From a virus, in IMG/VR virus record IMGVR_UViG_3300006925_000032, positions 1-45,435 of that record: a DNA stretch of 45,435 bases; one strand, written 5' to 3'. The translations under genes were made by a program, and so were the position numbers. Of the stretch, positions 1 to 45,435 are shown one piece after another (the stretch's first letter is position 1; every line of letters begins with the position of its first letter). The notes beneath the pieces are model-generated. The model had not been told where the DNA came from and made no database searches. It saw only the letters and a program-made list of their open reading frames with translations.

Positions 1-1
1 A

Positions 2-3000
2 GGTATTCTAAATCATAAGGAAGCAGCGGGTATAGCAAACAGAAACCTTGCTACTGATTTTATTACAAATTCCAACCCATCGACGCAGATGACCTCAACC
101 ACTCATGCTACTCAATCAGGTATCTTTTGGGCTGGTGATGTCAATGCTTACGATGTATTAAAGCGCAGTCCTCACAAAAACTTCAGTACAGAGCATGTTG
201 TATGGAAACGAATGGATGGTGGGACAGTCACTATGCCGACATCCAATGCTCGTGGTTTAGGAGCAGTGCCGTGGATTACTCGTGTTAAAGATGCAGTAGT
301 AGGAGGCGCTGCTGGAACTGCTCATCAGATGGGTGAGAAGTTGTATGGTAACATACGATTTTCTTTTGAGACAACAAACTCGGCTATGATGCCAGTTCTA
401 CAGGCACAAGAGATAGCGCACCCTACGTTAGCGAAAGAGCACCCTATTGCTATCGGTAACGTACTTGAGATACCAAACGAAGAAATACAGTTTGAAGATA
501 TTAGTGTTGTAGATGACACAGGACAAGTGCATACGCTTGAAGGTGGTTCGCCGTTGGGTATCGTCATCAGAGCATATAAACCTGCATCGACAAGATTAGC
601 AAGCGGTCTACAGCCTGTCCCTGCAAACAGCGGCATACCTCCGAACTTTGAAATTCAATTGCCTGACCCCGAATCTATTCCCGGCAACATTCTTATTCGC
701 AGTGGATTCGACCCAATTCAAGCATATCAAACAGAAACATTTGGTGACGGTGGTATGATTCACCCTGATTTGGGAGCAACACATCTTGGTCATCTGTTTG
801 ACAACGTGGTCAAATCTCCAAGAAAAGGGCCAACTATGAACGAAGTAGGATGGGAGCACATCTCACAAGACGAGAACTTCCCTGAGTCTACTCGTGACGG
901 CTGGGTGACGGCGACTGGTAACAACACACTACGCAGTTCCTATGAGCAGCAAGACAGAGCACTGTATTTCCATATAACAAAGATGGGTCACAGCCACACT
1001 GAAAAGTTCCCGACAACTTACACTCACTCCGCTGGTGTGGTTAATCAAGCCCTTACAGTAGATTCCTACACTTCGACCTCAATTACAGCGAGCGCTACTA
1101 TCAACGAAAACATATTCTCTACTGGCTTTGGAACACAAGAAGTAGCCGATAACCGACGATTCATACGAATCAGCAATGCAACAGGTGAAAGCGTTATTGC
1201 TTCGTATGAGTCAATAAGTTCAGATGTGTTTGACGACCTTGTTGGTGACATTGATTTTACTCAATTTATGGCTGATAATTTTGCTGTTGGTGCATTGACC
1301 ATCACACCGTCATACTACGTCCCTGCTGGTAGTGCTCGTATATTTGCTGCACGCCGACTGCGTGACCATGCCGAGGTAAGCGGTAACAGTCCTGACATGG
1401 CTCATACAGAATACTTTACTGGTAACGCACTAACAACTATTCACTCAAGATACAGTAGACCACAACTCACTCCAATGCCTATACCTCGTATGGGTCATCA
1501 CTTTGTCAATGCTACCATGCCAATGATGCCGGGTCATTGGGCGCATCCAGCCTATCAAGGATTATACGAAAAAGCGAACAGCGACCATTTAGCGTTAGTG
1601 CGTGACGAAGATTATACGACACTGGCTGACAACTTGGTCGAGGTAGACGGTACAACAAACAATCAAACCTCTGTTTCTACGGCAGTTAAAGACAGGTTAT
1701 TCCCACTCAACCCAGCACTGAGAGTAGGTTCACTCACAGCCAATCCGTCAGGCCCAAGCGACATTCACGGTGGTGCATTTACGCTAATGTTTGAGACAAA
1801 AATCAAGTATGACGGCTACGGTATACTTGCGTCAAAAGGTACTGCTGGAGATATGAACAAGGCTGGTGGTCACTCGATTGTCCTTGAGGCTGGTGGTAAC
1901 TATACTCAGGCTAACCACTTCCCTGACCCTGCCGAAGTTGGTGCGTATCAAATCGTCATTCAGCCAAACTTACGCTCGCAACAGGTAACTGGATTCCACT
2001 TGAACAACTCTTCAGCAACTACTCTACCCGATGTTTCCACTCCTTCAAACAACACTGCTGTTCTTACCAGTCAGCAAGTGAGTCTCGTCATCGGTATCAA
2101 GTACGACGAAGAACGACACTCAACCTTGACAGACGGTGCTAACATTGGTGGTGTCACGCTTATTCTTGCTGAGGCTACGCTGGCTGACGTAAGAGGCTGT
2201 GAGATATTCTTGAATGAGGTCATCCTTGACCACGACCCTGACCACGGTAGTCAGTTGGCTAACATTCCACCAATGCTGCTTTATAATCCACTTGGAGTTC
2301 AAGGGTCGGAAAGTCCTTCGTTTACAAGGCGAGGTCATCCATATCACCCGACAACTCCTGACGTAGCGTTCAAAGACGCTACACCCGGCTTTACTACAAG
2401 CATACCGTGGTGGAGTATTATGCATCAAGGCACTCCGTCTGACGCATCGGCTGTTGGTTTCAGACACCTTTCTTTGTATCGTATCGACAACTATTATCAG
2501 TTCTGTCGAGCAAGTTATGGTGCAGTCGCTGCTCAATTGACGTTGGCTGGTTACCCAAGTATCTATCCTGACATCTACTCCAAGATTATGGAGAACGTAA
2601 GCCTCGCTCCTACATGTAAGGTCGTCGGAGCGCATTCTTCAGCGACTGCTATCCAAGTTGATGACGCTTCTCTGTTCCCTGAAAAACCGTATTACGAACA
2701 AAAACTGCAATACATTGACTCTTCTACGGGAAAAACTGTATCGTTTAGTTATACAACTCGGCAAGGCTTGAGTCACAGTTCAGCGACCATGAATGAGCCT
2801 GATGTGTTTCATCTACCAACGGGAGTTACCATAGCCGATGGCACAAAACTAACACTGAGTAAATCATATTCTACAAAATCAGTAAACGACATCTTCACTA
2901 AAGATAACGAAAGTGTTTTGACCAAAAATCTCAGTCAGTTGCTTACAGGAACGAGAGACACAAACAGTCTTTTCTCAACTGACTCATATCTATGTGCTTG

Positions 3001-5686
3001 GAGTCCTAACTTGGGTCGGCCTCATACATTCTACTCAGATGCCAGCCGAACTTGGATTACAAACGGTGACAATCATACATTAGACAGAGCCGTTAATAAC
3101 GCCGCATACAACAGTATGCCACAGCACTTTGAGACAATTCACTACCAAGATGTCAATTATACAGCAAGTCACGGCCCACTTACATTACAAATGAAGACAC
3201 CTGTTCCACCTAAAGCACTTGCTGGGACTGTTAGTTCGGTTACAACTACAACTGTTACCGTTATCACAATGAGTGACACAGTTACTGGGGTGAGCAACCA
3301 AGATGTCTTGTTTGCTAATGGGCGAGTTCTTGGTAGAGTAAACGGCGTTAGTGGTGCAGACATCACTCTTTACTCTGAGATATTTGAGAGTAATCTTGCG
3401 GCAGGTGACAAGGTATACCTTGATGGTGATGGTGAAATTCTAAGCGGTACAGACATCAACTCCATCAGTGGTTTGTCGGCTCAAGGTGGGGCTTACATGC
3501 TTACCAATTACTGGCCTTGCGGCAGTCGTGGTGGGCCACTGATTAGTCGATTAGACGGTTACGCTATGTCATCAGCAGCGTGGCACGTTCCACAAAGTTA
3601 CGCACATAATGCTGGTATACATTGGAAAGATGACGATGATGACGGTAGTTATGCGGTTGCTAATGGTGTGAGCACTACTTCACTTAGCAGTATACGAACA
3701 TATCCGTTTGGTTATCGTTTCGGACTACGACAGGCTTGGAACAGACCTCAATGGGGTCATTATGGTATGCGAGCATTCCAAGAGCAAGCCACACACTCAG
3801 GTGCAAGCAATCTTGCTGTTGGTTACAAAGCAGGGCCACTGGTTGAGTATGAAACTATAACAAGTAACGGGTGGCTTTACGCTGGCGGAGACAGCACACA
3901 AAGCAGTACCAACCTACCGACTACCTATGTTGGTATTCTTGAGCGTGGAACAACTGCTGCTGGTATGCTGAATGCCGACAAATACGAATGGCAGGTGCGT
4001 TACAGCGATGGACGACGAATGACGAGAGGATTTGGATGCGCTCTACGCACTTTGAAGAATGCCAGCACTGTGATACGAGATTGGTGGGGCGATTCCGCTG
4101 GTATGGGTAAGAACTTCTACAAAGATGCTGTATCGTATTATCTCATCGACTGGTGGGGTAACACTCGTGGTGAGGATATTAGGCGTATGCCTGTTCGTAG
4201 TTTTGGTATCAATCCATCATGGGATGCTGGAGATGCATACGAGTATGATAGAACTAATGGTAGAACACCTTACGCCCGTATATGGAACAATAACAAGCCT
4301 ATCTTCAATCTCAAGGGAATAGCCGCTGACTCAGATACATCATCGGGTGCAGTATTAGCATCTCCAACGGTTACAATACCTCGCTTTGGTGGTAGAAAGA
4401 ACACTGGTAACAACAATGCAGACACCACGTTGGTCGATGTGTTTGCTCCTACCAACGCACTACGAGTAGGAGACATGGGTAACGGACGTGGTGTACGATT
4501 CCCAACACAATTCAATGAGGACAGACTGGTTGAACTCAGTGCAGTGTACCAAAACTCAGGTGTTGTCTTATCAAGCAACACTGCTGAACCTACATTCGGT
4601 CAAGGCTTGATTCGACCAAGAAACGATGCACTACAACCAAGTGAAATTGTCAGAGGTATTAGTGCTCGGTTGGAAGTCGATGAGGACGGACTACTCAAAC
4701 CTGAAGCAACAGTCAGCGACAAGGTAGAATCCATCAGCGGGACATCGGTTCACAAGGATGCTGTTTCTCGCTCGTCACCACGAATTGGTATCGACGGAGA
4801 CACCGTAGAATCCTTGACTGGCAGCAACGCCAACATGGTAGCCATCAACTCAGAAGCACACAGTCTACACACTAACAGAGGTGTGGGTCAGAGAGTTGTG
4901 CTACATGGTGGTATGCAGTCAGGCTCTCAAACGCTTGGCGACTACGACCTGACAGCCTTGTCCTTCGCTGCTCAGCCTCATGGTGGTGTGATGCGATTCA
5001 GCCACACAAGTAACTTCAAGCCTATGGGTGGAACTTACATCTTGGAGGCTCGTAGTTTCGCCAGTCCATTCGATGATACAGGTTGGGGACGAAGTGGTAT
5101 GAGTGGTACAAAGACAAGCAACCCATACCAAACAACAAGTTCAGTAGCCAGTCAGACAAACATGGCTGATGATTCAGTGCAGTTTATGCTGCGACCTATA
5201 CGACTCCTCGACAACCAACACATAGCGGTATTCAGACCAGCATTGGCTTTGCACACTGATAGCAAGCAAAACGGTAGCACTGCGTTCACTGCTACTGCTG
5301 GTGGTAAGTATGGAATGTTTACCTACTCAACTCCAAACGGTAGAGCAAGCAGCGGGTCATACATGCGTGCTACCAATCCTAACACATCAGCGCCATACCA
5401 ACCAGTGTATCTTGTTGAGAGCAGTAGCGACACTGTGCCAGTATCGAAAGGGCCGAAGTTACCGGGAACAGAGGTTACTGGCTTTGATAAGACGACACTG
5501 AAGAGCACTGTTACTCGACTTGTCATCAGTGAAAACACATTACAGCACTTCAAGAGTGATGCTCCAAGAAGAACTGGTGAGAGTAAAGACTACACCGTCA
5601 AACCAAGATTCAGTCAATCGTTGCACAGCAAGGGACATAAGGAAGATGTATCGTTCAATACATCAGACCACAGTGGTGATGCATGA
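2..5686 (+). CDS. Giant virion (tail/baseplate-type) structural protein, 5' partial
   Basis: The first ATG is at 89, but the same frame is open without a stop back to base 2, so the gene almost certainly begins outside the window; at least 1894 residues are present. The protein is rich in Gly, Ser, Thr, Asn and His, has no obvious membrane segment, and reads like a beta-rich virion protein. A stretch around residues 590-650 (GGAFTLMFE, then GYGILASKG) resembles concanavalin/LamG-like folds, which I cannot confirm. The stop overlaps the start of the next gene (GCATGATGG), so it is translationally linked to the baseplate-hub-like gene. Position and size suggest a tail, baseplate or adhesin component. 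No catalytic motif was recognised. Confidence 0.6.
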   Translation, partial: GILNHKEAAGIANRNLATDFITNSNPSTQMTSTTHATQSGIFWAGDVNAYDVLKRSPHKNFSTEHVVWKRMDGGTVTMPTSNARGLGAVPWITRVKDAVVGGAAGTAHQMGEKLYGNIRFSFETTNSAMMPVLQAQEIAHPTLAKEHPIAIGNVLEIPNEEIQFEDISVVDDTGQVHTLEGGSPLGIVIRAYKPASTRLASGLQPVPANSGIPPNFEIQLPDPESIPGNILIRSGFDPIQAYQTETFGDGGMIHPDLGATHLGHLFDNVVKSPRKGPTMNEVGWEHISQDENFPESTRDGWVTATGNNTLRSSYEQQDRALYFHITKMGHSHTEKFPTTYTHSAGVVNQALTVDSYTSTSITASATINENIFSTGFGTQEVADNRRFIRISNATGESVIASYESISSDVFDDLVGDIDFTQFMADNFAVGALTITPSYYVPAGSARIFAARRLRDHAEVSGNSPDMAHTEYFTGNALTTIHSRYSRPQLTPMPIPRMGHHFVNATMPMMPGHWAHPAYQGLYEKANSDHLALVRDEDYTTLADNLVEVDGTTNNQTSVSTAVKDRLFPLNPALRVGSLTANPSGPSDIHGGAFTLMFETKIKYDGYGILASKGTAGDMNKAGGHSIVLEAGGNYTQANHFPDPAEVGAYQIVIQPNLRSQQVTGFHLNNSSATTLPDVSTPSNNTAVLTSQQVSLVIGIKYDEERHSTLTDGANIGGVTLILAEATLADVRGCEIFLNEVILDHDPDHGSQLANIPPMLLYNPLGVQGSESPSFTRRGHPYHPTTPDVAFKDATPGFTTSIPWWSIMHQGTPSDASAVGFRHLSLYRIDNYYQFCRASYGAVAAQLTLAGYPSIYPDIYSKIMENVSLAPTCKVVGAHSSATAIQVDDASLFPEKPYYEQKLQYIDSSTGKTVSFSYTTRQGLSHSSATMNEPDVFHLPTGVTIADGTKLTLSKSYSTKSVNDIFTKDNESVLTKNLSQLLTGTRDTNSLFSTDSYLCAWSPNLGRPHTFYSDASRTWITNGDNHTLDRAVNNAAYNSMPQHFETIHYQDVNYTASHGPLTLQMKTPVPPKALAGTVSSVTTTTVTVITMSDTVTGVSNQDVLFANGRVLGRVNGVSGADITLYSEIFESNLAAGDKVYLDGDGEILSGTDINSISGLSAQGGAYMLTNYWPCGSRGGPLISRLDGYAMSSAAWHVPQSYAHNAGIHWKDDDDDGSYAVANGVSTTSLSSIRTYPFGYRFGLRQAWNRPQWGHYGMRAFQEQATHSGASNLAVGYKAGPLVEYETITSNGWLYAGGDSTQSSTNLPTTYVGILERGTTAAGMLNADKYEWQVRYSDGRRMTRGFGCALRTLKNASTVIRDWWGDSAGMGKNFYKDAVSYYLIDWWGNTRGEDIRRMPVRSFGINPSWDAGDAYEYDRTNGRTPYARIWNNNKPIFNLKGIAADSDTSSGAVLASPTVTIPRFGGRKNTGNNNADTTLVDVFAPTNALRVGDMGNGRGVRFPTQFNEDRLVELSAVYQNSGVVLSSNTAEPTFGQGLIRPRNDALQPSEIVRGISARLEVDEDGLLKPEATVSDKVESISGTSVHKDAVSRSSPRIGIDGDTVESLTGSNANMVAINSEAHSLHTNRGVGQRVVLHGGMQSGSQTLGDYDLTALSFAAQPHGGVMRFSHTSNFKPMGGTYILEARSFASPFDDTGWGRSGMSGTKTSNPYQTTSSVASQTNMADDSVQFMLRPIRLLDNQHIAVFRPALALHTDSKQNGSTAFTATAGGKYGMFTYSTPNGRASSGSYMRATNPNTSAPYQPVYLVESSSDTVPVSKGPKLPGTEVTGFDKTTLKSTVTRLVISENTLQHFKSDAPRRTGESKDYTVKPRFSQSLHSKGHKEDVSFNTSDHSGDA

Positions 5687-7107
5687 TGGGTTTACTCAAG
5701 GACAAGCGAGCAACAGCCGACACGGATGTTGTGATGAAGGCGGTGCGTAAACCAAAGTTTGTGGACAACGCCCTTCATCTTGGTGAGTATACACCACAGA
5801 AGAACTTGGAGAAGAAGGTCACGGTGAGGCAACGCAAAACCACCACCTATGCTGTCTCTACACCACACACTTACACCATGACAGAACTACAGGATTCTGT
5901 TATCCTAAAACACACAGGCACGCATGGGCGAAACTACGAAGGCTCTGTGGTTTACTTAGGTTCAAGCATTACCAGTGACAGCGATAAAAACAAACCAGTG
6001 CTGCTTTATGCTAAGGGTGTCGATAGTGAAAGACTGCGAACATCTTCAGTTGTTAATAGTGGCACTGGAACCACTTTTGCTGTAAGAAACATGAAGGGTA
6101 AGACACTTAGTAAACTGGGTTTTTCTCAAACACAGGCTCACTTCGGACAACCAATTGATGCTGGCTTAAGAACAACAGACTTGGCTATACGCATCAGCAG
6201 AGACATCGCTGATTCTCTTACGTCTGTAAACATCGCACTGCCATTGAGTCCAAGCAATTCTCAAGTTGATAGAAGACTACACAGCAACAGTTTCGTTGGT
6301 GTAGACTTTCATGGTATTACGCTTGTTGATGCTCTACGGTTCATTAGCCGTCATGATGGCCGAGTCATCCACTTTGACAGGTTTGGTAACTTGCTTTACG
6401 TCCCATTCCAGTTTGAGGAGAAGAGTCGATTTATCGACCACTATGCTCGTACTGGCCCAGCAATCAATAACCCAATTGAAAACATATCGAACAGAGTAAT
6501 TGTAGAGGGTCTACCAACGGCTGTAAACGATACTGCGTTTGCTGAAGTAAACAACTCAGAAAAACAGTCAGGTCGGGCTGGTGAGGTGTTAGAGGAACCA
6601 CAGATTGTTGGTGACTTCACTGTTCGTAGTAACGAACAAGCAAGAGAGACTGGTCGTAACATACTGAAGGCCAATGCGGTCATGCTTGGTAACCTCACGA
6701 GCGCAGGTCATCCGAATAGTTGGGACTTGCGACCCGGTATGATTATCGAGTATAATGGACAAAGAAAAATCTTAGTCGAAGTAAGACATAAATTCTCTCA
6801 AAACGTCGCTGACCTTGTATTCCTGAGTGTAGACAGTGGCGTTGAAGGCGTTCTACAGGGTATACTTCAAGGTACTAAAAATTCTGGTGACCAAGTTGAT
6901 AGCATCGAGCAGATTCTTGAGAAGAACATGGCTCTGTTTGGCGATGTTGAAATTGTTTCAGTCGTCGTAACAGAGATTGTTGGACACGGTGTATCAGGCG
7001 ATGGTTTCATCATAGGGAGAGGTATGGGTAGAGGTGTGGTCGGCGTTGCTACTGGTGAAAAAGTCGGTGGTAGCAAGACTGCTAAATTTACAGAGAGGGG
7101 TGAGTGA
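5683..7107 (+). CDS. Baseplate hub / late control gpD-like tail protein
   Basis: 474 residues starting at tandem ATGs that overlap the previous stop. The middle (VDALRFISRHDGRVIHFDRF) and the later block with NEQARETGRNILKANAVM followed by WDLRPGMIIEYNGQRKILVE and VRHKFS follow the pattern of gpD/gp27-type hub proteins: repeated ARxxG helix, then a beta-barrel with RPG and a final VRHxxS strand. In tailed phages this protein forms the trimeric hub at the tail tip. The C-terminal 60 residues are Gly/Val-rich (GRGMGRGVVGVATG) and low-complexity. The placement between a giant virion protein and a collar-like protein fits. The family call rests on pattern recognition only. Confidence 0.5.
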   Translation: MMGLLKDKRATADTDVVMKAVRKPKFVDNALHLGEYTPQKNLEKKVTVRQRKTTTYAVSTPHTYTMTELQDSVILKHTGTHGRNYEGSVVYLGSSITSDSDKNKPVLLYAKGVDSERLRTSSVVNSGTGTTFAVRNMKGKTLSKLGFSQTQAHFGQPIDAGLRTTDLAIRISRDIADSLTSVNIALPLSPSNSQVDRRLHSNSFVGVDFHGITLVDALRFISRHDGRVIHFDRFGNLLYVPFQFEEKSRFIDHYARTGPAINNPIENISNRVIVEGLPTAVNDTAFAEVNNSEKQSGRAGEVLEEPQIVGDFTVRSNEQARETGRNILKANAVMLGNLTSAGHPNSWDLRPGMIIEYNGQRKILVEVRHKFSQNVADLVFLSVDSGVEGVLQGILQGTKNSGDQVDSIEQILEKNMALFGDVEIVSVVVTEIVGHGVSGDGFIIGRGMGRGVVGVATGEKVGGSKTAKFTERGE

Positions 7108-7452
7108 ATGCCAGTATCAAATCATGTAAGACGGTTGTTGATTGAAACGATTGCTGATAACATCAATGAAATGGTCATTGGCTTCGACGGTAACCCTGCT
7201 ACGAAAAGTGATGGTGCTGCTGGTAGACCCGCCAAGGTTGTCAATCCTACAGTGCGTATCGTAAGCGATTCTTCACTACTGGTTGAAGGATTCTTAGACG
7301 CATCTCATTCCTTCAACGAATCGCTCAAAGAAGTCTTCATTCAATTCAGAGGCACACTCAGCACTATTCCAATAGCGAGACACACCATAGCATCGTTTAC
7401 AAAAACAAAATCAAACGAGATACGAATACAAATACTCATTGAGGTGAAATAA
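7108..7452 (+). CDS. Tail-collar-fibre-like small virion protein
   Basis: 114 residues, starting one base after the previous stop with a GAGGGGTGA ribosome site in the preceding codons. The second half (SFNESLKEVFIQF, then IPIARHTIASFTKTKSNEIR) resembles the end of phage tail-collar/fibre N-terminal domains, where an Asn-Glu-x-Gly-Leu strand is followed by IAR, a Lys-Thr turn and a final alternating hydrophobic strand. In tailed phages such a module joins a fibre to the baseplate. The next gene is a long fibre and overlaps by one base (TAATG), which supports an adaptor role. No other domain is visible. Confidence 0.4.
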   Translation: MPVSNHVRRLLIETIADNINEMVIGFDGNPATKSDGAAGRPAKVVNPTVRIVSDSSLLVEGFLDASHSFNESLKEVFIQFRGTLSTIPIARHTIASFTKTKSNEIRIQILIEVK

Positions 7453-10079
7453 TGGCCGACAATCCAATATCAGGACACACAGCAGGGGCAAACGATGGGC
7501 TACGAGACGGTGACCACATCCTATCTCCGTCACTAACGAACATCTACGAAGGACTACACGGTAACGGTGTACTCAACGCACACGATACAGCCTTTGGTAG
7601 CAGTGATAGAAACACTCCTACAAGCCTACCCGGTGCGGTAAGTGGTAGTAATCATCAAGTCACAATTAAGGCTTGTAGCGTTATTCTTGATGGTGTACCT
7701 TACACTATTGATAATGGGTCAGGTGGTGATGTCACTATCAACTTAACAGATAGCACAACAGGAGGCTCAGCATTCCTTGCAGGTACAACCACTAACGCCT
7801 TGACATCAGGAAAGGAGTGTTTGTTCGTCATTGTAGCAACTTCTTTGGGTGCGAAGTTTGTTCAAACTACACCCGTTACAACTGCCGCTGGTGCATACTC
7901 AGACATATCAGGTTCAATAGCAGATGCTTACTTGAAAATGAGTGGTGTCAGTGCTGCTTCAAATAAGCAAACTGTGGTCTTGGCTACTGTCAGGGCTACG
8001 TTTAACAGTGGCGCTGCTGCTGCGAATGACCTCAAACTCACACTTTCTGAAATCAACGACAAGCGAGTATTTGTCCGACCTTCGCCGTTCTATTTGTCTC
8101 CCGTAACTACGGGTGCGGTGGGTTCGACAAACCACTTGAACACACATACTGCTTTGGAGGACATTCACGGCACTGGTGAAGAAGGAGACTTTGGTAGCAA
8201 CGGTGTTATGTGGTTGTCGTATAACGAAGATGACAACTTACCAAACCTCTACTTCAGTGCTAAGGATGGGTCGAACCGTCACACACATTTGCTTGGGCCT
8301 AATCGCATTAAAGCACTGACTGCGAGTCTTGCTTTTGAGTTCGATGATGCACAAGTATTCACTTTTACTGGTGGTAGCGCTAAGTCTTTGACTCCGACAG
8401 GAACATTCCCTCCCGGTCACACAGTTATTGTGAGTAACGCAGGTGCTGGTGTTGTTACCTTTGACCCCAGTGGGTTGAATATAGGGCTGGCTAACACCGA
8501 GGCGGTTATGTTCGTATACAACGGCACTGCTTGGGTCAAGGTGATTCACAGTTCTACAGTCACCCACATAGCAAGCGGAGCAACTGGTTTAGTTCAGTTG
8601 TCAGATGGTGCGGGTAGTCATACAAGCGATGCTAAGTTGTTTTGGACTGCTGCCTCGTCTACACTCACTGTCAATGGTAAACTGACCGTTACAGGATTGA
8701 TTGACCCTACAGGGCTTGAACTCACACCCGTAGCAGCCAATCCCGGTGGGACTACCGCAAACACGCTTTGGCTGGACAATGGTGCATCTAACGCTTTGAA
8801 GCATGGAGCAAACACTGTTCTTAACTCAGCATCAAGCGTTACTGACTTGAGCGATGTATCAGCAGTAGGTTCGGGTTCAATCATTAGCACTGCTGAGAGA
8901 AGTAAACTCACAGCCATAGAAGCGGCAGCCGATGTTACTGATGCGACAAATGTCAATGCCGCTATTACTGGTCACGCTTACACAGCAGCAACAGTCAGCG
9001 CTACTGACAAAGTGCTGATTCAAGACACAGATGGTGGTAACGCAGTCAAGACTGTTACTGCTTCTTCTATAGCAGCATTGGCTGGTGATGGCTCAAGTAT
9101 AACAGACGCTGATACTGATACTAAGATAGATGTGGAAACTTCATCAGATGCCGATACTATCTCCATGCATACGGCGGGAACTGAGAGAGTCTTGATTGAT
9201 ACGAATGTCAATCTCGGCGTTGATGTTGATTTGACCTTTGAAGGCTCTACGGCTGTAGGTGACTTTGAGACTACGTTAACTGTAACGAACCCCACTGCTG
9301 ATAGAACAATCACTCTACCTGATTCTACAGGCACTGTTGCCTTAACAAGCGACCTTGCGGCGGCTGGTATAACAGCACTAACAGGTGATGTTACAGCAAG
9401 CGGTTCAGGTTCAGTAGCGGCTACTATTGCGGCTGATGCAGTTACTTATGCTAAGATGCAAGATGTATCAGCGACGGATAAACTACTTGGAAGAGACAGC
9501 GCAGGTGCAGGTATTATTGAAGAAATATCTCCCGCAGATGTGCGAACCATGCTGAACGTCGCTGACGGTGCAACAGAGTACACAGACGCTATGGCACAGG
9601 CCGCTAACGCCCCTTCCATTTTAGCGAACACAATATTAGCAAACACCAACACTAATGAAATTAACAACATAGCCGTCAAATCATCGAAGTTTTTTGCCTA
9701 TCTTTCGGGGAATCAAAGTTACAGTTCAGGGTCAACAAAGATAACACATGATACAGTTTTGTGGAATGAAGGCTCTAACTTTAGTACATCCAACAATGAA
9801 TATACTGCACCGAGAGATGGGTACTATCTCGTAGCGTGTAGTTTTTATTTCACATCTGCTCCATCATGGACTATGTCTCTAATACAGGTTGATACAGGTT
9901 CAGGGTACGCTATTCGGCTTCGTAGAAATAGTGCTAACGGTGCAGATACACATATATCAGCAGTAATCAAATTAAATACTGGTGATAAGGTTGCACACTA
10001 CGCTCATGCGGCAAGTAGCGGAACCATAGGAGCATCCCTCAACACTCTCACTTACTTTCAAATTACGGAGATGCTATGA
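7452..10079 (+). CDS. Long tail fibre with C-terminal C1q/TNF-like domain
   Basis: 875 residues. The N-terminal part is Gly/Ser/Thr/Asn-rich. Residues about 300-740 carry repeated fibre-like units, including the phrase ITLPDSTGTVALTSDL common in phage fibres and several DVSAxD segments. The last ~130 residues (FFAYLSGNQSYSSG through YTAPRDGYYLVACSFYF to LNTLTYFQITEML) match the jelly-roll C1q/TNF pattern, with the Tyr-x-Ala-Pro-x-Asp-Gly-Tyr-Tyr signature. Such trimeric heads commonly bind receptors, so this is the best candidate for the host-recognition protein. It overlaps the previous gene at TAATG, and its stop overlaps the next small gene. Confidence 0.7.
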   Translation: MADNPISGHTAGANDGLRDGDHILSPSLTNIYEGLHGNGVLNAHDTAFGSSDRNTPTSLPGAVSGSNHQVTIKACSVILDGVPYTIDNGSGGDVTINLTDSTTGGSAFLAGTTTNALTSGKECLFVIVATSLGAKFVQTTPVTTAAGAYSDISGSIADAYLKMSGVSAASNKQTVVLATVRATFNSGAAAANDLKLTLSEINDKRVFVRPSPFYLSPVTTGAVGSTNHLNTHTALEDIHGTGEEGDFGSNGVMWLSYNEDDNLPNLYFSAKDGSNRHTHLLGPNRIKALTASLAFEFDDAQVFTFTGGSAKSLTPTGTFPPGHTVIVSNAGAGVVTFDPSGLNIGLANTEAVMFVYNGTAWVKVIHSSTVTHIASGATGLVQLSDGAGSHTSDAKLFWTAASSTLTVNGKLTVTGLIDPTGLELTPVAANPGGTTANTLWLDNGASNALKHGANTVLNSASSVTDLSDVSAVGSGSIISTAERSKLTAIEAAADVTDATNVNAAITGHAYTAATVSATDKVLIQDTDGGNAVKTVTASSIAALAGDGSSITDADTDTKIDVETSSDADTISMHTAGTERVLIDTNVNLGVDVDLTFEGSTAVGDFETTLTVTNPTADRTITLPDSTGTVALTSDLAAAGITALTGDVTASGSGSVAATIAADAVTYAKMQDVSATDKLLGRDSAGAGIIEEISPADVRTMLNVADGATEYTDAMAQAANAPSILANTILANTNTNEINNIAVKSSKFFAYLSGNQSYSSGSTKITHDTVLWNEGSNFSTSNNEYTAPRDGYYLVACSFYFTSAPSWTMSLIQVDTGSGYAIRLRRNSANGADTHISAVIKLNTGDKVAHYAHAASSGTIGASLNTLTYFQITEML

Positions 10080-10240
10080 TGACACCACAAGAGATGACAA
10101 CGGGAATGCACAACGCAGGTTTTACTCAATTCGAGTATGCTGAACATGGTCTGTATTTTATTGACGGTGCTATTAACCTCAACGAATGGCCGAGCAGTTG
10201 GGGTACACCGCCTACACAAGCCGTCATAAACAGTTGGTGA
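10076..10240 (+). CDS. Small hypothetical protein after the fibre gene
   Basis: A 54-residue ORF beginning MMTPQEMTTGMH and ending AVINSW. Its first ATG overlaps the stop of the fibre gene (CTATGATGA), the arrangement seen for the other + strand genes, and a GGAG lies 5 nt upstream. The sequence is acidic and aromatic (FEYAEHGLYFIDG) with no recognised family. In phages, a small gene directly after the fibre is sometimes a fibre chaperone or accessory piece; that is only a positional guess. Confidence 0.55.
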   Translation: MMTPQEMTTGMHNAGFTQFEYAEHGLYFIDGAINLNEWPSSWGTPPTQAVINSW

Positions 10241-10241
10241 T

Positions 10242-10316
10242 ATGATGTGGTTACCTGTCCTGTTAGCATTTATAGCAGGGTTTGTAGCAACGTGGCTCGC
10301 TACTACTGGTGATTAA
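10242..10316 (+). CDS. Possible 24-residue single-pass membrane peptide
   Basis: MMWLPVLLAFIAGFVATW followed by LATTGD: an almost entirely hydrophobic stretch that would span a membrane once, starting one base after the previous stop. It is the last + strand ORF, and its 3' end overlaps the 3' end of a minus-strand zinc-ribbon gene by 14 bases. Tiny membrane proteins at the end of a virion gene block can be holin- or spanin-like, but nothing here proves that. It is short enough to be chance. Confidence 0.35.
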   Translation: MMWLPVLLAFIAGFVATWLATTGD

Positions 10317-10473
10317 ACACACTGTCTTGCCATATGTGGTCGCATTCTTTGCACTGCCACAGGCTTATGCGCTTACGGTCACCATCGAGATAACGTGCTT
10401 GTAGTCTTCTTGGTATGTGCTTGTGTGTACAAGCCCTACACTTCACTGTGAGTTTGTCAAGGAGTCTTCCCAT
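10303..10473 (-). CDS. Zinc-ribbon microprotein
   Basis: A 56-residue gene. It starts MGRLLDKLTVKCRAC and ends CKECDHIWQDSVFNHQ, so two CxxC knuckles (C12/C15 and C41/C44) about 26 residues apart form a likely zinc ribbon rich in Lys/Arg. The ATG overlaps the chaperonin stop (TGATG), with GAGGTG just upstream, so it is the last cistron of the chaperonin unit. Zinc ribbons of this size often bind nucleic acid or RNA polymerase; no specific role can be assigned. Its end runs 14 bases into the convergent + strand ORF. Confidence 0.65.
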   Translation of the reverse strand: MGRLLDKLTVKCRACTHKHIPRRLQARYLDGDRKRISLWQCKECDHIWQDSVFNHQ

Positions 10474-11999
10474 CACTCAGCACCTCTACGCCCGATGACA
10501 TCATCAATGCGTAGGATGGCACATGAGACTTCTGTTGCTCCGTTGATACCACTGCGAATAAGCGATGTTGGTTCAAATACTCCCGTCATGGACTTAACCC
10601 CTCCGTTTTCTACATCAGGGCCGTATAACTCAGGGAGTTTGTGTCGCATAGCCAAGACTGTATCGAGTGGGTCATAACCTGCGTTCTCAGCGATAGTAGC
10701 AGGTATGGCTTCGAGTGCATCAGCAAACGCTTCAATCGCCATCTGAGCACGTCCACCAACCTCAGAAGCGTTAGCACGCAAGTGAGCAGCGATAGCGACG
10801 TAAGTAGAACCACCACCAAAGCGTATGGAGTCACCGTTCTTGACCAATGACACAACACCCAATGCGTCGTCAAACCCTCGTTGAATCTCATCGAGAGTAG
10901 ATTGTGTAGCACCTTTCAGTATCAGTGTGGATTCTCTGTGTGTAGTCATGCACTCCTTCGCTAATGAATTAACATACAGATACGGCACGTCGTTGTGAAT
11001 AACACGGTCAATGTGACCTATGCCTGTTGTTGATGATGGCTCAGGTGTCATGTGGATTGGAGTGTTCATCAATTCGTTTGACAGTCTACGCATCGTGCTC
11101 TCAGGCACACGTTGCACGACAGAGATACCTTGCTTGCGTAGATATGCAATCGCAGTATCATGTACTGCGTCACGACATAGCACAACATTAGCACCACTAC
11201 TCACTACGGCCTTAGCCGCCTCAAGCAGTTTGTCTCGACCCATCGCTTGGACTTGGCTGTAGGAATTTGCATCGGACACCTGAACAGATACGTTTGCACT
11301 CTCTTTGCCTTCGGTTAGGCCACCATTGAGAAGCAGTATCTCTACGCCATCTTCGTTGTCCCAGTTACGGAACTCATCTCCACCACCGATGAAGTCTTTG
11401 TTAAGGACTACACCGTTGTAAAGCCACGAGTCAGCGAGAGAGCCGCCGGGAACAGCGAGTGTCTTCACGTCACGAGCGTTTCCTATTGTCTTGATAGTCT
11501 CGACGCACAGATTAGCGACCTTCTCTTCGGATGCTTCAAGCGACTTACCAGTGATAGCGGTTCTTGCTATTGCTCTAAGATATACGTTCATATCATAATC
11601 TTCGTGGTTACCTACAGCGTCAGGCATTCCTTCTAAGCAGTCAACAGCCATGTTTCGTGCTGTTGAGTAGCCCTTGATAATTACGTTAGGATGCAAGCCT
11701 TTACTGAATAGACCCTCTGAGTTAGCAAGCAATTGGCTTGCGAGAACGACTGTACTCGTAGTGCCGTCGTATGCGTTTGCTTCTTGCATCTTCGATACCT
11801 CTACTACCATCTTGGCAGCAGGGTGAGCAGTGTCTACTTCTCGTAAGATAGTAGCACCATCGTTTGTCACGATGACATTACCACCACCGTCTACCATCAT
11901 CTTGTCCATACCTAATGGCCCAAGCGTCGTCCTTACAGTCTCAGCGATACGCTTGACTGCTTCTATGTTTAGCCTCTGTGTTGTGTTATTATCTGTCAT
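10473..11999 (-). CDS. Group II chaperonin (thermosome subunit)
   Basis: 508 residues from the ATG at 11999; a TTG six bases upstream extends the frame but overlaps the preceding gene more and is less likely. It shows TTLGPLGMDKMMV, NDGATIL, HPAAKMVVEVSKMQ, an apical segment with GANVVLC, and the late GYDPLDTVLAMR block, all thermosome hallmarks. Group II chaperonins form double rings that fold proteins with ATP. Two normally strict motifs are changed: GDGTT reads YDGTTS, and the C-terminal GGGA(x)E region reads GGGSTYVA. Magroviruses are known for carrying a viral thermosome. It sits in one overlapping unit with a helicase-like ATPase and a DnaQ-like exonuclease; GAGGT lies 9 nt before the start. 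Confidence 0.95.
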   Translation of the reverse strand: MTDNNTTQRLNIEAVKRIAETVRTTLGPLGMDKMMVDGGGNVIVTNDGATILREVDTAHPAAKMVVEVSKMQEANAYDGTTSTVVLASQLLANSEGLFSKGLHPNVIIKGYSTARNMAVDCLEGMPDAVGNHEDYDMNVYLRAIARTAITGKSLEASEEKVANLCVETIKTIGNARDVKTLAVPGGSLADSWLYNGVVLNKDFIGGGDEFRNWDNEDGVEILLLNGGLTEGKESANVSVQVSDANSYSQVQAMGRDKLLEAAKAVVSSGANVVLCRDAVHDTAIAYLRKQGISVVQRVPESTMRRLSNELMNTPIHMTPEPSSTTGIGHIDRVIHNDVPYLYVNSLAKECMTTHRESTLILKGATQSTLDEIQRGFDDALGVVSLVKNGDSIRFGGGSTYVAIAAHLRANASEVGGRAQMAIEAFADALEAIPATIAENAGYDPLDTVLAMRHKLPELYGPDVENGGVKSMTGVFEPTSLIRSGINGATEVSCAILRIDDVIGRRGAE

Positions 12000-12607
12000 T
12001 TCCAATCTACCTCAATTTCAACTATAGAGCCGTCGTCCATACTCCGACTCTTTACTATACCGTTGTCACGACCATACACGTAGAGGTCGTAAGTCAACTG
12101 GCAGTCTTTGAGGCAGTAGTCGGCTACCTCAAGGAATTTTCCTTCACGCCATGCTACTGGCGCATCACTACTCTGCATACTTTTTGATGAGTCAAGAGTA
12201 GAGCGAACAAGAGTATCGAGTGTAGTGTGAACCTTACCCATACCCAATGCTGCTTTATTAACCAGCATCTTGGTGTCGATAATGCTTTCACTTTTACTCA
12301 TCAAATCACCAGCAGTCCAGCAGTCAAGTGCAGCACTTAGCACTGGCAAATCAAATCCACGTATGTTGTGACCGAGAATTTTACCTCCACCGTCAATGTG
12401 TTTCTGTAAGTGGTCACCTAACGTGCGAGGATGTAGGTCATGAACAGTAGCGCTTGCCATGTCTATGTCTTCTTTGGTGAAGGCGTGACCTTCAGTTCCA
12501 TCCCATGTGCAAACTACAGTGGGTTCAAACAGGCTATGCTTATCCCAGCCACCTATCTCCCAAGAGTAGTTACCAGTCTCAATATCTAATGCCATTATGT
12601 CACTCAT
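11996..12607 (-). CDS. DnaQ-like DEDD 3'-5' exonuclease
   Basis: 203 residues. RNase-H-fold exonuclease motifs are in order: ExoI ALDIET (D8, E10), ExoII GHNIRGFD (N81, D86) and ExoIII YCLKDCQLTYDL (Y164, D168), making a DEDDy-type active site like the proofreading domain of family B polymerases. No polymerase domain is attached. It probably removes nucleotides from 3' ends in proofreading, recombination or RNA processing. The viral PolB carries its own exonuclease motifs, with a weakened ExoII, so this could supplement it. The start has GGAGG 7 nt upstream; the stop overlaps the chaperonin ATG. Confidence 0.8.
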   Translation of the reverse strand: MSDIMALDIETGNYSWEIGGWDKHSLFEPTVVCTWDGTEGHAFTKEDIDMASATVHDLHPRTLGDHLQKHIDGGGKILGHNIRGFDLPVLSAALDCWTAGDLMSKSESIIDTKMLVNKAALGMGKVHTTLDTLVRSTLDSSKSMQSSDAPVAWREGKFLEVADYCLKDCQLTYDLYVYGRDNGIVKSRSMDDGSIVEIEVDWK

Positions 12608-12609
12608 GT

Positions 12610-12681
12610 TTATGCCTCCCAGTATTCCCAGTAGATGTACTCCTCTGTTTCAATATAAATCTTCAATTCGGACTCATCCAT
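12610..12681 (-). CDS. Possible 23-residue acidic aromatic microprotein
   Basis: MDESELKIYIETEEYIYWEY followed by WEA. The ATG overlaps the stop of the preceding zinc-finger gene (TAATG), and its last codons carry the GGAGG ribosome site for the exonuclease gene. It may be a translation-coupling leader rather than a working protein. Composition is extreme: 7 Glu and 6 Tyr/Trp in 23 residues. Confidence 0.35.
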   Translation of the reverse strand: MDESELKIYIETEEYIYWEYWEA

Positions 12682-12845
12682 TACGCCCACCATCCTACTT
12701 TCTTTTGAATCATTCCATAATAGCCTTCAGGCTTCACTTCGATTCCGATATATTCAGCCCAACACTTCTCACTACAAAAGGATTTGACCCCTGTAGGGGT
12801 GTTATCTGAGAACTTAGTGTCGCTATTACACATAACACACTTCAT
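12681..12845 (-). CDS. Zinc-finger microprotein (CxxC...CxxxC)
   Basis: 54 residues starting MKCVMCNSDTKF. C3/C6 and C24/C28 (FCSEKCW) form a plausible zinc site like small MYM/TRASH-type fingers, followed by an aromatic tail (YYGMIQKKVGWWA). The ATG overlaps the stop of the helicase-like gene (CCATGAAG), and GGAGGTATCGCC gives a strong ribosome site. It is the second cistron of the unit that begins at the promoter near 14270. The function is unknown; DNA or protein binding is an inference from the finger. Confidence 0.6.
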   Translation of the reverse strand: MKCVMCNSDTKFSDNTPTGVKSFCSEKCWAEYIGIEVKPEGYYGMIQKKVGWWA

Positions 12846-14248
12846 GGCGATACCTCCTTCAAACGAATGTAAACGGTAGAGCCATCCTTAGCGGCATCGA
12901 ACAAGTGAGCGCCCCACTTGGAGAAGCGATTGAATGCAGTGCCACGAGTAACTTGTTCAGCGATACAGTATTGCTTGATGACAGCGGCCTTCTTTCTCCA
13001 CCCCTCGCCTTTCTTATCCAGTTCAACTGAGGAGACGACGTTGTAAGCAGTAGTCCAGTTCTTCGCATGGTTAGCCTTCTCATTCTGTTTAGCACCGACT
13101 TCGACCTCACCTTCAAGCCATAGAATCAGATTCTTGAACAAGTCGTAGATAATCTCCTTAGCCATGTCGAGATGCTCACCAGTGATAACCCACTTCTCAT
13201 CCATCATGGCGATGTGAGTAGCGAGGATAACTGAGTAGTTCTCCATAGCGGGAATAAACGACGCAACGACGTTACCGATAGCGAAGTTCAAACCATCCAG
13301 TAGCGAATACAAGTCCTCAACCAAGTCGTATGTAGCCACATAGAATGACTCGTCTGCTGTGAACATCTCGTTCATAACAGACTGAACAATATCTTCCTGT
13401 TCTTCACGAGTCATACCATCCCATTCAGTGAATGAAATCTCAGTCAGGTTTAGAACTCGGTCACGCAGTCGCTTTTCAAGCCCAGTGAAGTAGTCAATGA
13501 TTTCATCGTAGGATAACTTTTGCTTTGGTGTCTTTGTAAACGCACGTTCCATACGTTTCACACTGACTCCCATACGCCTGTCCATATCCCAGTCAGACCA
13601 ATACAATAGAACTCGCTGGAAGATACCCTTCGTTAAAACATACTCCTTAACACCAGCAGGTGGGTAGGTTGTAATCCACAACGAGACAAGTGATTCAGTC
13701 TCAATACGACGACCACTCAAGTGCTTGACAAGGATGTTTGAGTTACTACCAATCGGGTTACAGGCTGACTGTAGATACAGAACAGTCTCTTGCGAGTGCT
13801 TACCGGGATTGAGGATGATACTTCCTTCGTCAAAGTTGAGCGCCTTCTGTCCAGCGAGCATACCTTCTGTTTGCACAGCGACTTGCTCTTTCTTACCGTT
13901 CTCATCTACCACTGTCTCATTAGTAACACCGCCAATTAGTCCAGCATCTGAACCTGAAGTATACATGTCTTGTTGAAGTCCACAGTCTTTCAGCACATCA
14001 CCTACGAACTCCCAAGCAACTGACTTACCAGTTCTTGATGGTTGAATCCAAAAGACATGCACACGAGGGTCAAGGTGGCTTGCGTCCCACGGTATACGAA
14101 CGAAAGGCGCTGCTATTTGTCCCTGAATGTAGAAGAATGATAACATCGCTGGGATGTCATTGTCGATACTCGTTCTACTAAATCTTTCAACATAACCGTC
14201 AAAGAACGGGTAGTTCTTGACCGCCATGTAATCTTGTGCTTCTCTCAT
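12842..14248 (-). CDS. P-loop ATPase, probable replicative helicase-like protein
   Basis: 468 residues from the ATG at 14248. The frame can be read upstream to a TTG at 14281, but that stretch is the promoter element itself. Walker A is QPSRTGKS (about 69-76) and Walker B is LNFDEGS (D140, E141); WITTYPP looks like a sensor segment. The layout, with an N-terminal helical part, an ATPase core and a C-terminal winged-helix-like region (TRGTAFNRFSKWGA), resembles DUF3987-type and other phage/plasmid helicase-ATPases found beside primases. The primase lies about 1 kb upstream in the neighbouring unit, so a DNA-unwinding role is likely but unproven. The start is about 22 nt from the TATA element, implying a leaderless or nearly leaderless message. 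Confidence 0.55.
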   Translation of the reverse strand: MREAQDYMAVKNYPFFDGYVERFSRTSIDNDIPAMLSFFYIQGQIAAPFVRIPWDASHLDPRVHVFWIQPSRTGKSVAWEFVGDVLKDCGLQQDMYTSGSDAGLIGGVTNETVVDENGKKEQVAVQTEGMLAGQKALNFDEGSIILNPGKHSQETVLYLQSACNPIGSNSNILVKHLSGRRIETESLVSLWITTYPPAGVKEYVLTKGIFQRVLLYWSDWDMDRRMGVSVKRMERAFTKTPKQKLSYDEIIDYFTGLEKRLRDRVLNLTEISFTEWDGMTREEQEDIVQSVMNEMFTADESFYVATYDLVEDLYSLLDGLNFAIGNVVASFIPAMENYSVILATHIAMMDEKWVITGEHLDMAKEIIYDLFKNLILWLEGEVEVGAKQNEKANHAKNWTTAYNVVSSVELDKKGEGWRKKAAVIKQYCIAEQVTRGTAFNRFSKWGAHLFDAAKDGSTVYIRLKEVSP

Positions 14249-14260
14249 AATCTCACTTCC

Positions 14261-14282
14261 TACTGTTCCTTTATATATCAAC
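14261..14282 (-). promoter_or_regulatory. Archaeal promoter A (TATA element)
   Basis: Minus-strand GAAAGTTGATATATAAAGGA then ACAGTA. It has a BRE-like GAAAGTT, TATATAAA and the conserved downstream GGAACAGTA. The ATG of the helicase-like gene is 22-23 nt from the TATA core, which would place transcription start at about the start codon. An oligo-T run lies directly upstream. Confidence 0.75.
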
Positions 14283-14286
14283 TTTC

Positions 14287-14294
14287 AAAAAAAA
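14287..14294 (-). terminator. Oligo-T terminator after the ERCC4-type gene
   Basis: Eight consecutive T on the minus strand between the ERCC4 gene stop (14322) and promoter A. Archaeal RNA polymerase terminates at such T-runs, so it probably ends the upstream unit. A small AGCA/TGCT hairpin precedes it but is weak. Confidence 0.45.
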
Positions 14295-14321
14295 CTCACA
14301 AACATGTAGCACGATGTTGCT

Positions 14322-15029
14322 TTAAGAACCCCTCTTGCGCCTAACAGTTCGTTGAATGTGAACAGGTGTCTCGCTGGTCAAAACCTCGACAATGAGTTGT
14401 CTTTTCTTATCTCCAAGTCCCTTTACTTGCTTTAACGAATCAGGGAAGCACATCTCCTCCAAGTTACCACACTTGTCAAGTAAGCGCTCAGCCAACTCAG
14501 CACCTACGCCGGGAACAGTGAGTAGCATGTCTACTCTCACATCATTTGTAGATACTCTACGGATAGCGTGAGCGCCATGCTTACTGGCTGGTTTGTGCAA
14601 CTTGTTGTGTAACTTCGTGACGAACATAGCGGCTTCACTTACGTTAGAAGTGAAGAAAACTTGGCAGTCGAAGTCAGCCATGATACGAGCAATCGTACCA
14701 GTGAGTTCATTTTGCACCCTACTATGAGTTAGGAATCGACCTTGCTTCTTTGCGAAGGCTACATACTTGGCTATCGTACCATGAATGACAAGAAAGAAGC
14801 GCTCGTAGTTCGCATCCATGTTGTCGAGTTGTCGCCATAGGTGACCACTGTAACTTGATTGAAACAGGTCTGTTACACTCTTTGCTTCTACGCAAGCAGC
14901 GCCCAAGAGGTAGTCGCCTACAACGAGGGATTGTCTAACAACATTCAAACCCTCTTTCTTCGCTCTACGCTCAATTGATTCACAGAGAGAGCCTCTCTCG
15001 TTTGAGTCAATAATTAGGTCAGGCTTCAT
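14322..15029 (-). CDS. ERCC4/XPF-type nuclease with helix-hairpin-helix tail
   Basis: 235 residues. The N-terminal nuclease domain has D8, NER (10-12), GDY (38-40), E48-x-K50 and D54, which match the GDx(n)ERKxxxD pattern of XPF/Mus81/Hef with EAKSVTD in place of ERKxxxD. The C-terminal part has two helix-hairpin-helix motifs (LTVPGVGAELAERLLD and VKGLGDKKRQLIVEVL) for branched DNA. Such enzymes cut flaps, forks or recombination intermediates. The helicase domain of Hef/XPF is absent. The start overlaps the stop of the small winged-helix gene. It is the last gene of the primase unit. Confidence 0.85.
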   Translation of the reverse strand: MKPDLIIDSNERGSLCESIERRAKKEGLNVVRQSLVVGDYLLGAACVEAKSVTDLFQSSYSGHLWRQLDNMDANYERFFLVIHGTIAKYVAFAKKQGRFLTHSRVQNELTGTIARIMADFDCQVFFTSNVSEAAMFVTKLHNKLHKPASKHGAHAIRRVSTNDVRVDMLLTVPGVGAELAERLLDKCGNLEEMCFPDSLKQVKGLGDKKRQLIVEVLTSETPVHIQRTVRRKRGS

Positions 15030-15262
15030 TTATTCAATCCCCATATGTATGCTGAGTGTGTTCCGCTAATCGCTGATTGTTTCTTGAACGTATCTATCAC
15101 AATAAAATCAGGGTTCTTTGTAAGGATGCTTGCCATTTCAGAGGTCGATGGGGTCTGTCGAGGCCATCTGTCTTGGAACACAGTGATGATACTTTCTACG
15201 GAAAGGTTGCCTTCTTCTCTCAATGCTGTTTTAATTAATTTAATCAATCTTTTCTTACCCAT
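15026..15262 (-). CDS. Small winged-helix-like protein
   Basis: 78 residues from the ATG at 15262, chosen over a GTG nine bases earlier because GGTGA lies 5 nt upstream. The pattern is basic helix (KKRLIKLIKTALREEG), NLSVESIITVFQDRW, TPSTSEMASILTKNPDFIVI and a final YIWGLN strand. This reads as a winged-helix fold with a recognition helix and wing. The gene overlaps the end of the primase by 8 nt and the start of the nuclease by 4 nt. It could bind DNA as a primase or nuclease partner or act as a regulator; no family is certain. Confidence 0.55.
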   Translation of the reverse strand: MGKKRLIKLIKTALREEGNLSVESIITVFQDRWPRQTPSTSEMASILTKNPDFIVIDTFKKQSAISGTHSAYIWGLNK

Positions 15263-16367
15263 GTTGTTCACCTATGCTACCGTCGAAGTAGCGACATCTT
15301 CCGCTGCATAGTCCATCGTATTCAAGTGTAGCGCACGATGCGGCTGAGTAACCGCTGTTACCAGCACCGCCGAAAACGATGTTCTCTACCTGCTCACGAG
15401 TAATACGAGGGTTGTAATCAACCCATCCTTGTTCCTCTATGATACGGCATATCAATTCTACATGCTCAGCCTTGTCTTCATCATTCACAGCGGCCACTGG
15501 GTAGAACCAGCGAAACCTCGCTGCGAGGTATGTGACAAGATGGAATCTTGCTTTGTGAGTAGGGTTACCCTCACCTAATGCGGCTTGAGCAAGACAAGGT
15601 AAGACAATCGTAGAACCTAATGTGATGTCAGGTAAACCTTCTACTTTCTCCACCGTTTTCTTGAATGGACTTTTACGGTCTGTCACTGTAATGTTAATAT
15701 CTTTTTTACCAATCTCGATGTAACCACTAACTGGTGTTTGTGCTCTCTCCATAATCTCATCGTAAGTCAAGTTGAGTATCGAGTCGCTGTCCATTGGTAT
15801 ACTCCAACATCCTCTTCTGCTGTTGTATGAGTTCGGAATGCGAATCATACCTGACGTATCGAAAGCAACAGTAGGGTCGTTACAAGAAAGAGAGAGTTTC
15901 TTGTGCCACTGACTAATCAGTTTTCTACCACCCTCTTTGACTCGTGCTACACTGTAACCATCTGAAGGAGTGTGTATGTTTTGTAGAGGAATCCAAACGT
16001 GGAACCCACCACCACTAAACCATACAAAGTGTCGAATGTCTTCGCTTAGCAAAAAACGATGTAGCCTTTTAACCTGTTCGTGCATGAATGGAAAATCTAC
16101 ATCTGCTCCTCTCTGCTTGAAGTCCTTACAATCGAAGTCCATGACGAAGTGACGGATGATAGGTGTGTCGTAGTCTACTCTGTGGTTTCTTGGTGGCTTG
16201 GTCGCACGATAGCCGTATGCTGTGAAGTAGACGTTACCGCTACCATTCTTGCCTTTCCAGTATCGCTCTAACTCTTCCCAGTCCTTAACACAATAACGAC
16301 CACCCTGCTTCCCGTTCGATGCTATCTCAAGCACTTCACGAGGGAAGTCCAGCGAAATGAATCCCAT
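15255..16367 (-). CDS. Archaeo-eukaryotic primase (PriS-like) with Cys-bearing C-terminal domain
   Basis: 370 residues. Catalytic AEP motifs are clear: HFVMDFDCKD (D77, D79), SGGGFHVWIP (S118, H123) and FDTSGMIRIPNSYN (D170, R176). The C-terminal third holds PCLAQAALGEGNPTHKARFH and a late Cys cluster (C258, C345, C354, C358) that may bind an Fe-S cluster as in the C-terminal domain of PriL; no separate large-subunit gene is visible. It would make primers for the viral PolB. The gene sits between a 99-residue orphan and a winged-helix gene in one unit; GAGGACTGATACA precedes the ATG. Confidence 0.85.
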   Translation of the reverse strand: MGFISLDFPREVLEIASNGKQGGRYCVKDWEELERYWKGKNGSGNVYFTAYGYRATKPPRNHRVDYDTPIIRHFVMDFDCKDFKQRGADVDFPFMHEQVKRLHRFLLSEDIRHFVWFSGGGFHVWIPLQNIHTPSDGYSVARVKEGGRKLISQWHKKLSLSCNDPTVAFDTSGMIRIPNSYNSRRGCWSIPMDSDSILNLTYDEIMERAQTPVSGYIEIGKKDINITVTDRKSPFKKTVEKVEGLPDITLGSTIVLPCLAQAALGEGNPTHKARFHLVTYLAARFRWFYPVAAVNDEDKAEHVELICRIIEEQGWVDYNPRITREQVENIVFGGAGNSGYSAASCATLEYDGLCSGRCRYFDGSIGEQHG

Positions 16368-16371
16368 TGTA

Positions 16372-16671
16372 TCAGTCCTCTACGTTTTCTATGAGTGTGA
16401 CTCGTTCTAACACTTTAGTGATAACATCGTCTAAGGTGTCGTTGATGTGCTCTAACTTCAGCCTTGATGGATGTATGATGACTTCAAAGAGTAAACTTGC
16501 CACGTCACCTATATCCTCATGATAATTCTCAATTAATATCCTTGATGTGGTGTGAACTTTAATTCGTTTTGAGAGAAGGGATGACTCAACTCTAAAATTG
16601 TAGGAAGGCCATATCTTACCCAGTGCAGCCTCTAAGAGTCTACAAGCAACGAACAGTCCTTCTCTATCCAT
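16372..16671 (-). CDS. Hypothetical protein of the primase unit
   Basis: 99 residues, beginning MDREGLFVACRLLEAALG. It looks like a small alpha/beta protein with an N-terminal helix, a strand pair (RVESSLLSKRIKVHTTSRI) and C-terminal helices (INDTLDDVITKVLERV). No motif was recognised. It lies between a PD-(D/E)XK nuclease and the primase with 4-10 nt gaps, so it is surely co-transcribed with them, and a role as accessory subunit is possible. Confidence 0.6.
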   Translation of the reverse strand: MDREGLFVACRLLEAALGKIWPSYNFRVESSLLSKRIKVHTTSRILIENYHEDIGDVASLLFEVIIHPSRLKLEHINDTLDDVITKVLERVTLIENVED

Positions 16672-16680
16672 ATTATCATC

Positions 16681-17640
16681 TCACATATCTTCAGGGTCAA
16701 TCGCTAAATCACCCATCCACGCTGGACACATTTCCATGAAGTCACACCAAGCACATTTAGCCTCGTGAGCCTCAGCAGGGAAATCGTCGTTCAAGTGTGC
16801 ATCAACTAATCGTACAAGTCTCTTCTCTACTGTCTTAGGAGCGTATCGACCACCCGGGCCTTTTACGCTCTCGTAATCCCATAGAGGGCCGTCGCCTCCG
16901 TTGATGCCCCCACCGGGAAACTGCCAACCCCAGCCAACAACTGGTAGGTATTCGATATGAGGACTGTGTTCCAACATCATACGATAGAACTGCATCTCTG
17001 CACGCATCTGAGAACGCTTACGAGGAACCCACTTACCAGTCTTCAACTCCATCAGAACACTTCCAGTATGGTCTTCATCAATGAAGATACGGTCAATGTA
17101 ACCCTTCATGTGAATCGGTACTTCTGTTCCGTCACTGGCTACTACGATTCGCTTTGAGTGAACTTCTGCTTCATTAGCGATAGGGAACCAGTCTTTTGGA
17201 TTATGTTGCATATGCAGTAAGCGCTCAAATTGCCAGTCTACATACAGGTTGAGTTGTGGCTCTTCACCAAAAACGTAGGGCGTAGGAGGCTTGGGTAATG
17301 ACTTACGCAACTCCTTCTTTGCTACGTTGATATTACCTTCAGCGATGAGTTCGTTCACCGCTGGTAGGCTCTCAGTCGATGCTTTCCAAAACCATTCTAC
17401 TGCGTCGTGGACGTTAGAACCACGAATATGGTGGTCTACCTCTTCACCTCTCATCCCCAGTATCTTCTCAAAGTAATACTGCTTAGGACAAAAATCGAAT
17501 GTACCGAGTGACGACTTCGATATACGAAGTATCTTGTCACTCATCTCTGGTTGCCAGTTGTATAGACTCTTATCGTATGACTCAAGCATCTCAGGATATT
17601 TGTAAGGAACATCTTCTTCCTCGTTAGGATTCCAGCGCAT
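16681..17640 (-). CDS. RecB/Cas4-like PD-(D/E)XK nuclease with Fe-S cysteines
   Basis: 319 residues from the ATG at 17640; GTG codons at 17649 and 17646 are alternatives, but AAGGAG fits the ATG. It has LGTFDFCPKQYYF (C51), H78, D183 (GYIDRIF), E198-x-K200 (LMELKTGKW), a QFY helix and CAWCDFMEMC (C296, C299, C305). C51 plus the last three cysteines form the typical Fe-S clasp of Cas4/AddB-type nucleases. It would trim 5' or 3' DNA ends in recombination, repair or host DNA breakdown. No cas1/cas2 or CRISPR is nearby, so a CRISPR role is not suggested. Confidence 0.85.
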   Translation of the reverse strand: MRWNPNEEEDVPYKYPEMLESYDKSLYNWQPEMSDKILRISKSSLGTFDFCPKQYYFEKILGMRGEEVDHHIRGSNVHDAVEWFWKASTESLPAVNELIAEGNINVAKKELRKSLPKPPTPYVFGEEPQLNLYVDWQFERLLHMQHNPKDWFPIANEAEVHSKRIVVASDGTEVPIHMKGYIDRIFIDEDHTGSVLMELKTGKWVPRKRSQMRAEMQFYRMMLEHSPHIEYLPVVGWGWQFPGGGINGGDGPLWDYESVKGPGGRYAPKTVEKRLVRLVDAHLNDDFPAEAHEAKCAWCDFMEMCPAWMGDLAIDPEDM

Positions 17641-17642
17641 TC

Positions 17643-18008
17643 TCACCACTCCTTACCAAATTTGTTAGGCAGAGGAAAACGATAACGTGGCTTCAACTTG
17701 TTAAGTTCTGAGTCCTTGTATGCCTCAACTGTTTCCTCATCATCCATCGTCAGGCGTAAGAGGATGAAGTAACCAATCAGGTCTTCAATCACATCAACGT
17801 CAGACTCGATTGTATCGTTTCCACGCATGAGTCTACTGAGTTTGTCATCAATCCTAACTCTTAAGCCAGCATCAGGAGGAAGGTCGCTGAAGAAGCGGAT
17901 AGGGTCAAAGGCACTGTCACCATACTGAGCATTCTTCTCAGCAAGTAGGTTCACAATCTTACCTGCAATCTTAGCACACTTAATTTTGAAAGTCTCTTCT
18001 TCTGTCAC
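17643..18008 (-). CDS. DUF1599/MazG-like nucleotide-modification-associated protein
   Basis: 121 residues starting at GTG, forced by an in-frame stop three codons upstream. The GTG overlaps the stop of the two-PIP-box gene (GTGA). The helix pair KNAQYGDSAFDPIRFF and RVRIDDKLSRLMRGND, followed by DVIEDLIGYFILLRL, matches the phage family called DUF1599 or nucleotide-modification-associated domain 1, related to the all-alpha NTP pyrophosphatases. In phages this family associates with altered nucleotide pools or modified bases. Two cytosine methyltransferases in the window make a nucleotide role reasonable. Promoter B lies just upstream, inside the preceding gene. Confidence 0.7.
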   Translation of the reverse strand: MTEEETFKIKCAKIAGKIVNLLAEKNAQYGDSAFDPIRFFSDLPPDAGLRVRIDDKLSRLMRGNDTIESDVDVIEDLIGYFILLRLTMDDEETVEAYKDSELNKLKPRYRFPLPNKFGKEW

Positions 18009-18148
18009 TCTTCTTCACCAACCTCATCTTTACTGTTCCTTTTTATATCAACTTCAAACGTCATTCCAAACTCAGTGAGTTTGGTTTGTCTTCGCCCATC
18101 AGTTGTCAGTCCGTATTCGTCCAGTGTTGTTTGTCTTGTCTTTTTCAT
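18005..18148 (-). CDS. Two-PIP-box microprotein (candidate PCNA ligand)
   Basis: 47 residues. QTTLDEYG (6-13) and QTKLTEFG (21-28) both fit the PCNA-interacting consensus Q-x-x-(I/L/M)-x-x-(F/Y), 15 residues apart in an otherwise basic-then-acidic peptide with no other domain. The tail is DEVGEEE. The gene has a strong site (GAGGTGACAAA) overlapping the polB stop and ends overlapping the GTG of the next gene, so it is embedded in the replication block. The same window encodes a clamp, clamp loader and PolB. A clamp tether, clamp inhibitor or recruiter is inferred. Promoter B runs through codons 32-40. Confidence 0.6.
   Translation of the reverse strand: MKKTRQTTLDEYGLTTDGRRQTKLTEFGMTFEVDIKRNSKDEVGEEE
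18031..18052 (-). promoter_or_regulatory. Archaeal promoter B, inside a coding sequence
   Basis: Minus-strand GAAGTTGATATAAAAAGGAA then CAGTA: the shared element with one change (TATAAAAA for TATATAAA). Unlike the other nine it lies within a gene, the two-PIP-box ORF. The next start (GTG at 18008) is about 35 nt from the TATA core. It would drive the nuclease-primase unit independently of polB. Confidence 0.55.
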
Positions 18149-18157
18149 TTTGTCACC

Positions 18158-20566
18158 TCAAAAATATGACTTTGGCATTGTCACTCCCGAAGCAGCATCA
18201 AGCGCCCAGTCAAGGCTCTCATAGATTCGCATGAGTTTAGATTTAACCATAACACTGAGCACTTTGTCCCAGTCTATAGAATAGTTCTTCAACTCTGCTT
18301 TATCACGGAAAGCAACAAAGTTTACCTTCGCTCGCTCTCCTTTGAGTGTGTAGTAGTCAGGGACATCATCATTGAAACCCTTGACATAAATCCATGATAC
18401 ACTGTCGCCTTTACTCCATCGCTCTTCGGCGTTAGTGGCAACGTGTTCGTTGTAGTACATAGCGGCCTTTGCAGGTGCGGGTAGGCTCTTGTAATCCCTA
18501 AAGTCCATCGTCAATCGAGACGAGCAAGCCACGTCCTCAATCGGTATCTCACCGTTCTTGACTTGGAGACTTATCTCTCTCAGTACATCTGTGACGGCTG
18601 TTTCATCAGCACCAGTGCCTATCATTTCCATAGCCACCTTTTGAATGCGCTTAGTTATACGTGAAGAACTGGAGGCTTTGATTTCATAACCAGCAATCTT
18701 CATCTCACCCTTGCTTTTCTCAGGCCACGTCTTGATACCAAAGTAGCGGTTCTTCACTGGAGCAGTAGTCCAGTAATCGAAGTAAGCCTCAAGTTCAACT
18801 TCCATTGTTGGTAACTCAAGTTTGTTCTTAGCAGTCTCAGTCAAGTGCTCAGCGAGTGATATTGCTTCGTCAAAGGGTACTTGGATAAAAGCCGAATCCG
18901 TGTGACCATAGAGTGATTTGTAACCTTGCTCCTCACTCTCAGCCAGTAGATGGTGAATACACTCACGCCCTCTGTGGGTAATAGCGGCTGCTATGTCGTT
19001 GTCTACCCACATACCTTGAAGGAACTTCATCCCAGTCATACCGTAGAGTGCATTAACGAGAACCTTCGCCGCTGTTTGCATCATGTCGTAACCGAGTTTC
19101 TCATCAGGGTCTGTAGCCTCATGCATGAGTCTCTTGTATTCAGCACGCAATTCAAGCATCTCTTCTACGATAGCAGGGAGTAGACCTTTCTTCTTCTGAC
19201 ACCAGTGTGAGCCATCGCCCAGCGTCTTGGTAGTCTCTGTAGGTTGCTCACGCTTTGTCTCGTAGGATAGATTGTCGGAGAGAATGATGTTAGGATAGAG
19301 AGAAGCGTAGTCCACAATGGCTACACCCTCATGGCGACCCGCTATAGGGTCAGGAATGTGGGCGGCAGTGAGTTGTTCACGTCGATTGTTGATAGCACTC
19401 TTGGCTTTCTTATCCGTCCTTCTACCAACAAGCCCTCTAAAGTATCGAGTGACTTTGTGTGTGCTCGCCCACGAGACACCACACAATTGCTGAGTAGCAA
19501 CGAAGAAATCAATGGCGTTGAGTTTCTTGTCAATGTCACGCAGTAACGTGGTATCGAGAAGACAATAATCTACGAACTCACTCCAGTATTCATACCAACC
19601 ATTGTGAACAGTCATACCCTCAATCTCTTCTGTCAGTTTACTACCGAGTTCAAGCAACTCCGCTATAGTATTCAACTTACGGTTAGGTAGTTGTCCACGT
19701 CCTGACTTTTGCCATAGCGATTCAAAGCCACTCCCACTCTTCCAGTGAGCCGCTGAGTCCCAGCACAGTCTACCCTTGATGGGTTGTTGAGTGTCCTTGT
19801 AACCATCTCTACCCTTGAATGGTCGAATCACTTGACCGAGTGGTGAAAGTTGGTCAGGGTCTTTCAGTCTACGCATCAGGTGCGGTAAGTCAGCCCACAT
19901 CAGAGCATGGGCTACGAGAATGTCAGGGTCACGCTTGTGTAAGAAATCAATGAAGGCTTCATGCATCTCCGCTTCGGAGGGGTGGATTTGTAGTATGTAA
20001 TCTTCATCACGCACTGTTCTGTATCTTGCGCTTTCGATGTGTATTGGATAAGGACAATTGGTTTTTTCTTCATCAGCCCATGCAAATACAACAGGCTTCT
20101 CAAGGTCACTGTCCACGATAGCCATGACGGATGTGAAGTCATCCTTGACATCCCACTCCAAATCAAAATACCACACTCGTGGCTTGAACTCAGGTAACTT
20201 CTCAGGATAGAGTTTCAGTAGCACTTGGTCAAGGTAATTCAAGTCTGCTTCATAAGTAGGCATCTCGTCTTTGATGTCCCACAAGTCAGTAGGTCTGTCT
20301 ACCTCAACTTTCATCAATGTCTTCTTGTCAATACCAGCAGCACGAATGTTCCGATGAATCCGAGCACTGGGGTATCGAGCGAGCATACGATTAAGTTTCC
20401 ACTCAGGTGTGTTTAGTGGAATCCAACAATGTGGTTTTACGTACTTCTTGTCTTCAGGCCATATGTGCTCTTCATGCAGTACACCATCCTTGTCACGAGT
20501 CCGTAAGTAGAGATTAGGCTGTCCGAAGTTGTCGGAGTCAGCAGGGTAGTACCAGTCGATAATCAT
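18158..20566 (-). CDS. polB: Family B DNA polymerase
   Basis: 802 residues. Exonuclease motifs: ExoI YFDLEWD (D135, E137), ExoII VAHALMWAD (D226 kept, the usual Asn is Ala221) and ExoIII YCLLD (Y334, D338). Polymerase motifs: A DYASLYPNI (D419), B KVLVNALYG (K501, N505, Y508) and C YGHTDS, in which the first Asp of YGDTDS is His555 while catalytic Asp557 is kept. It replicates the viral genome with its own clamp and clamp loader. The C-terminus (GVTMPKSYF) is only loosely PIP-like. It starts 5 nt after the clamp gene. Confidence 0.97.
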   Translation of the reverse strand: MIIDWYYPADSDNFGQPNLYLRTRDKDGVLHEEHIWPEDKKYVKPHCWIPLNTPEWKLNRMLARYPSARIHRNIRAAGIDKKTLMKVEVDRPTDLWDIKDEMPTYEADLNYLDQVLLKLYPEKLPEFKPRVWYFDLEWDVKDDFTSVMAIVDSDLEKPVVFAWADEEKTNCPYPIHIESARYRTVRDEDYILQIHPSEAEMHEAFIDFLHKRDPDILVAHALMWADLPHLMRRLKDPDQLSPLGQVIRPFKGRDGYKDTQQPIKGRLCWDSAAHWKSGSGFESLWQKSGRGQLPNRKLNTIAELLELGSKLTEEIEGMTVHNGWYEYWSEFVDYCLLDTTLLRDIDKKLNAIDFFVATQQLCGVSWASTHKVTRYFRGLVGRRTDKKAKSAINNRREQLTAAHIPDPIAGRHEGVAIVDYASLYPNIILSDNLSYETKREQPTETTKTLGDGSHWCQKKKGLLPAIVEEMLELRAEYKRLMHEATDPDEKLGYDMMQTAAKVLVNALYGMTGMKFLQGMWVDNDIAAAITHRGRECIHHLLAESEEQGYKSLYGHTDSAFIQVPFDEAISLAEHLTETAKNKLELPTMEVELEAYFDYWTTAPVKNRYFGIKTWPEKSKGEMKIAGYEIKASSSSRITKRIQKVAMEMIGTGADETAVTDVLREISLQVKNGEIPIEDVACSSRLTMDFRDYKSLPAPAKAAMYYNEHVATNAEERWSKGDSVSWIYVKGFNDDVPDYYTLKGERAKVNFVAFRDKAELKNYSIDWDKVLSVMVKSKLMRIYESLDWALDAASGVTMPKSYF

Positions 20567-20570
20567 TCAA

Positions 20571-21326
20571 TCACGCTCTTTGGTCTACGATAACAAGTAG
20601 GTCTTCGTCTTTTTCAAGAGCGATGATAGTCGTTTCACCCATGTGTATGGTAGCCTCACCCTTACCGAGAAGGGCTATGTTATCCATCAGCCATGAACCG
20701 AATGTAGAACTCACGCTCCCAGTAACTGGACCAGTGGAATCACGCAACTCAAGTGTAGTGAACAACTTGGTTTCATGCCTCTTGCCCGAAGATATGAGAA
20801 ACTCATTTTCACTCGCATTGGCTGTAACCTTGAAGATAGGACTGCTGTTGAGAATACCTCTCATCTTCGATACAGTAGACAACTCATCCAGTGTGATGGT
20901 TCCTGATACGTTCAGGTCACACGAGTGGAACTTTGTCCACTTACTTGTCTCGGCTTCTTCAATCAACTTCTCAAAGAGTGTAGCCTTAGCCGCACTAATG
21001 ATTGTGGAAGACGTAGGCATAGTAATCTTAGATGACCCACATGTAATGTTCAGTGTCTTTGCTGAACCTGTCTGTGAGATGTTCACCACATCATCCTTCG
21101 CTGCTTTGAGAAACTGTCGAACCTTGACCAGTTCAGTGATGTCGAGGTTACCACTTTCTCCCACAACTCCTACTACTTCTCTCGTCTTCGATAAGTAGTA
21201 CGAGATGAAAGCAACAGATGCTGTCATGTGTTTATCATCGAACTTGATACGTAAGTCTTCTGTGTTTTTACCGAACTCCGATAGGAAGTCCAACAACTGT
21301 TTTCTGTTCATGTTTACTTTTGTCAT
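20571..21326 (-). CDS. pcn: PCNA-like sliding clamp
   Basis: 251 residues, the normal size for an archaeal PCNA. The fold pattern fits: an N-terminal helix (NRKQLLDFLSEF), strands with RIKFDDKHMTASVAF, a central helix KVRQFLKAA, a second-domain helix ATLFEKLIEEAE and a closing strand DEDLLVIVDQ. Sequence identity to cellular PCNA is evidently low, so the call leans on length, pattern and position between a RecA-like ATPase and polB, with RFC upstream. It would form a ring that tethers PolB and other PIP-box proteins. GAGGTGA lies 5 nt before the ATG and is part of a potential hairpin. Confidence 0.7.
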   Translation of the reverse strand: MTKVNMNRKQLLDFLSEFGKNTEDLRIKFDDKHMTASVAFISYYLSKTREVVGVVGESGNLDITELVKVRQFLKAAKDDVVNISQTGSAKTLNITCGSSKITMPTSSTIISAAKATLFEKLIEEAETSKWTKFHSCDLNVSGTITLDELSTVSKMRGILNSSPIFKVTANASENEFLISSGKRHETKLFTTLELRDSTGPVTGSVSSTFGSWLMDNIALLGKGEATIHMGETTIIALEKDEDLLVIVDQRA

Positions 21327-21331
21327 AGTAT

Positions 21332-21438
21332 CACCTCAAGGTGGGGGAAACGGGGCGAGGTGAAGAAAGAAGTACCCCGCTTAGGCCACTCAGGTTTCGG
21401 CTCCTGAGAGGAGTTAAGTGTCCCGTTTTTTATTCCCC
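21332..21438 (-). promoter_or_regulatory. Possible structured RNA leader of the clamp gene
   Basis: The 128-nt gap upstream of the clamp gene is unusually long for this region and has pairing potential. GGGGAA and ACGGG (21422-21438) can pair with CCCGT and TTCCCC (21344-21354), with a 5-nt bulge. Inside is a perfect hairpin CTCAGG/CCTGAG (21389-21408). CACCTTGAGGTG (21332-21343) can fold over the ribosome site. No riboswitch class is recognised, and no promoter copy is present here. Confidence 0.4.
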
Positions 21439-21454
21439 AAACCCCCATGTTGAA

Positions 21455-22456
21455 TCAAAGTGTTCCGTCATAGAGTTCAGGTAGGCCATACCATTGTGGC
21501 TCTTTACCTGCCTCTGTAACGAGAGTAGTCCTCTTCTGTCCTTGTAGTCGTGCATTGGTTTTGCTCTTGTCGAACCGAACAGTGTATTCGGACTTGACCA
21601 CATCACCAGTCTCATCATCGAGAATGTCTTTGCGCTCACATATGAGAATCTGATAGACGAAGTTGTTGCTTGCCTTTTCCCAATCAGGTCGCCATGTAGA
21701 AGCGCTGTCTTCATTGTTACCCCACGAGTAGTTAGTTAATCGTAAGTGAGTCTCCCAAAAGACTCGGACACCAGCCTTGACAAGTCCACGACACAACCCA
21801 GTGAGTTGGTGGAAACGAGTCTTACGGATAGCCCAGTCCCATTGGTGACCGACCTTCTTGTTCCAGTCAGCGGCCTCGATACCATCCTTAGCGATGTTCA
21901 AGTCTACGATACGCATACAGTTTACACATACGCTGTCCCACAAATCAACACCAGTGACATGGAATCCCCATAGACGAGGGCCATCATAATCAGGATGACG
22001 TTGCTTCTGAGCGATGTCATTAGCGAATTGAGTTATGCTCATTACACGTAGATGAGTGTCAGGATAGTTGTAAGCAGTGCTATCACCTTTCATCATCACC
22101 CACGGTTCAAAAATCTTAATGTTGTCATTGTCTCTATGGAACGCTGACTTGTTAGCAGCCCCGCCACCTTCAAAGTCCATAATCCATAGTTGCATTTCCT
22201 TCTCTTGCTCTGTTCGTTCAGGCATAGCCAGCCACTTAGTAAACGCATCAGTAACGATAGCCGTCTTACCAGTGTTGTCATGTCCCGCAATACCCATGAA
22301 CAAGTGTGTCTGTGGAGCATTGTCCATCATCTGTAGTTCGTTGCGTAGAGCAGCAAAGGGGTCATCGTCTTTACGCTTAACCGCTGGAGTTTCCTCCAGC
22401 ACCTTCTCTGCCTTTGCTTCAGTTTGTGCTTCTTTTGTTTTTCCAAATCCCGCCAT
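21455..22456 (-). CDS. RecA/Sak4-like P-loop ATPase
   Basis: 333 residues. After a charged N-terminus, Walker A is GHDNTGKT (58-65), a Walker-B-like strand follows (LWIMDFEGGG, D94), and WDWAIRKTRFHQLTGL leads to a late strand VRVFWETHLRL. This is the pattern of phage Sak4/RadA-like recombinases and related single-domain RecA-fold ATPases, which promote annealing or strand exchange of single-stranded DNA. It sits between the candidate ssDNA-binding protein and the clamp gene. No N-terminal RadA helix-hairpin-helix is present, so it is not a cellular-type RadA. Confidence 0.6.
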   Translation of the reverse strand: MAGFGKTKEAQTEAKAEKVLEETPAVKRKDDDPFAALRNELQMMDNAPQTHLFMGIAGHDNTGKTAIVTDAFTKWLAMPERTEQEKEMQLWIMDFEGGGAANKSAFHRDNDNIKIFEPWVMMKGDSTAYNYPDTHLRVMSITQFANDIAQKQRHPDYDGPRLWGFHVTGVDLWDSVCVNCMRIVDLNIAKDGIEAADWNKKVGHQWDWAIRKTRFHQLTGLCRGLVKAGVRVFWETHLRLTNYSWGNNEDSASTWRPDWEKASNNFVYQILICERKDILDDETGDVVKSEYTVRFDKSKTNARLQGQKRTTLVTEAGKEPQWYGLPELYDGTL

Positions 22457-22467
22457 TGTAAATCACC

Positions 22468-23808
22468 TCAGTTAAATTGACCCTTGCCTGTATCTCCACC
22501 AGTCTGTCGTTGTCGAATACGTCGAGCATCAGCAAAGACACCCATCACCTTGAGGCTTGGGATGTCCTTACCGTCTTTACGCTTGACCGCAATACGACCA
22601 CACACCAACACTGTAGAGCGTTCTGCGTAGGGAATAGTCTCGTCATCTGTTCGTGCAACGAATGGATTAACCAAGTCGTTACAAGCACTACCGACCCAGC
22701 ACATAACATCAGCAGCATCTGTGCTACCATGTTGGCTTTGAAGAGCAGTAGAAGTAAGTGTGAGTGAATAACCTCGTCCGTCTTCATCGTACTGATTGTC
22801 ACGAGGCTCAGTGGACATACGGTTCACTGTTCCCTTAGTGAAGACTATTGGGCCACTGCGACCTTGTTCACCATTGATTGTGAAGGTACGGCTACCTGAC
22901 TCAAAGGCATCAACCAACTCATCGAGTGGGACGTAGTGAGGGTGGAGGTCGTTATCAGTCCAAAACTTGAACGGCTTGAGTAAGCCCTTCATACCATCAT
23001 TAACAAAAGCATCAGTGTATTCGATACTCTTGGATATTCCCATGCTGGTAGACAAGACATCCTTGAATCCTTCAGCGGCTTTCTCGCTCGGTGGTCGTGC
23101 CATGATACGACATGGTTCACCAATGAGAATCTCAGCGTCAGCGTCCTCGCCTTGCATGTCCAAACGCCATAGTTGAATAGCACCATCGTTGGTGAACTCA
23201 TCTTCAGAAGCGCCTAAGAAGTGGTAGTTACGACCATTCATCGACATGGCTTTTGGTCGGCCACTCTTAGCGAGCAAACAAATGCGCTCACCGTCAGCGA
23301 TGAAAGAGTTATCAGGGATTTCATCTACAGGCATCTCTGTAAGAGAAGAGCCTTTGTTTGTAGATAGTGACCATAGGCCGTCTGTCTTGTGGTAATGTCC
23401 TACCATTCCACTACCGATAGCGGAGTTGGGGTCAAGTGTGAAGTCACGTTTGGCACGAGCAACGAGGTTGCTTCGACGGTCACGTCGCTTGTCATCGACA
23501 CCGACAAAGCATCCAACGAATGGAACAGAGCCAGCCATAGGTGCTCCGCCACTACCAATGTTCCGTGTCTCAATGAACATCTGTTCAGCCCAGTCAATGA
23601 GTAAGTCCTCATCTTCTTGGCTTGGGTCAGTACACCCATGCTCCTTGTTAATTTGTGCAAGGAAGTCAGTGACTACCTTTTGGATGTCTTGTTTGGTACG
23701 AGTAGCATATTGCTCCAGTCGCTCCAGCACACCTTCGGGTAGGCTACTGCTTACCGCTACAGTGTGGTCGTCTTCATTTTGTCCGTTATCTTCATATTCG
23801 TCTGTCAT
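22468..23808 (-). CDS. Candidate ssDNA-binding (RPA/OB-fold-like) protein
   Basis: 446 residues from the ATG at 23808, chosen for GGAGGTATTATC just upstream; the longer frame is not needed. The acidic N-terminus is followed by a ribbon-helix-helix-like stretch (SLPEGVLERLEQYATRTKQD), then beta-rich segments such as VGCFVGVDDKRRDRRS and a late VLVCGRIAVKRKDGKDI with a basic end (DARRIRQRQ) that look like OB strands. Its place between the clamp loader and a Sak4-like ATPase favours an SSB/RPA role. No family motif proves it. It overlaps the RFC stop (ATGA). Confidence 0.45.
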   Translation of the reverse strand: MTDEYEDNGQNEDDHTVAVSSSLPEGVLERLEQYATRTKQDIQKVVTDFLAQINKEHGCTDPSQEDEDLLIDWAEQMFIETRNIGSGGAPMAGSVPFVGCFVGVDDKRRDRRSNLVARAKRDFTLDPNSAIGSGMVGHYHKTDGLWSLSTNKGSSLTEMPVDEIPDNSFIADGERICLLAKSGRPKAMSMNGRNYHFLGASEDEFTNDGAIQLWRLDMQGEDADAEILIGEPCRIMARPPSEKAAEGFKDVLSTSMGISKSIEYTDAFVNDGMKGLLKPFKFWTDNDLHPHYVPLDELVDAFESGSRTFTINGEQGRSGPIVFTKGTVNRMSTEPRDNQYDEDGRGYSLTLTSTALQSQHGSTDAADVMCWVGSACNDLVNPFVARTDDETIPYAERSTVLVCGRIAVKRKDGKDIPSLKVMGVFADARRIRQRQTGGDTGKGQFN

Positions 23809-24755
23809 GATAATACCTCCTTTCGTAGTCGTGCCACAAGGCAATCAACAAAGGAATATGAACCGATAGGCCATTCATACATGTGGGGAATCATCTCTCC
23901 CAGCACACCCATGACTGTCCATGTGTTGTCTTCATCCATCTCAAAGAACTCGGTTAGGTTCTCATGGAATGTTCGCATGACGAAGGTAAGTGAAAGCCCT
24001 CTGTCAAACATGGTATAGAGTTGCTTACGCATGTCGCCGTAGTCACCACTGATAGCAGCAAGTGCGGCCTGTGATGGGTTGCCCCCATCGGATAGTCTCT
24101 TCTGTAGAGAAGTAAGGGGAGCGTCACCTTGACTCGCCATGATAGCGATAGCCATACGCATATCACCACCAGTGAACTTCATGAGTCGCATGAATGTGTT
24201 ACTCCAAGCGCTGAGTGTATCATCACCCATGTTGGATAAGTGTCCTTTGAATAAATCAACAAGCCTCTTAGCCCCATCTTCAGGACTGATAGGCTTGAAC
24301 TCATACACAAGACACCTGCTTCGGATAGCAGGTTTGATTTTGCTAATCTCGTTGCATGTAAAGATGTAGAAAACATTGTCAGCATACTCTTCCATGATGC
24401 CCCTTAGAGCATCTTGAGCAGCAGGGGTGAGGCCGTCAGCCTCGTCTACGATGATGCCTCTCCTGTCAGTGCCTACAGCCTTGACCGCACTCATCTGTTT
24501 GAGTTGGTTACGAATGTAGTCAAGCCCTCTGTCATCTGAGGCATTGACAATGATGTAGTTCATGGGGTCAAAGTAGTCACCCATCTTCTCACGGAGCATG
24601 ACCTTCGCCGCAGTGGACTTACCAGTGCCTTGCATACCGTGGAGGAGAACAGCACGAGGCCACTTACCACCATTCCGCCAACCCATAGCGTCGGAGACAA
24701 AGGCAGTCTGACCTGCTATGTCCTCCAAGGTCTGTGGTTCTGTGCTGTTCTCCAT
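23805..24755 (-). CDS. rfcS: Clamp loader, RFC small subunit-like
   Basis: 316 residues from MENSTEP (ATG at 24755); an ATG nine bases upstream is possible but lies too close to the TATA element. Walker A is GMQGTGKS (40-47), Walker B IIVDEAD (104-107), followed by an SRC arginine-finger motif (146-148) and the C-terminal collar helices. This AAA+ protein loads the PCNA-like clamp on primed DNA. Only one RFC gene is visible, so it either forms a homo-oligomer or uses a host large subunit. It is the first gene of the replication unit, with promoter C about 22 nt before the start. Confidence 0.95.
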   Translation of the reverse strand: MENSTEPQTLEDIAGQTAFVSDAMGWRNGGKWPRAVLLHGMQGTGKSTAAKVMLREKMGDYFDPMNYIIVNASDDRGLDYIRNQLKQMSAVKAVGTDRRGIIVDEADGLTPAAQDALRGIMEEYADNVFYIFTCNEISKIKPAIRSRCLVYEFKPISPEDGAKRLVDLFKGHLSNMGDDTLSAWSNTFMRLMKFTGGDMRMAIAIMASQGDAPLTSLQKRLSDGGNPSQAALAAISGDYGDMRKQLYTMFDRGLSLTFVMRTFHENLTEFFEMDEDNTWTVMGVLGEMIPHMYEWPIGSYSFVDCLVARLRKEVLS

Positions 24756-24766
24756 AAATATCATCC

Positions 24767-24788
24767 TACTGTTCCTTTATATATCAAC
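24767..24788 (-). promoter_or_regulatory. Archaeal promoter C
   Basis: Minus-strand GAAGTTGATATATAAAGGAA then CAGTA. The MENSTEP start of the clamp loader is 22 nt from the core, a leaderless-like arrangement identical in spacing to promoters A and E. It should drive RFC, SSB-like, Sak4-like, PCNA, PolB and the PIP-box microprotein. Confidence 0.75.
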
Positions 24789-24795
24789 TTCAGAA

Positions 24796-25236
24796 TTAGT
24801 CCTCTTCAAGAGATAGTTGTTCGTACTCATCATCGTATGCCTTAGCCCACGAGAGAAACATCTCATAGTCATTAGGCGGGGGATTGTCATACACGAATGT
24901 CCACATGTGGTAGCCTATGTTATCAGCGAAGGCATTGAGAATAGGGTATTCTTTATTGAGAGTCTGTAGGAGAAGGTGTAGTCTCTTCTGTGCTCTGTTG
25001 GATGTGAACCCCTGCATGTCAAACTCATGAGCAAGAAAATCACCTATGTCTAACACCTGTTCAACATAGGGAATGATGTGTAATGGTAGAGGGTCACGCC
25101 ATACAACAGAGCGCCTAACCCTGTAACCCACCTTTGCTTGTGAGTCTTTACTTACATAGGTATTGAACTTGAGTTGGCCGAGCATGTAGCCTAAGCCAAT
25201 ACCGAATCCTGTCTTGTCATTTGTTTGCATCGTCAT
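24796..25236 (-). CDS. Hypothetical protein
   Basis: 146 residues starting MTMQTNDKTGFGIGLGYM; it overlaps the previous stop at TAATG and has GAGGTTGGAA upstream. It has a Gly-rich start, a basic strand (AKVGYRVRRSVVW), helices (IIPYVEQVLDIGDFLAHEF and AQKRLHLLLQTLNKEY) and an acidic end (EQLSLEED). The start and spacing faintly recall LAGLIDADG-type folds, but the key acidic motif is absent. Last gene of the promoter D unit. Confidence 0.6.
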   Translation of the reverse strand: MTMQTNDKTGFGIGLGYMLGQLKFNTYVSKDSQAKVGYRVRRSVVWRDPLPLHIIPYVEQVLDIGDFLAHEFDMQGFTSNRAQKRLHLLLQTLNKEYPILNAFADNIGYHMWTFVYDNPPPNDYEMFLSWAKAYDDEYEQLSLEED

Positions 25237-25550
25237 TATTCCAACCTCACATACAAGATGTAACCATACTTACTCGGAATGATACGAGCCTTTCGGCCTT
25301 CATACCGATGAGCCTTTGCATAGTATTCTGCTCCGTCTTTCGTTGAATGCACATCATCAATAAGATACAAGCGACCATTGAAGGTGCGATTTGATGACAC
25401 CTTAGCCATCAAATCCCTGTTCTTGTAAGTATACATTTTACCGAATATAGTTCTACCATCATCAGTTAATGCCAGTTTACGCCCTCCTCGTATCAAGTCA
25501 AGTGTCCAACGCCTTCGCAAGCCCTTGTGTGTTCTGACAAATTTACTCAT
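25236..25550 (-). CDS. Hypothetical basic protein
   Basis: 104 residues, strongly basic (THKGLRRRWTLDLIRGGRK at the start, RYEGRKARIIPSKYGYIL at the end), mostly predicted strands. The ATG overlaps the stop of the ligase-like gene (ATGA), and it overlaps the next gene by one base. A nucleic-acid-binding role is plausible from charge alone. No family was recognised. Confidence 0.55.
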   Translation of the reverse strand: MSKFVRTHKGLRRRWTLDLIRGGRKLALTDDGRTIFGKMYTYKNRDLMAKVSSNRTFNGRLYLIDDVHSTKDGAEYYAKAHRYEGRKARIIPSKYGYILYVRLE

Positions 25551-26803
25551 TCTACACCACTCCTTGCCACCAGTTCAACGTACTGAGTCACGTCTTTGAT
25601 ACCCAAGTCAGTCCTCAGTTTAATGACTGTATAATCGGTTAGTATAACCATCTCCCAACCATGTCTTCCTCCGACTCGCACTGCTGCTATCTCAGCCACA
25701 GCACACTCGATGTCGAGTGGATTCTTTAACTCATCAGGAAGAGGAAACGCTGCTGTCATGTCTACAAAGTCATCAATACCATCGAGAGCCTGTAGTGTTC
25801 CGAAACCATTAACTTTGTAATCTACTCTTAGGAAGACCTTAGTTCGGTCAGCGTGCATTACATAGCCACCAATAGCATCAGGTTTGAACTCTTGATTAGG
25901 TTTGATGAGTCGAATGCATCTTACATCAGGTGACTGCAATTCACGAACAATGTCATCCCAGTTGCTGTCAGTGGACATGTAGCCACTCCCATGCTCACCC
26001 CCCACACGAGTTACAAAAGTCTCAAGGGGTGAACGTATTTTCACTCTGTCTATGATTGTTTCAACACCGCTATCGGGACATCGCACTGCTTCGTAGAGAT
26101 AGTTGGCACTGTAGCCATGCCTACCTATCTTCCTTCCCATCCTGTCTCGCACGACATGGTTGTGAAGATATATAATGTCACCTTTGGGAACAACTACAGC
26201 CAAGTGATTCTCTTCAGGAGGAGCGAGTGAAGTGTATGCTTTCCATCGCATAGGTGAGGGAAACCAATCATACTCAGACCATCGTAGATTCACACTAAGG
26301 CTCTCTTTGTCTCTGAACAACTTGGTGAGAGTCTCCGATGTCATGTTGCGTGTCATGGCTTCATTCGGAACTGCATGAATACGAGCAAGTGCTCCAAAGA
26401 ATGCTCTCTTTGTTATGACTGGTGAATCTTTAATGCACCATCGCCAAAGTAGACGTGCTTCTTTCTCGTTAAATTTGTGTGCCACTTCTGTGAAAGACTT
26501 GGATGATTGAAGCAACGCTTCAACATAAGAGAGGTCGAAATCTCGTGAGCCTGAGTTTGCACTCTCAGATGCAAGAGCCATCCACGTCTCTTCTTCAGGT
26601 AACATATCCTTGACCACATCATAAAACAATGCTGCTTCATAAGCGATGAGTTTGAATGGGTCAGTCGGTAATTGGTCGATGTAGAACAGACGATAAAGAG
26701 CCAGTGTGTCCTCAAGTGTTGTCAGTCGAGCCAGTTGAGTAACTGGTGCTTTACCTAAGCGTAGTTGCTCATGTATGTCAGCGAGTAATGCGAACTTTGT
26801 CAT
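25547..26803 (-). CDS. Possible divergent ATP-dependent DNA ligase-like protein
   Basis: 418 residues from the ATG at 26803, which overlaps the previous stop and follows GAGGGG. The first 190 residues look helical, and RLLWRWCIKDSPVITKRAFF resembles the N-terminal domain of archaeal/viral ATP ligases (the LLRWILKKD...G pattern). VVVPKGDIIYLHNH then falls where ligases have the nucleotidyl-lysine motif EPKxDGxR: Lys and Asp are kept but Gly and Arg are not. A late block (ECAVAEIAAVRVGGRHGW) sits where an OB fold would be. A clear KxDG is missing, so the protein may be inactive, very diverged, or something else. Confidence 0.3.
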   Translation of the reverse strand: MTKFALLADIHEQLRLGKAPVTQLARLTTLEDTLALYRLFYIDQLPTDPFKLIAYEAALFYDVVKDMLPEEETWMALASESANSGSRDFDLSYVEALLQSSKSFTEVAHKFNEKEARLLWRWCIKDSPVITKRAFFGALARIHAVPNEAMTRNMTSETLTKLFRDKESLSVNLRWSEYDWFPSPMRWKAYTSLAPPEENHLAVVVPKGDIIYLHNHVVRDRMGRKIGRHGYSANYLYEAVRCPDSGVETIIDRVKIRSPLETFVTRVGGEHGSGYMSTDSNWDDIVRELQSPDVRCIRLIKPNQEFKPDAIGGYVMHADRTKVFLRVDYKVNGFGTLQALDGIDDFVDMTAAFPLPDELKNPLDIECAVAEIAAVRVGGRHGWEMVILTDYTVIKLRTDLGIKDVTQYVELVARSGVE

Positions 26804-27138
26804 AGCAACCCCTCGATTAAATCTGTGAACTCGCCTTGCCAACCATTAGGTCTTGGTTGTGTACCCACACCTAATATCTGAAACGACAGGTTACGAACCT
26901 TAACAGCGCTGGTCTTGATACCTTTACGCTTAGCGCATAGATAGAGACAATCAACCATCAACCCGTGTGGGCTTCTCTGATTCATCCATCTATCATCACC
27001 TGCTACCTTGATTGACAGAGCCTTAGCGGAAGCGTACTCGCCTCCTTTCAAACCCATAGCCAATGCCAGTTGCATACCTCTATCTACACCAGCGTGCGTC
27101 TCTACGGTACGAGCAACTATCTCTGCTTTATCACTCAT
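26800..27138 (-). CDS. TFB-like cyclin-repeat fragment
   Basis: 112 residues. EYASAKALSIKVAGD, then RSPHGLMVDCLYLCAKRKGI, then KTSAVKVRNLSFQILGV follow the order and spacing of one cyclin repeat of archaeal transcription factor B, in which RSPxGxxxAxLYxAxxxxG and a TxxxVxxxxGV helix are diagnostic. No zinc ribbon or second repeat is present, so it cannot be a complete TFB. It could bind DNA, RNA polymerase or host TBP to redirect transcription. It overlaps its neighbours by 8 nt and 4 nt, in the promoter D unit. Confidence 0.45.
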   Translation of the reverse strand: MSDKAEIVARTVETHAGVDRGMQLALAMGLKGGEYASAKALSIKVAGDDRWMNQRSPHGLMVDCLYLCAKRKGIKTSAVKVRNLSFQILGVGTQPRPNGWQGEFTDLIEGLL

Positions 27139-27379
27139 CTCCTAACACCTTCTTTCTTGACATCTTCATGTCTCCAAGCACCCAGCGAAGTCCATAGATG
27201 ACTCCCTGTAGCCCTTTGTAATCTCTCATGTGCTGAACCTTTTCTTCTTTCGTGAGTGCAAGATTGTGAAGAGCCAAGAGATGCTTGTTCTGTTTTCGCT
27301 CAGCATCGTTGAGCATAGTCTCAATCTCTTCCCATGTTCTCTCGTAAGAGAAGTTCTCACTATCTTGGTGGTCGTTCAT
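27131..27379 (-). CDS. Small helical hypothetical protein
   Basis: 82 residues, highly charged and helical: YERTWEEIETMLNDAERKQN, then KHLLALHNLALTKEEKVQHM, ending KMSRKKVLGDE. It probably forms a helical hairpin or coiled coil. It begins directly after the stop of the third DKYEGH paralogue (TGAATG) and overlaps the TFB-like gene by 8 nt. No family was recognised. Confidence 0.6.
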   Translation of the reverse strand: MNDHQDSENFSYERTWEEIETMLNDAERKQNKHLLALHNLALTKEEKVQHMRDYKGLQGVIYGLRWVLGDMKMSRKKVLGDE

Positions 27380-27658
27380 TCAAATCAACTCCTTGAAAAC
27401 CTCTGCTACAATTGAATTAATGTGTCCGCTTATGAATGGTTTTCCTTTAGCAGTATCAATAATTCGCAAGAGGACTCCACGCAATCGTTCGACTTCTGCA
27501 AGGAGAAGTGGTGCGTCGGCCATGATTCGTGCGTTTGAATAAGAATTGGTTGCCGCTATTTCTTCACCGTTAGAATCCCTCACAGTCATAGCACCTTTTC
27601 GTGCGCCTACTTTCCATTCACCTTCACTATGTCCTTCGTATTTGTCTGTGTCAATCAT
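27380..27658 (-). CDS. DKYEGH-family paralogue 3
   Basis: 92 residues. It starts MIDTDKYEGHSEGEWKVG and ends with a helix after ADAPLLLAEVERLRG. It is the third of three tandem genes with the same plan: an N-terminal DTDKYEGH(S/T)E(G/R)xW motif, a variable middle with short strands, then NA(R)xMADAPLLLAEV. The layout recalls Ea22/Ead-like small phage proteins, which also pair a G(P/E)W start with an (A)DAPxLLxEVxxLR tail. Function is unknown. It overlaps paralogue 2 by four bases (ATGA). Confidence 0.65.
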   Translation of the reverse strand: MIDTDKYEGHSEGEWKVGARKGAMTVRDSNGEEIAATNSYSNARIMADAPLLLAEVERLRGVLLRIIDTAKGKPFISGHINSIVAEVFKELI

Positions 27659-27969
27659 TCAATCAACCTCTTCAACTCATTTGCCGCAAGTACAAGTAGG
27701 TCACTTGGTCTTCCAACTTTTCGGTTAGTCCAACTTTCCGCCAACTCCTTGATACCTTCACGCAACCGCTTGATTTCTTCAAGGAGAAGTGGTGCGTCTG
27801 CTATGAGTTGAGAGTTAGGCAACCAAAAACGAGTGTCAATTTTAGGATTTAGAGTCGCAATTTCACCACCTACATTCCCTACTTCGCAAGCGTCTTGAGC
27901 ACAGATGCGCTCTCCATGAATCTCCCACGGTCTTTCCGTATGTCCTTCGTACTTGTCTGTGTCAATCAA
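27655..27969 (-). CDS. DKYEGH-family paralogue 2
   Basis: 104 residues, MIDTDKYEGHTERPWEIHGE at the start and LIADAPLLLEEIKRLREGI near the end. The middle differs from its sisters: it includes CAQDACEVG and a longer NPKIDTRFW segment. The conserved ends with divergent centres suggest tandem duplication followed by change in a target-facing region. It overlaps both neighbours by four bases. Confidence 0.65.
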   Translation of the reverse strand: MIDTDKYEGHTERPWEIHGERICAQDACEVGNVGGEIATLNPKIDTRFWLPNSQLIADAPLLLEEIKRLREGIKELAESWTNRKVGRPSDLLVLAANELKRLIE

Positions 27970-28250
27970 TTCAAATCCTCCTCTATTCTTCTCCAGTAAG
28001 ACGACGAACCTATGTTAAACTCAAGCAACAAGTCAGTAACCACTTGTCGCAACCGCTTGACTTCTGCGAGCAGTAGTGGTGCGTCTGCTATGAGCAATTC
28101 GTCAGGCAACAAGGAACCTGTGAGATTCTGAAATACCTTTCCAGTATTGCTCATAATGTATGAGTCCTTAGACCCGTTAGGGCAGTTAGTGAAATCAACA
28201 TACCACCATTCTCCTTCTGTGTGTCCTTCGTATTTGTCTGTGTCAATCAT
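27966..28250 (-). CDS. DKYEGH-family paralogue 1
   Basis: 94 residues, MIDTDKYEGHTEGEWWYVDF at the start and LLIADAPLLLAEVKRLRQVV near the end. First in transcription order of three tandem copies; its ATG overlaps the stop of the 66-residue gene (AATGATTGA). Middle segment NCPNGSKDSYIMSNTGK is unique to this copy. Function unknown, similar in plan to Ea22-like phage proteins. Confidence 0.65.
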   Translation of the reverse strand: MIDTDKYEGHTEGEWWYVDFTNCPNGSKDSYIMSNTGKVFQNLTGSLLPDELLIADAPLLLAEVKRLRQVVTDLLLEFNIGSSSYWRRIEEDLN

Positions 28251-28443
28251 TCTTGTTCACCTCTTTTTCTATGATGTTGAATCCTTCTTTAGTCGCCTCA
28301 CCATACAAGACATCAATGCCGCATCTGTATTTGCTATGAAGCATACTCGATATTTGCATGACACTTTCAAGCCAGTCATTAGGCATGTCAATAGGCACAC
28401 CTGAGTCACTCGTTAGTTGAATAACCAATGTTGGGTATTTCAC
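28243..28443 (-). CDS. Small hypothetical protein (GTG start)
   Basis: 66 residues starting at GTG, which overlaps the stop of the preceding gene (GTGA) with GAGGTGGTATT upstream. It begins MKYPTLVIQLTSDSG (a beta strand) and ends with a Lys/Glu helix (FNIIEKEVNKND). No motif was recognised. It is the second cistron of the promoter D unit. Confidence 0.55.
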   Translation of the reverse strand: MKYPTLVIQLTSDSGVPIDMPNDWLESVMQISSMLHSKYRCGIDVLYGEATKEGFNIIEKEVNKND

Positions 28444-29003
28444 AATACCACCTCTTGTTTGTTCTCCTTGATAGCGGAGACATCCATCATGGCTGTGTCT
28501 ACCTCAGTGAAGATAACATTGAGTAGTGTGTCACCAGCACGAGTGCTGATTGTTTCATCCATCAGTTTGTCGATGGCCTTATTGAGTGCCGCTGAGTGCT
28601 TCTCTTCTTCAATGTTCCATTCGGAATCATTGGTAAGCATCTTTGCTATGTCCTTGATTGCATTCTCAACCACAACGCTGTAGTGTGCTGGGTCAGTTTC
28701 TGTGGGTACGAAGTTACGAATAGCCATAGCCAGTAGACGAGCCATGACATTCTTCTTTGGGAACTTGGCTGGCATCCGTTGCTGAACCTCAGCACACTTT
28801 CGATAACCTCTACCATGTGTCTTACCTTTGGTGTTCTCTTTGTCTGTCTCAATCAACATAGCCGCCCCACTCTTCAAGTCCATGACATAGAGTTGAGGGT
28901 CAGCGTAGTATTCCTGTTTAGGGTCACGCCTCTTCTTCTCTTGCTTCGTCAATTCACTTGCTAACTTGCTTAGTGCTTTACCTGTTCCATCTGTCCATTC
29001 CAT
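28440..29003 (-). CDS. Hypothetical protein, first gene of the promoter D unit
   Basis: 187 residues from the second ATG (29003), preferred because GAGG lies 7 nt upstream; an ATG at 29009 is almost on top of that site. It begins MEWTDGTGKALSKLASELTK, has a strand pair QLYVMDLKSGAAMLIE, a basic turn KGKTHGRGYRK and a long helical C-terminus ending NKQEVVL. DLKSG and YVMD faintly recall a PD-(D/E)XK core, but no full set of residues is visible. The last codons carry the ribosome site of the next gene. Confidence 0.6.
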   Translation of the reverse strand: MEWTDGTGKALSKLASELTKQEKKRRDPKQEYYADPQLYVMDLKSGAAMLIETDKENTKGKTHGRGYRKCAEVQQRMPAKFPKKNVMARLLAMAIRNFVPTETDPAHYSVVVENAIKDIAKMLTNDSEWNIEEEKHSAALNKAIDKLMDETISTRAGDTLLNVIFTEVDTAMMDVSAIKENKQEVVL

Positions 29004-29028
29004 ATTCATTCCTCTTACTCTGTATTCT

Positions 29029-29050
29029 TACTGTTGCTTTATATATCAAC
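29029..29050 (-). promoter_or_regulatory. Archaeal promoter D
   Basis: Minus-strand AAGTTGATATATAAAGCAAC then AGTAAGAATACA. It carries C instead of G after AAAG and a longer A-rich leader (30-36 nt to the start) with its own GAGG ribosome site. It begins directly after the stop of the coiled-coil gene at 29051. Confidence 0.75.
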
Positions 29051-29557
29051 TTACAATTTAGTTGTCATAGTCCATCCTTCTTCTGTGATAGACCATTTGC
29101 GTTGCCTCGCCTCATGTCTGAGTTCTCTAATCTTCTGCCTGATTAGGGTGACTCTATCGGTTACTCTCTTCTCAAGAGACACCATACGAGAGTTCACTGT
29201 AGCGAGTAGCGTCATTATCTTCTCCTCGTGCTCCTTTTGCATAGAAACGATGCTGGCTTTTAAGTCAATGAATGCGTCACCGTGTTCCAGTGATGCGACA
29301 TCAACTTCCTTCTTGACTGAATCTTTAACCAGCGTCTCAATTGTTTGTGCTACTGTGTCCATCTTCTCATCCATGACGTTGATTTTAGCGAGTAACTCTT
29401 CCTTACTCATCTCTTGATTTATAGAATTGTAACGAGCGTTCTGTATGGTTGTGAATGTGTTATCGTAAAGACAATCGTGACAAACCTTTTGCTTAGATTT
29501 CATCGACCTCTTTGTAAATGGAAGGTTACACTTAATGCACTCAACACTGTAGGACAT
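29051..29557 (-). CDS. Zinc-ribbon and coiled-coil protein
   Basis: 168 residues from the ATG at 29557 (TGATG overlap with the preceding stop). The N-terminus has CIKCNLPF and KVCHDCLYD, two CxxC knuckles about 20 residues apart. It is followed by a long heptad-like region from about 45 to 150 (MSKEELLAKINVMDEKMDTV and later MVSLEKRVTDRVTLIRQKIR) and a basic end. This looks like a homo-oligomer with a zinc head, possibly DNA- or RNA-binding. Last gene of the promoter E unit. Confidence 0.6.
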   Translation of the reverse strand: MSYSVECIKCNLPFTKRSMKSKQKVCHDCLYDNTFTTIQNARYNSINQEMSKEELLAKINVMDEKMDTVAQTIETLVKDSVKKEVDVASLEHGDAFIDLKASIVSMQKEHEEKIMTLLATVNSRMVSLEKRVTDRVTLIRQKIRELRHEARQRKWSITEEGWTMTTKL

Positions 29558-29865
29558 CAAGCATCCCTCCTGTAGTCACTGACAACTGTGCGACTGTTCG
29601 GTATAGGGGCTGGTCTTTCCATGTCAGGTGACTTACCTATACGGTCACCACCAGCCATACGCCGACTCATCTCTTTCTTCAGTGCTACCTTTGTATCAAC
29701 ACCGAACCTTTGGTTCTTCACTTCTTCACAGTCCTCGCATTTTGGTAGAGACTTGGCGAACCTATCACTCATACATCTTTCATGCCATGAGTCTATTCGC
29801 TCTGCACCGCACAAGTAACCAATTCCATCTATGCTGGTGTGCAACACCGTTGGTGTGTAACTCAT
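29557..29865 (-). CDS. Cys-containing hypothetical protein
   Basis: 102 residues. A cysteine cluster in the first half (LCGAERIDSW, HERC, then KCEDCEEVKNQRFG) may bind zinc like an HNH-type or treble-clef finger. The second half is basic and disordered (GGDRIGKSPDMERPAPIPNS). It follows the first m5C methyltransferase with a 4-nt overlap (ATGA). No HNH catalytic residues are convincing. Confidence 0.55.
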   Translation of the reverse strand: MSYTPTVLHTSIDGIGYLCGAERIDSWHERCMSDRFAKSLPKCEDCEEVKNQRFGVDTKVALKKEMSRRMAGGDRIGKSPDMERPAPIPNSRTVVSDYRRDA

Positions 29866-30893
29866 TCTTCCATCTCCATGTGTCTGAAGATATGGGCTAT
29901 CACATCAACAGTCCAACCGTTACCTAACATCTTGTATCGTTGTGAATTAGAAACACCAAGCGTATAGTCATCAGGTAAAGTCTGTAGCCTTTCACACTCA
30001 ATAGGAGTTAGTTTTCTGTATACAGTTTGATTGTCGAGGACTGTATGCTCTTTGAGAGAGTAAGTCGCTGTTAAGCAATTCATCTTCCCGTCGCTTCTTG
30101 GTACTAATTTCTTACCTCTTCTTGGAGAGAAGTCTCTTCCGTGTTTCTTCTGATACTCTCTTCTGATTCTCTTAGATTCTTCAGTCCTTCTTTCCGTCAT
30201 AGCAAACGGGACGGTTACGAAAGTCCCATTCCAGTTTGCGTACTGTCGAGCAGTCATACAAATTGCCTTGTCAGGATTTACGTCAGAGTATTTCTTTTTG
30301 ATTTGAAAGTCTTTGTTCTTGTTCCACCACGCTTTCCATTTTGTCGTTAGGTGATACTCTTCACCAACATCATCCTCAAGAACATCCTCAAGAAAAATTA
30401 GTTTGTCGTCAGGTTGCTGAATGTTAGGTATGTTTGTCCAGTAGTAACGAGGTCTGTTTTGTGCTGACACTAAGTTGGAGTTGATTAGAATGGGTTCGAC
30501 ACCTAAGTATTCGGTGATGATGTTTCGCCACTCTCCTTTCATTTTTACATTCTCAAGTAAGAAATACTTTGGCTTGTAGTGATTAAGAATATCCACGAAC
30601 TCGAAGAACAGTTTACTACGAGGGTCTTCAAAATTAAGTTTCTTACCAGCCGCCGAGAAACCCTGACACGGAGAGCCAGCAGTGATTAAATCAACGTCTT
30701 CTAAATCCCAGTCACGCCAATTGAGAACGTCGCCTAACCGTATGTTATCAGGGTAGTTCTTATCAGCGATTTGAATAGCATACTTGTCTATCTCAGACGA
30801 GTAGTAGTTATCTAATGCGATACCTGCTCGTTTCAAAGCCAGTCGGCCACAGGATGTACCATCGAATAATCCTAATGCATTCCTAATCTTCAC
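29862..30893 (-). CDS. DNA (cytosine-5) methyltransferase
   Basis: 343 residues starting at GTG, which overlaps the preceding stop within the duplicated junction. Motif I ALGLFDGTSCG, IV AGSPCQGFS (catalytic C76), VI LLENV (114-116), VIII SAQNRPRYYW, IX RKLTPIECERLQTLPDDYT and X YKMLGNGWTVDVIAHIF are all in order. Length fits a complete short enzyme, with the recognition domain at about 170-280. It transfers a methyl group from AdoMet to cytosine in DNA, probably to protect viral DNA from restriction. No restriction endonuclease partner is adjacent. Confidence 0.95.
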   Translation of the reverse strand: MKIRNALGLFDGTSCGRLALKRAGIALDNYYSSEIDKYAIQIADKNYPDNIRLGDVLNWRDWDLEDVDLITAGSPCQGFSAAGKKLNFEDPRSKLFFEFVDILNHYKPKYFLLENVKMKGEWRNIITEYLGVEPILINSNLVSAQNRPRYYWTNIPNIQQPDDKLIFLEDVLEDDVGEEYHLTTKWKAWWNKNKDFQIKKKYSDVNPDKAICMTARQYANWNGTFVTVPFAMTERRTEESKRIRREYQKKHGRDFSPRRGKKLVPRSDGKMNCLTATYSLKEHTVLDNQTVYRKLTPIECERLQTLPDDYTLGVSNSQRYKMLGNGWTVDVIAHIFRHMEMEE

Positions 30894-30909
30894 GCCGTCA
30901 CCTCCACGC
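30889..30909 (-). repeat. Duplicated gene junction, copy 1
   Basis: 21-nt stretch identical to 31515-31535. On the minus strand it encodes the shared ending VEVTA-stop of one gene, contains GGAGGTGA and supplies the GTG start of the next (a methyltransferase in both cases). Confidence 0.85.
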
Positions 30910-31519
30910 TATCGGCTTCCCATCCTTTAATGATGTGAGAACCTACTTCGGCGTGAGTACAGTTTCTCAACGCTTGTCGTTTATTTTTTATTTTAGTATG
31001 TGAAATATCAAAACCATTCGCTTGTTGTGCTTGAGTAATCTTATTGTTTTCCCTCATACCATTACTTTTTATTTTCAGGTTGCTAAGTGGGAACGAAGCC
31101 CACACTTCATGACGACCAACACGAGCCGTAGGTTCAATCAGGGGTTCATAGTATGGTCTGACATTCTCGACAGCCCAAGCGCCCTCGTAGTGGTGCTTGA
31201 GGAATGTGATGAGTCCGTACAGGCTCGTCATGTCGGGAACGACTGGGGCGTAGCCCTTCGCACGTACACCTATATTGAATCGGTATTGTGAATGCGTCGG
31301 ACATGGTGGTGAAGCCCAAATGAAATCGAACTCGTGATAATGGGCGAGTAGGTATTCGTGAGCATCGCCAACAACCACTTCGTCATCAGGGAAATTTTCA
31401 GCATAAGCCTTAGCAATTTCGGCATCATATTCAACAGCAGTAACATCATAGTCGTCACTCCATCCTCTTCGATTACCTCCGATACCTGCATACAGATTCA
31501 GTACCTTCTTCGATTTCAC
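30890..31519 (-). CDS. Short DNA cytosine methyltransferase-like protein
   Basis: 209 residues from the GTG at 31519, which overlaps the previous stop; the upstream frame is coding for another gene. Motif I is LNLYAGIGGNRRGW, an acidic AVEYD follows, IWASPPCPTHSQ carries the catalytic-type Cys (C73, Pro-Cys-Pro in place of Pro-Cys-Gln), and AVENV is motif VI. The recognition domain is very short and the end (EVGSHIIKGW) resembles motif X. It is an m5C-type enzyme of reduced size as seen in phages, or a partner of the larger methyltransferase next to it. Activity cannot be judged from sequence. Confidence 0.75.
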   Translation of the reverse strand: MKSKKVLNLYAGIGGNRRGWSDDYDVTAVEYDAEIAKAYAENFPDDEVVVGDAHEYLLAHYHEFDFIWASPPCPTHSQYRFNIGVRAKGYAPVVPDMTSLYGLITFLKHHYEGAWAVENVRPYYEPLIEPTARVGRHEVWASFPLSNLKIKSNGMRENNKITQAQQANGFDISHTKIKNKRQALRNCTHAEVGSHIIKGWEADSVEVTA

Positions 31520-31535
31520 GCCGTCACCTCCACGC
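31515..31535 (-). repeat. Duplicated gene junction, copy 2
   Basis: Identical to 30889-30909. It covers the VEVTA-stop end of the glycosylase-like gene, its internal GGAGGTGA and the GTG of the short methyltransferase. Confidence 0.85.
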
Positions 31536-32061
31536 CTCGCCACCAGTCGGGAGCAGGTGTACCCTTCTCCCACTTGGCGAACTGCTTGGAATGGTAATAG
31601 CGACGGTATGCTTCGATAGCAAACTTAGGATAAGCATGGTATACAATCTCACCATCGACAGGTTCAGGTCTGTACTCATCAGGCATAGCCAATGCAAACT
31701 GTGTTAGCCCGTCATCAGGGATGACATGATGTAGTTCCATCATCCGTAGGATGGGTTGGTTACAGGCATGTTCTTTGCCGAAGCGTTGGCTGTACTCGTT
31801 ACACAATGTAACAGCATGTACTCCAAGCCACAAGAAGTTGGTACGAGTTTCACCTGCCCATACTGTACATGGGTGATGCTTGTAGCCACCTTTGTACATT
31901 GTACCACTCTTGGTAAGGGGCATTGAATCATGAGGTACATCGTGCCTGTGAAGGGCTGATGCCATCATCTGTGCCGCTTCTACGCACATCTTGGGAACGT
32001 GCTTGTCGCAATGCATACGTGCCGCAGTAATTGGGTTTCTATCTAATACAAATATGTTCAT
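31516..32061 (-). CDS. Pyrimidine-dimer glycosylase (T4 endonuclease V)-superfamily-like phage protein
   Basis: 181 residues. MNIFVLDRNPITAARMHCDK is a well-known start of phage proteins related to the T4 denV/Pyr_excise superfamily (a leading strand, then an AxxxHxDKHVxKMxxExAQ helix). Later HPCTVWAGETRTNFLWLGVH and LCNEYSQRFGKEH continue the pattern. In T4 the family nicks DNA at pyrimidine dimers; many phage relatives have no tested activity. It precedes two DNA methyltransferases, so a DNA modification or repair module is likely. The ATG overlaps the zinc-finger gene stop. Confidence 0.65.
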   Translation of the reverse strand: MNIFVLDRNPITAARMHCDKHVPKMCVEAAQMMASALHRHDVPHDSMPLTKSGTMYKGGYKHHPCTVWAGETRTNFLWLGVHAVTLCNEYSQRFGKEHACNQPILRMMELHHVIPDDGLTQFALAMPDEYRPEPVDGEIVYHAYPKFAIEAYRRYYHSKQFAKWEKGTPAPDWWRGVEVTA

Positions 32062-32192
32062 TGTTTATCTCTCCCTATCAAAAACATTCTCGCCTCAATG
32101 GACTTGTCAATGCATGGGCTACATACATTGTACTTACCACATCGAAGTCCTTTAGATTCCATTCCATTATATCTACACATATCGCATTTCAT
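32058..32192 (-). CDS. Zinc-finger microprotein
   Basis: 44 residues beginning MKCDMCRYNGMESKGLRCGK. Cysteines at 3, 6, 18, 24 and 27 (NVCSPCIDKS) allow a compact treble-clef or ribbon zinc site. The ATG overlaps the stop of the 75-residue gene, and its stop overlaps the glycosylase-like ATG. It is the second cistron of the promoter E unit. Function unknown. Confidence 0.6.
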   Translation of the reverse strand: MKCDMCRYNGMESKGLRCGKYNVCSPCIDKSIEARMFLIGRDKQ

Positions 32193-32416
32193 TTTGATTT
32201 CTCCTTGTATTCTGTGTGTGTCTTTGGTAACTTGTGTACTCGTCTACTGCACATGTTGTCCAATAGGGAACAAACATTGGCTACACCAGTAGACCATCGC
32301 TTCTTTGTCACTTCGTCATTAACCATCGCTTGTTCTAATTCTCTGATGTCGATGTTGTCACGAAGCCAACTAATGACTTCGTACTCAACATGGCTAACTG
32401 ATGTTGCTCTTTCCAT
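32189..32416 (-). CDS. Small hypothetical protein, first gene of the promoter E unit
   Basis: 75 residues, MERATSVSHVEYEVISWLRD at the start. The first 50 residues look helical with a possible helix-turn-helix-like run (IDIRELEQAMVNDEVTKKRW); the end is basic (RRVHKLPKTHTEYKEKSK). The start is 22 nt from the TATA element, so the mRNA is probably leaderless. First position and basic charge fit a small regulator, but this is only a guess. Confidence 0.55.
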   Translation of the reverse strand: MERATSVSHVEYEVISWLRDNIDIRELEQAMVNDEVTKKRWSTGVANVCSLLDNMCSRRVHKLPKTHTEYKEKSK

Positions 32417-32427
32417 GAAGAGTGTTT

Positions 32428-32449
32428 TACTGTTCCTTTATATATCAAC
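32428..32449 (-). promoter_or_regulatory. Archaeal promoter E
   Basis: Minus-strand GAAGTTGATATATAAAGGAA then CAGTA, beginning right at the end of the PC4-like gene. The G-type copy; the ATG is 22 nt from the core. Confidence 0.75.
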
Positions 32450-32450
32450 T

Positions 32451-32711
32451 TCAAGAGTCGTCGGTTCTTTCCTTCTGTTCTTCGTTAGCCTTCGCACTTT
32501 CGATTGCTTCTATGAGACGTGGTAGCATCTCAGTAGCCTGTTCTATAGACAAGCGTACTCCGTGTCTTGTGTGTTGCTTACCATCACGAAGTATGCGTAG
32601 GTCAATCCAATCCTTGCCATAGAAACTAACTTGTGCCAGCCTGACATCACCTCTGCCATCTTTCCATTTAGCCTCAAGGCTACTCGATTGCCATACAGTT
32701 TTCTCAGTCAT
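32451..32711 (-). CDS. PC4-like transcription cofactor / ssDNA-binding protein
   Basis: 86 residues from the ATG at 32711, preferred over 32717 because AGGAGG is then 7 nt away. DWIDLRILRDGKQHTRHGVR followed by LSIEQATEMLPRLIEAIESA matches the PC4/p15 fold: strands with an (I)DIR motif, a turn, KGxxL and the closing helix. PC4 proteins bind single-stranded DNA and act in transcription and replication; phage T5 and others carry viral forms. The C-terminal tail is charged (NEEQKERTDDS). Last gene of the promoter F unit. Confidence 0.65.
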   Translation of the reverse strand: MTEKTVWQSSSLEAKWKDGRGDVRLAQVSFYGKDWIDLRILRDGKQHTRHGVRLSIEQATEMLPRLIEAIESAKANEEQKERTDDS

Positions 32712-32713
32712 AC

Positions 32714-32893
32714 TCATTCCTCCTCAAGAACCATGTCAGCACGAAGCCAATGCTTGTGTAAGTCACCTGCTGACCATCTTTGGTTTGCGATAGTATCATC
32801 TTCATACTCAAGTTCAAAGACAGTAACGAGTGGCTCTGCTACAATGCGAGCACGTTTATTCATGTGCTTGTTAATCCACACACTTCCAATCAT
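32714..32893 (-). CDS. Small hypothetical protein
   Basis: 59 residues, MIGSVWINKHMNKRARIVAE at the start and LRADMVLEEE at the end. A five-strand SH3-like barrel is possible (RIVAEPLVTVFELEYEDD), followed by a short helix rich in Trp (QRWSAGDLHKHWL). The ATG overlaps the stop of the 258-residue gene, and the last codons (GAG GAG GAA TGA) make the ribosome site of the PC4-like gene. No family was recognised. Confidence 0.6.
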   Translation of the reverse strand: MIGSVWINKHMNKRARIVAEPLVTVFELEYEDDTIANQRWSAGDLHKHWLRADMVLEEE

Positions 32894-33666
32894 TCTTCCT
32901 CATACTCCTCAGTCTGAACTCTCATGCAACAAGTTCCCCACATCCACGGAGGCACTTTCTCACCAGTATCAGGGCAAGTAGAGCCTACTAAGATGGAACT
33001 CCCACCTGCTTCTGCTACCTCAAACATCTGTTGTCGAGTCATGGCTACCATGTAAGTTGGAGTTGGCTCTTCAACGCTTTGAATCGAACCATTTCTATAC
33101 GATGGTGAGTTGGATAACCAGTCGATTTTGTATCGCATGAACAAAGCATCGCCAGCGAGTAGGTTGTAGTCATCAGGATTCATCGTGATGGATTTTCTTT
33201 CACCTGATTCATCTTCGGTGTAGGGAACCACAATGCCCCAGTCTTCAACTGTATGGGTGTTCCCATCATCAAGTAAGACTTCTCTATCACTGAGATACAT
33301 TGGGTATGCGTTTTCAAGTGGTAGTTCTGCTAATGGTGTACCGTCATCAGTTGTCCATGAAGCGGCAACTGCTTGACGCTCTTGCATCTCTTGCCTGAAC
33401 GCTTCTTCTGCTGATAAAGCAACATCAGTAATCATTGGGTTATCATCGAGCATGTCAATGTTCACTGATGCAAACAGCCCACTGATACTCTCATGATGTC
33501 TTATCGAATCAGCATGGTCTACTCTATGCTCAAGTTGCAGTGTTGTTTCATCTATCTTGCGATAGCGACATCCAGTTCCTTCAGGTCGCCATACTGCTTT
33601 AACAGCCATTTGATTAAAGTGTTCAAGCGCCCATACTTTCAATTCAGGTTCGTATTCTTTTGTCAT
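32890..33666 (-). CDS. Hypothetical acidic protein
   Basis: 258 residues, starting MTKEYEPELKVWALEHFNQM. It is acidic overall with a beta-rich centre; AMTRQQMFEVAEAGGSSILV is followed by STCPDTGEKVPPWMWGTCCM, a possible Cys site near the end. The stop region is EYEEE. No known domain; the N-terminal helix KVWALEHFNQMAVKAVW and the following strands do not match an enzyme I recognise. Confidence 0.55.
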   Translation of the reverse strand: MTKEYEPELKVWALEHFNQMAVKAVWRPEGTGCRYRKIDETTLQLEHRVDHADSIRHHESISGLFASVNIDMLDDNPMITDVALSAEEAFRQEMQERQAVAASWTTDDGTPLAELPLENAYPMYLSDREVLLDDGNTHTVEDWGIVVPYTEDESGERKSITMNPDDYNLLAGDALFMRYKIDWLSNSPSYRNGSIQSVEEPTPTYMVAMTRQQMFEVAEAGGSSILVGSTCPDTGEKVPPWMWGTCCMRVQTEEYEEE

Positions 33667-33670
33667 AATT

Positions 33671-33991
33671 TCACATCCATATATCCAAGTTTATCTTTTG
33701 ATTCTCGTAGAGGAGGAGTTTGTCACAGCATCGCACGACCAAGTAGTGGTGCTTCTCCATAATAAGAATCATGCCTTGCTTAAGGTCACCTTCGCATTCA
33801 GGACACACTTCGTATATCCCTTCGCTTGATAGTATGACACCTAAGACCCACTCCTCACCCCTCCCATCGGGGAGTTGTAATTGAACATGTCGGAGGTCAC
33901 ACTTGTGACCATCGGGTAATATCCACATACCATCAGGAGTGATGGCCGAGGGCTTCAACTGAGCATGTTTGTATTTGTCATCGCTCACCAT
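33671..33991 (-). CDS. Cys-containing hypothetical protein
   Basis: 106 residues from the ATG at 33991, chosen for GAGGG just upstream over a TTG two codons earlier. It has PDGHKCDLRHVQLQLPDGRG, then YEVCPECEGDL and VVRCCDKLLL, so a CPEC knuckle plus CC may form a zinc site. The rest is beta-rich. Unknown function, in the promoter F unit. Confidence 0.55.
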   Translation of the reverse strand: MVSDDKYKHAQLKPSAITPDGMWILPDGHKCDLRHVQLQLPDGRGEEWVLGVILSSEGIYEVCPECEGDLKQGMILIMEKHHYLVVRCCDKLLLYENQKINLDIWM

Positions 33992-34000
33992 CAGCAACCC

Positions 34001-35551
34001 TCACTCATCTGATACTGGAATATCTGTGACAATGTATGCTGGTTTGCGCTCAAAGTTAGGCTTGTGCTCATCGAGTACAGCATCAGAGGCGTGTCTCCAC
34101 ATACCGATAACCTGTTGTGGCGATAGATAATCGTCAGGGTCTACACTCCCAAGCATAGTTATGTCGATGGTAAAGGAACGGATAGACCATTCACCGTCGT
34201 CATTCTTCTCAAGACCTTGATGTGTCCGTTGTCTGAAATGACCACTGTTGTCGATGTGAGCCTGAGCAACAGCACTCATAAAGTCGATACACTGTTGCTT
34301 GGTAGAGAAGCGAAGGTTGCTCATGATAGAACTCGCACTCCAGTCTGATGGCTCCTTACGACCAACAACGTAGTCCTTGATTTCTTCAATCGGCTTCCAT
34401 ACGAAGTCGGCAATCTCGTGACCGAATGAGGTTCGGGAACGAACCTTGCAGTATTTCCAACCGTTCTCAGTGTCACCTGCTTTACGGTTCTTACTGCTTG
34501 TGTTCTTGACATAGGCACTCATCTCAGCGAGCCAACCCCAGTCAGACCAAGCGTGCTGAGAGTTTTTACCACGACCAGACTTAGAGACGATGTTGTCATT
34601 ACGCTTAAGCATACGAGCCAACGACTCACGGATAGACTTGATGACATCTGCTTCAGGGACAGCCTGAGCCATACCACGTCGCATCTCATCCCATGCAACG
34701 ACGTTCTTGGCATCCATGTATGATGCAGTAGTAGACCACTGGTGGTAATTATCACCAGCACTACATGGAGCACGTCGCCATGCAGTGATGAAGTCAGAAG
34801 TAGTTGCATCGGGGTCTGACTTTCGTCTCATAGCCCATATCCGACTGGTCGGGTTATCGTGGTGTCTACAGGTCTTGTCATCTATAGCCTTCCATGCACA
34901 CTCGCCTCTTGTATGTGAGACATTTTTGCATATGGTTTTGTGTATGTAGTCCTTATGTAATGCAATGTCGCCAAAGAAATCTTGTAACGCATCTAAAAGT
35001 TCATCGAAGTAGGAGTCAGACATCAAGACAACATGTGTAAAGTTCTGTTGCTGTTGTGTACGAATCACCCCATACTTTTGTTTGAGTGCATTAACGTCGT
35101 GACCCAACTCAGTGAGTTTCTCTGTGTTGATTTCAAGCCACACCCTGAGAGCCGTCGAGCCCCAATTAGTTTTGAAGTATAGGCTACCGTTACTCCCTAT
35201 CGTGGGAACGCCGAGCGTGTGATTGTAGCCCAAGATTTCATCTTCGCCACATGAACTGACAGATGGAGTTGGAACTTCACCGTAGCCAACTTTACCAGTC
35301 ATCATAACAGCGGCGGCACGAGTGTGAGTGTTTACCATATCACTCCACGTTAGACCTACATTCGGGCCAGCCTTCATGAGTGTGTAAGCAACTGCCGCAT
35401 CCATAGGCCAGCACTTACCAATTGCATTCTTTGTTCTACCAACAGCGTGGTCTACGATAATCGCTTCTTCGCTGAAGTCTACGTTGTTCTCAACAATACC
35501 TGCTTTCGCAAAGGTATTCCATGTCTGCCATCCATTCCATTCTCCACTCAT
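34001..35551 (-). CDS. Large hypothetical protein
   Basis: 516 residues, MSGEWNGWQTWNTFAKAGIV at the start. It has many Trp residues, helix-rich blocks (NVVAWDEMRRGMAQAVPEAD, SIRESLARMLKRND), two Cys-His clusters (CKNVSHTRGECAWKAIDDKT then CRHHDN; CSAGDNYHQW) and a strand-rich end. I find no Walker, nuclease or transferase motif. It overlaps the first gene of the promoter F unit by 4 nt (ATGA). It may be the core protein of that unit, which also carries a PC4-like protein. Confidence 0.55.
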   Translation of the reverse strand: MSGEWNGWQTWNTFAKAGIVENNVDFSEEAIIVDHAVGRTKNAIGKCWPMDAAVAYTLMKAGPNVGLTWSDMVNTHTRAAAVMMTGKVGYGEVPTPSVSSCGEDEILGYNHTLGVPTIGSNGSLYFKTNWGSTALRVWLEINTEKLTELGHDVNALKQKYGVIRTQQQQNFTHVVLMSDSYFDELLDALQDFFGDIALHKDYIHKTICKNVSHTRGECAWKAIDDKTCRHHDNPTSRIWAMRRKSDPDATTSDFITAWRRAPCSAGDNYHQWSTTASYMDAKNVVAWDEMRRGMAQAVPEADVIKSIRESLARMLKRNDNIVSKSGRGKNSQHAWSDWGWLAEMSAYVKNTSSKNRKAGDTENGWKYCKVRSRTSFGHEIADFVWKPIEEIKDYVVGRKEPSDWSASSIMSNLRFSTKQQCIDFMSAVAQAHIDNSGHFRQRTHQGLEKNDDGEWSIRSFTIDITMLGSVDPDDYLSPQQVIGMWRHASDAVLDEHKPNFERKPAYIVTDIPVSDE

Positions 35552-36126
35552 ATAATCAACTCCTGTATATTGTTTTTCTTTTCTATCGTTTCCTTGCTCA
35601 TTGGAATCTTAACATGGGGGACAGTTTTGCATCCCTTCTGAATAACCTCGTCGGCTTGGAATATATCACTCAAGTCACATCTTGGCATTATCTCTCGCTG
35701 TGTCCAAAGGTGAAGGTTGTTGAAGATAGGTTTGACTGAATCCTTGACTGAGCATAAAACTACATCCCAATTCTTCAACGAATCTCTCTTCTTCATGGCT
35801 TCGACCATCATATCAAAGTAAGTATGTGCTGGGTCATTCTTGTATATCTGTTGGACAGACATCGTACCATCAAGATGGTAGATTGTCGTATTAGTTGCTG
35901 AAGCATAGCGGAAATTCTGTAGCATGAAAATCACACCAGTTTTGTTGTTTTTGTAGCCCAAGAAACGAGCGTTCACGTCATCACCCAAATCATTACCTTC
36001 GTAGTAGAGTGTAGCGGCATTCCACGCTTTGTGTTTACCACTGGTTCCGTATCTAAAACACTCTATCAGTTCATCATTCGTCACAGGGGTATCGCTACTC
36101 CCAGTTATCTTTACATCTTCTCTCAT
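35548..36126 (-). CDS. Hypothetical protein, first gene of the promoter F unit
   Basis: 192 residues from the ATG at 36126, with AAGGAGA 9 nt upstream; an ATG at 36135 is nearly on the ribosome site. The upstream extension of this frame is the promoter. Features include SSDTPVTNDELIECFRYGT, RFLGYKNNKTGVIFMLQNFR and a MSVQQIYKNDPAHTYFDMMV stretch, a mixed alpha/beta protein with a Lys/Asn-rich end. No family was recognised. Confidence 0.55.
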   Translation of the reverse strand: MREDVKITGSSDTPVTNDELIECFRYGTSGKHKAWNAATLYYEGNDLGDDVNARFLGYKNNKTGVIFMLQNFRYASATNTTIYHLDGTMSVQQIYKNDPAHTYFDMMVEAMKKRDSLKNWDVVLCSVKDSVKPIFNNLHLWTQREIMPRCDLSDIFQADEVIQKGCKTVPHVKIPMSKETIEKKNNIQELII

Positions 36127-36156
36127 ATTTTTCATTCTCCTTGTTGTTTCTATTCT

Positions 36157-36178
36157 TACTGTTGCTTTATATATCAAC
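36157..36178 (-). promoter_or_regulatory. Archaeal promoter F
   Basis: Minus-strand ATAGTTGATATATAAAGCAA then CAGTAAGAATAGA, ten bases after the stop of the Cys-rich gene at 36189. C-type copy with a 32-41 nt leader carrying AAGGAGA. Confidence 0.75.
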
Positions 36179-36188
36179 TATTTTCAGT

Positions 36189-36455
36189 TCATCGGTTTTC
36201 ATTGTAATCTCGTGCGAGGTCATACGTGTCATGCATAGACCTTATGCATTCTATACACCATCCGTCTCCGTTCGGAGCGTCATGTAGCATATCCGTGTGC
36301 TCTCCGCATCCCTCACACTGAGGACACTCCATACAAACACCATCGTTTTCGTTATCATACGGCATCTCGCAACACTCGCATTCTTTGAATCCGTACATCT
36401 CATAGACATACTGTAGTTTCTCTTTGAGTAGTCTCAGTTCCTTGCTTTCGCTCAT
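36189..36455 (-). CDS. Cys-rich zinc-binding protein
   Basis: 88 residues. After a helix (KELRLLKEKLQYVYEMYGFK) come ECECCEMPYD, GVCMECPQCEGCGEH and GWCIECIRSMHD: about ten Cys in 45 residues, enough for two zinc sites like a small RING or double treble clef. The end is acidic and helical. No catalytic motif. Last gene of the promoter G unit. Confidence 0.6.
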   Translation of the reverse strand: MSESKELRLLKEKLQYVYEMYGFKECECCEMPYDNENDGVCMECPQCEGCGEHTDMLHDAPNGDGWCIECIRSMHDTYDLARDYNENR

Positions 36456-36487
36456 ATCAGTTACACTCCTTAGTGACTATCATATTC

Positions 36488-37126
36488 TCATGCGAGGGAA
36501 ACGTCATCCCCTACGCCTACATCCATCATCACATCAAGAAACGATGGGGCTTCGCCCTCTACACCTAACGCATCCATCGTACTCTTGATGAACTCATCGA
36601 ACTGATTTACCTCATTCATACTCAGTGCTAATGCTGGTGGATAGAGTTGAGTCAAGTCCCACTCATAATCTTCAGCGTGTGAATTAGCATAAGCAACAAA
36701 GTCAGGTGTTGTCTTTGTTGAACCAGTGAGCATAGGCTTGACTCCCGTGACATGAATGTATGCCTTCGCTGGGTCAGCACTCAACCCCATTTCCATACAG
36801 TTGAGCGCATCGACAGAAAGGTTGTGCGTACTGGCGAGTTCCTGATACACCAATTCCCAAGCAATACCATCTACGGCTTCGCAATCTGTTGATAACTTTT
36901 GATGGTATGTCAGCCATGTAAGGTGAGTGCTCGCTGTGTCCTGTGCTCGGCACGATGAATCGGATAGTGCTTTCTTGCGTAGCGCTAAGTAAGTTACCAC
37001 TGACTCAGGTAACGGAAGTAAGAAGCCGTGTATGCTTGGTGAATATCCCAAGCCATGTTCAGCCATCGCTTCCATATCTTCAGCGAGTTGTACTGACATG
37101 TCTGTGTAAATCTGTGGATGTGTCAT
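36488..37126 (-). CDS. Hypothetical acidic helical protein
   Basis: 212 residues from the ATG at 37126, with GAGTG upstream; the longer frame overlaps the preceding gene. MTHPQIYTDMSVQLAEDMEA leads a mostly helical, acidic protein with LPLPESVVTYLALRKKALSD and a C-terminal LDVMMDVGVGDDVSLA. No motif was recognised. Confidence 0.55.
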   Translation of the reverse strand: MTHPQIYTDMSVQLAEDMEAMAEHGLGYSPSIHGFLLPLPESVVTYLALRKKALSDSSCRAQDTASTHLTWLTYHQKLSTDCEAVDGIAWELVYQELASTHNLSVDALNCMEMGLSADPAKAYIHVTGVKPMLTGSTKTTPDFVAYANSHAEDYEWDLTQLYPPALALSMNEVNQFDEFIKSTMDALGVEGEAPSFLDVMMDVGVGDDVSLA

Positions 37127-37128
37127 GT

Positions 37129-37335
37129 TCAGGCACTCCTGAGTATCTTCTTGAAATCTTTGAGTGTGTCGTTCCACATCTCAATGACTTGTTGGATTTG
37201 TTTCACAACTGCACCGTCGTATAAGTCATTGAGTATGTCAGGGTAGTGCTCTTGTAAAGTCTCACGAGTAATCTCCCCAGCACCATGCCAGTGATGGTTG
37301 TATGCAATCGCATCCAGCGTTCCCATGTCTACCAT
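37129..37335 (-). CDS. Small hypothetical protein
   Basis: 68 residues from the ATG at 37335, which has GAGGAGG 7 nt upstream; the ATG at 37341 overlaps the preceding stop and is the alternative. It begins MVDMGTLDAIAYNHHWHGAG with a His-rich turn, then helices (LQEHYPDILNDLYDGAVVKQ). Unknown function. Confidence 0.55.
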   Translation of the reverse strand: MVDMGTLDAIAYNHHWHGAGEITRETLQEHYPDILNDLYDGAVVKQIQQVIEMWNDTLKDFKKILRSA

Positions 37336-37337
37336 GT

Positions 37338-37751
37338 TCATTCCTCCTCGCCAGTCGAGTAGACATCGCCACTCTCAATCACAAGACCTGATGATGTGTT
37401 CTTCACGAATGTGATAAGTGTACCCACTGCTGTCGAGTCATCCTTGACATCGAGCATAGCCCCACTTGGATGATTCAACTCTGTACCTTTGATGAGTAGT
37501 TGCACTGTACCTTGTTGTTCCACATAGGAGATAACCTCCAATGGTGCATAGAGAACAGAGCCACTTGCTGGACTCGGTAGTGTAGGTGGTTGTTCTGATA
37601 ACCACTCTGTTAGTTCAACTGGTGCTCGTAGTTCAAGTGCAATACCATACTTACGATTCACTGTTGGTTCACCCACACCCTGAATGTGTATTCGGTTACT
37701 ATCGAACTGCGTTCTTACTTGTAGTCTTGCTTCGCCATAATCTTCTGTCAT
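37338..37751 (-). CDS. Beta-rich hypothetical protein, first gene of the promoter G unit
   Basis: 137 residues from the ATG at 37751. The frame is open 99 bases further upstream, but that part contains promoter G and the end of the phosphatase gene. MTEDYGEARLQVRTQF leads a strand-rich protein (PVELTEWLSEQP, VQLLIKGTELNHPSGAML, GTLITFVKNTSSGLVIE) ending STGEEE. No family was recognised. Confidence 0.6.
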   Translation of the reverse strand: MTEDYGEARLQVRTQFDSNRIHIQGVGEPTVNRKYGIALELRAPVELTEWLSEQPPTLPSPASGSVLYAPLEVISYVEQQGTVQLLIKGTELNHPSGAMLDVKDDSTAVGTLITFVKNTSSGLVIESGDVYSTGEEE

Positions 37752-37763
37752 ACTATTACCTCT

Positions 37764-37785
37764 TATTGTTCCTTTATATATCAAC
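37764..37785 (-). promoter_or_regulatory. Archaeal promoter G
   Basis: Minus-strand GTTGATATATAAAGGAACAA then TA, seven bases after the phosphatase stop. G-type copy, 23 nt to the ATG; GAGGTAA also lies before the ATG. Confidence 0.75.
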
Positions 37786-37791
37786 CAACAA

Positions 37792-39060
37792 TCAGATGAA
37801 GTCTCCCAGTCCATCGAAGTCAGACCCACGCTCATCCAAGTAGTCATCAAGACTCTTGTGTGAGATTCGTAAGCGAGACTCCTCTTGCTTGCGCTTCAGT
37901 TCCTTATTGTTGAGTTGTTTCTTATTCTTCGCAGGGTAGTTCTTGCCTTTGCCTTTGCCTTTGCCTTTGCCTTTGCCCTTCTTGTCTTTGGCTCGCTTGG
38001 TTTGCTCTGCCTTCTTGAGTAGAGCAGTGCGTTCAGCATCACGAGAGTGCCATGTCTCTACGTTCATGAACTCAGGTAGGTAGAACTTCTTGGACTTCTT
38101 ACAATGAACCATACCATCACGAGTCTTGACACTGGCTTCTTCAGCGGCACAGACAACACAGTGTCCATCATCATGCATACCAAAGTGAGACACAGTGTTG
38201 TCACACTTAGGACAGATGCCTGACATATCATACAGTGCATCGGTGGACAGCATCATCTCAGGCGCTCCACAGTTGTTACACTGTTGAGGTACTGAGTCAT
38301 CAATGTGAGTCCACTCAGGTGTACTGCATATACCACAAGAGTACAATGACCATGTGGATGGGAAACCATCTCCGTCATCGTAATCATCTTCATCAGCAAA
38401 CCAGTAGTCAGCCTTCGGTTGATTCTCCTTCTTGCCATTCTTCTTCATGGGGTAGTCAGATGTATCAGTGAATGTGAAGTTGTTCTTCTTCTTGAACGAA
38501 GCGAAGAGTGGCTTGCCTTCAGGTAACTGTAAGACTTCAGCGATGTAAGTCTGTTGTGACTTACCCTCAACAGCATGGTGACAATAGATGTCACGAACAT
38601 ACTCAACGAGTGATGCAGTGTCAGGTTGCTTGAGGCAAGTAGGGTCACCCATGAGGTAACCGAGTATACATAGTTGCACACCAGTACGACCATGACCACC
38701 AACACATTGAGTAGAGACTGTCTTGATACCCAACCGCTTGATGTCGGCAACGAGTGCCAACCAAAACTCACGGTGAACATCTTGAGGGATAGAGAAGTCA
38801 GGCCAGTCAATGCTGATAATCATTGGAGTGTCACCACCAACGTAGCCTTGACAAGTCCAACCATCAGGCACAACAGTGGCACGAGGATTGTCCATCACCT
38901 GTGCTGGGCCGATGGCGAGGTCGGGTAGTGGTGACATACGATGCCACCCACCGTCACGACTGTGACCACCAGCATGTATTGCTACACCATCTATCTCAAA
39001 CACAACTGGGTTACCAGTGTGACATCCAACTTTGTTTCCATATCCTTTCATCCAATTCAT
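37792..39060 (-). CDS. Tyrosine/dual-specificity phosphatase with zinc ribbons and Lys-rich tail
   Basis: 422 residues. The N-terminal phosphatase domain has a WPD loop (IDWPDFSIP, 86-88) and the signature CVGGHGRTG (C119 to R125, C-x5-R), so it is a cysteine phosphatase for phospho-Tyr or phospho-Ser/Thr. Eight Cys follow as four CxxC pairs (242/245, 261/264, 283/286, 301/304), two zinc ribbons. Then comes a Lys/Gly repeat (362-373) and a C-terminal SHKSLDDYL, a weak PIP-like sequence. Its start overlaps the stop of the PEP-synthase-like gene. Targets are unknown; it may act on host phosphoproteins. Confidence 0.75.
   Translation of the reverse strand: MNWMKGYGNKVGCHTGNPVVFEIDGVAIHAGGHSRDGGWHRMSPLPDLAIGPAQVMDNPRATVVPDGWTCQGYVGGDTPMIISIDWPDFSIPQDVHREFWLALVADIKRLGIKTVSTQCVGGHGRTGVQLCILGYLMGDPTCLKQPDTASLVEYVRDIYCHHAVEGKSQQTYIAEVLQLPEGKPLFASFKKKNNFTFTDTSDYPMKKNGKKENQPKADYWFADEDDYDDGDGFPSTWSLYSCGICSTPEWTHIDDSVPQQCNNCGAPEMMLSTDALYDMSGICPKCDNTVSHFGMHDDGHCVVCAAEEASVKTRDGMVHCKKSKKFYLPEFMNVETWHSRDAERTALLKKAEQTKRAKDKKGKGKGKGKGKGKNYPAKNKKQLNNKELKRKQEESRLRISHKSLDDYLDERGSDFDGLGDFI
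37943..37978 (-). repeat. Six-copy hexanucleotide repeat in the phosphatase gene
   Basis: Five TTGCCT units and a sixth ending in C on the + strand, read on the minus strand as alternating Lys-Gly codons (KGKGKGKGKG). A copy-number-variable tract could lengthen or shorten the basic linker in frame. Confidence 0.8.
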
Positions 39061-41447
39061 TCTTTCACATCCTTACTGTTCTCGTCCTGATACTTAGCCA
39101 TGTCAGCAAGGAACTGTTCCACACCATCACCTTGCTTGGCAAGATACTTACTTAGTATCTGCATCATATCAGGAGAGTCAGGGTCAGAAGTGTCAATGGC
39201 TTCATACAAGTCAGAGAACTGTTCAGGTGTAGGGGAGAACTCTTTGGCCTTGATGGAAAGAATCTGCTCCTTCACACTCAACCGAGTCTCACCTTGAGAG
39301 CCGACGAGCCACACATCAACAGGTGGTGTCGCAATCATAAGGGAAGCACTGTGCTCATCGAACAACGCTTTGAGTGAAGATAGATGGGTGGCTGGAATCT
39401 CTTGAGGATTGTTAGCCGCCCACTGTAAGTGTGCCGCACAACTCTCACAAGTTGATACACCGCACATGATGAAGTCCTTGTTCTGTGGAGAGTTGTGGCT
39501 ACCCTTGTCACCGTGTCTCCAGTTGGCAGGTAGCACAGCCATGATTTCTCGTAGAGCAGTATGTACATTCTTGCTTGAAGCCATAGGAGTCTTACGCCAG
39601 TAGGCTGGAGTCTTCTTCTCAACGTAGTCAAGTATGTCACTCCAATCATTCTCAGGTGGAGAGGCTACTTCAAATTCAGCACGAACATTAGCGAGGTCAT
39701 CATCAAGGAACTCACGAGCCATCTCAAAGACGGAGGCCATAGCATCCATGTCTCGACGTGGGTTGAAGCCAGCAGTACCAGCATCAAAGGCATACTTGCT
39801 TAGCCACTTGTTGAACAGTGAACCGTTGTTGTGAACGGCGTTCTCCGCTTTGTTCACGACTGTGATGAGTTCACCCAATGTTGCTTCATTAGCATCAGCA
39901 GTGAATGCTTGTAGAGCATCACATACTTCAGCACCCATCAACATAGAGTCTCCCCACTTGACACCACCGTAGGATGAAGACCATCCTTTGCGGTAGTGCT
40001 TGTTCAGGAAGCGAAGCATCTTAGCCGAGTCACCCCAGTCGAGTTCAAGATGACCGATGGCCGCATAGTAGTGACCACGAGTAGTATCAAGGTGTGGTGT
40101 GTTGTTCAATTTCTTCCACACATCTGAACCAATACAGGCCGTCATGGTAGCGAACAACTCAGCATTAGCATTGGTCTTGAGTCCACGAGCATGGCGCATC
40201 TCACCAAGACCAAGAGCGAGCATGGCTTTAGGTAACCAAGCACAGAACATACCAGCAAGGTATGCTACATCTTGTGGCTTGCTCATAGGTAGACTGACCC
40301 ACTGGTGGAAGAAGGTTGAGAACCAACCTTGTTGCTTACGCCAGTAGAGGTTACCATCCTTGAGTCCACGAGAGAAGTCAGCAAGGTAAGCATGAGGTGC
40401 ATAGGGCTTAGGCTCAAAGTTACCATCGTTGTCGAGGACAACCCAACCAGCAGACGCCTCAACCCAGCGGTCACCTACAGAGACAGAGGGAGTGATAGCA
40501 TAGGGGACACCGACACCACGACAGTGAGCATAGATGTGAGAGAGACGATTACCAGCAGGTTCTACAACCATGTAACCTTCAGGACACTTCTCCTTGGTGA
40601 TGTTCTCTTCAAGCCATGCGACTTCTTCAAGCCCACTCATGATGATGAAGTCTTGGATGACTACCTCACCTTGCGGAACCATACCGATAGTATCAACACC
40701 TTCAGGTGGAGGCATGACTGGAGTGTGAGAAGGAGCACCACGAATCTGTGTGAGAGAGTGATGCACAGAGGGTAAGTCCATGACACCACGATTGCGGTTG
40801 GACTCAGCGAGGTTGAAGACGAACTCAAGTTCGTGGTGAGTAGGAGCATAAGACAGTGCGTTCATAATCATGTTGTCCTTGTCGAACTCATCAACTCGTA
40901 GAGGGAAAGCGAGGTTGAAGCCATGACCAGCAGTGACACCATCGTGTCCTACTCCCATGATGTTGTAGCCTTGAAACATGACTGGGACTTCAAGCCCCTT
41001 GTCATTGGTAGTCATGATGGTCTTGCCAGTATCATCTACTTCAGGATGAGACAGAGCCATGACAGAGGATGAGGATGCATCAATGAATGGCATGAGAAGC
41101 ATACAACCATCAGGGTCTTCACTCTTCATGATGCTAACAAGACGACCAAAGTTAGAGACGAGGGAGAGTTCGTCATCACAACGAATGGATTCAATCACAC
41201 CATGACGAGGAGACTCAGGGCAAGTTCTCAAGAAGCATGGGTAGCCAATGATTGTACCTGCTGATACCAAGTGAAGTGGTGTGTCAGTCAGATGGATAGC
41301 CACCATGTCAAGTGGTCGCCAGTCTTTAGGGATGGCGTAGTTAGTATGTGCTGAGCGATGAGTGAACAGAGCCTTTGCCTTCTGTGACTTCATGGCCTTC
41401 AGCCTATCGCTACTGTTCAGTTGTTCTAATGTTAGGTTCTCCGTCAT
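39057..41447 (-). CDS. PEP-synthase-like protein with phosphohistidine mobile domain
   Basis: 796 residues. VVEPAGNRLSHIYAHCRGVG (295-313) with VPYAI and a later AGWVV matches the swivelling phosphohistidine domain of PEP-utilising enzymes (GGxTSHxAIxARxxxIPxV); His304 is the likely phosphorylated residue. The preceding 240 residues (GCMLLMPFIDASSSS, AGHGFNLAFPL, HHELEFVFN, LTQIRG) resemble the second half of the ATP-grasp domain of PEP synthase or rifampin phosphotransferase. The C-terminal 450 residues are helical and unrecognised; no PEP/pyruvate barrel is visible. It shares a unit with the phosphatase. Confidence 0.5.
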   Translation of the reverse strand: MTENLTLEQLNSSDRLKAMKSQKAKALFTHRSAHTNYAIPKDWRPLDMVAIHLTDTPLHLVSAGTIIGYPCFLRTCPESPRHGVIESIRCDDELSLVSNFGRLVSIMKSEDPDGCMLLMPFIDASSSSVMALSHPEVDDTGKTIMTTNDKGLEVPVMFQGYNIMGVGHDGVTAGHGFNLAFPLRVDEFDKDNMIMNALSYAPTHHELEFVFNLAESNRNRGVMDLPSVHHSLTQIRGAPSHTPVMPPPEGVDTIGMVPQGEVVIQDFIIMSGLEEVAWLEENITKEKCPEGYMVVEPAGNRLSHIYAHCRGVGVPYAITPSVSVGDRWVEASAGWVVLDNDGNFEPKPYAPHAYLADFSRGLKDGNLYWRKQQGWFSTFFHQWVSLPMSKPQDVAYLAGMFCAWLPKAMLALGLGEMRHARGLKTNANAELFATMTACIGSDVWKKLNNTPHLDTTRGHYYAAIGHLELDWGDSAKMLRFLNKHYRKGWSSSYGGVKWGDSMLMGAEVCDALQAFTADANEATLGELITVVNKAENAVHNNGSLFNKWLSKYAFDAGTAGFNPRRDMDAMASVFEMAREFLDDDLANVRAEFEVASPPENDWSDILDYVEKKTPAYWRKTPMASSKNVHTALREIMAVLPANWRHGDKGSHNSPQNKDFIMCGVSTCESCAAHLQWAANNPQEIPATHLSSLKALFDEHSASLMIATPPVDVWLVGSQGETRLSVKEQILSIKAKEFSPTPEQFSDLYEAIDTSDPDSPDMMQILSKYLAKQGDGVEQFLADMAKYQDENSKDVKE

Positions 41448-41481
41448 AGTATCATTCCTCTTGGTTTGTATTCTGTATTCT

Positions 41482-41503
41482 TACTGTTGCTTTATATATC
41501 AAC
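41482..41503 (-). promoter_or_regulatory. Archaeal promoter H
   Basis: Minus-strand GTTGATATATAAAGCAACAG then TAAGAATACAGAA, directly after the stop at 41505. C-type copy with the longest leader (45 nt), ending GAGGAATGATACT before the ATG, the same leader end as promoter J. Confidence 0.75.
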
Positions 41504-41504
41504 A

Positions 41505-41906
41505 TCATTCAGTTGATTGGTTTTCATTCTCTTCTTTCTGTGCAGGTGAGTAACTAATTGTGCCAACACTCATGTCACCAATGACATAGCGTTTGTACGG
41601 TTTGCGGTCTGTAGTACGACTCCACTCGACTGTGATTGTAGGCATCACTCGTTCAGGATGGAGTGCTGACTCAGAGTAGGTTCTCTCCAAGTGATGTGTC
41701 CACTCTATATTGATACGAGGACTTCTGTGTGCGGACTCCATCATCCTGTTGAGCCATTCGTAAACGAACTTTCTTGCATCTAAGAAGTTGTCAAAGACTC
41801 TTAACTTTGTGTCGTTTTCTCTCCACGTTGCTGTTGATGTAGGTCTACGCTCTTGTATCATCTTCAAGAGCACGAGGCTCTTTGTTCCATCAGGGTTGTC
41901 AATCAT
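41505..41906 (-). CDS. Hypothetical basic protein, single-gene unit
   Basis: 133 residues, MIDNPDGTKSLVLLKMIQER at the start. A strand-rich protein with KFVYEWLNRMMESAHRSPRI and RTYSESALHPERVMPTITVE. It is the only gene between promoters I and H. Unknown function. Confidence 0.55.
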   Translation of the reverse strand: MIDNPDGTKSLVLLKMIQERRPTSTATWRENDTKLRVFDNFLDARKFVYEWLNRMMESAHRSPRINIEWTHHLERTYSESALHPERVMPTITVEWSRTTDRKPYKRYVIGDMSVGTISYSPAQKEENENQSTE

Positions 41907-41920
41907 GCTATCACCATTCT

Positions 41921-41942
41921 TAATGTTGCTTTATATATCAAC
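41921..41942 (-). promoter_or_regulatory. Archaeal promoter I
   Basis: Minus-strand GTTGATATATAAAGCAACAT then TAAGAATGG. C-type copy but only 25 nt to the ATG; GGTGAT lies before the start. Confidence 0.7.
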
Positions 41943-41970
41943 TCGTGAAATACTATAGACTGCATGGGAG

Positions 41971-42219
41971 TCACTCCTCCTCGACATAGTTATCTTTGGT
42001 GTACTGAGTGTGAGATGGTAGACGATAGTTTGGTCTTGTTGCATCGACGCTTGAGTAAGCAACGAACATTCCTTTGTTGTCTTGACGTAGCATATCACCT
42101 GCTTTAATTTGAGGTAGCCTGTGAGATTCAGTCACCTGCCAAAGTGATTGCCTACCTGTCTTACCGAGATACTCAGCGATGAGCCATTGGTTCTGCCCGA
42201 CTGTAATTCTGTATGTCAT
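41971..42219 (-). CDS. Beta-rich small hypothetical protein
   Basis: 82 residues, MTYRITVGQNQWLIAEYLGK at the start, then KAGDMLRQDNKGMFVAY. It looks like a small barrel (SH3- or OB-like). It ends NYVEEE. The start overlaps the stop of the zinc-ribbon microprotein (ATGA). Last gene of the promoter J unit. Confidence 0.55.
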   Translation of the reverse strand: MTYRITVGQNQWLIAEYLGKTGRQSLWQVTESHRLPQIKAGDMLRQDNKGMFVAYSSVDATRPNYRLPSHTQYTKDNYVEEE

Positions 42220-42371
42220 TTTACCAACCCCACTCTTGTGTATTGTGAACCCGCAGTGTTACACGGATAACCACATGGAGAGTGTGTGTATTCAGCATCC
42301 AAGAATCCTTTACTACATTGATGTTCGCAGTTGGGGCATTTGTATGCTGTGTTCTTTGGTTCGTCAGTCAT
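42216..42371 (-). CDS. Zinc-ribbon microprotein
   Basis: 51 residues starting MTDEPKNTAYKCPNCEHQCS. CPNC (12-15) and C33/C37 (PCGYPC) with an extra Cys at 19 suggest a zinc ribbon. It starts 1 nt after the 118-residue gene and overlaps the next gene by 4 nt. Unknown function. Confidence 0.6.
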   Translation of the reverse strand: MTDEPKNTAYKCPNCEHQCSKGFLDAEYTHSPCGYPCNTAGSQYTRVGLVK

Positions 42372-42372
42372 G

Positions 42373-42729
42373 TCACCACTTCCTCACATTGAATACTTCT
42401 TTCATACCCAGTCGATGACCAACTCTGACACGGAAGTTATTGATGTGGCAGAATACTGCATGGCGTAAGTGTCCACTTACATTACCCTCTTTGTCTTCAC
42501 CCAACTCCTGATAGCGTTCAACTGTTCGTTGAGCCTCTGTGACATCGTTGAGGATGTCTATTAACTGAGCGTGTGCTGAGTTCGTAAAGCCAACATCATG
42601 TAGGTCTTGTATTCTTTGTTGGTCGGCCTTCACAATAGCATCAGTGTTCTCGTTGAACCAAGTCATGTGTGCCTTGACTCCAGCGATGATGTTCTCTTCG
42701 TCTGCTCCCCATGTATTGTCTTCAGTCAT
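42373..42729 (-). CDS. Helical hypothetical protein
   Basis: 118 residues, MTEDNTWGADEENIIAGVKA at the start; nearly all helical (IQDLHDVGFTNSAHAQLIDI, VTEAQRTVERYQELGEDKEG). GGAGGAATTAGA precedes the ATG, which overlaps the upstream stop. No family was recognised. Confidence 0.55.
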   Translation of the reverse strand: MTEDNTWGADEENIIAGVKAHMTWFNENTDAIVKADQQRIQDLHDVGFTNSAHAQLIDILNDVTEAQRTVERYQELGEDKEGNVSGHLRHAVFCHINNFRVRVGHRLGMKEVFNVRKW

Positions 42730-42953
42730 TCTAATTCCTCCGTATGATTGGTAGTGAGTGGAGTGTCATCCAGTCCAACGATAATATCTGTGTCGTCATT
42801 GAGCAACTTGTCGATAGCATAGGCATGGTTGCGAGCATCAGCCAAAGTATCAATGATAACACTTGGCGCACCTGCTTGTGAGTTCATCTCAAGACCACGC
42901 TCAAGTGTATTGATAACACATTCCAATGCATCAATGAAGTTTATCTCGCTCAC
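42726..42953 (-). CDS. Small helical hypothetical protein (GTG start)
   Basis: 75 residues from GTG, which overlaps the preceding stop (GTGA); GAGGAGGAGATACT supplies the site. MSEINFIDALECVINTLERG then TLADARNHAYAIDKLLNDDT look helical; acidic end. Unknown function. Confidence 0.55.
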   Translation of the reverse strand: MSEINFIDALECVINTLERGLEMNSQAGAPSVIIDTLADARNHAYAIDKLLNDDTDIIVGLDDTPLTTNHTEELE

Positions 42954-43309
42954 AGTATCTCCTCCTCTACAGTATCATCTTGTGGAGTAGTAAGTGCAGG
43001 GTCACGAACAGCAATCCATTCACCATTCCACTGCACATCATTGAGATACCATATATAGTCACGTTGGTAAATACTTACATGGGGTAGTGCGTTGAGTCTG
43101 TCTTTGGTTGTAACTGATTGATGGTCACCATCACTGATGGATAGTGTACCATCGTTGCTGTGTTCAGCGATGGTGTTTCCAAAGAGTTGTAAATATGCAG
43201 CCCCCGAAGGGTCTACTGTTACTCTTGTGTTGCTTCGCTCGAAGTTTCTACGATTCATCAGTGCATCTGATGCATCAATACTTATCTTTCTTATTCTCAT
43301 CTTTCTCAT
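42950..43309 (-). CDS. Phage-type small protein (NTRV...GNxIA...TTKDRLNA family)
   Basis: 119 residues. SNTRVTVDPSGAAYLQLFGN then TIAEHSNDG and VTTKDRLNALPHVSIYQRDY follow a pattern widespread in bacterial tailed phages (a nTRV strand, an LHGNxIA strand, then TTKxRLNAL). The family has no settled function. An ATG nine bases downstream is an alternative start. It overlaps the 68-residue gene by 4 nt. The last codons hold the GAGGAGGAG site of the next gene. Confidence 0.6.
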   Translation of the reverse strand: MRKMRIRKISIDASDALMNRRNFERSNTRVTVDPSGAAYLQLFGNTIAEHSNDGTLSISDGDHQSVTTKDRLNALPHVSIYQRDYIWYLNDVQWNGEWIAVRDPALTTPQDDTVEEEIL

Positions 43310-43512
43310 TCTTCTTCCTCTCCTGTCGTATCAATTAACTCAGCGTCTGATTCAACGAATGCAGTATCGTTCTCGTTGAACCATTCGATTGTAGGTATCT
43401 CTGCTTTCTCTAATGCTTCTTCAAGACTTGTAGCAGTCACTTCAACATCAATGAACTTGCTAAAGTAGTGACGCACCACATATGTATTCTTATCTTCTTC
43501 ATTCGTCGTCAT
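43306..43512 (-). CDS. DpnD/PcfM-like small acidic protein, first gene of the promoter J unit
   Basis: 68 residues: YVVRHYFSKFIDVEVTATSL followed by EEALEKAE and a C-terminal SDAELIDTTGEEEE. The strand, strand, EEALEKAE helix, then D-strand order resembles small phage/plasmid DpnD- or PcfM-like proteins. GAGGAATGATACT precedes the ATG. Function unknown. Confidence 0.55.
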   Translation of the reverse strand: MTTNEEDKNTYVVRHYFSKFIDVEVTATSLEEALEKAEIPTIEWFNENDTAFVESDAELIDTTGEEEE

Positions 43513-43538
43513 AGTATCATTCCTCTTGTGTGTTTTCT

Positions 43539-43560
43539 TACTGTTGCTTTATATATCAAC
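43539..43560 (-). promoter_or_regulatory. Archaeal promoter J
   Basis: Minus-strand GAAGTTGATATATAAAGCAA then CAGTAAGAAAACA, immediately after the stop of the microprotein at 43562. C-type copy with a 37-nt leader. Confidence 0.75.
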
Positions 43561-43561
43561 T

Positions 43562-43678
43562 TCATTCTTCTTCTTGTTTCTTCTGTGCTTGAGGCGTGTT
43601 ACCTCTCATGCATTCAGCGCAACGTCTAAACCCAGCAGGTGTAGGCTTGTCACATCCTCGTTGGTGACATGAGTTCAT
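43562..43678 (-). CDS. Cys-containing microprotein
   Basis: 38 residues from the ATG at 43678, MNSCHQRGCDKPTPAGFRRC then AECMRGN; four Cys in CxxxxC and CxxC spacing. An in-frame TTG four codons earlier overlaps the preceding stop and has a better-spaced GGAGGTGAGGG, so it is a serious alternative. It ends KKQEEE directly at promoter J. Confidence 0.5.
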   Translation of the reverse strand: MNSCHQRGCDKPTPAGFRRCAECMRGNTPQAQKKQEEE

Positions 43679-43686
43679 TGTGAATC

Positions 43687-43791
43687 TCAAACCCTCACCT
43701 CCTCGCAGTCACAGTTGCACACCCAAGTATTATTCTTGAGAGTATAAGAACAAGGCATGTCACATGCAGGGCAAGCACCGAAGTAATGCAT
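43687..43791 (-). CDS. Zinc-finger microprotein
   Basis: 34 residues, MHYFGACPACDMPCSYTLKN then NTWVCNCDCEEVRV. CPAC and CNCDC give six Cys, enough for a zinc knuckle pair. The ATG overlaps the stop of the SNF2 gene (TGATG). The end of the gene holds GGAGGTGAGGG, the site for the next one. Unknown function. Confidence 0.5.
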   Translation of the reverse strand: MHYFGACPACDMPCSYTLKNNTWVCNCDCEEVRV

Positions 43792-45435
43792 CAAGCCTTC
43801 ACCCCCAAGTCTCGTAGCATGTCAGCAGGTATGTCACCAGCATCCACCATTGATTGTAGCAGTGCCTTAGCAATACCCTTTCGCTCCACTGCATCTCCGC
43901 CATCAAGGATGGACTGAATGACAGCACGCTTCTCTTCGACAACTGCATTGAACTTCTCATCAATGGTTCCCTTGACTGAGAGGTAGACAGCGTGAACAGT
44001 CTCAGCGTCTTGACCGATACGATTCACACGGTCTTCGGCTTGCTCCTCCCATGCAGGTGACCACTCACGCTCAATGAATACCACAGTGTCAGCACGAGTC
44101 AGGGTCAAGCCCTCCTTCGCTGCGACAGTAGAACAAATCATAACATCAATGTCACCACGCTGGAAAGCATCGACTCTCTCTTGCCTCTTCTCAGCGGCAA
44201 CTGAACCAGTGATGAGTCCGAGTCTAAACTCACCCTTGAGTTCATCAACCAACCCATCTACTACATCCTTGTGATGTGCAAAGATAATGGTAGGCTTACC
44301 AGTGACCTCACGATACTCACGAACCCAGTTAGCAGTAGCAGTAATCTTGAGTACACCACAGTGGTGTCGTAGTTCAGTGAGCATGTTCAAGACAAAGCCA
44401 GCAGGGATATGACCAGCGGTTTTATGCATGTGATATTCATTCAACCATGAGGCTTGAGCATTCTTGTAGGTCTTCATCTCCTTCGGAGTAGGTACGACAT
44501 CAACGACCTGACGAATCTTGTCAGGTAACTCATCCATGACCTCCTTCTTGAGCCGACGAATGGTGAAGGTCTTGGTTCGCTCATGCAACTCAGCCTCGTT
44601 GGATGAACCTTTGAAGTCCCAACCGTAACCAGTGTGGTGAGCATCACAGTATTGTTTCCCGTATGCAAAGAAGTTACCGAACTCAACAGGTCGAAGCAGG
44701 TTCAGTGTAGTGAAGAACTCAATGGGTCTGTTAGTGATGGCAGTGCCTGACAAACAGATGATGTCCTTGCTTGTGTTGGCTAAAGCAAGTGAGGCTTGAG
44801 TACGCTGAGCCTTACTGTTCTTGAGGTAGTGTGACTCATCGAAGATGACGATGTTGAACCCAGCATCTTCAAGCGCAAGTTGTTGCTTCTTCATGAGGTC
44901 ATAGTTGATGACGACAACATCAGTGTCAGGTATGTCCGACTTACCATTCTTCACTGCCTCAACAGTGAGGTTGGGTAGCCATGTAGTGAACTCCTTGACC
45001 CAGTTATACTTGACATTGGCTGGTGCAACAACGAGGACTGGATGATTCTCAGGATGGAGTGCGGCATAAGACAAGGCTTGGATAGTCTTACCCACACCCA
45101 TGTCATCACCAATCAAAGCACGACCACCAGCCAGTTCGACAAAGCGAACACCAACGTACTGGAATGGGTACAACTCACGACCTTCAGGAAATTGCTCGGC
45201 TAAACGAACACGCATGTCCTCAATCTTATCATCGTCATGCAGTGATGCGGCACTGGACAAAGCAATACGTTCAGCCTGAGACTCAAGCACCTTGTCCATA
45301 CCACTGACTGAAGAGATAGCATCGGCAAGTGGTTGATAGATACCATCGAGTCTACCCTTGAGGAATGCTCCTTGAGATAGTGGTACTCGCCATGCCTTGT
45401 TCCTTGCATCCCACTTACGACCCATGACTCCTTTG
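43791..45435 (-). CDS. SNF2-family helicase (SMARCAL1-like), 5' partial
   Basis: At least 547 codons. Helicase motifs: I GDDMGVGKT, II (DEAH-type box) FDESHYLKN, III CLSGTAITN, V VAAKEGLTLTRA and VI QAEDRVNRIGQ. The start MGRKWDARNKAWRVP matches the HARP-like segment of SMARCAL1 relatives, and the frame continues without a stop to the window edge, so the true start lies outside. An AAGGAG before the visible ATG may be incidental. It is an ATP-driven DNA translocase for fork remodelling or annealing. Its message continues into two zinc microproteins. Confidence 0.9.
   Translation of the reverse strand, partial: KGVMGRKWDARNKAWRVPLSQGAFLKGRLDGIYQPLADAISSVSGMDKVLESQAERIALSSAASLHDDDKIEDMRVRLAEQFPEGRELYPFQYVGVRFVELAGGRALIGDDMGVGKTIQALSYAALHPENHPVLVVAPANVKYNWVKEFTTWLPNLTVEAVKNGKSDIPDTDVVVINYDLMKKQQLALEDAGFNIVIFDESHYLKNSKAQRTQASLALANTSKDIICLSGTAITNRPIEFFTTLNLLRPVEFGNFFAYGKQYCDAHHTGYGWDFKGSSNEAELHERTKTFTIRRLKKEVMDELPDKIRQVVDVVPTPKEMKTYKNAQASWLNEYHMHKTAGHIPAGFVLNMLTELRHHCGVLKITATANWVREYREVTGKPTIIFAHHKDVVDGLVDELKGEFRLGLITGSVAAEKRQERVDAFQRGDIDVMICSTVAAKEGLTLTRADTVVFIEREWSPAWEEQAEDRVNRIGQDAETVHAVYLSVKGTIDEKFNAVVEEKRAVIQSILDGGDAVERKGIAKALLQSMVDAGDIPADMLRDLGVKA

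Follow-up and report, generated by a model that had tools for sequence, protein, structure and literature searches.

A gene that encodes little besides two PIP boxes

PIP boxes normally occur as tails or loops on enzymes. In the viral DNA analysed here (hereafter the window, the whole stretch of 45,435 nucleotides), the open reading frame (ORF) directly after the gene for the family-B DNA polymerase (polB) would encode a protein of 47 residues with two PIP boxes and no other domain, which raises the question of whether this ORF is a gene and, if so, what a protein of this kind does for the virus. The gene content of the window, including PolB, a sliding clamp, an RFC-like clamp loader, a PD-(D/E)XK nuclease and a chaperonin, fits that of the 'magroviruses' of Poseidoniales (PMC10768690, PMC12999244). 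The locus comprises the following features:

18005-18148, minus strand: PIP-only microprotein gene, 47 aa, two PIP boxes, translation MKKTRQTTLDEYGLTTDGRRQTKLTEFGMTFEVDIKRNSKDEVGEEE
18113-18133, minus strand: PIP box 1, QTTLDEY (residues 6-12), G at motif position 8
18068-18088, minus strand: PIP box 2, QTKLTEF (residues 21-27), then GMTFE
18153-18159, minus strand: Shine-Dalgarno (SD) sequence GAGGTGA, 4 nt before the microprotein ATG (18148)
18005-18008, minus strand: GTGA overlap of 4 nt between the microprotein stop and the GTG start of the next gene
17643-18008, minus strand: gene after the microprotein, 121 aa, PHROG 1485

An earlier note, made from the DNA letters of the window, had placed the ORF just after polB and overlapping the next gene, and both statements hold: the polB stop TGA (18160-18158) falls within the strong SD sequence of the microprotein (TGAGGTGACAAA-ATG), and the GTGA overlap lies at the downstream end. 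The VGEEE codons at the C-terminus of the microprotein double as the ribosome-binding site of the gene at 17643-18008, so conservation of these residues requires no protein function. The two motifs of the form Q-x-x-(I/L/M)-x-x-(F/Y) reported in the same note were likewise located at the reported spacing, with 15 residues between the starting glutamines of QTTLDEY and QTKLTEF. Two Q-x-x-[ILM]-x-x-[FY] motifs arose in 4 of 100,000 shuffles of the ORF's own residues, and a second ORF with two such motifs was not found among the other window ORFs of at least 30 aa. Pfam, PHROGs, a phage genome collection and the PDB held no known family matching the microprotein, the only matches being sub-threshold and attributable to chance.

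When a PIP profile was run over the near-complete 107-kb genome of L002, a close relative, the two best matches were the tandem motifs (30.1 and 28.2 bits), and the third-best match reached 14.0 bits; as the profile was built from these motifs and their relatives, their own scores follow from its construction, and the gap to the other proteins is the informative quantity. Nine PIP matches in this genome scored at least 9 bits, versus 3.6 expected from shuffled proteins.

Conservation in relatives directly after polB

The decisive evidence for the reality of the ORF is its conservation in relatives, which were collected with a polB scan (53 loci) and with a profile, which added 80 (on contigs partly shared with the first set). 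An ORF with the motif directly follows polB in 33 loci of other viruses of Poseidoniales (Marine Group II), carrying a double motif in 28 and a single motif in five; these loci extend down to about 44% polB identity and, on the polB tree, fall on both sides of a deep split. Of 31 homologous post-polB starts, 26 have an SD-like site in front, compared with 3% of antisense ATG ORFs. The 47-aa ORF at 18148-18005 is thus confirmed as a real gene.

Among the relatives, Q1, the aliphatic residue at position 4, E6 and the aromatic residue at position 7 are retained, while the codons and most other residues differ. In 15 representative double forms, for example, Q1 is present in both motifs of all 15, position 7 alternates between F, W and Y, and the codons for Q, T and L vary. 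Pairwise comparison gave 84 synonymous versus 97 non-synonymous differences at the three key motif positions, and 47 versus 423 in the five residues after motif 1. The condition named in the earlier note as refuting, homologues in which the ORF is present and both motifs are gone, was checked against these loci, and the idea held: both motifs persist in relatives, with the partial exception of two loci (L017 and L018) where the post-polB ORF is present with degraded motifs (ATKLTHF, QTQVEDW).

The reading frame bears on whether the ORF encodes a separate protein or a C-terminal tail of PolB that has become detached or is reached by read-through. A single stop codon separates polB from an in-frame ORF in the window, L002-L005 and L009, as expected of such a tail, but across lineages the frame relative to polB is 0, +1 or +2, the stop codon is TAA in L009, most starts carry the SD-like site described above, and copies unlinked from polB exist. 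Together, these observations make a PolB tail scarcely credible. A read-through PolB fusion was also considered as a specific candidate and rejected, as the frames differ between lineages and residues 798-853 of the folded polB+TGA+ORF product had a pLDDT <50; with regard to docking on PolB, this model is a weak negative, the alignment of the tail being shallow.

Motif consensus and copy number

The 43 motifs of 26 representative sequences follow the consensus R-Q-T-(T/K)-L-x-E-(F/W/Y)-G-(F/M/L)-x-F. Positions 1, 4 and 7 belong to the regular expression with which motifs were counted, whereas positions 2, 6 and 8 lie outside it and were T2 in 40, E/D6 in 42 and G8 in 36 of the 43 motifs; at position 7, F, W and Y are freely swapped. 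The canonical Gln at position 1, aliphatic residue at 4 and aromatic residue at 7 are present in both window motifs. A second aromatic residue at position 8, found as W or F in 34 of 34 polymerases of a second virus group (see below), is absent from all 43 motifs, which mostly have G instead. Since 43% of 77 proven PCNA motifs are without one of the two aromatics (PMC6881253), this absence does not disqualify the microprotein motif. The G at position 8 lowers its claim to the label 'canonical PIP box' but not to working like a PIP, and may mean that affinity for the clamp is weak.

Copy number varies, with two motifs in 17 of the 26 representatives and one in nine, and single and double forms can be sisters (L011 and L092 beside L006). 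Total length ranges from 17 to 69 aa, and both the length and the residues after the motifs are variable. The shortest two-copy forms (29-30 aa) consist of two PIP boxes and a linker, as in the natural 29-mer MEEKKKYRQTTLHEFMPEATRQTTLEEFL. Within the 15 double forms, the linker measures 6 residues in seven sequences, 8 in five and 9 or 12 in the remainder (12 in one).

Two motifs in one chain could act as a bivalent bridge, joining subunits within one ring, linking two rings, or tying the viral ring to that of the host, and a tether between two ring subunits had been suggested in the earlier note. The frequency of two-copy forms is consistent with a bridge, as are the narrow Q-to-Q spacing (13-16 in nearly all) and the fact that most proteins of another family of PIP carriers (family A, see below) retain a second invariant Q 14 residues away. 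However, copy number flips between one and two, in some cases between sisters, and linkers of 6-9 residues (12 in one) extend to at most about 20-35 Å, which, judged from general PCNA geometry, is probably too short to reach neighbouring pockets. A bridging role consequently appears improbable.

A second virus group with split PolB

A degenerate DNA pattern for two adjacent PIPs, used to look for further microproteins, matched three contigs with PolB split into two genes, an arrangement described for Aoguangviridae (PMC10768690). The tandem peptide in these contigs (e.g. MENSRQTTLDEFGFVLGTRQTTLEEFGFVFE) lies about 9 kb from polB, and a location beside polB is therefore not essential. A profile search identified single or double versions of 17-34 aa in 10 of 26 further contigs, several of which are fragments; for the shortest forms, we set the start at the nearest ATG or alternative start codon.

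The C-terminus of a polymerase is the classic place for docking on the clamp, and a C-terminal PIP is the usual arrangement in archaeal PolB. In the split-PolB group (L224-L257), the PolB-CTD ends exactly in Q-x-x-L-x-x-W-(F/W) in 34 of 34 loci, from which we infer that the polymerases of these viruses dock on the clamp via a C-terminal PIP consensus. Unsplit relatives have a PolB with a bare aromatic end: of 70 distinct C-termini, 66 carry an aromatic within the last three residues, in part owing to the double role of TGG-TGA as an SD sequence.

The viral clamp, loader and polymerase

The window encodes the following components of a replication machinery:

20571-21326, minus strand: sliding clamp, 251 aa, PCNA fold (AF2 and Foldseek), candidate cis target
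23805-24764, minus strand: RFC-like AAA+ clamp-loader subunit
18158-20566, minus strand: family-B DNA polymerase, 802 aa, ending PKSYF, without a canonical C-terminal PIP box

The PCNA-fold clamp and the RFC-like AAA+ subunit bear out the earlier note, which described a PIP-box protein devoid of further domains in a virus encoding its own clamp and loader. The AF2 model of the clamp (35-sequence alignment, pLDDT 92) has a two-domain PCNA fold, and its best Foldseek matches are archaeal PCNAs (P. furiosus 1iz5, E 2e-12, TM about 0.65); the Pfam PCNA (N-terminal) model did not match the protein at 20571-21326. Between the two domains (residues 104-139), a helix is predicted (110-127) at the place of the interdomain loop of PCNA, and the pocket of the viral clamp may, judging from the model, deviate from that of canonical PCNA. 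Because the clamp encoded nearby has a PCNA fold and the split-PolB polymerases end in the same consensus, binding to a PCNA-type clamp is the clear reading of the motifs, and it is very probable that the microprotein binds a clamp of this type of some kind.

In the PIP-profile scan of the near-complete L002, L084 and L028 genomes, none of the replication enzymes bore a strong canonical PIP. The protein at 37792-39060 of the window has the C-terminus HKSLDDYLDERG, which reads TQRSLDDYLEDRG in its L002 homologue and may be a third, weak PIP box.

Other small carriers of the PIP

Viruses without the microprotein usually bear a PIP in other small proteins, which belong to two families:

L010:3035-3238, L013:5002-5223, L116:3183-3416 and others: family A, 58-82 aa
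16372-16671 of the window, minus strand: family C protein, 99 aa, PIP lost (TTSRILIENY)

Family A proteins, for which Pfam gave no match, have the form WKxW...C-x-CGG...RQTTLDEFFDMTPxxQ(K)RL...RKYRG; the N-terminus is aromatic and basic (WKFWKK), a C-x-CGG knuckle follows, and the second invariant Q belongs to a Q-x-(K/R)-L motif. In most cases the gene lies directly upstream of the clamp, mostly with a TGATG overlap with the clamp start codon, or downstream of polB. Family A and the microprotein were never found together (24 versus 33 loci), although each of the two clusters on the polB tree and the pattern represents few independent events, not 57. On long contigs of microprotein viruses, the family A profile gave weak matches, located at the PIP motifs of known ORFs.

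Family C proteins (about 100 aa, e.g. L124:7603-7911) are encoded between the nuclease and a primase-like gene (15255-16367 in the window) and, with few exceptions among the loci where the family was detected, contain an embedded PIP loop. The PIP is lost in the window virus, L002, L070 and L082, and all four have the microprotein. The family has a weak sub-threshold match to the DNA ligase N-terminus and no more. Taken together, these distributions suggest that the PIP appears to shift between small carriers (families A, B and C) during evolution. In one clade (L028-L042 and L051) the clamp is present and no PIP carrier was found in the polB flanks searched, nor in the near-complete L028 genome, so the function of the PIP peptide is dispensable or replaced there.

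Two further observations concern individual loci. L047:9565-9903 encodes a 112-aa protein with two canonical PIPs at its end (RQARLDEFFDVNTGNDITGKQTTLDEWF), in a virus that also has a double-PIP microprotein. L142 (NZMJ01000138.1) is a magrovirus contig inside a metagenome-assembled genome of Maricaulis, a bacterium, and is evidently mis-binned.

The C-terminal PIP box of PolD has been proposed to bind PCNA or primase (PMC7101311), and family C, with its PIP loop in relatives, is encoded directly before the primase-like gene. The microprotein motif could accordingly be only PIP-like, with another peptide-binding protein such as primase as its real partner. That the canonical Q, L and aromatic are all retained, and that the same consensus is found at polymerase C-termini, argues against this, and we consider such a partner very unlikely.

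Proposed function by pocket occupancy

We consider it somewhat more likely than not that the microprotein is a clamp-pocket ligand acting by occupancy, with a slight preference for a host target. Occupancy is the simplest function because the minimal forms contain nothing besides PIP boxes, and it is supported by the absence of any other domain and of docking on PolB in the readthrough model. In addition, very distant viruses share the tag although everything around it has changed, so the peptide probably occupies the clamp and competes with other proteins for the ring. The disordered, stand-alone peptide would dock on the clamp with the Q, L and aromatic of each PIP entering the PIP pocket, and the occupied pocket would keep other PIP-bearing proteins off the ring without bringing an enzyme along. 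Two copies would allow more pockets to be blocked, or rebound, per peptide, and bridging of two subunits would be unnecessary.

The target of such a ligand may be the PCNA of the host (Poseidoniales), either for host takeover or to shield viral DNA from host PIP enzymes. Host PCNA is favoured because the scanned viral replication enzymes bear no strong PIPs, so that there would be little to displace from the viral clamp, and because position 8 differs consistently between microprotein and polymerase PIPs. Blocking of host proteins, one of the suggestions in the earlier note, would be a possible outcome. The viral clamp would be nearly as likely a target, with the peptide as a placeholder or exchange factor, and is favoured by the clustering of the microprotein gene with polB and the clamp gene in the window's group.

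A rather unlikely alternative is that the microprotein is an integral part of the viral replisome, produced together with clamp and polymerase, and either binds the viral clamp with low affinity as a placeholder or exchange factor or supplies a PIP in trans to a PolB that has lost its own. The genes for clamp, polymerase and microprotein follow one another and are translationally coupled, family A is similarly placed at the clamp start codon or after polB, and the split-PolB polymerases bear their own C-terminal PIP whereas the window PolB ends PKSYF. In contrast, viruses of the split-PolB group have the microprotein alongside a PolB with its own PIP, the genes of the two being unlinked, and the minimal forms have no sequence for holding PolB, on which the modelled tail was undocked. 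Recruitment of the viral polymerase, also put forward in the earlier note, is unlikely for the same reasons, as the 29-30-aa forms are without a partner-holding sequence and the peptide of the readthrough model is disordered and undocked.

Returning to pocket occupancy, we tentatively propose a more specific version, which falls short of being probable: dedicated PIP-only microproteins (17-69 aa, RQTxLxE-aromatic-G) may be clamp plugs that switch off or re-program host PCNA during replication with the viral clamp, while the PIP moves among families A, B and C.

Comparison with known systems and significance

PIP-only viral microproteins were not described in the literature searched, a scope outside which most subscription papers lie, and the search for natural tandem PIPs gave artificial repeats only, namely GST-PolD4 PIP fusions carrying between one and four repeats (PMC10087552). 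These fusions and the viral peptide both carry consecutive PIPs in one chain, although GST-PolD4 is a laboratory construct and not a natural gene. The Thermococcales inhibitor of PCNA (TIP, 64 aa) binds PCNA and blocks PolB and Fen1 in vitro, and is similar to the viral peptide in being a very small archaeal PCNA binder, proposed to act via an N-terminal PIP motif (PMC4929162). However, TIP is a cellular protein of Thermococcales only, with a putative partial PH-like domain and one putative PIP, whereas the viral peptide is PIP only and often doubled. No sequence relationship between the two was found, and the viral peptides, many of which are 17-36 aa and all of which are variable outside the motif, have no room for a TIP-type PH-like domain.

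In eukaryotes, the extended PIP peptide of p21/Cip1 is a PCNA inhibitor with one PIP, two aromatics and a basic extension, in a protein that also has a CDK-inhibitory function. The viral peptide, as proposed here, would similarly be a disordered ligand in the PIP pocket competing with replication enzymes, but its motif has one aromatic and then G in place of two aromatics and a basic extension. Among archaeal viruses, SIRV2 Gp1 is reported to bind host PCNA3 (PMC5537682, citing Gardner et al. 2014). As may be the case for the microprotein, Gp1 engages the host sliding clamp, but it is a larger replication protein, and magroviruses encode their own clamp.

The microprotein gene encodes hardly anything except the PIP tag, present once or twice, and this PIP-only peptide has been kept in at least two divergent virus groups of an abundant marine archaeal order. 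It would represent a minimal natural clamp ligand, and peptides of 29-47 aa can be synthesised and are directly testable. With a single aromatic followed by G, versus W-F on the polymerases, these peptides may also be useful for studying clamp selectivity. The microprotein is, moreover, a possible mechanism by which archaeal viruses shut off host replication.
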